From positions 1 to 47,361 of the forward strand of contig JAKALO010000004.1 in the NCBI GenBank assembly GCA_021824125.1: a stretch of 47,361 nucleotides of DNA. The letters are read 5' to 3'. Below, piece by piece: positions 1 to 47,361 of this stretch. Positions within the stretch are counted from its first letter, which is position 1. The number at the start of each line of letters is the position of its first letter. A program made the translations under genes and the position numbers. The DNA is from Deltaproteobacteria bacterium (GTDB taxonomy: Bacteria; Desulfobacterota; Deferrimicrobia; Deferrimicrobiales; Deferrimicrobiaceae). The notes below the pieces were generated by a model that made no database searches, had not been told where the DNA came from, and saw nothing but the letters and a program-made list of their open reading frames with translations.

Positions 1-1275
<1,275 letters not shown>

Positions 1276-1349
1276 CACAAAAACAGGGACGTTCTTAAAA
1301 ACTCGAGAAACGGATCGTTCCTGGCAGGTATCATATATGTAATGAAAAC

Positions 1350-1385
1350 GGGACGCCGCTGTCGGGCGAAGGATAGCGGCGTCCC
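1350..1385 (+). terminator. Strong hairpin after groEL, possible weak terminator
   Basis: GGGACGCCGCT at 1350-1360 and AGCGGCGTCCC at 1375-1385 form a perfect 11-bp stem with a 14-nt loop. Only three T residues occur soon after it, so it is not a classical intrinsic terminator. It lies between groEL and the FmdB gene and could pause or terminate transcription, or protect the groEL mRNA 3' end. The role is inference. Confidence 0.4.
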
Positions 1386-1437
1386 GCAACTTTGGGGGGC
1401 GGACCGGAAGGCGCGCTCCCGTGCGAGGGTTAAATCC

Positions 1438-1737
1438 GTGCCGATCTACGAATATCAGTGCAGAAAGTGCGGCCGGGTGGCCGAGCGGCTCCAGGGGATC
1501 CACGACCCCGACATGAAGAAGTGCCCTTCGTGCGGCGGAAAGACGGAAAAGAAGATATCCGCCGGCGCGTTCGTGCTGAAGGGTGCGGGATTTTACGCCA
1601 ACGACTACCCCCACGGCGGGAACGGCGGGGCCAACGGCAAGGGAAAGAAAAAAGAGGCCGAAGCGCCCGCCTCCTGCCCAGCCTCAGGCGGAGAACCCGC
1701 GCCCGCCTGCGCCGGCTGCCCGAAAGCGGAAAAATAA
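1438..1737 (+). CDS. FmdB-family putative regulatory zinc-ribbon protein
   Basis: The protein opens with VPIYEYQCRKCG and continues with KKCPSCGG, the two CxxC pairs of the FmdB/CxxC_CXXC_SSSS zinc ribbon (about residues 8-31). After the ribbon comes a Gly/Lys/Glu-rich linker and a second Cys-rich tail (ASCPASGG, PACAGCPK), so four extra cysteines lie near the C-terminus. An earlier in-frame ATG exists at 1342, but family proteins begin with M-P-x-Y-E-Y. The GTG at 1438 has a GAGG 9 nt upstream and is preferred; it gives 99 residues. Molecular function is unknown for the family; a regulatory role is only suggested by name. Confidence 0.85.
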   Translation: MPIYEYQCRKCGRVAERLQGIHDPDMKKCPSCGGKTEKKISAGAFVLKGAGFYANDYPHGGNGGANGKGKKKEAEAPASCPASGGEPAPACAGCPKAEK

Positions 1738-1858
1738 GCCTTCGCAGGAAACCCCTTGGGATGGTTTCCGTGCAGGGCCCCCTTCGCTTCTTCCCCTTGC
1801 CCCTCCCGGGTGAATTGAGGTAGATAGGTACTTCGATTCCCTTGAGGAGGGGCTTCGC

Positions 1859-2719
1859 ATGCCTGCAAGCCTGATAGATGGAAAGGCCATCGGGGCCGCC
1901 GTCCGCGCGGAGATCAAGGAAAGGACGGGCGAGTTCACGGCCCGGACCGGTGTCCGACCCTGCCTCGCCGCCGTGCTGGTCGGAGAGGACCCTGCTTCCC
2001 GCGTCTACGTGCGCAACAAGGGGAAGGCGTGCGTCGAGGCCGGGATGCTGTCACGGCAGGTCGACCTTCCACCGTCCACGTCCGAAAAGGAACTCCTGGA
2101 CCTGGTGGCGCGGCTCAACGCCGACGCCTCCGTCCACGGCATCCTCGTGCAGCTTCCGCTGCCGAAGCATATAGACGAATCGAAGGTGATCGAGGCGATC
2201 GCGCCTTCGAAGGACGTGGACGGCTTCCACCCGGTGAACGCCGGCAGGCTTCTGATAGGGCAGCCCGGCTTCGTCGCCTGCACGCCGCTCGGCATCCTGA
2301 AGATACTCGATCACGAGAAGGTGGTCCTCAAGGGAGCGCACGCCGTGGTCGTCGGCAGGAGCAACATCGTAGGCAAGCCGGTGGCCATCCTGCTTCTTTC
2401 GCGCCACGCGACGGTGACCATCTGCCATTCGAGGACGCGGGACCTGCCGGACGTGGTCCGGTCGGGGGACGTCGTCGTCGCCGCGGTGGGCAAGGCGGAG
2501 ATGGTGCGCGGATCCTGGATCAAGCCGGGGGCGGTCGTCGTCGACGTCGGGATCAACCGGCTGCCGGACGGGAAGCTGGTGGGCGACGTCGCGTTCGACG
2601 AGGCGCGCGCCGTGGCCGGTAAAATCACTCCCGTCCCGGGCGGAGTAGGCCCGATGACCATCGCGATGCTTCTGCACAACACGCTGGAAGCGGCGATCCG
2701 CATCGCTTCCGCGGGGTAG
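1859..2719 (+). CDS. folD: Bifunctional methylenetetrahydrofolate dehydrogenase/cyclohydrolase
   Basis: FolD interconverts 5,10-methylene-THF, 5,10-methenyl-THF and 10-formyl-THF using NADP in the cytoplasm, supplying one-carbon units for purines and formyl-Met-tRNA. The 286-residue length is typical. Visible motifs are [17 protein letters not shown] (catalytic Tyr/Lys region), [13 protein letters not shown], the NAD(P)-binding segment [14 protein letters not shown] and the C-terminal [23 protein letters not shown] ribosome site lies about 9 nt before the ATG. The next gene begins right after its stop in the same frame, which suggests a one-carbon operon with the GcvH-like protein. Confidence 0.97.
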
Positions 2720-2770
2720 CGCCTGGCTTCCCCCGCCGACCGGAGGTACGCGCGCACCCACGTCTGGGCG

Positions 2771-3106
2771 ATGGAGCGCGACGGCGGGAACGTGCGGGTG
2801 GGCCTCACGCACGTCCCGGGTTCCTACCTCGGGGACGCTGTCCATGTCGAGCTCCCGGCCCCGCTGACCGAGGTCGCTGCCATGGAGCCCGTCGGCCTCG
2901 TCGAGTCGTCCTCCGCGGTGTGCGAGGTGACGTCTCCCGTCTCCGGCATCGTCGTCGAGGTCAACCCGGCGGCGGAGAGCTCCCCGGAAACCATCACGGC
3001 GGACCCTTACGGCGAAGGGTGGCTGATGACCATTCGTCCCGCCGATCCGTCCGAGATGGCCTCTCTTTTTGACTGCGAGGAATACGATAGCCTGCCGGAG
3101 GGCTAG
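2771..3106 (+). CDS. Glycine cleavage H-like protein lacking the lipoyl lysine
   Basis: The sequence aligns with GcvH: VRVGLTHVPGSYLGDAVHVELP, then a GcvH-like core VESSSAV..SPVSG, then DPYGEGWL, D-EEY at the end. In GcvH the swinging-arm lysine sits in VESVKAV; here that position is Ser (VESSSAV), so lipoylation as in normal GcvH is not expected. The first standard start is the ATG at 2771. However, homologous residues (RRYARTHVW, matching the GcvH first strand) continue upstream to the folD stop at 2717-2719 in the same frame, with no ATG, GTG or TTG between. A CTG at 2723, 6 nt after GGGG, is a candidate start and would give 127 residues. It may be a non-lipoylated GcvH-fold protein with another role. 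Confidence 0.8.
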   Translation: MERDGGNVRVGLTHVPGSYLGDAVHVELPAPLTEVAAMEPVGLVESSSAVCEVTSPVSGIVVEVNPAAESSPETITADPYGEGWLMTIRPADPSEMASLFDCEEYDSLPEG

Positions 3107-3119
3107 CCCGCATTCTTCC

Positions 3120-4070
3120 CTAACGGATGATGCGGGTTTGTGTAACCGTGTAGACGAAGTGGGCCCTGATCTGCAGATTCGGGATCTTGTACTCGGACGG
3201 GATCGGATCGTACGGGGAAGCCTTCCGTATCGCGCCGAGCGCCTCGTCGTCGAGTATGCTGTGGCCCGATCCGTTGACCAGCCTGATCGCGTCCAGCTTC
3301 CCGCTCCGGGCTATCACGAAATCGACGATGACGTCCCCTTCGATGCCGGCCGCCGCCGCCGGGTATCCCCAGACCAGCTCGATTTTCCGCTTGATGCCGG
3401 CGAAATAGGAGATGTACTGGATCTCGGGGGCGTTGAGCGCCTTGAGGGTCGCCCCGCCCTCTTCCACGATCGCCCCGCGCTCGCCGGCCTTGCCGCCCGT
3501 CCCGACGGTCTCCCCGGAGGTGTTTCCAGACCCGCGTCCCCCTCTCTCTCCCATCGCGATGACGATTTTCCCGAGGGAGGGGGTCAGCTCCTTGAGCGGC
3601 TTCCCGGCGCTGCCGGAAGCCCCGGGCTCGACCGGGACCGCGCGCGCGGTTTTCTCCGCCGGTTCCGTTTTCCCGACGGCGCGGGGGGGCTTCGCGGCCG
3701 CTTCGCGTGCGGCCCCGGCCGGAGTCTCCCCGGCGCGGGGAAGGGGAAACTTCTCCTCCGGCGGCAACGCGGGGTTGACGGGAAGGTCGGGCACGCGTCC
3801 CTCCATGACCCTGGGAGGCATCTGCGGTCGTGCCTCCGCCCGGGGACGGCTTTCCGGTTTCGGGGACGGGACCCTGGGTCGCCCTCCCTCGAGGATGCCG
3901 GGCTTCGGCGGCAGGAAATCGGACACGCGCGGCAGGTCGGCGAGGTCCACGACCATCACGCTCTCGGCCGGCCGTGAGGTAAAGGGGACAAGAGTCGCGA
4001 GCGCCATGATCACCAGGTGCGTGAGGAAGGAAAGGGCGACGCAAATCGCCATGGTCCTGTTGTCCGGCAT
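3120..4070 (-). CDS. TonB-type energy transducer (TonB C-terminal domain)
   Basis: A 316-residue protein with one N-terminal membrane anchor (about residues 7-29, ICVALSFLTHLVIMALATLV), a long Pro/Arg/Glu-rich periplasm-spanning linker (about 50-190), and a C-terminal TonB fold (about 220-316) with YFAGIKRKIELVW, GDVIVDFVIARSGKL and LDDEALGAIRKASPYDPIP. This layout couples inner-membrane proton-motive complexes (ExbB/ExbD or TolQ/R-like) to the outer membrane. No exbBD gene is present here. It converges with the GcvH-like gene (13-nt gap) and diverges from the rhomboid gene. No ribosome site is visible before the ATG, and a TATAAT lies only 9 nt upstream, so the mRNA may be almost leaderless. 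Confidence 0.88.
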   Translation of the reverse strand: MPDNRTMAICVALSFLTHLVIMALATLVPFTSRPAESVMVVDLADLPRVSDFLPPKPGILEGGRPRVPSPKPESRPRAEARPQMPPRVMEGRVPDLPVNPALPPEEKFPLPRAGETPAGAAREAAAKPPRAVGKTEPAEKTARAVPVEPGASGSAGKPLKELTPSLGKIVIAMGERGGRGSGNTSGETVGTGGKAGERGAIVEEGGATLKALNAPEIQYISYFAGIKRKIELVWGYPAAAAGIEGDVIVDFVIARSGKLDAIRLVNGSGHSILDDEALGAIRKASPYDPIPSEYKIPNLQIRAHFVYTVTQTRIIR

Positions 4071-4122
4071 AACGTATTATTATAACAGCAGTAAAACCTA
4101 AAGGATAAAGGAGCGTTCCACC
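4071..4122. promoter_or_regulatory. Divergent AT-rich promoter region (tonB-like / rhomboid)
   Basis: The 52-bp gap between divergent genes holds TATAAT on the minus strand (4084-4079) and TATAAC on the plus strand (4081-4086). Neither has a good -35 box at standard spacing. An AAGGAG ribosome site for the rhomboid gene lies at 4108-4113. Confidence 0.4.
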
Positions 4123-4806
4123 ATCATTCCCTTACGAGACACTATCCCTTCCTCCAGGGTACCGGTCGTCAACTACGCGCTGATCCTGCTCAACTCGGGC
4201 GTCTTCCTGTACCAGTTCACGCTCGGCGAGGAGGCCGTCGATTTCATCACCGCCTACGGGGTCATCCCTTACCGCTTCCTGCACCTGTTCACTTCCTACC
4301 CCTTGGAGCTTTTGACACCGCTCTCCGCGATGTTCCTCCACGGTGGGTGGTTCCACGTGATAGGCAACATGCTCTACCTGTATATCTTCGGCGACAACGT
4401 CGAGGACATCCTCGGCCACGGCCGCTACCTTGCCTTCTACCTGGCGTGCGGGGCGGCCTCCTTCCTGGTTCAGATCCTGCTCCAGGCGAACTCGATGGTC
4501 CCGAACGTCGGGGCGTCCGGCGCGATCGCGGGCGTGCTGGGAGCCTACATACTGCTATTCCCCCGCGCGCGGGTGGTCACTCTCGTGCCGATCTTCTTCT
4601 TCTTCACGGTGGTGGAAATCCCGGCCTTCATCTTCCTGGGCATCTGGTTCCTGATCCAGTTCGCGAGCGGCGCCATGACGCTGGGGCGGACGACGGCGCT
4701 CTCGGGAGGGGTCGCCTGGTGGGCGCACATCGGTGGTTTTCTCGTCGGCATGCTACTCCTCAAGCTGATGGGGGCGCGGGGCACGGGCCGCAGGTCCGTC
4801 GTCTGA
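4123..4806 (+). CDS. Rhomboid-family intramembrane serine protease
   Basis: A multi-pass membrane protease of about 228 residues that cleaves membrane helices. Catalytic features are present: Ser in GASGAIAG, His in WWAHIGGFLVG, the conserved HVIGNMLYL, and a hydrophobic L1-type region. Homologues start M-I-P-L-R-D. Here the matching codons are ATC ATT CCC TTA CGA GAC from 4123, 9 nt after AAGGAG, and there is an in-frame stop at 4099-4101. No ATG, GTG or TTG lies between the stop and a TTG at 4303, which is inside the conserved region. The start is therefore most likely ATC (4123) or ATT (4126), a rare start codon as used by infC. Substrate unknown. Confidence 0.85.
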   Translation: MIPLRDTIPSSRVPVVNYALILLNSGVFLYQFTLGEEAVDFITAYGVIPYRFLHLFTSYPLELLTPLSAMFLHGGWFHVIGNMLYLYIFGDNVEDILGHGRYLAFYLACGAASFLVQILLQANSMVPNVGASGAIAGVLGAYILLFPRARVVTLVPIFFFFTVVEIPAFIFLGIWFLIQFASGAMTLGRTTALSGGVAWWAHIGGFLVGMLLLKLMGARGTGRRSVV

Positions 4807-4814
4807 CAATTCCC

Positions 4815-4843
4815 TTGACACCCCAACGCCTTTCAGACTTAAT
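4815..4843 (+). promoter_or_regulatory. Sigma-70-type promoter for HU gene
   Basis: TTGACA at 4815-4820 and CTTAAT at 4838-4843 are separated by 17 bp. They lie about 90 nt upstream of the HU start and just after the rhomboid stop. Confidence 0.6.
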
Positions 4844-4933
4844 TAAAAAAGCCGGAAACCGGGCGATCTGATGACGACAGCCATGCTTCCCGGGAGTCGG
4901 GAACCCGATAAAACTCTTTAAGGAGGACAGGAG

Positions 4934-5218
4934 ATGACGAAGGCGGATCTGGTTGCTTCCATGGCTGAGTCGGCGGACATCAGCAAAGCAGTGGCGGAGA
5001 AGGCGCTGAACGGCTTCATCGCCGCGGTGGGGAAGGCTTTGAAGAAGGGCGACAGGCTCGCCTTGACGGGATTCGGCACCTTCAGCGTCAGCAACCGGAA
5101 AGCCCGGATGGGTCGCAATCCGCAAACCGGCGAGGCGATCAAGATCAAGGCGGCCAAGGTTCCCAGGTTCTCCGCCGGCAAGTCCCTCAAGGAAGCGGTC
5201 GGCGGAAAGAAGAGATAA
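4934..5218 (+). CDS. HU-family histone-like DNA-binding protein
   Basis: A 94-residue nucleoid protein that bends DNA as a dimer. The order is typical: [18 protein letters not shown], a helix with [18 protein letters not shown], the beta turn [15 protein letters not shown], then the DNA-binding arm with [12 protein letters not shown] and ending in [11 protein letters not shown]. An AAGGAGGACAGGAG ribosome site precedes the ATG. It has its own promoter (4815-4843) and a strong terminator (5249-5286), so it is probably monocistronic. Confidence 0.95.
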
Positions 5219-5248
5219 TCACGGTTTTCCGTTAAAGGAACATCGCTC

Positions 5249-5286
5249 CCCCGGCCGCGCTACACACGTGGCCGGGGATTTTTTTT
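5249..5286 (+). terminator. Intrinsic terminator after HU gene
   Basis: CCCCGGCC (5249-5256) pairs perfectly with GGCCGGGG (5270-5277), followed by A and eight T residues. Confidence 0.93.
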
Positions 5287-5309
5287 CCTGCTCTTGAATC
5301 GGAGGTTTT

Positions 5310-8620
<3,311 letters not shown>

Positions 8621-8634
8621 CGGGGCGGCAGAGC

Positions 8635-10353
8635 GTGTCTACGAAGAAAAAATCGGTCCTCGTCATCAGCAACGACGCGAGCGTCCGCGACATGCTGGCG
8701 AACCTCCTGTCGGAACACGGGTTCCACGTGTCGCTGGCCGGCAGCGGCGCCGAGTCGATCAAGATCGCGACCAACACGTCGCTGGACTACGCCCTTGCCG
8801 AGCTGTTCCTTCCGGACTTCTCGGGGGTCGAGCTTAAGCGAAGGCTGAACCGGCTCTCCCCCAAGACCCGCGTCATCGTCGCGTCCTCCTTCTCGGTCAT
8901 CAAGAGCTCGGACGACGTGCTGCGGTTCGGCTCCTCCGACTTCATCCTCGACCAGCGGGAGATCCTGGAACTGATCCAGGCCGCCGGGGAGGACCGGCCC
9001 CCGGTTGCGGCGCCCTTGACGGACGAACGGCTGAAGCACTGCCTCTTCGAGTCGATCGACGTCCTGGTCGGGCTACTGGAGGTGAACGACCCGTTCTTCG
9101 GGGGGAACTCCCACATCACCATGGAATACGCGCGCACCGTCGCCGAGGAGATGAAGCTCAGCCAGGAGATGCTCGACGAGATCGTGGTGGCCTCCCTGCT
9201 GCACGACATCGGCAGGGTCGGCATCAAGGGCGAGATACTCACGGGGAAAAAAGTGATAAGCGAGGCGGACTTCAAGACGATCCAGTCCCACTGCGAGAAC
9301 GGGGCCAAGATCCTTGAGTCGATCGACTTTCCGTGGAAGATCCGGCCGATCATCGTCCACCACCACGAACGGTACGACGGGAAAGGATACCCGAGCGGCC
9401 TGAAGGGCAGGGAGATCCCTGTCGGCGCCCGGATCCTGGCGGTCGTGGACGCCTTCGCCGCGATGACGGCGAACCGCCCGTACCGGCGCAGCCTCTCCAA
9501 GGAAGAGGCGGTCCAGGAACTGCACAAGAACGTCGGGACCCAGTTCGATCCCGAGGTCGTCGAGGTCTTCACCGGGGCGGTGGAGCGGAAGTTCTACTTC
9601 CGGGGGGTCGGGACCAAGCCGAAGATCCTCATGGTGGACGACGAGGTCGACTACCTCACCCTCTTCAAGCTCAAGCTGGTGAACGAGGGGTTCGACGTGG
9701 TCGCCACGGACAACGGCGAGGACGCCCTGAAACTGATGGCCCAGGAGAAGCCCGACCTGGTGGTTGCCGACGTGATCATGCCGGGGATGGACGGCATCGC
9801 GATGTTCCGGAAGATGCGGGAGGCCGGGAGCGGCTTTTCCGAGATCCCCGTCATCTTCCTCTCCGCGAAGGACGAGACCCAGGTGAAGGTGGAGGCCCTC
9901 TACCTCGGGGCCGAGGACTACCTCATCAAGCCGGTGGAGCTCAAGGAGCTGGCCGCCCGGATCCGGAACATCATCCGGAGGGACACCCGGTGGCGGAAAG
10001 GCGCCCCGGCGGGGACCAGCACGGGAGTGGTGGGGGATCTCAAGAACCTGGGCATCCCCGACATCGTCCAGACGCTTCACCTCGGCCTGAAGACCGCCTG
10101 CGTCACACTCAAGGGAACGGAGGGTGAGGAAGGCCGCGTCTATTTCGAGAACGGTCGCATCCGGCACTGCGAGGTGGGGGCCCTGTCCGGCGAGGAGGCC
10201 TTCTACAAGCTGCTTTACTGGCAGGAGGGCCCGTTCATTATCGCCCACGGGCAGACGACCAAGCTACGGACCATCGAGATGGACGAGATGCAGTTGATGA
10301 TGGAAGGCCTGAGACGCATGGACGAGGGAAGGAAGGAAGAGGCTCCCGGATGA
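8635..10353 (+). CDS. Pseudo-receiver - HD-GYP - receiver - DUF4388 (PATAN) protein
   Basis: A 572-residue c-di-GMP signalling protein. Residues about 7-118 form a degenerate receiver: the phospho-acceptor Asp is Glu56 (YALAELFLPDFSG) and the conserved Lys is lost (FILDQRE). Residues about 140-320 are an HD-GYP phosphodiesterase with HD at 190-191, HHERYDGKGYP (243-253) and VVDAFAAM. Residues about 330-450 are a second receiver with normal Asp379 (VVADVIMPGMDG) and LIKPVEL. Residues about 464-560 match the DUF4388/PATAN domain (GVVGDLKNLGIPDIVQTL..GRVYFENGRIRHCE). It starts at GTG and overlaps the PilZ gene by 4 nt, so c-di-GMP degradation and sensing are encoded together. Confidence 0.9.
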   Translation: MSTKKKSVLVISNDASVRDMLANLLSEHGFHVSLAGSGAESIKIATNTSLDYALAELFLPDFSGVELKRRLNRLSPKTRVIVASSFSVIKSSDDVLRFGSSDFILDQREILELIQAAGEDRPPVAAPLTDERLKHCLFESIDVLVGLLEVNDPFFGGNSHITMEYARTVAEEMKLSQEMLDEIVVASLLHDIGRVGIKGEILTGKKVISEADFKTIQSHCENGAKILESIDFPWKIRPIIVHHHERYDGKGYPSGLKGREIPVGARILAVVDAFAAMTANRPYRRSLSKEEAVQELHKNVGTQFDPEVVEVFTGAVERKFYFRGVGTKPKILMVDDEVDYLTLFKLKLVNEGFDVVATDNGEDALKLMAQEKPDLVVADVIMPGMDGIAMFRKMREAGSGFSEIPVIFLSAKDETQVKVEALYLGAEDYLIKPVELKELAARIRNIIRRDTRWRKGAPAGTSTGVVGDLKNLGIPDIVQTLHLGLKTACVTLKGTEGEEGRVYFENGRIRHCEVGALSGEEAFYKLLYWQEGPFIIAHGQTTKLRTIEMDEMQLMMEGLRRMDEGRKEEAPG

Positions 10354-10730
10354 CCTTCTTTTCACATGACCGAAGAAACAAGGAGAGACGTCAGAAAATG
10401 GCCACGGTAGTTTTCACGGTCCAGAGCGGCCGGGACCCGTCAAGGATTTCCTCCCCGGTTACGGGGACAGTCAAGGATCTTTCGACTATCGGGATGTCGG
10501 TGGTCACCCCGAAGCTCGCACCCGACGGCATACACGTGATGTATGACACCCTGATGGTCACACGCAACCGCGTGGACGCGACCGTCTTCGTCGAGGGGGA
10601 CCCTCCCGTGCGGGTTTCCGGGACGGTCGTCTGGTTCCGCGGGGCGGACGAGCCCAGGGGGGCATACATCTTCGGCATGCGCTTCGACAACCCCGCCGGG
10701 GAGTTCGAGGAAGGGCTTGCTCTCAAGTAG
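10350..10730 (+). CDS. PilZ-domain c-di-GMP receptor
   Basis: A 126-residue protein with the PilZ ligand motifs: R9-x3-R13 within RRNKERR and D43-x-S45-x2-G48 within DLSTIG, then beta strands ending in AYIFGMRF. These bind c-di-GMP. The start ATG overlaps the stop of the HD-GYP gene (ATGA), which strongly suggests translational coupling and a shared pathway. The output partner is unknown, since no flagellar or secretion gene is nearby. Confidence 0.85.
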   Translation: MTFFSHDRRNKERRQKMATVVFTVQSGRDPSRISSPVTGTVKDLSTIGMSVVTPKLAPDGIHVMYDTLMVTRNRVDATVFVEGDPPVRVSGTVVWFRGADEPRGAYIFGMRFDNPAGEFEEGLALK

Positions 10731-10753
10731 CGCGGCGCCCCGCCATTTTTAAC

Positions 10754-10781
10754 TTGCCTTGGGGAACCTTACGGATATACT
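10754..10781 (+). promoter_or_regulatory. Promoter for tRNA-Leu (and possibly tig)
   Basis: TTGCCT (10754-10759) and TATACT (10776-10781) with 16-bp spacing lie about 33 nt upstream of the tRNA. Confidence 0.6.
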
Positions 10782-10814
10782 GTAGTTTTCCGCTGACGGA
10801 AGCATATCCTCCGT

Positions 10815-10896
10815 GCGAGAGTGGCGGAATGGCAGACGCGCCGGACTTAGGATCCGGTGGGCAACCGTGAGGGTTCAACTCCCTCCTCTCGCACCA
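10815..10896 (+). tRNA. tRNA-Leu (anticodon UAG)
   Basis: Acceptor GCGAGAG (10815-10821) pairs with CTCTCGC (10886-10892), then A and an encoded CCA. The anticodon loop CTTAGGA gives UAG at 10848-10850, reading CUN leucine codons. A variable region longer than in most tRNAs and the 82-nt length fit class II Leu tRNA. The T arm has GGTTCAACTCC. Confidence 0.96.
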
Positions 10897-10940
10897 CCGA
10901 ACGGCGTGTTTTATTCAAATAGAGGGAAGAGAAGAGAGCG

Positions 10941-12230
10941 ATGAAGACAAACGTGGAATCGGTCAGCGGCGTCGAGAAGCGGCTTACGGTGGAGGTCCCG
11001 GCGGACGAGGTCGCCAGGCGGATCGAAAAGGAGTACGCCGAGGTTCGCAGGATGGTTCCCATCAAGGGGTTCCGCAAGGGTAAGGCCCCGATGTCAATGG
11101 TGAAGCGGCTCTTCAAGGATCACGTCGAGTCGGACGTCGCCGAGCACCTGATGAAGGAGACGTTCGCCGATGCGGTCAGGGATAACAACCTCCGCGTGCT
11201 TTCCATGCCCAGGATCGACGGCGGGAAGCTAAAGGACGGGGAGGAGTTCGCCTTCACGGCGACCTTCGAGGTGCTTCCCGAGGTCACCCCGACGGGGTAC
11301 AAGGGGCTGCCCGTCGTGAAGGAGACGGTCTCGGTGTCGGATGAGCAGGTCGACGCCGCCCTCTCGAACCTTCGGGAATCGTTCGCCAACTACCATGCGG
11401 TGGAAGGCCGCGGCGCCGCCGGAGGAGACATGGTCGAAATCGGGTTTTCCTCCGTTTCCGGGGGCGAAACCATCGAAAGCGGCGAATCCTCCAGCCTGAT
11501 CCTCGGGGATGGCAACCTTTTCGGGAAAGAGTTCGACGAGGCCCTCGACGGCGTCAAGGCGGGCGACCGGAAGACGGTCGAGGTAGACTATCCCGGTGAG
11601 TTCCCCAACAGGAAGTACGCCGGGAAGAAGGTCTCCTTCTCCGTCGAGGTGAACACCGTGCGGGAGAAGCGACTCCCCGAGATAAACGAGGAATTTGTTA
11701 AGAATTTCAATGACTTGAAGGATATGAACGATCTCAGGTCGAAATTGCGGGAACGGCTCGTTGCGGAGGGGGAGGAACGGTCGCGGCACCGCGTGGAGGA
11801 GGAGATCCGTAAGGGGCTGCTCGAAAAAAACCCCTTCGAGGTTCCCGGGTCGCTGGTCGACCGGCAGATCGCGCATATGATCCAGGACACGGCGGGCCGG
11901 CTGGCATCCCAGGGGGTCGACCTGAAGAAAGTGAACATGGATTTCGATAAGATGAGGGAGAGGTTCGCACCGGGCGCCGAGCGTATCGTCCGGGTCTCCC
12001 TGCTTCTCTCGGCGGTGGCGAAACTGGAGGATATCGAGGTTTCCTTCCCCGAGATCGAGGCCGAGATGAAGGAGATAGCCGAGGGAGCGCGGACGAGCTA
12101 CGAGAAGGTCCGGGAGCTCTACGGGGACGAGGAGCGGATGGACGCCCTGAGGGACCGGCTCCTGGAACGGAAAGTCATGGCGTTCATCGTCGCGAACGCC
12201 GAAGTCAGGGAGGAGGTGGCGTCCGAATGA
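10941..12230 (+). CDS. tig: Trigger factor (ribosome-associated chaperone/PPIase)
   Basis: A 429-residue chaperone that binds L23 at the exit tunnel and folds nascent chains. The N-terminal ribosome-binding domain carries GFRKGKAP, the signature loop. A FKBP-like PPIase domain (about 150-245) follows, with [16 protein letters not shown] and [18 protein letters not shown]. The C-terminal helical chaperone region runs from about 250. It overlaps clpP by 4 nt, the usual tig-clpP-clpX-lon order. A purine-rich GAGGGAAGAGAAGAGAG precedes the ATG. Confidence 0.97.
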
Positions 12231-12835
12231 CCCTTGTGCCCATCGTCGTGGAGCAGACCAGCCGCGGGGAACGGTCGTACGACATCTATTCCCGCCTGCT
12301 CAAGGACCGGATCGTATTCATAGGGAACCCGATCGACGACGACATCGCCAACCTGGTCATCGCGCAGCTCCTGTTTCTCGAGGCCGAGGACCCGGACAAG
12401 GACGTGAACATCTACATCAATTCCCCGGGCGGGATGGTGACCGCCGGCATGGCCATCTACGACACCATGCAGTTCATAAAGCCTGCGGTTGCGACCGTCT
12501 GCATCGGCCAGGCCGCCTCGATGGCCGCGGTGCTCCTCGCCGGCGGGGCGTCCGGGAAGCGCACGGCCCTCCCAAACGCCCGGATCCTCATCCACCAGCC
12601 GATGGGGGGGACGCGGGGACAGGCGACCGACATAAAGATCCAGGCCGAGGAGATCCTACGGATGCGGGAGGAGCTTAACAAGATCCTCGCCAGGCACACG
12701 GGGCAGACCCTGGAGCGGATCGGGCTGGACACGGAGCGGGACTACTTCATGTCGGCGGAGCAGTCGAAGGCCTATGGTATAATCGACCAGGTGGTGGAAA
12801 AGCGGCTCGCGTCGCCCAGACCACTCGTGGATTGA
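12227..12835 (+). CDS. clpP: ATP-dependent Clp protease proteolytic subunit
   Basis: A 202-residue serine peptidase that forms the tetradecameric barrel fed by ClpX. The catalytic triad is visible: Ser in [15 protein letters not shown], His in [10 protein letters not shown] and Asp in [14 protein letters not shown]. The N-terminus [23 protein letters not shown] is typical and is processed in many species. The ATG overlaps the tig stop (ATGA), and clpX follows 12 nt downstream. Confidence 0.98.
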
Positions 12836-12847
12836 CGGAGGATATCC

Positions 12848-14101
12848 TTGACGAGAAAATTCAGCGACAAGGCGAACCTGCTGGTCTGCTCGTTCTGCGG
12901 CAAGGCCCAGAACGAGGTGAGGAAACTCATCGCCGGACCGACGGTCTACATCTGCGACGAGTGCGTCGAGCTGTGCAACGACATCATCTCCGAGGAAGCC
13001 GAGGTAGAGCATTCCCTCGACGAGAAGCGCCGCAGGCTCCCCAAGCCCACCGAGATCAAGAAGACCCTCGACGAGTACGTCGTCGGCCAGGAGCGCGCGA
13101 AGAAGATCCTCTCGGTGGCGGTGTACAACCACTACAAGCGGATCGAGTCCCGGACCAACGACGGGATAGAGCTCCAGAAATCGAACATCCTCCTGCTCGG
13201 CCCCACCGGAAGCGGCAAGACGCTCCTCGCGCAGACGCTCGCGCGCATCCTTAACGTGCCGTTCACCATCGCGGACGCCACGACGCTTACCGAGGCGGGG
13301 TACGTGGGGGAGGACGTCGAAAACATCATCCTCTCACTGCTGCAGGCGGCCGACTACGACGTGGAGAAGGCCCAGAAGGGGATCGTCTACATCGACGAGA
13401 TCGACAAGATCGCCCGAAAGTCCGAGAATCCCTCGATCACCAGGGACGTCTCGGGAGAGGGCGTTCAGCAGGCGCTCCTGAAGATCCTCGAGGGGACCGT
13501 CGCCAACGTCCCCCCGAAGGGGGGCCGGAAGCACCCGCAGCAGGACTTCATCAAGGTGGACACCACGAACATCCTTTTCATATGCGGCGGCGCGTTCATC
13601 GCCCTCGACGGCATCGTGGAGCGGAGGACCTCCAAGAAAATGATGGGCTTCGGCGCGGACATCGTGTCGCGTACGGAGAGGAACATCGGCAAGCTGCTCG
13701 AATCCGTCCAGCCGGAGGACCTCATCCGGTTCGGGCTGATCCCGGAATTCGTGGGGCGCCTCCCGGTGCTGGCCACGCTGCACGAACTGGACGAGGACGC
13801 CCTTGTGCAGATACTCACCCGCCCGAAGAACGCGCTCGTGCGGCAGTACCAGCGGCTTTTCGAGTTCGAGAACGTCAAGCTCGAATTCACCGAGCCCGCG
13901 CTCCGCACCGTATCGCGCCAGGCGATCGAGCGGAAAGCGGGCGCCCGGGGATTGCGGTCCATCCTGGAGCACATCATGCTCGACGTGATGTACGAGATCC
14001 CCTCCCAGAGCAACATAAAGAAGTGCATCATCTCGGAAGACGTCGTCAGCGGCAAGGTCCCCCCGGAAATCGTGCAGGGAAAGAAGGCCGAGCTGGCGTG
14101 A
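12848..14101 (+). CDS. clpX: ATP-dependent Clp protease ATPase subunit ClpX
   Basis: A 417-residue AAA+ unfoldase that selects substrates for ClpP. It has the N-terminal C4 zinc-binding domain (CSFCG..CDEC), Walker A GPTGSGKT, the pore loop GYVG, Walker [10 protein letters not shown], the RKH loop ([10 protein letters not shown]), the ClpP-docking MGF loop and the sensor-2 segment [11 protein letters not shown]. The start is TTG at 12848, supported by GGAGG at 12837-12841 and by the family N-terminus. All functional motifs are intact. Confidence 0.98.
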
Positions 14102-14155
14102 CGCCGGTCGTCTCCCCTGCAGTGGGGAGGAGCCGGACGCGCCGTGGAGGGTCCC

Positions 14156-16567
14156 ATGGAAGACAGGAAAAAGATCCTGCCGCTGCTCCCGTTGCGCGAC
14201 ATCGTCGTGTTCCCCCACATGGTGGTGCCCCTGTTCGTGGGGCGCGACAAGTCGATCGCGGCCCTGGACGCGGCCCTCTCATCGGACCGGATGATATTCC
14301 TGGCCGCGCAGCAGGACGCCTCGACCAACGAACCGTCCGAGAAAGACATCCACCGGATCGGCACCGCCAGCCACATCATCCAGCTCCTCAAGCTCCCCGA
14401 CGGGACGGTCAAGGTGCTGGTGGAGGGGCGGGCGCGGGCGAAAATAGTCCACTACCTGCCCAACGACCGCTTCTTCCAGGTCAGCGCCGAGGAGGTCCTG
14501 CCGGAGCCCGTCACCGGCTCCCACGCGGAGGCGCTCGTCCGTAACGTTTTGTCGTCCTTCGAAAACTACGCGAAGCTCTCCAAGAAGATCACCGCGGAGG
14601 TGATCACCCAGGTGAGCGCGATCCACGAGCCGGGCAGGCTGGCCGACACGGTGGGTGCGAACCTGCCGATCAAGCTTTCCGACAAGCAGGCGGTCCTCGA
14701 TCTCGAGACGGACAGGGAGCGGCTGGAGAAGCTCCTCGCGCTGATGGAGGGGGAGATCGAGATCCTGGAGATCGAGCGGAAGATACGGGGCCGCGTCAAG
14801 AAGCAGATGGAGCGGTCGCAGCGGGAGTTCTACCTGAACGAGCAGATGCGCGCCATCCAGAAGGAGCTCGGCCAGGGGGACGAGGGCAGGACGGAGCTCG
14901 ACGAGCTCGACGAGAAGATCAAGAAGAAGGGGATGAGCAAGGAGGCGGTCCAGAAGGCCCAGAAGGAGATCAAGAAGCTCCGCATGATGTCCGCGATGTC
15001 GGCCGAGGCCACCGTGAGCCGCAACTACGTCGATTGGCTCATCTCGATCCCCTGGCAGGAGCGGACCGAGGACAAGCTCGACATCGACGCGGCCGAGAAG
15101 GTCCTGGACGAGGACCACTACGGCCTCGAGAAGGTCAAGGAGCGGATCGTCGAATACCTGGCGGTGCGGAAGCTCGTGCCCAAGCTCAAAGGCCCGATCC
15201 TCTGCTTCGTGGGCCCGCCGGGCGTGGGGAAGACCTCCCTGGCCCGGTCGATCGCGCGGGCGACGGAGCGCAAGTTCGTCCGTATGTCCCTGGGCGGCGT
15301 GCGGGACGAGGCCGAGATCCGGGGGCACCGACGCACCTACATCGGGGCGCTGCCCGGGAAGATCATCCACCAGATGAAGAAGGCCGGGACCCTGAACCCG
15401 GTGTTCCTGCTCGACGAGGTCGACAAGATGTCGACGGACTTCCGGGGAGACCCTTCCTCGGCGCTCCTCGAGGTGCTCGACCCGGAGCAGAACAACACGT
15501 TCAACGACCACTACCTTGACGTCGACTACGACCTGTCCGACGTGATGTTCATCACCACGGCGAACCTGCTGCACGGCATTCCGCCCCCGCTTCAGGACCG
15601 GATGGAAATCATCCGCCTGCCGGGCTACACCGAGGTCGAAAAACTGAACATCGCGCGCAACCACCTCCTCCTGAAGAAGCTGGTGGAGCACGGCCTGTCG
15701 CCGGAGAAGGCCGTGTTCTCCGACGGTGCGATCCTGCAGATCATCCGGTACTACACCCGCGAGGCGGGGGTGCGCAACCTGGAGCGGGAGATCGCGTCGA
15801 TCTGCAGGAAGATCGCCAGGGAAGTGGTCAAGCATCCGGAAACGGAGAAGGTCCGGGTGACGCCGCAGTCTATCCGGGGTTACCTGGGAGCCACCCGGTA
15901 CCGGTACGGCGAGGCCGAGGAGAAGGGGCAGGTCGGGCTGGCGACCGGGCTTGCCTGGACGGAGTTCGGCGGCGAGCTTCTGCTGATAGAGGTCGCGCTC
16001 ATGCCCGGGAAGGGCAACCTGAAAGTCACGGGCAAGCTGGGCGAGGTGATGCAGGAGTCCGCCCACGCCGCCCTCTCCTACGTACGCACCCGCGCCGATC
16101 GCATGGGGCTGGACAAGCTGTTCTACCAGAAGTTCGACATCCACATCCACGTGCCGGAGGGCGGCATACCCAAGGACGGCCCCTCGGCGGGGATCACGAT
16201 GGCGACGGCGCTGGCCTCCGCGCTGCTGAGGGTCCCGGCAAGGAACGACCTGGCGATGACGGGGGAGATCACCCTGCGGGGTCGCGTGCTTCCGATCGGT
16301 GGAGTCAAGGAGAAGCTCCTGGCCGCCCATCGCGGCGGCATCCGGACCGTGATCCTGCCGGCCGAGAACGAGAAGGACATGGCGGAGATCCCGGCGAAGA
16401 TCCGGAAGAACCTCAAGATACTCTTCGTTCGCCACATGGACGAGGTGATCGACGCGGCGATCGACATGTCCGGGGGCGTGACGCCGGTCGACACGGTCTC
16501 ACTCCCGGAGCCGGAGCCTTCCGCCGTCCCGCCTGGCGCCTCCGACGAGGGCGTAATCCGGCACTGA
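14156..16567 (+). CDS. lon: ATP-dependent protease Lon (LonA)
   Basis: A homohexameric AAA+ protease degrading misfolded and regulatory proteins. The N-terminal domain starts [23 protein letters not shown]. The AAA+ module has [15 protein letters not shown] and [10 protein letters not shown]. The protease domain has the Ser/Lys dyad in [10 protein letters not shown] and [14 protein letters not shown]. The ATG at 14156 has GGAGGG 6 nt upstream; a GTG at 14144 would add four residues but has a distant ribosome site. The resulting length of about 803 residues is normal. It closes the tig-clpP-clpX-lon cluster. Confidence 0.97.
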
Positions 16568-16683
16568 TCCTCCTTCGCTCGAAAAGCTCGGGAAGAGATC
16601 ACCGACTTTTCGAGCTGCGGAGTATCATCCTTCATTGCTCCGAAATCCCATGTTTCTCGTTTCGATGAGGAGCGAAGGAGGAT
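16567..16683. repeat. Nested inverted repeat between convergent genes
   Basis: ATCCTCCTTCGCTC (16567-16580) recurs as its exact reverse complement at 16670-16683. Inside it, GCTCGAAAAG (16577-16586) pairs with CTTTTCGAGC (16606-16615). There is no T tract, so it is not a plain terminator. It could be a mobile palindromic element or a two-sided transcription barrier between lon and the oxidoreductase gene. Confidence 0.6.
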
Positions 16684-16709
16684 GACCCCGATTCGCCGTA
16701 CCGGCCGTC

Positions 16710-17693
16710 TTACCCGACGATAATCTTCCCCCCGTTTTCCCCCGCGACCCTTTCCGCCTCCTCACGCCCCACCACCGCGGACAGCGGCAGGAGGCCCTTT
16801 TCCGGCACGGTGTTTCCGGCGAGCCTGAGCGCGGTCTCCGCGAGCAGGGCCCCGGCGAGACGCCCCTGCGCGTCCTCGATGACGGCGGATCCGCCCCCGT
16901 TTTCCTCCACGTTCCACGCGCCCGCCAAGGAGACCGGGCCGTCTTCGGTTCCCTTCATGGAGCCGCGAAGCCAGAAGAGGATGGCGGCCGAGAGCTCCTT
17001 GCCGGCCGCGCCGAGGATCCCCGGGCCGCCGGAGATCCGCCGGAAGATGTTCGACGGCCGCCCGGGCGGGAGGCCGAAAAGGTCGTCGCCCATCGCGAAC
17101 CAGGATCCCGGCGGCGAAGAGGGGGGAGGCGGTACGTTCCGCCCGGTTTCCCTGGCCACCCTGCGGAAGAAGGCGTAGCCCCCGAACCGGTCGAGCCTGC
17201 AGCGGAGGAACCTGCGGGCCGCCGTTTCCTTTATCCCGCGGACGGCCGCGTTTCCGCCGGGAAGAAAGTGGGCCGACAACAGCTCCGTCCAGCCTGGCAT
17301 CATCCCGCATCCGGAAACCGCCGCGGCGCCCTTCCTGCGAAAGGCGTCGTGGATCTCCCGGCGGTCGTCCGGGGAGAGCGTCCCGTCTCCTATGCTGGCG
17401 GCGGGTATGCCCTTCGCGGCGCAGGCCAGGAGGACCCCTTTCTCGTAGTCCGTGCACGGGCCGGCGGCGCTTGCCACGACGTCCACATCGTCCAGCAGCC
17501 GTTCCAGGTCGGGCGCCCGGCCGATGTCGGCCATCGCCCAGCGGCACCCGGGCGAAAGCGTTTTCGCGATACGCTTCGCGTCCCGGACGACGTAGTCCAC
17601 CAGGAGGAGCTCCACGATCCCGGGCCGTGAGGAGAGGGCCTGCGCCGCCGCTCGCCCGACGAACCCCGCGGCGCCCAGCAGGGCGATCTTCAT
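16710..17693 (-). CDS. Saccharopine dehydrogenase-like NAD(P)-binding oxidoreductase
   Basis: The N-terminus [20 protein letters not shown] is a Rossmann dinucleotide-binding motif (GxxGxxG), followed by [41 protein letters not shown] and [10 protein letters not shown], the pattern of the saccharopine dehydrogenase NADP-binding family. The rest ([35 protein letters not shown]) is also characteristic of that group, whose substrates are mostly undefined. The ATG at 17693 is chosen because it begins the Rossmann strand; the frame opens further upstream and an ATG at 17702 is also possible. No clear ribosome site. About 327 residues. It is not assignable to lysine metabolism from the neighbours. 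Confidence 0.75.
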
Positions 17694-17758
17694 GCCACAC
17701 ATAGTAACAGAGAGGGGGGGCGCAAGGAGGGCCTCTCTCTCTCTCTCGGGGTTTCGCG

Positions 17759-17788
17759 TTGACATCCCGGGGAGGGTTTTGTTAGTGT
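17759..17788 (+). promoter_or_regulatory. Promoter for the tRNA-Val/tRNA-Asp pair
   Basis: A perfect TTGACA at 17759-17764 is followed 18 bp later by TAGTGT (17783-17788), a weak -10. The first tRNA starts about 32 nt downstream. Confidence 0.5.
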
Positions 17789-17819
17789 GTTAAGTCTTCG
17801 ATCGCTCGGGATCGTGCAT

Positions 17820-17895
17820 GGGCGGATAGCTCAGTTGGTAGAGCATCGCCCTTACAAGGCGAGGGCCACAGGTTCAAGTCCTGTTCCGCCTACCA
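17820..17895 (+). tRNA. tRNA-Val (anticodon UAC)
   Basis: GGGCGGA (17820-17826) pairs with TCCGCCT (17885-17891, one G-U), then A and encoded CCA. The loop CTTACAA gives UAC at 17853-17855. D arm AGCTCAGTTGGTAGAGC and T arm GGTTCAAGTCC are standard. Confidence 0.97.
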
Positions 17896-17909
17896 TTTGC
17901 CAACGTTTC

Positions 17910-17986
<77 letters not shown>

Positions 17987-17996
17987 TACTTTTCGA

Positions 17997-18030
17997 GGGG
18001 TTACGGATTCCGGTCCGTAGCCCCTTTCTT
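17997..18030 (+). terminator. Intrinsic terminator after tRNA-Asp
   Basis: GGGGTTACGGA (17997-18007) pairs with TCCGTAGCCCC (18014-18024) with one wobble, then TTTCTT. Confidence 0.75.
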
Positions 18031-18037
18031 ATTGGTG

Positions 18038-19927
18038 ATGCATGATGGAATCGCCCAAAAAAGACGGTTCGATGGCGTTGCCAGGCCCGTGCTGACCGTC
18101 ACCGGCCTGTCCAAGTCGTACGGGAAGCAGACCCTGTTCGAGGGTGTGTCTTTCCAGGTGGGGACCGGCGAGCGGGTGGGGCTCGTCGGCCGGAACGGGA
18201 CGGGGAAGACGACCCTGCTCCGCATCATCCTGGGGGAGGAGAACCCCGACGAGGGCGAGGTGACCGTCCCCGCGGGGTACCGCGTCGGGTACCTCTCCCA
18301 GCGCCTGTCGTTTCCGTGCCGCACGGTGCTCGAAGAGGCGGCATCCGCGTTGCTGCCCCGGGAAGACGGCGTAGACGAGACGTACCGGGCGAAAGCCGTC
18401 CTGACCGGGCTCGGTTTCGGCGAGGACGACCTTGTCAGGGCGCCCGGCGACCTCTCCGGCGGCTACCAGGTCCGGCTCAACCTCGCCAGGGTGCTACTGT
18501 CGGGGGCCGATCTCCTCCTGCTGGACGAGCCGACCAACTACCTGGACGTCGTTTCCATCCGCTGGCTGAGCCGGTTCCTGCGGGCCTGGAAAGGCGAACT
18601 TCTTCTGATCACGCACGACCGTGATTTCATGGACGGGGTCACGACACACACGATGGCTATCCACCGTTCACGGGTGCGAAAGCTTCCCGGCGGCACGGAG
18701 AAGATCCACCGGCAGATCCTGCAGGAGGAGGCGGTCCACGAGCAGACGCGGGCCAACGACCTGCGGCATCGGAAGGAGTCCGAGGCGTTCATCGCGCGAT
18801 TCCGCGCGCAGGCCACCAAGGCGCGGGCGGTGCAGTCGCGGATCAAGGCGCTGGCCCGGCACGAGCGGCTGGAGAAGCTCTCGGAGATCCGGGACCTGGA
18901 CTTCCGCTTCAAGGAGGCGGTGTTCGCCGGGAAGTGGATGCTGGAGGCGCGGGATCTTTCCTTCGGATACGACGCGGGGCATCCCCTCATCGAGGGGCTG
19001 TCGTTCCACGTCGCGAAGGGGGACCGGATAGCCGTCGTGGGGCCGAACGGCCGCGGCAAGACGACGCTCCTGCGGCTCCTCGCGGGGGAACTGGCCCCGG
19101 TGTCCGGGTCCGTGACGTCCTCGGCGAACATCAGGGTCGGCTACTTCGGGCAGACCAACGTGGAACGCCTGCGGCCGGATCTTTCGGTCGAGGAGGAGGT
19201 CCGGCAGGCCAACCCGTCACTGACGCGGACACAGGTCCGCACGCTCTGCGGCGCCATGATGTTCGGAGGCGACGCGGCGGAGAAGCGGATCTCCGTCCTG
19301 TCGGGCGGGGAGCGAAGCCGCGTTCTGCTCGCGAGGATTCTCGCGGAGCCGGTTAACCTTCTCATGCTGGACGAGCCGACGAACCACCTCGACCAGGAGT
19401 CCGTGGACGCGTTTATAGAGGCGCTCGACGGCTTCGACGGGGCCGTGATCCTGGTCACCCACGTGGAACGCGCCCTGTCGGCGCTCGCGACGAAACTGGT
19501 GGTGTTCGACGGCGGCAGCGTGTCGTTGTTCGGGGGCGGGTACGCCGATTTCCTGGAGCGGGTCGGCTGGCAGGCGGAGGCGCGGGAGGAGACGCCGGTC
19601 CGCGCCACGGACAGGAGCCAGGCGAGCCGGCGCGACGAGAGGCGGAAACGCGCGGAGACCGTGGCACGCAGGTCGAAGGAGCTCGGGCGCCTGAGGGGCG
19701 CCATCGACGCGATGGAAGCCGAGATCCTGGAGCTGGAGGACCGGCTCGCGAGGGACGAGGCGGCGATCATCGAGGCCTCGGTGAGAAACGACGGCGCCGC
19801 GATACGCGCCCTGTCCCCGGCGGCAAACGCCGCGCGAGGGCGGATCGAAAGGCTCTTCGACGAGATGGCGGCCATGGAGAAGGAACTCCGGGAGAAGGAA
19901 CTGGCCTGCGACGAGGACCCGGCCTAG
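18038..19927 (+). CDS. ABC-F family ATPase (Uup-like)
   Basis: Two ABC ATPase domains in one chain without membrane segments, typical of ABC-F translation factors. Domain 1 has GLVGRNGTGKTT, LSGGYQVRLNLAR and DEPTNYLD. Domain 2 has VGPNGRGKTT, LSGGERSRVLLAR and DEPTNHLD. The linker between them (about residues 230-285) is rich in Arg/Lys/Glu, and the C-terminal 90 residues form a charged coiled coil as in Uup. These proteins act on ribosomes or replication intermediates, not in transport. ATG 18038 is used, but the family N-terminus (VLTVTGLSKSYG) points to GTG at 18089. The upstream tRNA terminator implies a separate promoter, which I do not see clearly. Confidence 0.93.
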   Translation: MHDGIAQKRRFDGVARPVLTVTGLSKSYGKQTLFEGVSFQVGTGERVGLVGRNGTGKTTLLRIILGEENPDEGEVTVPAGYRVGYLSQRLSFPCRTVLEEAASALLPREDGVDETYRAKAVLTGLGFGEDDLVRAPGDLSGGYQVRLNLARVLLSGADLLLLDEPTNYLDVVSIRWLSRFLRAWKGELLLITHDRDFMDGVTTHTMAIHRSRVRKLPGGTEKIHRQILQEEAVHEQTRANDLRHRKESEAFIARFRAQATKARAVQSRIKALARHERLEKLSEIRDLDFRFKEAVFAGKWMLEARDLSFGYDAGHPLIEGLSFHVAKGDRIAVVGPNGRGKTTLLRLLAGELAPVSGSVTSSANIRVGYFGQTNVERLRPDLSVEEEVRQANPSLTRTQVRTLCGAMMFGGDAAEKRISVLSGGERSRVLLARILAEPVNLLMLDEPTNHLDQESVDAFIEALDGFDGAVILVTHVERALSALATKLVVFDGGSVSLFGGGYADFLERVGWQAEAREETPVRATDRSQASRRDERRKRAETVARRSKELGRLRGAIDAMEAEILELEDRLARDEAAIIEASVRNDGAAIRALSPAANAARGRIERLFDEMAAMEKELREKELACDEDPA

Positions 19928-19947
19928 CCCGCGAACCGCCGCGGGCG

Positions 19948-20128
19948 AGCCCGCATTTCTCACCGCGTTCCTACGCTAAGGCGGTGGAGACGGGCGTGGA
20001 TACAAGGCGCACGAACTTCGGGCGACGCAGGCGCAGTTGAAACTACGTCGAGGAGAACGAAGGAGTGCAACGCAGTAGACATGCCCGTATCCGCCGCCGC
20101 AGCAGGAAGGTGGTGAGAAATGCGGGCT
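19948..20128. repeat. Large imperfect palindromic intergenic element
   Basis: AGCCCGCATTTCTCACC (19948-19964) recurs as its exact reverse complement at 20112-20128. Inside, GGCGGTGGAGACGGGC (19980-19995) is nearly the reverse complement of a segment near 20087-20102. The core has no open reading frame. The element ends on the stop codon of the gene at 20128-20337. This looks like a non-autonomous palindromic repeat (MITE- or REP-like), or a structured RNA between convergent genes. Confidence 0.65.
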
Positions 20129-20337
20129 TAGTCGTCCTTCCGGATCCGGACGACCTGGCTGACGCCGGGCAGGGCCTCGATCGCACGCTCGTCAAGCGAG
20201 CCGGTGTCGCCGATCACCCCGATGATCGTGCGGTTGGCGCCGGTCGACTGGTGGATGTCGAAGCCGTGGTTGATCAGGTATTCCTTGATGGCGTCGAGCG
20301 CCTCCTCGGGCGCGTTCCTCTTCGTGATGATCAGCAT
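20128..20337 (-). CDS. Free-standing DAHP synthase N-terminal (ferredoxin-like) domain
   Basis: A 69-residue protein (MLIITKRNAPEEALDAIKEY..HQSTGANRTIIGVIGDTGSLD..LPGVSQVVRIRKDD) matching the ferredoxin-like N-domain that precedes the catalytic barrel in AroF/AroG-type 3-deoxy-7-phosphoheptulonate synthases. The catalytic part is absent and the gene ends in TAA, so this is a stand-alone domain or a remnant. In full enzymes the domain mediates feedback control. It overlaps the chorismate mutase gene by 7 nt, which supports a shikimate-pathway regulatory role. The function is inference. Confidence 0.75.
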   Translation of the reverse strand: MLIITKRNAPEEALDAIKEYLINHGFDIHQSTGANRTIIGVIGDTGSLDERAIEALPGVSQVVRIRKDD

Positions 20338-20624
20338 TCCTCCCGTCCTTCCTTTTGCGACTGGATGCGCTCCAGCCTGCGCGACTCGTCCACGACCCTC
20401 TCGAACAGCCGGACGATGGCGCCGTCGTCCAGGGGCCCCGGGTTGTCGCCCTTCATCCGGGCGAAGATGCGCTTCTCCCGCGCGGGGTCGAACACCGGCA
20501 GGCCCAGCCCCTTCTTGATGTGGCCGATCTCCAGGGCCAGCCTGGCGCGCTCGTTGAAAATGCGCAGCAGCACGTCGTCCAGCAGGTCGATCCGTTTACG
20601 AACCTCGTCGATCTCCACGCGCAC
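20331..20624 (-). CDS. AroQ-type chorismate mutase
   Basis: A 97-residue all-helical chorismate mutase, which converts chorismate to prephenate for Phe/Tyr synthesis. Key basic residues of the AroQ fold are visible: EIDEVRKRIDLLDDVLL, the second helix FNERARLALEIGHIKK and the turn VFDPAREKRIFARM. The start is GTG at 20624; another in-frame GTG at 20618 with GAGG 5 nt upstream is also possible. It is translationally linked to the DAHP synthase N-domain downstream. A free-standing CM next to that domain resembles split versions of CM-DAHP synthase fusions. Divergent from the YajQ gene. Confidence 0.88.
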   Translation of the reverse strand: MRVEIDEVRKRIDLLDDVLLRIFNERARLALEIGHIKKGLGLPVFDPAREKRIFARMKGDNPGPLDDGAIVRLFERVVDESRRLERIQSQKEGREEC

Positions 20625-20696
20625 CTCGGTCCGAAGAATTCAGTATGGCGTTGTCGTTCGTCGCCGTTGTGATGATATATTACCCCCGGAGGGGAT

Positions 20697-21182
20697 ATGC
20701 CGTCATTCGACATCGTTTCCGTGGTGGACATGCAGGAGGTCGACAACGCCGTCAACCAGGCGATCAAGGAGATCGGCCAGCGATACGACTTCAAGGGGTC
20801 GAAGAGCAGGATAACCCTGGAGAAGGACGGCATCAAGTTGCTGTCCGACGACGACTTCCGGCTGAAGGCGGTCGTGGACGTGCTCCAGTCGAAGTTCGTC
20901 AGGAGGGGGATATCCCTGAAGGCGCTCCAGTACGGGAAGGTGGAGCCCGCCTCCGGCGGCCTGGTCCGCCAGGCGATCACGATCCAGCAGGGGATCTCCA
21001 AGGAAAAGGGGAGGGAGATCGTCGCCCTCGTCAAGGGGACCAAGCTCAAAGTCCAGTCGCAGATCCAGGACGAACAGGTCCGGGTGACCGGGAAAAATCT
21101 CGACGACCTCCAGGAGGTCATCGCGATGCTGAAGGCGAAGGACCTGGGCGTGGAGATGCAGTTCGTCAACTTCCGGCCGTAG
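20697..21182 (+). CDS. YajQ-family nucleotide-binding protein
   Basis: A 161-residue protein starting [21 protein letters not shown] and containing [40 protein letters not shown] and [18 protein letters not shown], the full YajQ signature. Family members bind c-di-GMP or RNA/nucleotides with two RRM-like folds. With the HD-GYP and PilZ genes this is the third possible c-di-GMP protein in the window. A GGAGGGG ribosome site precedes the ATG. Confidence 0.93.
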
Positions 21183-21235
21183 GGAAACACTCAGCCGGTC
21201 GGCGAGCGGGATTTCGGGTCACAGGGTCGCATTAT

Positions 21236-22516
21236 TTATCGCCGGAACGGTTTCCCTCCGGCAAATTCCGCACAGGCGCCCAGTTCCCCTTCGATCCGCA
21301 GTAGCTGGTTGTATTTGCAGACCCTGTCGGTCCTGCATACGCTCCCGGTCTTGATCTGTCCCATCCCCATCGCCACGGTGAAATCGGAGAGAAACGGGTC
21401 CTCCGTCTCGCCGGAACGGTGAGACACCACGGCCGTCCAGCCGGCATTTCGCGCCATTTCCACCGCGGCCACGGTCTCGCTCACGGTTCCGATCTGGTTC
21501 AGCTTGATCAGGACGGAATTCGCCACCCCTTCCGATATCCCACGGGAAAGCAGCGCCGTGTTGGTCACGAAAATGTCATCCCCGACGATCTGGATCTTTT
21601 CGCCCAACTCCTCCTGCATCGCCTTCCATCCCTTCCAGTCGTTCTCCGCCAGGCCGTCCTCGATGGACACGATCGGAAATTGACGCACCAGGTCGGCGTA
21701 AAACCCCACCATTTTCTCGGATGTTTTTGCAGAGCGATCGGACTTCGCGAAGACATATTTCCCGTCCTCGAAGAATTCGCTTGCGGCAGGGTCCAGCGCG
21801 ATCGCCACATCCCGTCCCGGCTTGAAGCCCGCGGCCGCAATGCCTTCCAGGATTACCTCGATCGCCTCGATGTTGCTTTTGAGCATGGGGGCGAACCCGC
21901 CCTCGTCGCCCACCGCCGTCTGGTATCCCTTTTTTCGTAAAACCCCTTTCAGGGCATGGAAGGTCTCCACACCGAGCCGCAGGCTCTCGGAAAACGTCGG
22001 GGCTCCCAGCGGAACGATCATGAACTCCTGCAGATCGACGTTGTTGTCGGCGTGCTTCCCGCCGTTGATGACGTTCATCATCGGGACCGGAAGGAGATGC
22101 GCCGTGGGACCGCCGAGATACCTGTAAGCGGGCAACCCCAACGAAAGGGCGGCGGCCTTGCAGGCGGCGATGGAAACGCCGAGGATCGCGTTTGCGCCCA
22201 GTTTTTCCTTATGCACGGTGCCGTCCAGTTCGATCATCCTGCGGTCAAGGGCGAGCTGTTCGGCGGCGTCCATCCCGATAACTGCCGGGGCGATGATTTT
22301 CTCGACGTTCTTTACCGCCCGGAGGACGCCTTTCCCTCCGAATCGCTTCTTGTCTCCGTCTCGCAGCTCTACCGCCTCCCTCTCTCCCGTGGAGGCTCCT
22401 GACGGTATGGCCGCTCTCCCGAGGATGCCGTTGTCCAGGACCACGTCCACCTCGATGGTCGGGTTCCCGCGCGAATCGAGGATTTCCCTGGCCGCGACTT
22501 TCCGGATTCCGCTCAT
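21236..22516 (-). CDS. Enolase 2, in the fluoride-riboswitch operon
   Basis: A full-length 426-residue second enolase. Motifs are intact: [42 protein letters not shown] (Pro where enolase 1 has Cys), [29 protein letters not shown] and SHRSGETED. It is the last gene of a minus-strand operon whose leader is a fluoride riboswitch (26337-26387). Its ATG overlaps the micro-ORF stop (ATGA) and has GGAGG upstream. Enolase is inhibited by fluoride with Mg2+ and phosphate, and enolase genes are known crcB-motif targets. It is likely made on fluoride exposure to restore flux. Lower GC and less biased codons than enolase 1 suggest acquisition. Confidence 0.95.
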
Positions 22517-22623
22517 TTGCTCTCCTCCTTGGTGTGTTTAGTCATTTCTTTTCTCCTTCGGGAACTGGATATGTCGTTGACGAACGCCAGAAGTTTTTCG
22601 TTGTGCTTGCGCAGATCATCCAT
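22513..22623 (-). CDS. Micro-ORF, 36 residues, coupled to enolase 2
   Basis: Starting at ATG 22623 with GGTGG 5 nt upstream, the frame reads [17 protein letters not shown] and ends EESK at a TGA that overlaps the enolase 2 ATG by 4 nt. It is short and charged, with no recognised domain. The same frame stays open upstream to a TGA near 22715 (reading HHIGHTRIVREEGLITGHEK), codon-like sequence without a normal start. It may therefore be the C-terminal part of the TPR protein after a frameshift. Confidence 0.4.
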
Positions 22624-22664
22624 GTCGCCACCGGCCGCAGCGGACAACTTCTCATGCCCGGTAA

Positions 22665-23024
22665 TCAGTCCTTCCTCCCTGACGATCCGCGTGTGACCGA
22701 TATGATGGTTGCGCGCAACTCATCTCCCTGTTTGAACTCGGCCCACTTGAAGTCCAGCTCATCGAGCGCTTCCAGCGCCTCCTGGTACCGTTTCAGCCGA
22801 AACAGGGCGTGTGCCAGATGCAGTACGAAACGCGGTTCGTACGGGTTCAGCCATATAGCTCGCCGAAACGAGTTTTCCGCGATCGCGAGCGCGTCTTTGG
22901 CCAGACAGTGAACCCCGATTCGATCGTGGTTGTATCCGAGATAGGGGCACGGCCGGAGCAGCTCTTCGCGCGCCCGGTCCGCGGCCGCGCTCCATTTTCT
23001 CGGTTTCGCGGACGGCGTCTTCAA
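22665..23024 (-). CDS. Small TPR-like protein
   Basis: A 119-residue protein with one clear tetratricopeptide-type helical hairpin: ALAIAENSFRRAIWLNPYEP followed by LHLAHALFRLKRYQEALEAL. TPR proteins act as adaptors, so a partner in the operon is likely. The start is TTG at 23024, overlapping the upstream MutS-like stop (TTGA), consistent with the coupling seen through this operon. The last about 10 residues look non-conserved, and the alternative frame after about 22715 reads as better protein, so a frameshift near the 3' end is possible. Confidence 0.6.
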   Translation of the reverse strand: MKTPSAKPRKWSAAADRAREELLRPCPYLGYNHDRIGVHCLAKDALAIAENSFRRAIWLNPYEPRFVLHLAHALFRLKRYQEALEALDELDFKWAEFKQGDELRATIISVTRGSSGRKD

Positions 23025-24634
23025 TCACCGCCTCTCTGGAGCGTAACCGCTTTCGGCGCACTCGCATGAACCACGGGATCGGTTGTCGCGCACTGATCGC
23101 TCCCCGCACCGAAGATGCTCTCGTACAAGTCTTCCCCGAAACTCGTTTCCAACGGTTCTCCTTCAACGATCCTGAACGTCCGGGTTCCATCGGCGTGCCG
23201 ATCGGCGCGCAGGAACAATACGTTCCCCGTGTTCCGCTCATGGAGTCCTCTTGCCAATTCATAAAGGTGCGTCACGCAGATGACCTTGACGCCGAGGTCG
23301 GACAATGACAACAGGATCTGCCGTGCAATCTCCGACCCTTCCCGCTCGTTAGTCGAAGCAAACGGTTCATTGAACAAGACCATGGAATTCGACGTGAGAT
23401 GATCGACGATAGCGCTCATCCGGCCGATTTCTTCATCGAGTTTCCCGCTCTTCATTGCGGCGTCTTCTTCTCGTTTGAAATGGGTGAAAATCCCGCCGTA
23501 GACACTGGAACGGAAAGACTCAGCCGCGACGAACATCCCGCACTGCATCATCAGTTGCGCCAGACCAACGCTGCGGAGGAATGTCGATTTGCCGCCCTGG
23601 TTGGCGCCCGTGACGATCACGACGTTTTGCTCGTCAGCGTTCGCTGTATTCCCGACCACGCGCCGATCCACGCTCAACGCGAGACACACATCGTACAGTC
23701 CACGAAACGACAGCCGGCGCTTGTCGACTGCCACGGGCAGCGGCAGACAGATGGGCTCCCCCTTCCGGGAAAGCTGCTCGTGCAGATTCACGCAACCAAC
23801 GTAGAAGGCCAGTTCCGACCGCAACTTGTCGAAAAAGCCGCGTATATTATCGGTCGATTGGGCAAGGGTGTTGGCGACGCCGGCGATTCCCCGGTTTTCC
23901 AATTCCCGGAGCGCCCTGGCGCCGCTTTCGTCGCGGGGATGAAGCGAGAAACCAAGAACCGGCGGGCGCTGCGGGAGGAGCCGTTTCAGCCACTCCGGGA
24001 CGAACGATTTCAACCACTCCCATTTTCCCCGCGAAGTCCGGGGCGGGATGTGGAGGGCATAGCGCGTACCCATATTCCCCTTGCCCAATCCGGCGCCGAG
24101 CAACATCCCGCTGCGGAATTTGAGCTGCTTCACGTGATCATGGGCGCGGACGAGGTACTCGTCAGTGAGTTCTTCCTGCAACGTTGCAAAAAAGGCGGTC
24201 CACCCCTCCGAGGAAAACTTGTCGGCATGCAACTCGACAATCTTCCTCAGCTTCTTGATCGTGACAAGAAACATCTCCGATAGATCGATCGACCGCCGGA
24301 GCACCCAGTCGGGATAGCGCATGAGCGTATTGCCGAAAAAAATCTTCTTCTCGTGTTCCGCCGCCTCGGCGGCCACCGCATAAAGGTCTCGAACCACGCC
24401 AGGGTGGTTCAGGCAATCTCGCAGAACGCCTCTCCGGTATCGGATCGTCTCAACGTCATTCTCCGCTCCCGACAAGACGACCCTTCTCGTTACTTCCCGA
24501 ACGAAGTCGTCGCTCCGCGCCATCGCATGGAACAAGGTGTCCAGCTCCAGGTCCTTCACAAGGGCTTCCGCGTTCCAAGGCAACGGGCTTTTCAGGTCCA
24601 TGTCTTGGTCTTGATAGAGCAAGCGCGCCTTCAC
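23021..24634 (-). CDS. MutS-like ATPase B (MutS domain V family)
   Basis: A 537-residue MutS-related ATPase without the N-terminal mismatch-recognition domains. It opens MKARLLYQDQDMD and PWNAEALVKDLELDTLF. The C-terminal ATPase has Walker A GANQGGKS (343-350), a Walker B variant FNEPF (Asn422 in place of Asp) with ASTNEREGSEIA, and the switch His456 in CVTHLYEL. GTG at 24634 is chosen because it overlaps the MutS-like A stop (GTGA) and matches the conserved N-terminus; the 67 residues upstream in this frame look like out-of-frame sequence of its neighbour. Its role in the fluoride response is unknown. Confidence 0.88.
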   Translation of the reverse strand: MKARLLYQDQDMDLKSPLPWNAEALVKDLELDTLFHAMARSDDFVREVTRRVVLSGAENDVETIRYRRGVLRDCLNHPGVVRDLYAVAAEAAEHEKKIFFGNTLMRYPDWVLRRSIDLSEMFLVTIKKLRKIVELHADKFSSEGWTAFFATLQEELTDEYLVRAHDHVKQLKFRSGMLLGAGLGKGNMGTRYALHIPPRTSRGKWEWLKSFVPEWLKRLLPQRPPVLGFSLHPRDESGARALRELENRGIAGVANTLAQSTDNIRGFFDKLRSELAFYVGCVNLHEQLSRKGEPICLPLPVAVDKRRLSFRGLYDVCLALSVDRRVVGNTANADEQNVVIVTGANQGGKSTFLRSVGLAQLMMQCGMFVAAESFRSSVYGGIFTHFKREEDAAMKSGKLDEEIGRMSAIVDHLTSNSMVLFNEPFASTNEREGSEIARQILLSLSDLGVKVICVTHLYELARGLHERNTGNVLFLRADRHADGTRTFRIVEGEPLETSFGEDLYESIFGAGSDQCATTDPVVHASAPKAVTLQRGGD

Positions 24635-26166
24635 GAGCCGATGCGCTCCTTGATCATGGAGTAGGTAAGGCGATGTTTCTCTGCGATGCACATCGCGTAG
24701 GCGAGTCCGTCCGCGGGACGTCTGACGATCTTGAAGGTCCGTAACGCCGGATTCTCGGGGACAACCGTGCTGACCATGCTCACGGTCTTCTCGTTCAAGG
24801 ATGCCAGCTCGTCGATGAATGTCACCCAGACACACAGAAGGTCCAGCGCCATGATCTTGTCCGCGATCTTCCTGCTCAGGGCGACCGCATCGCGCAACGT
24901 CGTGGACATGAAGACCTCGTTCATGACGATGATGCTGTTCGGAGTGGCACGCTCCAGGATCTGGTGGATCCTGACAAGGTCGTCCTGGAGCTTGCCGCGG
25001 AGATCCTTGAGGTTTTCCTCCTTTTCGAAGTGCGTGAAAAGGCGGTCGAAGAGGAAGAGCTGCGCGTGTGTACCGGGAACGGGACAGCCCAGGCTCGCCA
25101 GATAATGGAGCTGGCCGAAGGTGCGGGCGAAGGTCGTCTTGCCGCCCTGGTTAGGACCGGAGACGACAATAATGCGCTCGCCGTCCTTGAGGTGAAAGTC
25201 GTTGCAGACAACATTGCCGCCTTCGGCAATGAGGTTGTTGGCCAGGGCCAGATCGAACCCCTGAACGCTGCGGACCTCCTTGGATGCCCGGATGACGCGC
25301 GGATAACAGAATTTCAAGCCCGCATTACGGACGCGGGCGGTATGCTCCAGGTAGGCGACATAGAATTGAATCTCCCGATCGAATGTGACGATCGTGCGGT
25401 CTTGAAAGTCTTTGTTTTCCGCGCAGTACTGTTCGAGTGCGGAAAAGATATCAGGATGCAACAGGGCCACCAACGCAACGATTCTTTCTTCCACGCTGTT
25501 CATTTGCGGTGAGTCGATAAAGTTGAAAGAGTATTCCTTGGCGGCGCCCTGCCTGAATATTTCGAATGTCGCGGTGACCTCCGAGGCGTAATCGGGTTCG
25601 CCGCCGTAGTGACGGACTTCCACGCGAAGGCCGTTCATGAGCACGGTGTAATGGATCGCGGAGAGGTCGGCTATGAGCTTCTTGGTTCGTTGGAAAAGGG
25701 AGGTGAAGGAATCGGACCCGGCATAGAGGGTCACATATTTCCGGAACGCCAACAGACCACGCGATCTCGGTTCCGCAACGGACAAGTCGTGGGCCAAGCG
25801 GGTCACGACATCGCAGTAGATGTCGGCTGCGTCCAGGAACCAGCGTTCCTTTTGAAGTTTGCAGGACATCTTCCCGGATTGAGCGAGATGTTCGCGCATC
25901 GCGCGCATCCGCTGGGCAAATGCTTTGATGTTGTCGAGAAGGGGGGTAGCATCGAGATCCTGCATGATTTCGTGACGCCAGGTGATGGCTTCGGCATCCT
26001 GCAGGGGCATGTAGAAGAAAGACTTCAGGTCATATTCCGTTTTCCCGGCCGTGATCGCATCGATGATCTGATCGAGATTAAGATCGAAAAAAAAGTCGGG
26101 GGCGGATAGTCCCTCGTTCGGGATGCAGTCGCCTGTGTTCGGAAAGAGGATGCTGCGGAAGGTCAT
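24631..26166 (-). CDS. MutS-like ATPase A (MutS domain V family)
   Basis: First gene after the fluoride riboswitch, 511 residues. It has the MutS clamp/lever-like helical region and a C-terminal ATPase with Walker A SGPNQGGKTTF (336-346), Walker B variant VMNEVF (Asn416 for Asp) and STTLRDAVALSRK. At the switch-His position it has Phe450 (WVTFIDEL), unlike MutS-like B. No mismatch-binding domain is present, so it is not MutS1. The pair probably forms a heterodimer with one altered site. ATG 26166 has AAGGTG 8 nt upstream; the longer frame from 26403 would run through the riboswitch and is rejected. Function unknown. Confidence 0.88.
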   Translation of the reverse strand: MTFRSILFPNTGDCIPNEGLSAPDFFFDLNLDQIIDAITAGKTEYDLKSFFYMPLQDAEAITWRHEIMQDLDATPLLDNIKAFAQRMRAMREHLAQSGKMSCKLQKERWFLDAADIYCDVVTRLAHDLSVAEPRSRGLLAFRKYVTLYAGSDSFTSLFQRTKKLIADLSAIHYTVLMNGLRVEVRHYGGEPDYASEVTATFEIFRQGAAKEYSFNFIDSPQMNSVEERIVALVALLHPDIFSALEQYCAENKDFQDRTIVTFDREIQFYVAYLEHTARVRNAGLKFCYPRVIRASKEVRSVQGFDLALANNLIAEGGNVVCNDFHLKDGERIIVVSGPNQGGKTTFARTFGQLHYLASLGCPVPGTHAQLFLFDRLFTHFEKEENLKDLRGKLQDDLVRIHQILERATPNSIIVMNEVFMSTTLRDAVALSRKIADKIMALDLLCVWVTFIDELASLNEKTVSMVSTVVPENPALRTFKIVRRPADGLAYAMCIAEKHRLTYSMIKERIGS

Positions 26167-26306
26167 CGGACGACACCTTGATATCCGACCGGCTCGGGCA
26201 GACGGCCGACAAGGCGGCACTTCGATTGCGAAAGGCAGGATTCCCGGGAGTCCAGCCGCGATGAAGGTAGGGAGTTGTCTCGCGGATTTCCAGGCGCGAA
26301 CCACAT

Positions 26307-26344
26307 AAAACAAACTCCTGCCGAAGAGATTCTTCAGAGGAGTT
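26307..26344 (-). terminator. Riboswitch-controlled terminator of the MutS-enolase operon
   Basis: On the minus strand AACTCCT (26344-26338) pairs with AGGAGTT (26319-26313), with an inner GAAGA/TCTTC helix, followed by TGTTTT. The left arm is the same ACTCCT that closes the fluoride aptamer. Ligand-bound aptamer and terminator are therefore mutually exclusive: fluoride should turn the operon on. Confidence 0.88.
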
Positions 26345-26387
26345 ATCAGCCTGCAAGCGGCGGTTAAAGGCGAACTCCATCGCCTTG
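26337..26387 (-). promoter_or_regulatory. Fluoride riboswitch 1 (crcB motif), MutS-enolase operon
   Basis: Minus-strand reading shows GGCGATGGAGTTCGCC, then TTTAACCGCC, a short hairpin, and GGCTGATAACTCCT. This is the crcB/fluoride consensus: a GGCG..CGCC helix with loop AUGGAGU, and a distal ACUCC that forms the long-range helix with GGAGU. It lies about 170 nt before the first MutS-like gene. The highly conserved GAUGG and GCUGAU blocks are exact. Confidence 0.93.
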
Positions 26388-26402
26388 CTGTATTCACCGG
26401 CA

Positions 26403-26430
26403 ATTATAACCGTTGGCCTCCGAAATACAA
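26403..26430 (-). promoter_or_regulatory. Promoter of the MutS-enolase operon
   Basis: On the minus strand TTGTAT (26430-26425), a 16-bp spacer and a perfect TATAAT (26408-26403). Transcription would start near 26396, just before the riboswitch. Confidence 0.7.
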
Positions 26431-26486
26431 AGAACGGGTGATTTCCAGGCCGGGATAAACATTGCTGGCGCGATGCCCCGGGTTCC

Positions 26487-27716
26487 CTATTCGTCCTGAA
26501 GCCCGTTCTCCCTCCGGCGCTCCTGTTGCCGCGTATTCAATTCGTGCGCTTTCGCCCCGGCCGCCTTCTCGGGCAACAGATGTTTCGGCAGAAACGCGAA
26601 ATTCGCAATTATGGTGGGGACGACCGCGCTGGCGATGACCGTGGCGACGAGGAAGGAGTACTGCCCCCGGCTCACGATGCCGTGGGAAAAACCGTACAAG
26701 GCCGAGATTGTGCCGAAGGTGAGCCCCGTGGACATCATCAGGGTGTAATACCACCTCTCGTTACGCTCCCGCTGGAACCGGCCCACGACGGGATACAGAC
26801 CGAAGATCTTCGACGCCACCTTTCCTCCGAGCAGGACGAGGAAGACCAGGGGGGCGGCGAGGATCGCGGGAAGGGATACCAGGGAACCCGCGCGGATGAA
26901 GTAGAAGGGGGTGAGCAGGCCGATCGTCAGGGTGCGGAGCCGACGGACCCAGAACGGATCCTGGGACGCGGCTCCCGCGAGGATCATCCCGGCGAGGTAG
27001 GCGGGTAGAACGGCTTCGCTCCCCGACCAGAGGGCGAGGGCCCCGAGACCGAAGAGCACGAGGAGGACCCATTTCGTACGTATGGCGGCGGTCCGGTGGC
27101 CGTACAGCCGGGTCATCCGGTTGGTCAGGAACGGAAGGGCCGACAAGGCGACGGTGCTCACGGCAAGGAACACCAGGGTTCGGTAAGTAAACGGGGCGAA
27201 GATCAGCCCGAGGGCGATGACGGTTCCGAGGTCGTTGATGAAGCAGGCACCGAGGATTCCCTTTCCGTACCCGGTGCGGTTGAAGCCGGTTTCCAGCATC
27301 ACGGCGTACACCACCGCCATCGAGGTGGTGGAGAGTGCCACGCCCGCCAGGAGGCTCGCGCGAGGGTCCCAGCCGAGCGCGTAATGGGCGAGGAGCGCGC
27401 ATCCAAGGAAGGGGGCAAGGAAGCCGACCGTCCCGATGACGCTCACCTCCTTCCACTTCGTACGGAAAACGGCCGACTCCAGTTCCGCACCGGCGAGAAA
27501 GGTGAGGATCACGGCGCCCAGGGTCGCAAGGAAACGCAGCCACTCCCTGTCTGCGCCGAGGGCGTCCGGGCCGAGATAATGTTCCGCGAGCGCTCCCGCC
27601 GCGATGCCGACGCAAATCTCGATCAAGGCCATCGATATGCGCAGGTGATAGGCAAGGATGCAGGAGAGCACCGCCAGGGCAAGCCAGAAGGCGGCGTGGA
27701 AAAAGATGTCGGTCAT
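26487..27716 (-). CDS. CPA2-type cation/proton antiporter, fluoride-riboswitch controlled
   Basis: A 409-residue integral membrane protein with about 11-13 hydrophobic segments, of the Na+/H+ exchanger (CPA2) fold. Notable segments are LTFLAGAELESAVF, GVALSTTSMAVVYAVMLETG, CFINDLGTVIALGL (acidic residue in a central helix) and TPFYFIRAGSLVSLP. No C-terminal TrkA-N or USP domain is present; it ends in a charged tail. The ATG has GAGGAGG 6-8 nt upstream. Its leader carries fluoride riboswitch 2. Antiporters of this class are known crcB-motif targets, perhaps exporting fluoride-linked ions or adjusting pH, because HF entry acidifies cells. Substrate not visible. Confidence 0.9.
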   Translation of the reverse strand: MTDIFFHAAFWLALAVLSCILAYHLRISMALIEICVGIAAGALAEHYLGPDALGADREWLRFLATLGAVILTFLAGAELESAVFRTKWKEVSVIGTVGFLAPFLGCALLAHYALGWDPRASLLAGVALSTTSMAVVYAVMLETGFNRTGYGKGILGACFINDLGTVIALGLIFAPFTYRTLVFLAVSTVALSALPFLTNRMTRLYGHRTAAIRTKWVLLVLFGLGALALWSGSEAVLPAYLAGMILAGAASQDPFWVRRLRTLTIGLLTPFYFIRAGSLVSLPAILAAPLVFLVLLGGKVASKIFGLYPVVGRFQRERNERWYYTLMMSTGLTFGTISALYGFSHGIVSRGQYSFLVATVIASAVVPTIIANFAFLPKHLLPEKAAGAKAHELNTRQQERRRENGLQDE

Positions 27717-27758
27717 GGAAAATCCTCCTCGGGAAAATATCGCCCTTGGCGCAGAAAC

Positions 27759-27781
27759 AAAAAAAACCGCCGTGCAGCGGT
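27759..27781 (-). terminator. Terminator in the antiporter leader
   Basis: On the minus strand ACCGC (27781-27777) pairs with GCGGT (27770-27766) around a 6-nt loop, followed by a run of eight T (27766-27759). It lies about 45 nt downstream of the riboswitch and before the antiporter start. GCGGT inside the hairpin at 27829-27802 could pair with the terminator's ACCGC arm and act as antiterminator; that link is inference. Confidence 0.75.
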
Positions 27782-27825
27782 CGGATGCCCCGCACGATGA
27801 ACCTACCGCGTACGAGCCTGCGCGG

Positions 27826-27877
27826 TAGGAGTCATCAGCCGGACGTGGGCGATTATGAGGGGGACTCCATCCCCGAA
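27826..27877 (-). promoter_or_regulatory. Fluoride riboswitch 2 (crcB motif), antiporter leader
   Basis: Minus-strand reading: GGGGATGGAGTCCCC, then CTCATAATCGCC, a short stem, and GGCTGATGACTCCT. The GAUGGAGU loop and GCUGAUGACUCCU block match the fluoride aptamer. A 9-bp hairpin (CCTACCGCG 27829-27821 with CGCGGTAGG 27810-27802) starts inside the ACTCCT block, so aptamer folding should compete with it. Confidence 0.92.
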
Positions 27878-27886
27878 AAGCAAGTT

Positions 27887-27916
27887 ATTAGAGCATATCG
27901 TCTCTACATATCGCAA
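27887..27916 (-). promoter_or_regulatory. Promoter of the antiporter leader
   Basis: On the minus strand TTGCGA (27916-27911), 18-bp spacer, TCTAAT (27892-27887), about 10 nt before riboswitch 2. Confidence 0.6.
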
Positions 27917-27959
27917 GGGGGAAAACAGGGGGAAAACAGGGGGAAAACGGGGGGGAACA
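27917..27959. repeat. Four 11-bp tandem repeats between divergent riboswitch promoters
   Basis: Units GGGGGAAAACA at 27917-27927 and 27928-27938, GGGGGAAAAC at 27939-27948 and a degenerate GGGGGGGAACA at 27949-27959. They abut the -35 box of the antiporter promoter and end 20 bp before that of the GTPase promoter. One helical turn per unit is a suitable layout for a bound protein, but no regulator is known. Confidence 0.8.
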
Positions 27960-27979
27960 GGACCACGAGGGGCCGCGTA

Positions 27980-28008
27980 TTGAATCGAACCGCCGGGGAT
28001 GGTATGAT
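27980..28008 (+). promoter_or_regulatory. Promoter of the dynamin-like GTPase leader
   Basis: TTGAAT (27980-27985), 17-bp spacer, TATGAT (28003-28008). Transcription would start near 28015, just before riboswitch 3. Confidence 0.68.
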
Positions 28009-28020
28009 TCGTCCTGCAAT

Positions 28021-28077
28021 AAGGGCGATGGAGTTCGCCTGAAACCGCCTGTCTGCCGGACGGCTGATGACTCCTGC
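28021..28077 (+). promoter_or_regulatory. Fluoride riboswitch 3 (crcB motif), dynamin-like GTPase
   Basis: GGCGATGGAGTTCGCC (28024-28039), TGAAACCGCC, a short stem, and GGCTGATGACTCCT (28062-28075). All conserved blocks of the fluoride aptamer are present, and GGAGT can pair with ACTCC. It resembles riboswitch 1 most closely, suggesting duplication. The 3' end overlaps a terminator stem. Confidence 0.94.
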
Positions 28078-28106
28078 GACTTTCACTGGTCGCGGGAGTT
28101 TTTTTT
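28071..28106 (+). terminator. Riboswitch-controlled terminator before the GTPase
   Basis: CTCCTGCGAC (28071-28080) pairs with GTCGCGGGAG (28089-28098, one wobble), followed by eight T. The left arm contains the CTCCT of the aptamer, so fluoride binding should prevent termination. Confidence 0.92.
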
Positions 28107-28119
28107 CGATGGAGATTCG

Positions 28120-29832
28120 GTGAGCCTGGATGACCACGAAATGGGAACTTCGAACCCGGGGACGGATGTCGCGGATTCCCGGCAGGCGGTCATGCTGCGC
28201 CTCGAACGGATCTGCCGGGAGTTCAACGTGGATTCCCTTCTCCCCCAGATCGGGGCCGGGGAGGAGGTCCTGCGGGAGCACGGGGTGGTGGACGTGGCCG
28301 TCCTCGGCCAGTTCAAGGCTGGCAAGAGCTCCTTCCTGAACGGCCTCATCGGGAGGGACGTGCTGCCCGTCAACGTACTTCCTGCCACCGCCGTGATCAC
28401 GCGGATCGGGCATGGCCCCGCGGATCGGGCTCTCGCGCGGCACATGGATGGACGCGCCCGGGAGATACCCCTGGAGGATCTGCCCGAATTCGTGACGGAG
28501 CAGCGGAACCCGGGGAACGCGAAGCAAGTGTCGATCGTGGACGTCGAGCTTCCGGTCCTCGCGGACTTCCGGGGGATGCGTTTCGTGGACACGCCGGGCC
28601 TGGGGAGCGTTTTCGCCCACAACACGAAGGTCTCAATGGAATGGCTCCCCCGCGTCGGGGGGGCGCTCGTCGCCGTAAGCGTCAACCACCCCCTTTCCGA
28701 ACAGGACCTGAACCTGCTCCTGGAGGTGTTCCGGCACACTCCCGAGACGGCGATCCTGCTCACGAAGGCCGATCTCGTGACCGGGGAACAGCTCGAAGCG
28801 GTCGTGGAGTTCACGAAGCGGCAGGTGATCCGGCATACGGGGAAGGATGTGGCGATCCTTCCGTTCTCAAACCGCCCCGGCTTCGATGCATTGCGGAACG
28901 CCGTCCGGGAACACCTTTTCCGACGGATCGTCCACCGGCGCGAGGAGACGTTCGAGGAGATCGTCGACCACAAGATACGATTTCTCGTCGGCGAATGCCG
29001 GCAATACCTGGCGCTGGCGCACCGTGTCGCCGAAACCGCGGGTAAGGCCCGGGAGGAGCTTCGGGAGGTCCTGGAGCGCGAGGACCGGGACCTGGGCGCC
29101 GTGAAGAGCGAAATCGGTCTGCAGATCCGCGATATCGAATCCCGCGTACGGACGGCCGCCGGGGAACGGTTCCATTCCCACCACCGGGAAATCCTGGACC
29201 GGATGGTTAGCAGGCTGGGGGAGGCAGGCAAGGAGTGGACAGGAAACCTGGCGAAGGTCACCGGGGCGTTCCGTGAATGGCTGCTCGAAGCCCTCTCGGA
29301 AGAACTCGCCGAGGTCTCGTTCCACGGGGAAACCCACCTTGCGGGATTTCTCGTGACGTCCCAGTCGAGCTTCCAGCGAACGGTCCGGGCTTTCCAGGAC
29401 CGGCTTGCCAAGGAGATCGAACGCGCCCTGGGGATCCCGTTCACCGGGGCGCGGTTCCACGCGGAGATCGAGGAGCCGGCGCGTCCCGACGTCCGGGTTG
29501 GGAAGACATTCGACTCCCAGGTCGACCTGCTATGGTTCCTCGTACCGATGAGCGTCTTCCGCTCACTCGTCTTGCGCCACTTCCGGAAACAGGTCGTCTG
29601 GGAAGTCGAAAAGAACCTTTCCCGCCTGGCCTCCCAATGGGCCGATGCCGTGAACCGGTCGATCGGCGGCCTGGCGCGCCAGTCCCTGGAGTTCATGCGG
29701 GGCGAGGCCGCCACGATCCGAAGCCTCGTCGAGAACGCCGAAGACCGGCGGGACGACATCCGGAAGGCTATCGCGGAGCTTGACCACCTGGAATCATCAC
29801 TGTCGGGGTCTCCGCGGGAGGGGGCGTGTTGA
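28120..29832 (+). CDS. Dynamin-like large GTPase, fluoride-riboswitch controlled
   Basis: A 570-residue bacterial dynamin-like protein. The GTPase domain has G1 GQFKAGKSS (63-71), a G2 Thr in PATAVITRI (88-96), G3 DTPG (157-160) and G4 TKAD (215-218). A long helical stalk follows (about 265-460), then a hydrophobic stretch LLWFLVPMSVF (about 470-480) that may act as the membrane-inserting paddle, and a helical C-terminus. Such proteins bind and remodel membranes. The start is GTG 28120 with GGAG 5 nt upstream, 14 nt after the riboswitch terminator. It is the only gene of this transcript. A role in membrane repair under fluoride stress is my inference; I know of no described case. Confidence 0.88.
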   Translation: MSLDDHEMGTSNPGTDVADSRQAVMLRLERICREFNVDSLLPQIGAGEEVLREHGVVDVAVLGQFKAGKSSFLNGLIGRDVLPVNVLPATAVITRIGHGPADRALARHMDGRAREIPLEDLPEFVTEQRNPGNAKQVSIVDVELPVLADFRGMRFVDTPGLGSVFAHNTKVSMEWLPRVGGALVAVSVNHPLSEQDLNLLLEVFRHTPETAILLTKADLVTGEQLEAVVEFTKRQVIRHTGKDVAILPFSNRPGFDALRNAVREHLFRRIVHRREETFEEIVDHKIRFLVGECRQYLALAHRVAETAGKAREELREVLEREDRDLGAVKSEIGLQIRDIESRVRTAAGERFHSHHREILDRMVSRLGEAGKEWTGNLAKVTGAFREWLLEALSEELAEVSFHGETHLAGFLVTSQSSFQRTVRAFQDRLAKEIERALGIPFTGARFHAEIEEPARPDVRVGKTFDSQVDLLWFLVPMSVFRSLVLRHFRKQVVWEVEKNLSRLASQWADAVNRSIGGLARQSLEFMRGEAATIRSLVENAEDRRDDIRKAIAELDHLESSLSGSPREGAC

Positions 29833-29847
29833 GAAGCCGAAGAGGGG

Positions 29848-29880
29848 AAAAAAAAGGGCAGGGGATGCGATCCCCTGCCC
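29848..29880 (-). terminator. Terminator of the small Lys/Ala-rich protein gene
   Basis: GGGCAGGGGAT (29856-29866) and ATCCCCTGCCC (29870-29880) form an 11-bp stem with a 3-nt loop; on the minus strand it is followed by eight T (29855-29848). It can also stop plus-strand transcripts only weakly. Confidence 0.92.
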
Positions 29881-29919
29881 GGTCGGTTCCTTGAGTCTTG
29901 GAAACGGGTTTTTCGGGAG

Positions 29920-30195
29920 TTACTTCTTCGCCGGCGCTGTCGCGGGCGGTGCCGCCGGGGCTGCGGGCTTGGCCTCTTCGGCCTTCTTCTCTTCGGCTTT
30001 CTTCGGCGCCTTCTTCTTCTTCGCGGCCTTCTTCTTCGCCGGCTTCGCCGCCTCGCCTTCCTTCTTCTCCGCCGCAGGAGCCGCCGCCTTCGCGGGCTCC
30101 GCAGGTGCTGCCGCCTTGGGCGCATCCGCCGCCACTGCCGCCAGCGACGTCAGCGCGAACGCCACGGCCACCAGGAACGAAAGGAACTTCTTCAT
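29920..30195 (-). CDS. Small exported Lys/Ala/Pro-rich protein
   Basis: A 91-residue protein with a clear Sec signal peptide (MKKFLSFLVAVAFALTSLAAVAA, cut after AVA-A) and a mature part made almost only of Ala, Lys, Pro and Glu (PAKKKAAKKKKAPKKAEEKK). The composition resembles histone H1-like tails, but the signal peptide places it in the periplasm or outside. ATG 30195 is chosen for the signal peptide and the GGGAGG site; a longer frame upstream is not supported. It has its own terminator. Function unknown; a polyanion- or envelope-binding role is a guess. Confidence 0.75.
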   Translation of the reverse strand: MKKFLSFLVAVAFALTSLAAVAADAPKAAAPAEPAKAAAPAAEKKEGEAAKPAKKKAAKKKKAPKKAEEKKAEEAKPAAPAAPPATAPAKK

Positions 30196-30532
30196 CTTGC
30201 CACCTCCCATTAGGGAAAGAATCAATGCGATAAATGGTTTACTCAAAGAGCATGCCAATCCCATTATTTGCATAAGTAATTGAATTATAAGTTTTTTCTT
30301 TTGGGTCTCCGGGGGAGGCCCATTAGATGGTTGCCCGAATAGGGATTGGATTCCCCATTTGGGGCATGGCCGGGTGGCGAAACGCTCCGCCCGCAAGACA
30401 GCGGGCATGGCTGCATGGACATTTCCGGATTCACCTTCTAGGGGGCGGGCCCCTTTTCCTCTTGCCATCGTATGTCGAATCGATATAAGATTTCACTCTT
30501 TCGGTATCGTATTCCTCCAACAGGGGAAGGGT
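30196..30532. other. Intergenic region between small protein and prs
   Basis: 337 bp without a gene. On the minus strand TTGGCA (30258-30253) and ATTTAT (30235-30230, 17-bp spacer) may drive the small exported protein. A 6-bp hairpin GCCCGC/GCGGGC lies near 30390-30407. I see no clear promoter for prs and no tRNA. Confidence 0.45.
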
Positions 30533-31468
30533 GTGACCAGGCTCAAGCTTTTTTCGGGGACAGCCAACGTGGAGTTGGCGAAGGAAATCTGCGCGTTCCT
30601 CTGCGTCCCGCTTTGCGAGGCGGAGATCAAGAGGTTCAGCGACGGCGAAATCAACGTGGAGATCCGCGAGAACGTCCGCGGGGTGGACGTCTTCGTGGTG
30701 CAGCCGACATGCCCGCCGGTGAACGACAACCTGATGGAGCTGCTCATCCTTATGGACGCGCTGAAGCGAGCCTCGGCGAAGCGGGTAACCGCGGTCATCC
30801 CTTATTACGGCTATGCCCGCCAGGACCGCAAGGTGCTGCCGCGCGCGCCGATCACCGCCAAGCTCGTGGCGGACCTGCTGACGGCCGCCGGGGTGTCGCG
30901 CGTCCTGACGGTGGATCTGCACGCGGGCCAGATCCAGGGTTTCTTCAACATCCCGGTGGACCACCTGTACTCCGCCCCGGTGATGCTGGATTACATCAAG
31001 GGCAACTACGGCGACGACATAGTGATCGTCTCCCCCGACGCGGGGGGGGTGGAGCGCGCCCGTGCCTTCGCAAAGCGGCTGCACTCGCCCATCGCGATCA
31101 TCGACAAGCGCCGCGTGGGTCCCAACGTGGCCGAGGTCATGAACATCATCGGCGAGGTGGACGGCAAGACGGCGATCCTCCTCGACGACATGGTGGACAC
31201 CGCCGGGACGCTTGTCCAGTCGGCCGACGCCCTGACGAAAAAAGGCGCCAGGCGGGTGTTCGCGCTGGCCACCCACCCCGTTCTCTCCGGGCCGGCGATC
31301 GAGCGCCTCGAGCGCTCCCCGATAGAGGAGCTCGTGGTGACGAACACCATTCCGCTTGGGGCGAAGGCGTCGTGCAATAAGATCCGCACCCTCTCGGTGG
31401 CCGGGCTGCTCGGAGAGGCCATAAAGCGGATCCATTTCCAGGATTCCGTAAGTTCGCTGTTCGTCTAG
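30533..31468 (+). CDS. prs: Ribose-phosphate pyrophosphokinase
   Basis: Makes PRPP from ribose 5-phosphate and ATP for purine, pyrimidine, His, Trp and NAD synthesis. The 311-residue protein begins [19 protein letters not shown]. It has [10 protein letters not shown], the catalytic loop region [10 protein letters not shown], the divalent-cation/PRPP motif [30 protein letters not shown], and the PRPP signature [16 protein letters not shown] 30533 is chosen over the longer frame from 30359 because it matches the family N-terminus and follows AGGGGAAGG. First gene of the prs-to-dnaB run. Confidence 0.97.
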
Positions 31469-31481
31469 GAGGAGAGAAGAA

Positions 31482-32141
31482 ATGGCCATGATCGAGTTGG
31501 CGGCGGATCGCCGCCGAGGGTCCGGTAAAGAGCTCAACCGGAAACGCCTCGTCCAGGGGAAGGTCCCCGGCGTGATATACGGCAAGGGGCTCGAAACGAG
31601 GCCGCTGGAGTTCGGGCGGCGGGAGCTGGAGAAGTTCCTGGCGACCGCGCGCCGCGGGACCGTCGTCGTAAAGATGAGCGTCTCGGACGGGGCGGACTCG
31701 AAAGAGTCGTTCGCGGTCCTCAAGGAGTACCAGACCGACCCCCTGACCGACCGTGTGATCCACGTGGACTTCTACGAGGTGGCCCTCGGCCGGAAGTTCC
31801 GGATCGAGGTGCCCCTCAAGGTGAGGGGGAAGGCGGCCGGGATCGAGCAGGGCGGCCTTCTCGAGCAGATCGTCCGCAGCCTCGAGGTAGAGTGCACGCC
31901 GGACAACGTTCCGGAGTCCATCGAGATCAACGTGTCGCACCTGGGGATCGGCCAGTCGATGCACCTGGGCGACGTGAAGTTTCCCGAGGGCGTGCAGCCG
32001 GTCGAGAAGGACCTGAAGATGACCCTCGTCTCGGTCCAGACGCCGAAGGTCGAGGAAGTCGTCGCCGCGGCGCCCGAGGAAGGCGTGGAAGCGGCGGAAG
32101 GCGCGAGTGTCGCGGAGCCCGAGGAAAAGGAGAAGCAATAG
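31482..32141 (+). CDS. rplY: 50S ribosomal protein L25/general stress protein Ctc
   Basis: A 219-residue long-form (Ctc) L25, which binds 5S rRNA. The N-terminal L25 domain reads RRGSGKELNRKRLVQGKVPGVIYGKG and ends near VIHVDFYEV. The C-terminal TL5 domain follows (PLKVRGKAAGIEQGGLLEQ, VECTPDNVPESIEINVSHLGIGQSMHL). It ends in an acidic Ala/Glu tail. Located 13 nt after prs and overlapping the pth frame, as in many deltaproteobacteria-like genomes. Confidence 0.96.
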   Translation: MAMIELAADRRRGSGKELNRKRLVQGKVPGVIYGKGLETRPLEFGRRELEKFLATARRGTVVVKMSVSDGADSKESFAVLKEYQTDPLTDRVIHVDFYEVALGRKFRIEVPLKVRGKAAGIEQGGLLEQIVRSLEVECTPDNVPESIEINVSHLGIGQSMHLGDVKFPEGVQPVEKDLKMTLVSVQTPKVEEVVAAAPEEGVEAAEGASVAEPEEKEKQ

Positions 32142-32823
32142 CCGGCCGAAGCTCCTCGTGGTCGGCCTCGGGAACCCGGGCCGCGGGTACGGCAGGACGT
32201 TCCATAACGCCGGATTCTCCGCGGTGGAACTGCTGGCGCGGGGGCTGGGGGTACGGCTCGCGAGGGAAGGGGATCTCGAGCGAGGGATCGCCGACGCCGA
32301 AGGGGTGACCGTCCTCCTCGCCCGGCCGCGGACGTTCATGAATTGCAGCGGCCTGGCGGTGGCCCCCGCCTACAGGGATTGCGCGGAATCCCCCGACGAC
32401 CTGATCGTCGTACACGACGACCTGGACATTCCGCTCGGGCAGGTTAGGCTGAAGCGCGGCGGCGGGACGGGCGGGCACAACGGCCTGCGGTCCCTGCAGG
32501 CGGAACTTGGAACCCAGGCGTTCCTTCGCGTCCGGATCGGAATCGGGCGTCCCCCTGAAGGGGTCGACCCAGCGGATTTCGTCCTGTCCCCCGTTCCGGA
32601 GGAGGCACGCGGCGTTTTTCTCGACGGCGTCGCTTCCGCGGCGGACGCCGTCCGCGAAATACTGCGGGACGGGTTCGAAAAGGCGATGACGCGCCGGAAC
32701 GCGCGCCGCGCCACCACCCTTCCGGAAGGTCCGGAAGGAAACATACTCCTTGCTCCCGGCGAAAAGACCGGGGGCTCGATCAGCCGAAAGGAGGCAAAGA
32801 AAAAAGATGCAGAAGAAGTATGA
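32107..32823 (+). CDS. pth: Peptidyl-tRNA hydrolase
   Basis: Releases tRNA from stalled peptidyl-tRNA in the cytoplasm. Motifs are LLVVGLGNPGRGYGRTFHNAGF (catalytic His), RPRTFMNCSG, VVHDDLDIPLGQVRLK (Asp), and GGGTGGHNGLRS. The start is GTG 32107, inside the rplY end, with GGAAGG about 6 nt upstream; no other standard start precedes the conserved core. It adds about 14 basic residues (SRSPRKRRSNSRPK) to the usual N-terminus. The C-terminus also runs past the usual length and overlaps rpsF by 17 nt. Confidence 0.94.
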   Translation: MSRSPRKRRSNSRPKLLVVGLGNPGRGYGRTFHNAGFSAVELLARGLGVRLAREGDLERGIADAEGVTVLLARPRTFMNCSGLAVAPAYRDCAESPDDLIVVHDDLDIPLGQVRLKRGGGTGGHNGLRSLQAELGTQAFLRVRIGIGRPPEGVDPADFVLSPVPEEARGVFLDGVASAADAVREILRDGFEKAMTRRNARRATTLPEGPEGNILLAPGEKTGGSISRKEAKKKDAEEV

Positions 32824-33205
32824 AACCGCCATCCTGTTCGACCCCGAACTCCCCGAAGAGCGGCGCAAAGAGTTTCTCGCCAAGCTTGCGGGCGTTATCG
32901 CGTCCTACAAGGGGGAGATCCTCAAGCAGGACGACTGGGGGAACCGGAAGCTGGCCTACCAGATCGGAAAGAGGGTCAACGCGTACTACACGTTCCTTCT
33001 CTACACCGGAGACCGGGGCGTCGTGGAGGAGGTCGAGCGCAACATCAAGATCTTCGACGGCATCATGCGCCACCTGACCTCCCGCATCGAAGTCGAGGTC
33101 AAGCTGAAAGCCGCATCCCCCGCGCCTGCGGCGGGCGATGCTGCGCCGCCGGCCGAAGGGCAGCCTCCGGCGGGAGACACGCCTCCCGCCGCTCCGGCGG
33201 AATAG
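32807..33205 (+). CDS. rpsF: 30S ribosomal protein S6
   Basis: 132 residues beginning MQKKYETAILFDPELPEERR, with WGNRKLAYQIGKRVNAYYTFLLY typical of S6, which pairs with S18 on the platform of the small subunit. The C-terminus has an Ala/Pro-rich extension (about residues 105-132). ATG 32807 fits the family; a longer frame from 32750 is the end of pth in another register. AAAGGAGG lies about 12 nt upstream. First gene of the S6-SSB-S18-L9 group. Confidence 0.97.
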   Translation: MQKKYETAILFDPELPEERRKEFLAKLAGVIASYKGEILKQDDWGNRKLAYQIGKRVNAYYTFLLYTGDRGVVEEVERNIKIFDGIMRHLTSRIEVEVKLKAASPAPAAGDAAPPAEGQPPAGDTPPAAPAE

Positions 33206-33220
33206 GAGAGAGGGGGTTCC

Positions 33221-33628
33221 ATGGTCACCTTCAACCGCGTCATCCTGGCGGGAAACCTCGTGCGGGACCCCGAGATACGGTATCTTCCCTCGGGGCTCTC
33301 CGTGACCAGCTTCGGCCTTGCGGTCAACTCGCGATACAAGCAGAACAACGAGCTGAAGGAGGAGGTGTCGTTTTTCGACGTCGTCGTCTTCGGCAAGATG
33401 GGCGAGAACTGTGCGGAATACCTCTCCAAGGGGCGTCCGGTCCTCGTGGAGGGGCGCCTGCGGCAGCGCCGGTGGGAAACCGACGGAGCGAAAAGGAGCA
33501 AGATCGAGGTGGTGGCCGACAACGTACAGTTCCTCGGCGCGCCCAGGGGCGCGGGCGGAGGCGAAACAGGCGGGGGCGTCGCGCCGCAGCAAGGCGGGGG
33601 AACCCCCGACGACGACACCCCGTTTTGA
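33221..33628 (+). CDS. ssb: Single-stranded DNA-binding protein
   Basis: A 135-residue SSB with one OB fold: FNRVILAGNLVRDPEIRYLPSG, FFDVVVFGKMGENCAEYLSKGRPVLVEGRLR. A Gly-rich linker follows and the acidic partner-binding tip DDDTPF ends the chain. Located between rpsF and rpsR, a common bacterial order that links replication with ribosome genes. AGAGGGGG precedes the ATG. Confidence 0.97.
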   Translation: MVTFNRVILAGNLVRDPEIRYLPSGLSVTSFGLAVNSRYKQNNELKEEVSFFDVVVFGKMGENCAEYLSKGRPVLVEGRLRQRRWETDGAKRSKIEVVADNVQFLGAPRGAGGGETGGGVAPQQGGGTPDDDTPF

Positions 33629-33668
33629 CGGACCGATACCGAAATAACATCCAGGAGGAATAAAGCCG

Positions 33669-33959
33669 ATGGCAGCGATGATGAGACCCCGGTCGGGCGG
33701 GCCCCGCGAAGGCGGCGGCCCCGGAGGGCCGAGGAAGCGCTACGTACGCAAGAAGTTCTGCAGGTTCTGCGCGGAGAAGGAACTCCAGCTCGAGTACAAG
33801 AACGTCTACATGATCAAGCAGTTCGTGTCCGAACGCGGGAAGATCGTGCCCCGCCGCATCTCTGGGACCTGCGCGACCCACCAGCGGAAGCTGACCGTGG
33901 AGATCAAGAAGGCGCGAGCCGTGGCGCTGATACCGTTCACCGCCACGCAGGTCCGGTAG
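33669..33959 (+). CDS. rpsR: 30S ribosomal protein S18
   Basis: 96 residues with [19 protein letters not shown], the Cys-containing (zinc-capable) form of S18, and [28 protein letters not shown] Gly/Pro/Arg-rich N-terminal extension (about 20 residues) precedes the core. AGGAGG lies 11 nt before ATG 33669; in-frame ATGs at 33678 and 33681 are alternatives. Confidence 0.97.
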
Positions 33960-33967
33960 GGGGGGAT

Positions 33968-34411
33968 ATGAAGGTCATCCTGCGCGAAGACGTGGAAAAG
34001 CTGGGGAAGGCGGGCGAAGTGGTAAAGGTCGCCGACGGGTTCGGTCGGAACTTTCTGCTCCCACGCCGGCTGGCCGTGCCGGCTAACGTCCGGAACCTCA
34101 AGTCCCTCGAGCACGACCGGCGGGTGATCGAGGCCCGGGTGAAAAAAACGCGGAAGACCGCTGAGTCCCTGGCGACGAGGCTCTCCTCGGTGTCCCTCAC
34201 CATCCCGGCAAAGGCGGGGGAGGAGGGCAAGCTGTTCGGGGCGATAACCTCCCGGGACATAGCCGAAGCGCTCGGGAAGGCAGGCGTACCGGTGGACCGG
34301 AAGACGGTGCTGTTACCCGATCCCATCAAGCAGCTGGGCGACTACAAGGTGAAGATCAAGGCGGGGGGCGATCTCGCCCCCGAGATATCCGTCAGCGTGG
34401 TGGCGGAATAG
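33968..34411 (+). CDS. rplI: 50S ribosomal protein L9
   Basis: 147 residues. The N-terminal domain MKVILREDVEKLGKAGEVVKVADGFGRNFLLPRR has the L9 signature; a long helix (about 45-75) links it to the C-terminal domain (LFGAITSRDIAEAL, DPIKQLGDYKVKI). GGGGGGAT precedes the ATG, 8 nt after rpsR. Confidence 0.97.
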   Translation: MKVILREDVEKLGKAGEVVKVADGFGRNFLLPRRLAVPANVRNLKSLEHDRRVIEARVKKTRKTAESLATRLSSVSLTIPAKAGEEGKLFGAITSRDIAEALGKAGVPVDRKTVLLPDPIKQLGDYKVKIKAGGDLAPEISVSVVAE

Positions 34412-34436
34412 CCTCTTTCCGGGGAGGGGGGTGTCC

Positions 34437-37088
34437 ATGAACGGTACTCGGACGACGCCGGTTTCCGGCTCCGACGCCTCCCTCCTCCGCGTCCCCCCGC
34501 ACAACCTCGCGGCCGAGCAGGGGGTGCTCGCCTCCATCCTTCTGAACAACGACCTGATGAACACCGTGGTGGAGATCCTCCGGCCGGAGGATTTCTACCA
34601 GGGCGCCCACCGCACCCTCTTCTCCGTGATGCAGGACCTCTACGACCGGGGCCGCGCGATCGACCAGCTGACCCTCTCCGCGGCGCTCAAGGACCGCGGC
34701 GTGGAGGGGGAGGTCGGGGGGCTGGCCTACCTCTCCGACCTGATCCAGAACGTCCCCACCACCGCCAACGTGGGGGACTACGCCCGCCTGGTCAAGAACG
34801 CCTCGATATTGCGCAAGACGATCGCCGTCGCCCAGCAGATCACCACCTCGGCGTTTCAGGGGGTTTCCGAGGTGGACGACTTTCTGGACCAGACCGAGCA
34901 GGCGATCTTCGCGATCGCCGAGGAGAAGATAAAGCCCTCCTACTACACGATGTCCGAGATGGCCAGGGAGTCGATGCGGGAGATCGAGAAACTCTTCGAG
35001 AAGAAGGAGATGATCACCGGCGTTCCCTCGGGCTTCCGCGACCTGGACCAGCTCACCTCGGGTTTCCAGAAGTCGGACATGATCATCATCGCGGCGCGGC
35101 CGGGGATGGGCAAGACCGCCTTCTGCCTCAACGTCGCCCAGAACGCATCGATCCGGCACAAGCTGCCCGTCGCGATCTTCTCCCTGGAGATGAGCCGGCA
35201 GCAGCTTGCGCTGCGGATGATCTGCTCGGACGCCCGGGTCAACTCCCAGCGGATGCGGAGGGGGTACCTCGCGCAGGACGAGATGAACCGGATCGTCGCC
35301 TCCGTGGGGAGGCTGTCGGAGGCCCCGATCTTCATCGACGACTCGGGGTCTCTGACGGCGCTCGAGCTGCGGGCGAAGGCGCGGCGGCTGAAGAAGGACA
35401 AGCAGATCGGGCTGCTGATGGTCGACTACCTCCAGCTCATGCGGGGGAACTCCTACCGCGCCTCCTCGGACAACCGCGTGCAGGAGGTCTCGGAGATCTC
35501 CCGCTCGCTCAAGGCGCTGGCCAAGGAGCTCGATATCCCGGTGCTGGCCATCTCCCAGCTGAGCCGGAGCGTCGAGAGTCGGAACGACAAGCGGCCCCAG
35601 ATGGCCGACCTTCGCGAATGCGTGACCGGAGACACGCTTGTCCTTCTGGCCGACGGCAGCCGTGTGCCCATACGGGACCTGGTGGGAAAGCAGATTGAAG
35701 TCTGGGCCATGTCGGCGAAAGGGCGCATCGTGGCGGCAAAGAGCGATCTCGTCTGGTCGGTGGGAGAGAGGCCGGTGACGCGCGTCACGCTGGCAAGCGG
35801 CCGCACGATCCGGGCAACGGCCGAACACCGGCTTTATGGTTCTGATGGCTGGATACGTGTCGCGGACCTGAAGCCCGGCGACCGCCTTGCGATTGCCCGC
35901 GCCGTACCCGAACCATCCGGGACGATCCGTTGGCCGGAAGAAAGAATCATGCTGCTTGGACAACTTGTCGGCGACGGCAGTTATCTCGTAAACCAGCCGA
36001 TGCGGTACACGACCGCTTCCGAGGAAAACAGCAGTGCCGTAGAGCAGGCGGCCCGAAAAGAGTTCGGAGCGAAGGTGAGCCGCTACCCGGGGCGGGGAAA
36101 ATGGCACCAGCTTCTCATCAGCGGGAACGGGAACCGCTGGCATCCGGCTGGGGTAAACCGTTGGTTGCGCGAGCTGGGAATCTTCGGACAACGGTCCCAC
36201 GAAAAGCGGCTGCCCATGGATGTGTTTCGTTTGAGCAACGATCAGATTGCTCTATTGTTGTGCCACCTCTGGGCGACGGATGGAAGCATCTGTTGCCGCA
36301 AGGCCGGTACTAGGGGTTCGGCAAGAGTATATTTCAGTACGTCAAGCGAGGGACTTGCGAGAGATGTGGCTGCGCTGTTGATCCGTCTTGGCATCGTTGC
36401 CCGGATTGGATCCGTTTGCAAGGCGAATTACCGGCCGGTATTCTCTGTGGCAATCTATGGTGTCGATCAACAGAAACGATTCCTTGAGTCGGTGGGAGCG
36501 TTCGGGCCGCGAGTCGCACCGGCGGACAAACTATGGAACGAGTTGGCGTTCGTGGAGTCAAATACCAACGTCGATACTTTGCCGAAAGAGGTTTTTCTCC
36601 AGGTGAAGGCTGCCATGGCGGGAAGAGGGATTTCGAATCGCGATATGGCGACCCTCCGCGGCACCGCATACGGTGGGGGCAACCACTTTGGTTTTGCCCC
36701 GTCCCGGTCCCTGCTCATGGAGTATGCGAATCTCCTTGACGATGAAACTCTCAGGGGTTGGGCGGCAAGCGACCTGTTCTGGGATCGCGTCGTGGACCTG
36801 AAGCCCGATGGAGTCGATGAGGTTTTCGATCTCACGGTTCCGGGTCCTTTTTCCTGGCTTGCGGACGGGATCGTCAGTCACAATTCTGGGGCCTTGGAGC
36901 AGGACGCGGACCTCATCCTGTTCATCTACCGCGAGGAGATGTACGCCAAGGGGGAGACCCCGGAAGACAAGAAGGGGAAGGCGGAGGTGATCGTCGGCAA
37001 GCACCGGAACGGTCCCATGGGGGAGGTCGACCTCGCCTTCCTGTCCATGTACACCCGTTTCGAGGACCTGGCGAAGGACTACGAATAA
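34437..37088 (+). CDS. dnaB: Replicative DNA helicase DnaB with intein
   Basis: The precursor is 883 residues: a 461-residue DnaB helicase interrupted by a 422-residue intein. The N-domain starts RVPPHNLAAEQGVLASIL. The RecA-like domain has Walker A ARPGMGKT, MVDYLQLM and QLSRSVESR. The insertion lies between DLRE and SGALEQDADLILF, next to a conserved loop of the active site, where splicing restores DLRESGALEQ. ATG 34437 is 9 nt after GGAGG; GTG 34431 is too close to it. DnaB unwinds DNA at the fork as a hexamer, so the cell depends on correct splicing. Last gene of the prs run. Confidence 0.97.
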   Translation: MNGTRTTPVSGSDASLLRVPPHNLAAEQGVLASILLNNDLMNTVVEILRPEDFYQGAHRTLFSVMQDLYDRGRAIDQLTLSAALKDRGVEGEVGGLAYLSDLIQNVPTTANVGDYARLVKNASILRKTIAVAQQITTSAFQGVSEVDDFLDQTEQAIFAIAEEKIKPSYYTMSEMARESMREIEKLFEKKEMITGVPSGFRDLDQLTSGFQKSDMIIIAARPGMGKTAFCLNVAQNASIRHKLPVAIFSLEMSRQQLALRMICSDARVNSQRMRRGYLAQDEMNRIVASVGRLSEAPIFIDDSGSLTALELRAKARRLKKDKQIGLLMVDYLQLMRGNSYRASSDNRVQEVSEISRSLKALAKELDIPVLAISQLSRSVESRNDKRPQMADLRECVTGDTLVLLADGSRVPIRDLVGKQIEVWAMSAKGRIVAAKSDLVWSVGERPVTRVTLASGRTIRATAEHRLYGSDGWIRVADLKPGDRLAIARAVPEPSGTIRWPEERIMLLGQLVGDGSYLVNQPMRYTTASEENSSAVEQAARKEFGAKVSRYPGRGKWHQLLISGNGNRWHPAGVNRWLRELGIFGQRSHEKRLPMDVFRLSNDQIALLLCHLWATDGSICCRKAGTRGSARVYFSTSSEGLARDVAALLIRLGIVARIGSVCKANYRPVFSVAIYGVDQQKRFLESVGAFGPRVAPADKLWNELAFVESNTNVDTLPKEVFLQVKAAMAGRGISNRDMATLRGTAYGGGNHFGFAPSRSLLMEYANLLDDETLRGWAASDLFWDRVVDLKPDGVDEVFDLTVPGPFSWLADGIVSHNSGALEQDADLILFIYREEMYAKGETPEDKKGKAEVIVGKHRNGPMGEVDLAFLSMYTRFEDLAKDYE
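35619..36884 (+). other. DnaB intein with LAGLIDADG-type homing endonuclease
   Basis: 422 codons in frame. Block A begins at the catalytic Cys (CVTGDTLVLLADG). Block B has TIRATAEHRL with the conserved Thr and His. Endonuclease motifs appear as LLGQLVGDGSYL and LLLCHLWATDGS, so both DOD motifs with their acidic residues are present. The end is EVFDLTVPGPFSWLADGIVSHN, with penultimate His and terminal Asn, and Ser is the first downstream host residue. It looks fully active in splicing and homing. The start resembles the Rhodothermus DnaB intein. Codon use, with more A/T-ending codons than dnaB itself, suggests transfer. Confidence 0.95.
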
Positions 37089-37323
37089 GGCGGCTGCCGG
37101 GATGCGCTGACCTTACAACCTCATATTGAACGGACGATATCGGTTCTCCCTTTTTTCTATCCTGGTATAAGTGGCGGCCTGTCTCTCGATGATCTCGGCC
37201 GGGGACAATTCCTTGGATCGCAAAGAGGTTTTTATCGACCACCCGGTGATCGACATCAGTGTCAAATCGGTCGACCCGAAAGAGGCGGTCGTTCATACGA
37301 ATGAATATTGGTGCTTGGTCAGA

Positions 37324-39636
37324 ATGCGTGTGGGAGGAAGTTCCGGTAAAAAGATTCTGGCCCTTCTCATGGGCCTGGCGGTCGACGTCTTGTTTGCGCC
37401 GCCCGCCCAGGCGGTCGTCGCCGGCACGTCGCACGCCCTGACGACCGGCGACCTCTCGCAGTGCTCGGTCTGCCATCTCCAGCACGATGGCGGCAGCCGG
37501 TTGTGGCCGGTCACCCCGAACACGAACGCGTCGTTCATCGGCGTCGTCTCGACCCTGTGCGGCCAATGCCACCACTCGGCGGGAGGCTACGGGGCCACCT
37601 TCGCGGCCGGCAACTCCGACGCGCGGGTCTACGGCGCGAACAGCCACGGCCTCCAGATGACGATCACCGAAATCCCAGACGGCAGCGCCCTGACGGCCTC
37701 CGCCCTTCCCTACACGGGTAGCGCGGGCCAGGTGGCGCCGACCGGCGGGGTCATCGAGTGCACCTCGTGCCACAACGTGCACGACGACGTCCTGCGGCCG
37801 TTCCTGCGTGCGTCGATGAACACGATCTGCACGAAGTGCCACTCCAACCGTAACTTCCAGGCCGGGACCGACTCTTCGGGCTCCGGTTCGACCTTCGCGG
37901 CCTGGGGGGCCACCATCCGTTACAAGAACCCCGGCTCGCACCCGGTCGGGACCGACATCACTGGCGACGTGACGGTCGCCGGGAACTCCCCGATCACCTT
38001 CCCCGCCGAGTCCGTGGTCCTGATGTCCACCGTGGCGAACAACTGGGGCCTCGGCGGGCATCTCTCCACCGACGGTGACACGGGCGCCGTGGGCTGCAAC
38101 ACCTGCCACGCGGTCCACGGTATCGAGGCGGACACGGGCGAGACGTCCCCCCCCGCCACGATCTCCCCGACCGCGAACATGCTGATCTTCGCACAGGCTT
38201 CCAGCGCGAACGAGGGCCTTTCCGGCCGCACGATCGCCAACGGCGACGGGTCGTACAACCGGTTCTGCGAGGAGTGCCACACCGGTACCGACCCGACGGG
38301 CTACGCACAGGCGAACTCCAACCCCAACCCGGGCGGCACGGGCTTCACCCACCCGGTGGACTCGATGAACTCCCAGTACGCGGCGGGCGTGGCCGGCTTC
38401 CCGGCTAACTGGCCGGTGGGCGGTGCCCCGGCGACGGCGGGAACGAACGTAGCCCCGTCTATCCCGATCTGCGAGTCTTGCCACACGCCGCACACGGCGG
38501 CGAACAACGCGAGCCGCGCGACGATCACGGCGAACGCCGGACCTTTCATCCTGCGTGACGCGCCGGGCACCATCTGCGCCCTGTGCCACACGTCGTCCTT
38601 CGCCGGGCACCACCCGGTCGGCATTGACGTCGCAACGGCCATCGGCGGCAGCGGCGCGGCGGCGTACCTGACGACCGGCTACACGAACATGGGCACCACG
38701 ATGGGCTGCGGAACCTGCCACACAGCCGGCGGCGCGCACAACTGGACGGCGACCGGCGGCTCGATCGGTCTCAACACCAACTGGCGGCCCACGAACAACG
38801 GCCGCAACTTCACCACCCCGACGGCCGACCAGTACGTCGGTACCGGGACGGGCAGCAGCTACTTCACCTCTACGACCTGCATGGACTGCCACCTCGCGAT
38901 GACCTCGTCGGCCAACCCGAGCGACGGGACGATTGCCGGCGAGACGGGCTACCAGGACCTGGGCGACGGCTCCCACTACGTCGGGCCGTTCGCGCAGGCG
39001 TGGATCGCGGACCGGACCCTCCGCGGCGAGACGGGCACCCCGACGGTCAACATCGGCCAGAATACGGACAGACGTTGGCCGGCCGGCGGCTGGTCGCGCT
39101 TCGGCAACGTGAACACGGCTCCGGTCCTTGTATGCGAGTCGTGCCACGAGCTCGAGCCGGACAGGAACGGCGGGAGCGCCCATGCGCTTCTGCATCCGTT
39201 CGTTGAGGCCGACACGAACGGTCAGGACTATTCACCCCTCTGCGAAGGGTGCCACGGCGTACCGGCCGGCACGCACCCGATGACGGGCAACCTTGTCGGC
39301 CGCACTGCCGCCAACCTCCGTTCCGGCGGCTCCTACACCGCGGAGTGGCTGCGGGCGGAGGCCCCGACGGCGTTGGGCGGCACCTCGACCTGGGGCACGG
39401 ACCAGATGTCGTGCAACTCCTGCCACCAGACGCACGCGGCGCCCGACACCGGCGGGACCCTCATCATCGAGGGGCCGGCCACCAACGTGACGGGCGGCAC
39501 GAGAGTAAACGTATCGCTGGGCCTCGTGGCCGGCAACGGCGGCGTGGTCGCGAATCGTGTTAACAACAACTTCGCCGGCTCCGCGTTGCCGAATTTCTCC
39601 TCGTTCTGCGACCAGTGCCACTCGTACCTCCAGTAG
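37324..39636 (+). CDS. 14-heme c-type cytochrome, exported
   Basis: About 770 residues with a Sec signal peptide (KKILALLMGLAVDVLFAPPAQA). Fourteen CxxCH motifs are readable: CSVCH, CGQCH, CTSCH, CTKCH, CNTCH, CEECH, CESCH, CALCH, CGTCH, CMDCH, CESCH, CEGCH, CNSCH and CDQCH, the last four residues from the end. The spacing is wide (often 40-70 residues), with Gly/Thr/Asn-rich stretches and extra His residues as possible axial ligands. It would carry electrons in the periplasm or at the cell surface, as in metal-reducing bacteria. ATG 37324 is chosen for the signal peptide, without a strong ribosome site. A possible extended -10 (TGGTATAAG, 37163-37171) lies upstream. No partner porin gene is here. 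Confidence 0.93.
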   Translation: MRVGGSSGKKILALLMGLAVDVLFAPPAQAVVAGTSHALTTGDLSQCSVCHLQHDGGSRLWPVTPNTNASFIGVVSTLCGQCHHSAGGYGATFAAGNSDARVYGANSHGLQMTITEIPDGSALTASALPYTGSAGQVAPTGGVIECTSCHNVHDDVLRPFLRASMNTICTKCHSNRNFQAGTDSSGSGSTFAAWGATIRYKNPGSHPVGTDITGDVTVAGNSPITFPAESVVLMSTVANNWGLGGHLSTDGDTGAVGCNTCHAVHGIEADTGETSPPATISPTANMLIFAQASSANEGLSGRTIANGDGSYNRFCEECHTGTDPTGYAQANSNPNPGGTGFTHPVDSMNSQYAAGVAGFPANWPVGGAPATAGTNVAPSIPICESCHTPHTAANNASRATITANAGPFILRDAPGTICALCHTSSFAGHHPVGIDVATAIGGSGAAAYLTTGYTNMGTTMGCGTCHTAGGAHNWTATGGSIGLNTNWRPTNNGRNFTTPTADQYVGTGTGSSYFTSTTCMDCHLAMTSSANPSDGTIAGETGYQDLGDGSHYVGPFAQAWIADRTLRGETGTPTVNIGQNTDRRWPAGGWSRFGNVNTAPVLVCESCHELEPDRNGGSAHALLHPFVEADTNGQDYSPLCEGCHGVPAGTHPMTGNLVGRTAANLRSGGSYTAEWLRAEAPTALGGTSTWGTDQMSCNSCHQTHAAPDTGGTLIIEGPATNVTGGTRVNVSLGLVAGNGGVVANRVNNNFAGSALPNFSSFCDQCHSYLQ

Positions 39637-39762
39637 CCAACATCCTGAACGGGGCTCCCTCCGGTGACCCTGTCGTCACCAGCGTGATGGGTCATAAGGA
39701 CACCTTTTTCACGGAGCGTTGCGTGAGGACCGACGATTCCGCCCCCCCTTCCGGAATAGCGG

Positions 39763-40668
39763 TTACGGACGGCCCGGTTCCTTTGCTGCGATCGCGCTCC
39801 TGATCAGCGGCAGCGCCTCCTGCGCGGCCTTTTCTCCCTCCAGGATCGCCTCGTGCCTCTTCGAGAAGTCGCTCGACCCGATGTGTCCCACCTTCGGCCG
39901 GATCACGACGTCGGCCCGGGAGAGCTGGAGGGAGGCGAGCTTCTCGTACATGATGCCGATCGACTGGAGGAGGGTCTCCACGGTGCTCTCCGGCGGAGCC
40001 TCGGCGTGGTTCGCGGAGACGTCGACCGCGATGACGACGTCCGCGCCGAGCTTCCTTGCCGCGTCCACCGCGACGGGGCTGACGACTCCGCCGTCCACGT
40101 AGGTCCTTCCGGCGACCCTGACGGGCCGGAAGATGCCCGGGATCGAGCAGCTCGCACGGACCGCCTGCCCCATGTTCCCTTTCCCGAAGACGAATTCCTC
40201 GCCGCTCTGGATGTCGGTGGCGACCGCGTGGAACGGAATCCTCATCTTCTCAAGGGGGGTGTTCCTGACGGCCTTGTTGACGTACTCCTCCAGCTTCTCG
40301 CCCTTGATGAACCCGTTGTCGGGCACGGTCAGGTCGACGATGTCCCCCTTCTCGATCGAGAAGGCGAGCTTCTGCAGCCGGTAGGCGTCGTACCCGTAGG
40401 CATTGAGGCCGCCGACGAAGCTGCCCGCGCTGGTGCCGACGATCAGGTGAACGGGGATCCGGTTGGCCTCCAGTATTTTCAGTACGCCGATGTGGGCGAA
40501 CCCCTTCGAGGAGCCTGCCCCGAGCACGAGAGCGACCTTTACCGCTTGCCGGGTGGGTGGTGTCGGGGTAGGCGGAGACGTCACGGGAGAGATCACCTCC
40601 TTGTGCGCGCAGGACGCAACCGTCAAAAACGCTGCCAGTAGAACGCCGTAGGTTCCTGGAATACGCAT
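39763..40668 (-). CDS. Patatin-like phospholipase, lipoprotein
   Basis: A 301-residue RssA/patatin-family hydrolase. A lipoprotein signal is visible (LLAAFLTVASC, Cys about residue 20), so it is probably anchored in the envelope. Catalytic parts are the oxyanion loop GAGSSKGFAHIGVL, the nucleophile elbow GTSAGS and the Asp in VDGGVVSP. The dyad is complete. It likely cleaves acyl chains of phospholipids, but the substrate is unknown. It lies alone between the cytochrome (convergent) and thiD. Confidence 0.9.
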   Translation of the reverse strand: MRIPGTYGVLLAAFLTVASCAHKEVISPVTSPPTPTPPTRQAVKVALVLGAGSSKGFAHIGVLKILEANRIPVHLIVGTSAGSFVGGLNAYGYDAYRLQKLAFSIEKGDIVDLTVPDNGFIKGEKLEEYVNKAVRNTPLEKMRIPFHAVATDIQSGEEFVFGKGNMGQAVRASCSIPGIFRPVRVAGRTYVDGGVVSPVAVDAARKLGADVVIAVDVSANHAEAPPESTVETLLQSIGIMYEKLASLQLSRADVVIRPKVGHIGSSDFSKRHEAILEGEKAAQEALPLIRSAIAAKEPGRP

Positions 40669-40690
40669 CGGTATCTATCCTACACCCGGT

Positions 40691-41500
40691 TCAGCCGAAA
40701 AGCGTCCAGCGTCCTTCCGCGGAGGGGAACCCCGATGCGATCATGCCCTCCACGAGGGCCTTCGCTGTCCTTGCCGCCTCGACGACCGGGTCCCCGGCGG
40801 CCAGCCTCGCGGCTATCGCGGAGGCGAGGGCGCAGCCCGTGCCGTGGGCGTCGGCGCGGCGCAATCCCGCGCCGGGGGCGAGCGGCGTGACGCGGCGCTT
40901 CTCGAAGACGATGTCGATGCCGCGTTTCCCCTTCCAGGGGAAGTGGCCGCCCTTGAGCACGACCGCGGCGCCGGCGGCGACTGAGAGGTCGCGCGCGGCA
41001 ACGATGGCTTCTCCGAACGAGCCGACCTTCCGGTCGAGGATCTTCTCGATCTCGGGAAGGTTGGGCGTTATCAGGTCGGCCCGGCACAGGACCTTCCGGA
41101 ATGCCGGGAGCGCCGCGGCCGCGAGAAGCGGCGCGCCGGTAGAGCTGCGAAGCACGGGGTCGAGGACGACGGGGATCTCCGGAAACCTGAAAAGGAAATT
41201 GTGGATCGATTCCGCGGCGGCGCGGGTCCCCACCATCCCTATCTTCACCGCCATTATGCGGAAGCTTTTCACGGCGCAGTCGAGAGCGCTGTCCATGGCG
41301 GCGCGGGGAAGGGGGACCATGCGGTCGAACGAGGACGTCGACTGGATCGCCAGGCATGAAGGCACGGCCGCGGCATGCCCGCCCGCCGCGCGGATCGCGA
41401 CGGCGTCCATCAGGACCCCGGCGCCGCCGGTCGGGTCGTAGCCGCCGAAGGCCAGGATCACGGGCGGGTATTTCCGGTTTACCATATCCTCTGGAACCAC
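40691..41500 (-). CDS. thiD: Hydroxymethylpyrimidine/phosphomethylpyrimidine kinase
   Basis: Phosphorylates HMP and HMP-P for thiamine synthesis. The 269-residue protein has the ribokinase-like fold: ILAFGGYDPTGGAGVLMDAVAI, VKIGMVGT, VVLDPVLRSSTGAPLL, DLITPNLPEIEKIL, VVLKGGHF and the catalytic DAHGTGCALASAIAA with Asp. The GTG at 41500 has GAGG 5 nt upstream and follows the ntrC stop by 7 nt, so it is in the dus-ntrB-ntrC transcript. No other thiamine gene is in the window. Confidence 0.93.
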   Translation of the reverse strand: MVPEDMVNRKYPPVILAFGGYDPTGGAGVLMDAVAIRAAGGHAAAVPSCLAIQSTSSFDRMVPLPRAAMDSALDCAVKSFRIMAVKIGMVGTRAAAESIHNFLFRFPEIPVVLDPVLRSSTGAPLLAAAALPAFRKVLCRADLITPNLPEIEKILDRKVGSFGEAIVAARDLSVAAGAAVVLKGGHFPWKGKRGIDIVFEKRRVTPLAPGAGLRRADAHGTGCALASAIAARLAAGDPVVEAARTAKALVEGMIASGFPSAEGRWTLFG

Positions 41501-41507
41501 TCAGTCC

Positions 41508-42950
41508 TCAACGGGATTTCCTCTTCCTCTTCCTCGGGAGGAGGGAGAGCGCTACGAGTTTTTTCCTCAGGGTATTCCGGTTGATCCCGAGAATGCCGGC
41601 CGCCTTGATCTGGTTGCCGCCCGAAGCCTCCATGACCACCTTGATGAGCGGCTTCTCCATCTGGCGAAGGAAGAGCTCGTGGAGATTATCCTCGTCCCCT
41701 ATCGAACTTCCGAGCCGGCGCGCGAATTCCCTGATGCGTTCTTCGATAACCTGTTCGAGGGGTGCGGTCGAAAGGTCGGGTACCCCTTCCGTTTTCGCGA
41801 GCTCGCGGGCGACCTCGTCCCTGCGCAGGAGTTTCCCGGTGGAAAGGACGGACAGCCGCTGGACGAAATTCTCCAGTTCCCGGACGTTACCCTTCCAGTT
41901 GTGGGCGGAGAGCTCCTCGAGCGCCTCCCTGGAAAACGAGCGGGGAGGCCGGGAGAGAAGGGCGCCGTATTTCTGGAGGAAGAAATCGGCGAGGAGCGGA
42001 ATGTCCTCGCGCCGCTCCGACAGGGCGGGGAGACGTATGGGAAAAACGTTCAGGCGGTCGAAGAGGTCCTCCCGGAACCTGCCCTCCTCGGCCAGGCGGC
42101 GCAGGTCCCGGTTCGTCGCCGCGATCACCCGCCCCTTGAACCTCAGGGGGCGGTTCGACCCGAGGCGCGTGAATTCCCTCTCCTGGAGAACCCGCAGAAG
42201 CTTGCCCTGCAGCTCCGAGGGCGTGTCGCCGATCTCGTCCAGGAAAAGCGTTCCCCCCGCGGCCGCCTCGAACTTTCCCTCGCGGGCCGTATCGGCGCCG
42301 GTGAACGCCCCCTTCTCGAAGCCGAACAGCTCGGCTTCCAGCAGTTCCTTCGGGATCGCCGAGGCGTTGACGGCCACGAAAGGACTCCCGGGGGATCCCA
42401 GCTCGTGGATGCAGCGCGCTACAAGCTCCTTCCCGACCCCCCGCTCGCCGAGGAGAAGAACCGTGGCGTCGGAGTCGGCAACCTTCCCGACGTTCTGGAA
42501 GACCTCCAGGATGGCCCGGCTGCGCCCAACGATCCGGGCCGACTTCCACTCCTCGACGTCCGCCTCGTGGAATGGGCTCTCCCGCGATGCGGACTCCTTC
42601 TCCACTTCCTCGAGGAGCTTCTCGATGCGCTCTATGTCGAACGGCTTGGTGATGAACTCCGCCGCGCCGGCCCGGGTGGCGCGCGCCGCGGCGTCCGGAC
42701 GGCGGACGGCCGTCATGATGAAAAACCGGGTCGGCGATTTCCTCGCCTGCGCGCGCTCGAGGACCTCTATCCCCTCCACGCCCGGCATCCGGATGTCCAC
42801 GAAGGCGGCGGCGTAATCGTGCCTGGAGAGGAGGGAGAGCGCCTTGTCCCCGTCCTCGGCGAGGTCGGCGGCGAACCCCATCCCGGCCACCGTCTTCCGG
42901 AGGACCCAACGGATGCTCTCGTCGTCGTCTGCGATCAGGACTCTCTTCAA
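41508..42950 (-). CDS. NtrC-family sigma-54-dependent response regulator
   Basis: 480 residues in the classic order: receiver (1-120) with FVDIRMPGVEG acceptor Asp and ITKPFD; central AAA+ domain with Walker A GERGVGKELVARCIH, the sigma-54-contact GAFTGA, GGTLFLDEIGD, and an arginine-finger region REDLFDRLNVFPI; C-terminal Fis-type helix-turn-helix (GGNQIKAAGILGINRNTLRKKL). It overlaps the kinase gene by 4 nt (ATGA). Paired with the adjacent PAS-histidine kinase it forms a two-component system; the signal and targets are unknown, and nitrogen control is only one option. Confidence 0.95.
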   Translation of the reverse strand: MKRVLIADDDESIRWVLRKTVAGMGFAADLAEDGDKALSLLSRHDYAAAFVDIRMPGVEGIEVLERAQARKSPTRFFIMTAVRRPDAAARATRAGAAEFITKPFDIERIEKLLEEVEKESASRESPFHEADVEEWKSARIVGRSRAILEVFQNVGKVADSDATVLLLGERGVGKELVARCIHELGSPGSPFVAVNASAIPKELLEAELFGFEKGAFTGADTAREGKFEAAAGGTLFLDEIGDTPSELQGKLLRVLQEREFTRLGSNRPLRFKGRVIAATNRDLRRLAEEGRFREDLFDRLNVFPIRLPALSERREDIPLLADFFLQKYGALLSRPPRSFSREALEELSAHNWKGNVRELENFVQRLSVLSTGKLLRRDEVARELAKTEGVPDLSTAPLEQVIEERIREFARRLGSSIGDEDNLHELFLRQMEKPLIKVVMEASGGNQIKAAGILGINRNTLRKKLVALSLLPRKRKRKSR

Positions 42951-44053
42951 CCTGGCGGCTTCTTCCCGGGGTCGACTGGAAGGGATATTTTAACCGTCGT
43001 ACCCGATCCCCGCACGGACTTTATTTCGAGCTTCCCCCCGTGCCTTGTGACGGCCTGTCGTGTCATGACCAGGCCCAGCCCCGTACCTTTCGGCTTCGTC
43101 GTATAGAAGGGGAGGAGGGCTTTCCGGACGTCCTCCGCCGACATCCCCGGACCGGAGTCCGAGATGACGAGCTCGAGGAAGGAGCGTTTATTCCCCCTCC
43201 CCCGGCTCCACCTGAAATTGAAGTTCATCCGGGCGTCGATCCGGATAGTCCCTTTCCCCTCGATCGCCTCCGCGGCGTTCTTGAGGACGTTTACGACCGC
43301 CTGGAAGATCATGTCCCGGTGGCCCGACACGTCCGGCAGGCTCGGGTCCGCCAGCAGTTCGAAATCGATCTCCTTCCCGCTGGCCCGGGCCTCCGAGCGG
43401 AGAAGCTCCTCGGCCTCGCGAAGCAGGGGGAGCAGCGGGAACGGCCGCGGGTTGGGCGGGGACTTCCCCATCTCGAGCATCTTTTCCACGAGGCCGTTGA
43501 TCCTCCCGGCTTCACGAAGGATGAGCCGGATTCCTTCCTCTCGCTCCTCCCCCAAGGTTTCCCGTCGGAGGATCCACTGGGCCGCGCCCAGTATCCCGCC
43601 AAGGGGGTTCTTGATCTCGTGTGCGAGCCCAAGGGCCAGCATCTGCATCTCCTCGGCGCTCACCGCGGCCTGGTCCTCCTGCTCCACCATGGTCAGGATC
43701 TCCGCCGGCATGATCGAAAGCACGGCGCCGCTTTGCTCACCCTTCGGGCCGGAGAGAGGCGAGGCCCCGATGATCACCGGAAGGGGAGGCGAACCGGATC
43801 CCCTGCCGGGCGGCGAAAGCTCGACGTCGAACCCGGTCACGGCGGCGTTTTCGGCGAGCGACTTCCGGGCGATGCGGATCGCCGCGGGGCTTCCGCGAAA
43901 AAGCGTCCGGTAGTGCCTGCCACGCAAGGCCTGGGCGGATCCCTGGAGGATTTCCTCCGCGGCGGGGTTCATGTAGGCCAGCTTCCCGGCCTGGCTGAAC
44001 ACCAGGATGCCGATGTTGACCGATTCGAGCGTGTGCTGGTGGAGGTCGCTCAA
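42947..44053 (-). CDS. PAS-domain sensor histidine kinase (NtrB-like)
   Basis: About 368 residues: a PAS domain (about 5-110, LESVNIGILVFSQAGKLAYMNPAAEEIL), HisKA with the phosphorylated His in LALGLAHEIKNPLGGILGAA, and an ATPase domain with N box NVLKNAAEAIEG, DSGPGM and GTGLGLVM. No membrane segment is present, so it is soluble like NtrB. The start is TTG 44053, overlapping the dus stop (TTGA). A longer frame to 44368 lies within dus on the same strand in another frame and is not supported. It phosphorylates the following NtrC-type regulator. Confidence 0.92.
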   Translation of the reverse strand: MSDLHQHTLESVNIGILVFSQAGKLAYMNPAAEEILQGSAQALRGRHYRTLFRGSPAAIRIARKSLAENAAVTGFDVELSPPGRGSGSPPLPVIIGASPLSGPKGEQSGAVLSIMPAEILTMVEQEDQAAVSAEEMQMLALGLAHEIKNPLGGILGAAQWILRRETLGEEREEGIRLILREAGRINGLVEKMLEMGKSPPNPRPFPLLPLLREAEELLRSEARASGKEIDFELLADPSLPDVSGHRDMIFQAVVNVLKNAAEAIEGKGTIRIDARMNFNFRWSRGRGNKRSFLELVISDSGPGMSAEDVRKALLPFYTTKPKGTGLGLVMTRQAVTRHGGKLEIKSVRGSGTTVKISLPVDPGKKPPG

Positions 44054-45009
44054 AAGAAACGTCCGACGGCGGCTCGGAAGCCATCGAGGGTTCCGACCCT
44101 CACGAGCTCGCCGCGAAACGCGGCCGCCCCGGGGATTCCCCTGCTGTACCACGCCAGGTGCTTGCGCATCTCGCGGGTCCCGGCATCGCCCAGCCGCATG
44201 TGCATTTCTTCCCCATGCCGCAGGATCAGGGCCCGCCGCTCCCCGGAAGGTGGGGCGTCGGGCGGAAGCGGGGTTTCGGCCCCGGCCGGGGCGAGGAGTT
44301 GCCGGCGCATCGCCTGGAAGATCCAGGGATTGCCAAGGGCCGCTCTTCCGATCATCACCGCGTCGCACCCGGTCTCGGCGATCATGCGGAAAGCGTCCCC
44401 CGGGAGGCGGACGTCCCCGTTGCCGATGATCACCCGGTCGGGGAACTCCCGCTTGAGAGCCGCGATCCTGCTCCAGTCGGCCAGCCCGGAGAACATCTGC
44501 CTGCGTGTGCGGGGGTGGAGGGTGACTGCCGCCGCACCTGCCCCGAAGACCGCCTGTGCGACCTCCAGGTAGGTTTCCGATTCATTCCCTGCCCCTGAGC
44601 GGATCTTGACCGTTACCGGGATTCCGCCCCCTCCGCGGACCGCCGCGGCGACGAGCTTCCCGGCAAGCGCGGGATCGGACAGGATCGCGGCTCCCGATCC
44701 CCCGGAGGTAACCTTCCGCACGGGGCACCCCATGTTGATGTCCACGAAGTCGAAGCCGAACTCCCGGATCCTTCCGGCAGCCTCCCCGATCTCCCCCGGG
44801 ACGGCGCCGAAGAGCTGGGCGCCTATCGGGCGTTCGGCCTCACGATATTCCAGGAAACGCCGGGACCTTTCCGGCTGCATCAGCAGCCCCTTCGCGGAGG
44901 CCATCTCGGTCATGACGACGTCGGCCCCGTTCTCCCGGCACAGGAGCCGGAAGGTGGTGTCCGTGATCCCCGCCATGGGCGCGAGGATCAGCTTTCCCCT
45001 GAAATCCAT
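44050..45009 (-). CDS. tRNA-dihydrouridine synthase (Dus)
   Basis: A FMN- and NADPH-dependent enzyme reducing uridines in the tRNA D loop. About 319 residues starting MDFRGKLILAPMAGITDTTFR, with the catalytic Cys in DINMGCPVRKVTSGGSGAAIL, the FMN-binding ..VTVKIRSG.. and VIIGNGDVRLPGDA and DAVMIGRAALGNPWIF. The DusB-type subfamily fits best. ATG 45009 is chosen for the family N-terminus. A TATATT lies directly before (6 nt spacing to ATG), so the transcript may be leaderless. First gene of the dus-ntrB-ntrC-thiD run. Confidence 0.94.
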   Translation of the reverse strand: MDFRGKLILAPMAGITDTTFRLLCRENGADVVMTEMASAKGLLMQPERSRRFLEYREAERPIGAQLFGAVPGEIGEAAGRIREFGFDFVDINMGCPVRKVTSGGSGAAILSDPALAGKLVAAAVRGGGGIPVTVKIRSGAGNESETYLEVAQAVFGAGAAAVTLHPRTRRQMFSGLADWSRIAALKREFPDRVIIGNGDVRLPGDAFRMIAETGCDAVMIGRAALGNPWIFQAMRRQLLAPAGAETPLPPDAPPSGERRALILRHGEEMHMRLGDAGTREMRKHLAWYSRGIPGAAAFRGELVRVGTLDGFRAAVGRFF

Positions 45010-45072
45010 GCCCCTAATATAACACCACGGGAACGCCGGGTGTCCCTGCTCCCGTTCGCCCAGCGGCAATCG

Positions 45073-45108
45073 GCTCCGCTGCCTCGGAGGGGGTCCCCCG
45101 AGCGGAGC
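45073..45108. repeat. Hairpin between divergent dus and pyrophosphatase genes
   Basis: GCTCCGCT (45073-45080) and AGCGGAGC (45101-45108) enclose a further palindromic G/C-rich core. No T tract. It could be an operator-like or structured element in the divergent control region. Confidence 0.4.
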
Positions 45109-45133
45109 GGCGGATACTGTATACCTTTTCCCC

Positions 45134-45164
45134 TTGACCCCCCCGGGAAGCCGTGGTATTTAAT
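45134..45164 (+). promoter_or_regulatory. Candidate promoter of the membrane pyrophosphatase
   Basis: TTGACC (45134-45139) and TTTAAT (45159-45164) are separated by 19 bp. The region runs into the gene start at 45272 after about 100 nt of leader. Confidence 0.45.
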
Positions 45165-45271
45165 GCGAGTTTAATTATCCTTGGAGCGTCTCCGGAAAAT
45201 GTGCTTTTCGTCATTATTTCAGGTGGATTCCCGTCACGGACCGTATTCATAAATCAATGGCAGGGAGGGTT

Positions 45272-47361
45272 ATGATGTTATCCAAAGCTCACCGTCTCAA
45301 ACTATCCACCATTGCGCGAAAACTGGCGTTTTGCGCGATCCCGCTGTTCATCCTGCTGTTCGCCGCCGTCGCAAACGCCAGCGAGGCGGAACTGAAAATC
45401 CCCGATCTCGGTACCGTGTCGTTCATGGGTATGTCGGGGCACAACCTCCTGGTGGCCGGGCTGGCCATCTGCCTGCTCGGGATGGGCTTCGGATTCATGC
45501 AGTTCCAGCAGATCAAGAAACTCCCCGTTCACAAGGCGATGCTCGAGATTTCCGAACTGATCTATGAAACCTGCAAGACCTACCTGATCACCCAGGGGAA
45601 GTTCATCGCGATCCTGTGGGCGTTCATCGCGGCGATCATGGTGGTCTACTTCGGCTTCCTGCTGAAATACGCCACCATCCAGGTCGTCATCATCGTCGTG
45701 TTCAGCATAATCGGCATCCTTGGCAGCTACGGGGTGGCCTGGTTCGGCATCCGCATCAACACCTACGCCAACTCCCGGACCGCTTTCGCCGGCCTCAGAG
45801 GCAAGCCCTTCCCGACCATGGAAATTCCCCTCCAGTCCGGGATGAGCGTCGGCATGATGCTCATAAGCGTCGAGCTGGTGATCATGCTCTTCATCCTGCT
45901 CTACGTCCCCGGGGACTACGCAGGCCCGTGCTTCATCGGATTCGCCATCGGCGAGTCGCTGGGCGCCGCCGCCCTCCGTATCGCGGGCGGGATCTTCACG
46001 AAGATCGCGGACATCGGTTCCGACCTTATGAAGATCGTCTTCAAGATCAAGGAGGACGACGTGCGGAACCCCGGCGTCATCGCCGACTGCACGGGCGACA
46101 ACGCGGGCGACTCGGTCGGCCCCACCGCCGACGGGTTCGAAACCTACGGCGTCACGGGCGTCGCGCTCATCACCTTCATCATCCTCGCGGTCCCCGAACC
46201 CGTCACCCAGATCATGCTCCTCGTCTGGATCTTCGTCATGCGCATAGGGATGATCATCACGAGCGCCGCCTCCTACTACATCAACGGGATTATCTCCAAG
46301 GCGAAGTTCGGGGAGGCCAAGAAGTTCAACTTCGAGACCCCTCTGACCACCCTGGTGTGGCTGACCTCGTTTCTCTCCATCGCGATGACCTACCTCCTTT
46401 CGTACCTCCTGGTCCCCAGCCTGCAGGGAGACGCGTCGCTCTGGTGGAAACTTTCCACGATCATCACCTGCGGCACGATCGCGGGCGCGCTGATACCGGA
46501 GCTGGTCAAGGTCTTCACCTCGACCAACTCGGGTCACGTGCGCGAGATCGTCACCGCCTCCCGTGAAGGGGGGGCGTCCCTGAACATCCTCTCCGGCATC
46601 GTGGCCGGGTACTTCAGCGCGTACTGGATGGGATTCGCGATCATCGCCCTGATGGCGATCGGGTACGGCGTCAGCACGGCGGGCCTGGGCGGCATAATGG
46701 CGGCCCCCGCGATCTTCGCCTTCGGGCTCATCGCCTTCGGGTTCCTGGGGATGGGGCCGGTCACCATAGCGGTCGACTCCTACGGCCCGGTGACGGACAA
46801 CGCACAGTCTGTGTACGAGCTTTCCATGATCGAGACCCTCCCGAACATCAAGGAGGAGATAAAGAAGGACTTCGGGTTCACTCCCGACTTCGAGGAAGCC
46901 AAGATGTACCTCGAGGAGAACGACGGGGCCGGCAACACCTTCAAGGCCACCGCGAAGCCGGTGCTCATCGGGACTGCCGTCGTCGGCGCCACGACGCTGA
47001 TATTCTCCATCATCCAGGTGCTGGAAAAGATGTTCGGGAAAGCCGACGTCGCGGCCGGGCTGTCGATCCTGAACCCGGTCTTCCTGCTGGGGCTGATCAC
47101 CGGCGGAGCGATGATCTTCTGGTTCTCAGGCGCCGCCACGCAGGCGGTCGCAACCGGCGCCTACCGCGCGGTCGATTTCATCAAGAAGAACATCAAGCTT
47201 GACGAAGGCGCCGAGAAGGCCTCGGTGGAAGACAGCAAGAAGGTCGTCGAGATCTGCACGCAATACGCGCAGAAGGGGATGTTCAACATCTTCTGCGCGG
47301 TCTTCTTCGGGACGCTGGCGTTCGCCTGCGTCAACCACTACTACTTCATCGGTTACCTGAT
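45272..47361 (+). CDS. hppA: Membrane-bound proton-translocating pyrophosphatase, 5' part
   Basis: The frame opens at ATG ATG (45272/45275) after GGGAGGG and stays open to the window end, giving 696 codons. A signal-like helix (about residues 15-40) is followed by many membrane helices. Family motifs are DIGSDLMKIVFKIKEDD (pyrophosphate/Mg binding), VIADCTGDNAGDSVGPTADGFETYG, SREGGASLNILSG, and AVDSYGPVTDNAQSVYELSMIE. The K+-dependence site reads GNTFKATAK: Lys at the position that is Lys in K+-independent enzymes, but Ala where these usually have Thr. The protein couples PPi hydrolysis to H+ (or Na+) pumping. About 50 or more C-terminal residues are outside the window. Confidence 0.93.
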   Translation, partial: MMLSKAHRLKLSTIARKLAFCAIPLFILLFAAVANASEAELKIPDLGTVSFMGMSGHNLLVAGLAICLLGMGFGFMQFQQIKKLPVHKAMLEISELIYETCKTYLITQGKFIAILWAFIAAIMVVYFGFLLKYATIQVVIIVVFSIIGILGSYGVAWFGIRINTYANSRTAFAGLRGKPFPTMEIPLQSGMSVGMMLISVELVIMLFILLYVPGDYAGPCFIGFAIGESLGAAALRIAGGIFTKIADIGSDLMKIVFKIKEDDVRNPGVIADCTGDNAGDSVGPTADGFETYGVTGVALITFIILAVPEPVTQIMLLVWIFVMRIGMIITSAASYYINGIISKAKFGEAKKFNFETPLTTLVWLTSFLSIAMTYLLSYLLVPSLQGDASLWWKLSTIITCGTIAGALIPELVKVFTSTNSGHVREIVTASREGGASLNILSGIVAGYFSAYWMGFAIIALMAIGYGVSTAGLGGIMAAPAIFAFGLIAFGFLGMGPVTIAVDSYGPVTDNAQSVYELSMIETLPNIKEEIKKDFGFTPDFEEAKMYLEENDGAGNTFKATAKPVLIGTAVVGATTLIFSIIQVLEKMFGKADVAAGLSILNPVFLLGLITGGAMIFWFSGAATQAVATGAYRAVDFIKKNIKLDEGAEKASVEDSKKVVEICTQYAQKGMFNIFCAVFFGTLAFACVNHYYFIGYL

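Follow-up and report, generated by a model that had tools for sequence, protein, structure and literature searches.

The locus and its genes

A search of the window, meaning the whole 47,361-nucleotide stretch of DNA analysed here, with the Rfam model RF01734 identified three fluoride riboswitch aptamers: RS1 at 26393–26330 on the minus strand (51.1 bits, gathering score 34, E 2.3e-11), RS2 at 27883–27819 on the minus strand and RS3 at 28015–28083 on the plus strand. Beyond these three, no fluoride aptamer was found in the assembly to which the window belongs (2,617,964 bases in 246 contigs). A perfect -10 box, TATAAT (26408–26403, minus), recognised by reading 9 nt before the aptamer, is the probable promoter element of RS1 itself and is preceded by a possible -35 element, TTGTAT (26430–26425, minus; 3 of 6 matches, 16-nt spacer). 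The weakness of this -35 element explains why a consensus promoter scan of the window listed no promoter at RS1. Of the 213 fluoride leaders surveyed below, 77 among the matches listed have a -10 box with five or six matches within the 40 nt preceding the aptamer, compared to 44.0 in shuffled sequences.

The gene order downstream of RS1 points to an operon of four minus-strand genes. The first, MutS-A (26166–24631), encodes a protein with MutS domain V only (PF00488), and the second, MutS-B (24634–23021), encodes another domain V protein whose GTG start, chosen by reading, overlaps the MutS-A stop codon (GTGA). These are followed by a small TPR-like gene (23024–22665) with weak TPR matches below curated cut-offs, and by an enolase gene (22516–21236; PF00113, PF03952, TIGR01060), which is the second copy in the genome and the last gene of the likely operon. 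A terminator-like hairpin from a consensus terminator scan (21123–21101, minus) possibly marks the operon end; it is weak evidence because the scan yields nine sites against 9.4 in shuffles.

PF00488 is the only Pfam domain in either MutS-domain protein, and scores against the two MutS equivalog models lie far below their cut-offs of 480 and 641.7 (82.6 and 73.6 for MutS-A, 70.1 and 67.9 for MutS-B), so a role in DNA repair should not be assumed. Both proteins (26166–23021, minus) have long N-terminal parts of unassigned kind, and both also match the model of the lysine aminomutase reactivase ATPase KamC below its cut-off. MutS-A and MutS-B may act as ATPases in a fluoride-related role instead of in repair.

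Two enolase matches exist in the genome, both of them within the window; the one outside the RS1 operon lies at 5797–7080 on the plus strand and is 67% identical. A second copy placed in the RS1 operon looks like a fluoride-induced spare, and enolase is described as fluoride-sensitive and frequent in fluoride riboswitch operons in the available part of PMC11139923. The first enolase gene is flanked, by sequence reading, by a universal stress protein-like ORF (5310–5768) and followed by a phosphoglycerate mutase-like ORF (7031–8620, plus), a gene set recalling uspA, eno and gpmA of the Enterobacter cloacae fluoride operon (PMC5533749, seen in part). The Rfam search of the window found no fluoride aptamer at this first enolase locus (5310–8620).

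RS2 and RS3 each precede a different gene. A CPA2-kind antiporter gene (27716–26487, minus) follows RS2; its relatives (E 1e-40) occur in 16 of 79 genomes, and 15 of these 16 have a fluoride aptamer at most 600 nt upstream, the exception lying at a contig end (G017). A dynamin-like GTPase gene (28120–29832, plus; Dynamin_N) follows RS3, with relatives (E 1e-20) in 24 of 79 genomes. For 21 of the 24, a same-strand fluoride aptamer stands no more than 2 kb upstream, and in the other three (G006, G013, G058) gene and aptamer are on separate contigs. We found no tie between dynamins and fluoride riboswitches in the literature searched.

One strand shared by the RS1 pseudoknot and terminator

The RS1 pseudoknot consists of six pairs between GGAGTT in the P1 loop (26378–26373, minus) and the 3' strand AACTCC (26344–26339), with all six positions paired. 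The strand shared with the terminator is one base longer, AACTCCT (26344–26338, minus), and its seventh base, U 26338, sits at the linchpin position opposite A 26346, an identity assigned by position with the numbering of PMC11077080 (seen in part). This strand also makes up the left arm of a terminator hairpin (26344–26313, minus) of 14 pairs with one bulged C and about −16.5 kcal/mol, in which it pairs with the right arm AGGAGTT (26319–26313, minus). The pseudoknot 3' strand is therefore also the left foot of a predicted intrinsic terminator, an arrangement termed direct overlap below. The hairpin is directly followed by TGTTTTATG, and the U-rich tail, TTTGTTTTATG (26314–26304, minus), begins with two T that are part of the right arm. 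An earlier sequence-only reading had placed both arms exactly to the base and had held that seven bases are common to the closure of the aptamer and the left arm of the terminator. Both pairings are indeed present and the strand is the aptamer's own, with the refinement that the closure is specifically the pseudoknot, made by six of the seven bases, together with the linchpin U.

The minimum-energy fold of the whole leader (26393–26270) includes the terminator at −40.1 kcal/mol. Barring the pseudoknot strands from nested pairs gives −34.4 kcal/mol, a value that does not yet include what pseudoknot and ligand contribute. The closeness of these two states, judged from static energies, suggests that the ligand could decide between them.

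The RS1 terminator is middling in strength. Among the 74 strict overlapping terminators of the survey described below, its U-tract, interrupted by a G, ranks 53rd (score 4.84 against a median of 5.64), its hairpin energy, −16.6 kcal/mol in this comparison, stands against a median of −18.15 kcal/mol, and 39 of the 74 stems are free of bulges whereas that of RS1 has one. The bulge is presumably why the RS1 hairpin is not among the sites of the simple consensus terminator scan of the window. The description of RS1 as a clean transcription-attenuation ON switch consequently fits its mutually exclusive pairings and its Rfam match, but not its bulge, its interrupted U-tract or its rank.

RS1 is very probably a real riboswitch for fluoride, as predicted from its sequence and the published mechanism. 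Because of the Rfam match, the two exclusive pairings and that mechanism, we posit, at a probability of roughly 80%, that it is an ON switch which responds to fluoride by transcription attenuation and controls read-through into the genes from MutS-A to the second enolase. Transcription of the leader would start at the promoter just upstream, and the aptamer would fold first and form its pseudoknot. Without fluoride, the emerging hairpin would pull AACTCCT out of the pseudoknot and the polymerase would halt in the U-rich tail. When both fluoride and magnesium are present, pseudoknot and linchpin would hold, the foot of the hairpin would be blocked, and read-through would extend into MutS-A, MutS-B, the small TPR-like gene and the second enolase.

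Overlapping terminators across fluoride leaders

When the sequence downstream of the RS1 strand was dinucleotide-shuffled, any overlapping terminator arose in 68 of 2000 shuffles and one as stable as that of RS1 in 30. Within the window, 4 of 68 RACTCC sites have such a hairpin, namely RS1, RS3 and the sites at 34972 and 36559 (both minus), the rate at non-riboswitch sites being 2 of 65. Taken alone, RS1 is thus suggestive, and it is the excess across the whole riboswitch class that makes the overlap firm.

This class was surveyed by parsing aptamers for their pseudoknots. A total of 229 distinct aptamers were parsed among the matches listed, of which 16 were dropped for an odd top pair, a linchpin position without U or insufficient sequence, leaving 213 (150 from genomes mostly of the same phylum and 63 from named contigs that span many phyla). 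Of 53 places in the pseudoknot parse, seven gave none. A further 57 pattern matches lacked a parse, and among 25 inspected most look like coding matches, while L078, L085 and L092 resemble true aptamers lost to strict pairing rules and L111 enters masked bases. Overlapping terminators were found in 84 of the 213 aptamers among the matches listed against a shuffle mean of 29.6 (85 of 213 with a slightly different cut), and in 74 against 11.4 under a stricter rule, with shared descent limiting the independence of the 213.

These background rates bear on a reading that we consider highly improbable, in which the RS1 hairpin serves to end transcription of the antiporter gene upstream, its overlap with the aptamer being accidental. 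The hairpin does follow that gene on its strand at a distance of about 140 nt, and would stop RS2 transcripts too. Its left arm, however, is the conserved pseudoknot strand, few shuffles yield so stable a hairpin, the excess of overlaps is class-wide, and the perfect -10 box stands between the antiporter gene and the RS1 aptamer.

The attenuation reading gains further from the 74 strict cases among the matches listed, in which position 46, for instance, is G-C in 52 and A-U in 22 pseudoknots, and C-G in 52, U-A in 20 and U-G in 2 terminators. The shared strand varies jointly with both of its partners, which is supportive but not independent evidence, since pairing entered the selection and the sequences are related.

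The top, or position-1, pair of the RS1 pseudoknot is U-A (26373 with 26344) rather than the U-G wobble reported as critical for switching in the assays of PMC11077080, in the part available. The wobble is an assay result and not a defining trait of the RF01734 family, but its replacement in RS1 means that function is not simply readable from the sequence, and the claim that the mechanism could be read from sequence alone fails on this point. It also raises the possibility, improbable in our judgement, of a poor or dead switch in which a Watson–Crick position-1 pair resists displacement and gives mostly read-through with or without fluoride. Strengthening this pair from U-G to C-G had such an effect in the Bacillus cereus switch, with 75% read-through without and 94% with fluoride (PMC11077080, as far as available). 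Against this, U-A is not among the variants in the available part of that paper, and its nearest-neighbour energy is not the stronger one (−6.3 for the U-A pseudoknot, −6.7 for U-G). In addition, the 74 strict switches among the matches listed comprise 33 with U-G, 16 with U-A and 25 with C-G, so that nature keeps terminators behind each of the three pairs. All three also occur in this one locus (U-A in RS1, C-G in RS2, U-G in RS3).

We also considered the position-1 pair as a divider of transcriptional from other platforms. Among the matches listed, overlapping terminators accompany 53 of 106 U-type and 32 of 107 C-G pairs (Fisher p 0.003), strict ones 49 of 106 and 25 of 107, and within the U-type A42 and G42 do not differ (17 of 32 and 36 of 74, p 0.83). 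No rule is claimed, because these counts ignore kinship and many clean C-G terminators exist.

A probable relay design in neighbouring and related switches

RS3 is a textbook case of direct overlap, its terminator (28069–28100, plus) having 13 pairs, TTTTTT and −22.4 kcal/mol. A direct overlapping terminator is absent from the RS2 leader (27883–27765, minus), which precedes the antiporter gene. Here, a segment X (27810–27802) can pair either with the pseudoknot strand (−19.3) or with Y, the left arm of a terminator (−11.8; both values for hand-chosen segments), and the separate terminator starts at 27782 (−9.0). RS2 is a probable relay-type platform on this pairing pattern, in which fluoride would free X to block the separate downstream terminator. 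The automatic relay test gave RS2 no score because the terminator it picked left no room for X.

Similar arrangements recur across the class. A separate downstream terminator was found in 93 of the 213 leaders among the matches listed, and 58 of the 213 have both X pairings at the energies set, 14 of these being flagged as direct as well; for 53 of the 58 relay candidates, again among the matches listed, at most 5 of 100 shuffles were as good. The correspondence between X and Y was tested in 44 distinct leaders without a direct terminator, chosen for a strand–X pairing of −10 or below and a terminator of −9 or below, with X–Y pairing ignored. Among the matches listed, X paired with its own Y at a mean of −14.4 in these leaders compared to −11.5 for permuted partners (none of 5000 permutations as good) and −8.0 for a mock Y, although individual leaders give a modest signal, with the own Y at a median rank of 12 of 43. 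Relays thus appear, from these predicted pairings, to occur in many fluoride leaders without a direct terminator. We did not find a relay design for fluoride in the literature searched, which included the available part of PMC11477304, and the words antiterminator and anti-terminator are absent from the main text of PMC13273304.

RS1 carries a second copy of its strand, AACTCCC (26276–26270, minus), which in read-through RNA is capable of pairing with the right arm of the terminator (−9.8 kcal/mol) and is transcribed too late to act on the terminator. This copy may hide a ribosome-binding site or be the relic of a relay. The idea that RS1 itself is a relay was dropped, because AACTCCC is made only after the U-tract and the fold there contains no second terminator.

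Among the 395 genomes of the phylum that were searched, 15 carry relatives of MutS-A, and at 9 of these 15 loci (one per genome) a fluoride aptamer lies in flanks of about 1.5 kb. This association, like the spare copy of a fluoride-sensitive enzyme closing the RS1 operon, counts in favour of the attenuation reading. Inspected by eye, the nine leaders include three with direct terminators (G000, G206, G346), three that are relay-like (G045, G133, G069) and three that are ambiguous (G003, G270, G399). Genome G003 has a further fluoride gene cluster, with four aptamers, all on one strand, in a 9.7 kb stretch (contig C1, 1509–11165; L033).

The terminator right arm as a candidate ribosome-binding site

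The start codon nearest to the RS1 terminator is ATG 26306, which lies 8 nt after the GGAG of the right arm and opens a candidate leader ORF of 47 codons (26306–26163, minus) whose stop overlaps the MutS-A start (ATGA). The distance of about 140 nt to the first start codon given by the sequence-only reading fits the MutS-A ATG at 26166 and overlooks this nearer one. With AGGAG in the right arm 8 nt before ATG 26306, translation control is possible and RS1 may be under dual control; within the attenuation reading, the right arm would additionally act as a ribosome-binding site for this ATG, a less certain step than the others.

A stronger version, in which RS1 is mainly translational (mixed forms included), is possible but in our view unlikely. 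Here the shared strand would hide the AGGAG Shine–Dalgarno sequence of ATG 26306 in the absence of fluoride, and the ATGA overlap would couple MutS-A translation to that of the 47-codon ORF. The GGAG with its 8-nt spacer and ATG is consistent with this reading, as is the frequency of a GGAG-like copy 4–12 nt before an ATG: among the matches listed, 79 of 213 leaders have one, including 33 of the 74 strict cases, compared to 49 of 1065 shuffled sequences. Such a copy is combined with a U-rich spacer and an ATG in 24 distinct leaders, some of them lacking a direct terminator; the ORF so opened exceeds 70 codons in 18 of them within the sequence examined and is short in the other six, RS1 and RS3 included. 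The closest MutS-A relative (G003, 70%) has GGGGAGGAG followed 8 nt on by a GTG in frame with MutS-A, and no ATG at the RS1-type start position. The RS1 leader ORF, however, is only 47 codons long and lacks homology evidence, nothing similar to its peptide being seen by eye in the leaders of G003, G133 and G069, and it could be a chance occurrence. MutS-A moreover has a plausible start of its own by sequence reading (AAGGTG, 7 nt, ATG), the tail is U-rich as terminators require, and the AACTCCC copy could mask AGGAG in read-through RNA. The terminator right arm looks like the ribosome-binding site of the gene in many such leaders, and is a candidate for this role in RS1.

The locus as a whole outweighs RS1, combining within 1.8 kb three fluoride switches of at least two platform designs with genes for two MutS-domain ATPases and a spare enolase, an antiporter and a dynamin-like GTPase. 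We propose, at about even odds, that two or more designs for stopping transcription exist among fluoride riboswitches and that this locus has both, RS1 and RS3 using direct overlap and RS2 the relay, with an RS1 right arm that also bears a ribosome-binding site. If true, the Watson–Crick position-1 pair of RS1 amounts to nature's own trial of whether a wobble is needed there.

Comparison with known systems

RS1 is a new natural example of an already described design, since overlapping terminators, ON logic and downstream mutS genes are all present in PMC2864571, PMC11077080 and PMC13273304, to the extent that these sources were available. In the accessible part of PMC2864571 (Weinberg et al. 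2010), crcB-motif RNAs precede genes including mutS, and predicted terminators overlap the motif in many cases, such that the ligand should raise expression. The overlap of pseudoknot and terminator and the exchange of the strand between them are described in the available part of PMC11077080, and that of PMC13273304 reports an assay of 1901 fluoride riboswitch sequences with covariation for the overlap.

The closest mechanistic parallel is the Bacillus cereus crcB switch, which in the available account (PMC11077080) shares with RS1 a pseudoknot of six pairs (its 3' strand also forming the terminator foot), a linchpin A and U, and the ON logic predicted for RS1. RS1 differs from it in the top pair (U-A instead of U-G), the bulged stem, the interrupted U-tract, the genes controlled, and a right arm that doubles as a possible ribosome-binding site for ATG 26306. 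RS1 likewise resembles the crcB motif before mutS in having a MutS-domain gene, an overlapping terminator and a predicted ON response, but the mutS genes are labelled as DNA repair genes in PMC2864571, as far as available, whereas MutS-A and MutS-B have domain V only and fall short of the MutS models. At the operon level, the nearest relative is the Enterobacter cloacae FRM fluoride operon, comprising ppaC, uspA, eno, gpmA, crcB and orf5249 (PMC5533749, available in part), which similarly has a fluoride riboswitch ahead and an enolase inside; in the RS1 operon, the enolase comes after two MutS-domain genes and a TPR-like gene, and the other five FRM gene names are absent.

Follow-up and report, generated by a model that had tools for sequence, protein, structure and literature searches.

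Bacterial dynamin-like GTPases that appear to be dedicated to the fluoride riboswitch regulon

A gene for a dynamin-like GTPase (DLP), a bacterial relative of the dynamins that bend and sever cell membranes, in the genome of a deltaproteobacterium (GenBank GCA_021824125.1, contig JAKALO010000004.1) is almost certainly controlled by fluoride via a transcriptional ON riboswitch, as judged from the sequence of its leader, and the pairing of such a gene with a fluoride riboswitch is, on genome comparison, conserved in about ten bacterial phyla. The window, i.e., the whole stretch of DNA that was analysed, has a length of 47,361 nucleotides, and all the positions given below are those of the window.

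Riboswitch Leader and Transcription Unit

The leader of the DLP gene is preceded on the plus strand by a sigma-70-like promoter (27980-28008, TTGAAT-17-TATGAT, with TG before the second hexamer), which was found by a consensus scan with 9 of 12 matches and is suggestive only, one such site having been found versus 0.3 expected in shuffles. The match to the fluoride riboswitch aptamer (Rfam RF01734; 28015-28083, plus strand) begins 7 nt past the end of this site at 28008, has a score of 55.1 bits (E 1.1e-12) versus the gathering score of 34, and encloses the segment 28021-28077, where the aptamer had been placed by the first-pass annotation. The covariance model built to find further aptamers used the published pairs; a simple regular expression misses about half of the cases and was not used. 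The stem P1 is formed by 28024-28027 and 28036-28039, and the pseudoknot by 28030-28034 with 28070-28074. Among 32 aptamers of the source and related genomes, compensatory changes were found in two pairs of P1, two pairs of the pseudoknot and one pair of P3, with 98.9% of the cells paired versus 34-57% in slid controls.

The intrinsic terminator recovered by the terminator scan (28069-28106, plus strand; -19.9 kcal/mol, z = -6.5, T8 run) folds where a hairpin had been called before (28071-28106), with the stem arms 28071-28081 and 28088-28098. The 3' strand of the pseudoknot shares nucleotides with the 5' arm of this hairpin, so that the ligand-bound aptamer and the terminator would be mutually exclusive, which gives the switch a fluoride-ON logic. 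A clear terminator was present in 24 of the 55 DLP-adjacent switches, the leader described here included, versus none in the coding control, and the others may act at the level of translation or form weaker hairpins. In its aptamer, pseudoknot covariation, overlapping terminator and ON logic, the element is the same as the known fluoride (crcB) riboswitch RF01734, but it differs by its target, since the DLP stands outside the published target lists (PMC11139923, PMC2864571).

The DLP gene (28120-29832, plus strand) starts with GTG, has an alternative ATG start at 28141, and encodes a protein of 570 aa with a Pfam Dynamin_N match (PF00350) of 71 bits at a cut-off of 27, which bears out the earlier reading of a GTG-started dynamin-like GTPase at 28120. 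It is the only strong Dynamin_N match of the source genome, in which a second one was not found. The next gene (about 29920-30195) is convergent and has its own terminator, and thus the DLP gene is the only one of its unit. Therefore, the initial description of the DLP as the sole gene behind its riboswitch holds for the transcript but not in the sense of isolation, since the gene sits in a fluoride cluster with three riboswitches. The convergent minus-strand gene encodes a small Lys/Ala/Pro-rich, secreted-looking protein and is followed by a strong terminator at 29880-29856.

Fluoride Gene Cluster of the Source Genome

Two more fluoride riboswitches, both on the minus strand, are located within 1.7 kb of the DLP unit. 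The second riboswitch (27819-27883, minus strand; RF01734, 47.2 bits) is divergent from that of the DLP and lies upstream of a CPA2-type cation/proton antiporter (Na_H_Exchanger; 26487-27716, minus strand; Pfam PF00999, 116 bits; TIGR00932, 98.6 bits), with short tandem GGGGGAAAAC repeats occupying the region 27910-27960 between the two divergent elements. The third (26330-26393, minus strand; RF01734, 51.1 bits) lies upstream of a unit of two consecutive ATPases having the MutS domain V only (23021-26403, minus strand; PF00488 only, with KamC-like second matches), whose true starts are inside the ORFs 24631-26403 and 23021-24835, and of the enolase (21236-22516, minus strand; Pfam Enolase_C, 415 bits; TIGR01060), which ends this same-strand run and is a classical fluoride target.

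These three are the only fluoride riboswitches found in the source genome (2.6 Mb, 98.6% complete), and its fluoride regulon seems to consist of the DLP, the CPA2 antiporter, the MutS-like pair and the enolase. No CrcB/Fluc was found in this genome at its 98.6% completeness, and the one CLC protein encoded elsewhere in it carries the filter GSGGSAGKEGP, which we take to be that of the ordinary chloride type, and stands outside riboswitch control. The absence of CrcB and of a riboswitch-controlled CLC exporter raises the question of whether the CPA2 protein handles fluoride itself. As for the fluoride-controlled "mutS" genes, their products have no mismatch-recognition domains and are nearly as close to the aminomutase reactivase KamC as to MutS2; for the domain-V-only type, it may be a mistake to label crcB-associated mutS genes as DNA-repair genes.

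Protein Structure and Relation to Known Dynamins

According to the AlphaFold model (mean pLDDT 91.3, pTM 0.85), the protein is predicted to be a complete dynamin-superfamily fold with a GTPase head, neck and long helical trunk (helices 274-305, 308-352, 377-437 and 477-538), and with the GTPase motifs intact. The conservation of the motifs was read from an alignment of 81 homologues, which was also the input for the model: the G1/P-loop GQFKAGKS (residues 63-70; 28306-28329, plus strand) and the G4 motif TKAD (residues 215-218; 28762-28773, plus strand) are nearly invariant, and the G3 motif DTPG (residues 157-160; 28588-28599, plus strand) is invariant. Between G2 and G3 there is the family signature NPxN (residues 130-133; 28507-28518, plus strand), present in 95 of the 102 family members but missing in three riboswitch-free DLPs of the phylum as well as in those parts of BDLP, IniA and Cj-DLP2 that could be aligned. 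At the trunk end, where the model turns from the long helix 377-437 into the long helix 477-538, lies the motif FDxxxDLLWFLIPMxxFR (residues 464-481; 29509-29562, plus strand), recognised by its conservation and hydrophobicity profile. The tip is thus one short conserved hydrophobic stretch with no long paddle, and is a candidate membrane-contact element on the evidence of the model.

The structure search with the model gave Nostoc BDLP (E 1.2e-18) and mycobacterial IniA (E 1.4e-18) as the best folds, the TM-scores to both being low because the hinges differ, while the search of viral structures returned only giant-virus dynamins. Among the proteins of solved structure, the Campylobacter DLP pair, IniA and BDLP were the best relatives in the sequence profile search. 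The IniA protein (PDB 6j72/6j73) is likewise a single-chain DLP with head, neck and trunk that matches the fold over its whole length, and both are stress-induced, the DLP by riboswitch inference; however, the two share only 17% identity, IniA has no NPxN motif, its lipid loop is basic and flexible in contrast to the conserved hydrophobic FDxxxDLLWFLIPM tip, and its inducers are cell-wall drugs and not fluoride. Nostoc BDLP (PDB 2j68/2j69) has a similar order of head and trunk, but its identity is 15%, its paddle is larger, and NPxN is missing there as well. The DLP1/DLP2 of Campylobacter jejuni (PDB 5owv) provided the best sequence match to a solved structure (E 2.4e-24, spanning the GTPase domain), but are a heterotypic, co-encoded pair, whereas the gene described here is single. 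Bacillus subtilis DynA, a bacterial DLP to which membrane surveillance is ascribed (PMC8844932), consists of two modules fused in tandem, with a total of about 1190 aa, unlike the single module found here.

Identity with several named dynamins was considered and rejected: with DynA (NCBIfam NF052648), for which the single module scored 38.3 bits versus a cut-off of 1600; with CrfC (NF007368), at 24 bits versus 1146; and with LeoA (PADLOC PDLC03839), whose match of 31.5 bits covers only 39 residues around the P-loop and not the profile length.

Recurrence of the Pairing among Bacterial Genomes

Among 59 relatives, strong DLP homologues were found together with fluoride riboswitches in the same genomes, mostly adjoining them. 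In an even draw of 247 genomes of the phylum, the family profile found 42 DLP-family genes, 37 of which have a same-strand fluoride riboswitch within 4 kb upstream, and 33 of which have it within 400 nt, with a chance expectation of about 5e-5 per gene within 500 nt by a simple density estimate; one of the five unlinked genes starts at a contig edge. A fluoride riboswitch was present in 40 of the 41 genomes having a DLP versus 52 of the 206 that lack one (Fisher p 2.6e-19, with no correction for relatedness). Almost all the genomes contain Dynamin_N matches, most of which are weak and come from other GTPases, and no riboswitch was found near six other full-length DLPs of the phylum sample (genomes G029, G031, G033, G046, G052 and G053 of our labelling), which rules out a riboswitch link generic to all DLPs.

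A scan of 84,980 GTDB species genomes provided the best 80 relatives of the DLP, and a same-strand riboswitch lies within 2.5 kb upstream in 69 of them, and within 400 nt in 54. Two weak riboswitch-like matches unconfirmed by Rfam (loci L076, 3526, and L126, 772) were removed from this count, which had been 71. The 11 relatives (about 14%) with no upstream riboswitch include at least two at contig ends. The riboswitch-linked loci, nearly all of them metagenome-assembled, include, by the titles of their records, members of Deltaproteobacteria/Thermodesulfobacteriota, Methylomirabilota, Planctomycetota, Sumerlaeota, Acidobacteriota, Verrucomicrobiota, Actinomycetota, Goldiibacteriota, Bacillota and Chlorobiota. 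In a quick protein tree, whose deep joins are long branches and unsure, the family splits into two deep clades; most members of either clade are riboswitch-linked, and the few that are not are dispersed over the tree. The association that had been proposed from a single locus, and was to be sought in other genomes, thus recurs massively.

Membership of the DLP in the fluoride response is further supported by comparative genomics, as the DLP shares operons with genes of established fluoride function. In 18 of the 80 loci, it has a CrcB, DUF190, antiporter or enolase gene as a contiguous neighbour on the same strand, and the number is 20 if the MutS-like neighbours are counted. The clearest case is the locus L129 (172-4629) of a Hungateiclostridiaceae metagenome-assembled genome, with a riboswitch followed by CrcB, CrcB, DUF190, DLP and antiporter in one run, which is a full fluoride operon containing the dynamin. 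Many riboswitch-DLP units include no other recognisable fluoride gene, and for this reason the partners yield no direct clue to the mechanism.

Some further features of these neighbourhoods were recorded. DUF190 is repeatedly found next to the DLP and CrcB genes of fluoride loci (L065, 2535-3272, L066, L110, L120, L126 and L129), and in the vicinity of riboswitch-linked DLP genes the same holds for small AAA_16-type ATPases and for an AAA/DLP neighbourhood (L085/L107, L133, L120 and similar loci). The locus L032 (1318-3096) of genome G003 is a second DLP, whose C-terminal region contains cysteine (CPICGEV), and is situated in a cluster of four fluoride riboswitches on one contig.

Proposed Role and Alternative Explanations

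The explanation that we favour, and regard as reasonably likely as a whole, is that of a dedicated fluoride-induced DLP, which acts on membranes and guards the barrier. According to this scheme, HF would enter the cell and dissociate, and F- together with Mg2+ would fold the aptamer, which would disrupt the terminator and allow the DLP to be made; the protein would attach to the cytoplasmic membrane from the inside through the hydrophobic tip and then oligomerise, and its GTP hydrolysis would tether, reseal or remodel the membrane, which would be kept tight to protons and ions, or be cleared of its damaged parts. Meanwhile, the antiporters, exporters and extra enolase would handle the acid, the fluoride and the metabolic block, respectively. 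The first-pass suggestion that the protein may protect or repair membranes as HF crosses them agrees with the DLP fold and the conserved tip. A point against the scheme is that HF is not known to rupture membranes. The membrane role is suggested because HF collapses the proton-motive force and pH, because antiporters are co-regulated, and because membranes are the site of action of related DLPs that are induced by stress: the proton-motive force falls when HF is taken up, and Na+/H+ antiporters are common targets of fluoride riboswitches (PMC11139923); IniA binds and fissions membranes via its trunk-end loop (PMC6715688); and surveillance of the membrane is performed by DynA, as noted above. 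By the model and by analogy, action on membranes is probable, and the specific purpose, the protection of the barrier or the proton-motive force, is put forward more tentatively, as a nearly even call.

Alternatively, the DLP might drive envelope shedding or vesiculation, by which fluoride-damaged or fluoride-mineral-loaded membrane would be exported instead of being sealed. The fission mediated by IniA (PMC6715688), the reported link of LeoA to vesicle release (PMC4159319), and the weak LeoA-like PADLOC match of 31.5 bits are consistent with such a function, but the family is found in diderm phyla as well as in Bacillota and Actinomycetota, so that an outer membrane is not required, and we consider this version unlikely. 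It is improbable, too, that the DLP works on cytosolic partners, as a GTP-driven chaperone or reactivase of fluoride-inhibited enzymes beside the enolase and the MutS-like ATPases. Enolase is indeed a frequent operon neighbour (13 same-strand loci among the best 80), and the MutS-like proteins resemble the reactivase KamC; however, the DLP is alone in many units, its fold and tip are of the type of membrane-acting DLPs, and the enolase neighbours are otherwise explained, enolase being a fluoride target.

The ion might also act on the DLP protein itself, a line already hinted at for aluminium fluoride in the first-pass annotation, as GDP with AlF4- or MgF3- mimics the transition state and would lock the dimerised assembly, for only as long as fluoride is there, as a fluoride-gated membrane coat or sink. 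It is established biochemistry that metal fluorides trap dynamin-type GTPases, the GTPase motifs are intact, and the gene would be expressed, by riboswitch inference, when fluoride is present; but many GTPases are trapped by fluoride in this way, no role is known for the NPxN motif, and none of the sequence features tested speaks in favour, which makes the idea doubtful in a high degree. Equally doubtful is the two-level gating that would follow the same line, in which one ion would both induce the mRNA and, as GDP-metal-fluoride, drive or lock the assembly on the membrane. Finally, an accidental adjacency, in which the DLP would merely be near a riboswitch that serves some other gene, such as the antiporter, has a negligible chance even though three riboswitches crowd a 2-kb region, since the plus-strand switch can drive the DLP only and the pairing recurs in the phylum sample and in GTDB loci of about ten phyla and two protein clades, by which this explanation was ruled out.

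Implications for Fluoride Defence and Bacterial Dynamins

The targets named in the report of the crcB motif were mutS, K+/Cl- transport and formate hydrogenlyase (PMC2864571), and the list in a 2024 review, in which GTPases and dynamins do not figure, includes exporters, Na+/H+ antiporters, pyrophosphatase, HAD, enolase and formate hydrogenlyase (PMC11139923). Against these lists, a family of bacterial dynamins that appears, on comparison of the sequences, to be dedicated to the regulon of an ion-specific riboswitch would be new. A literature search for the fluoride riboswitch or crcB combined with dynamin returned nothing relevant, an unremarked entry being possible in the supplements of Baker et al. 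2012, reportedly the original fluoride riboswitch paper, or of Stockbridge et al. 2012.

The known fluoride defences in the cited sources are export, pH control and the replacement of inhibited enzymes, and a conserved membrane-remodelling GTPase would add to them an apparently undescribed arm. The share of the family in the regulon is large, as more than a quarter of the fluoride riboswitches detected in the phylum sample (37 of 134, 28%) are placed to control a DLP-family gene. Bacterial dynamins are mostly without a defined physiological trigger, and here the trigger would be one ion, for which the RNA sensor is known, so that the function of a bacterial dynamin would become directly testable with NaF. 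Remodelling of the membrane thus seems to have been overlooked as an arm of the bacterial defence against fluoride.
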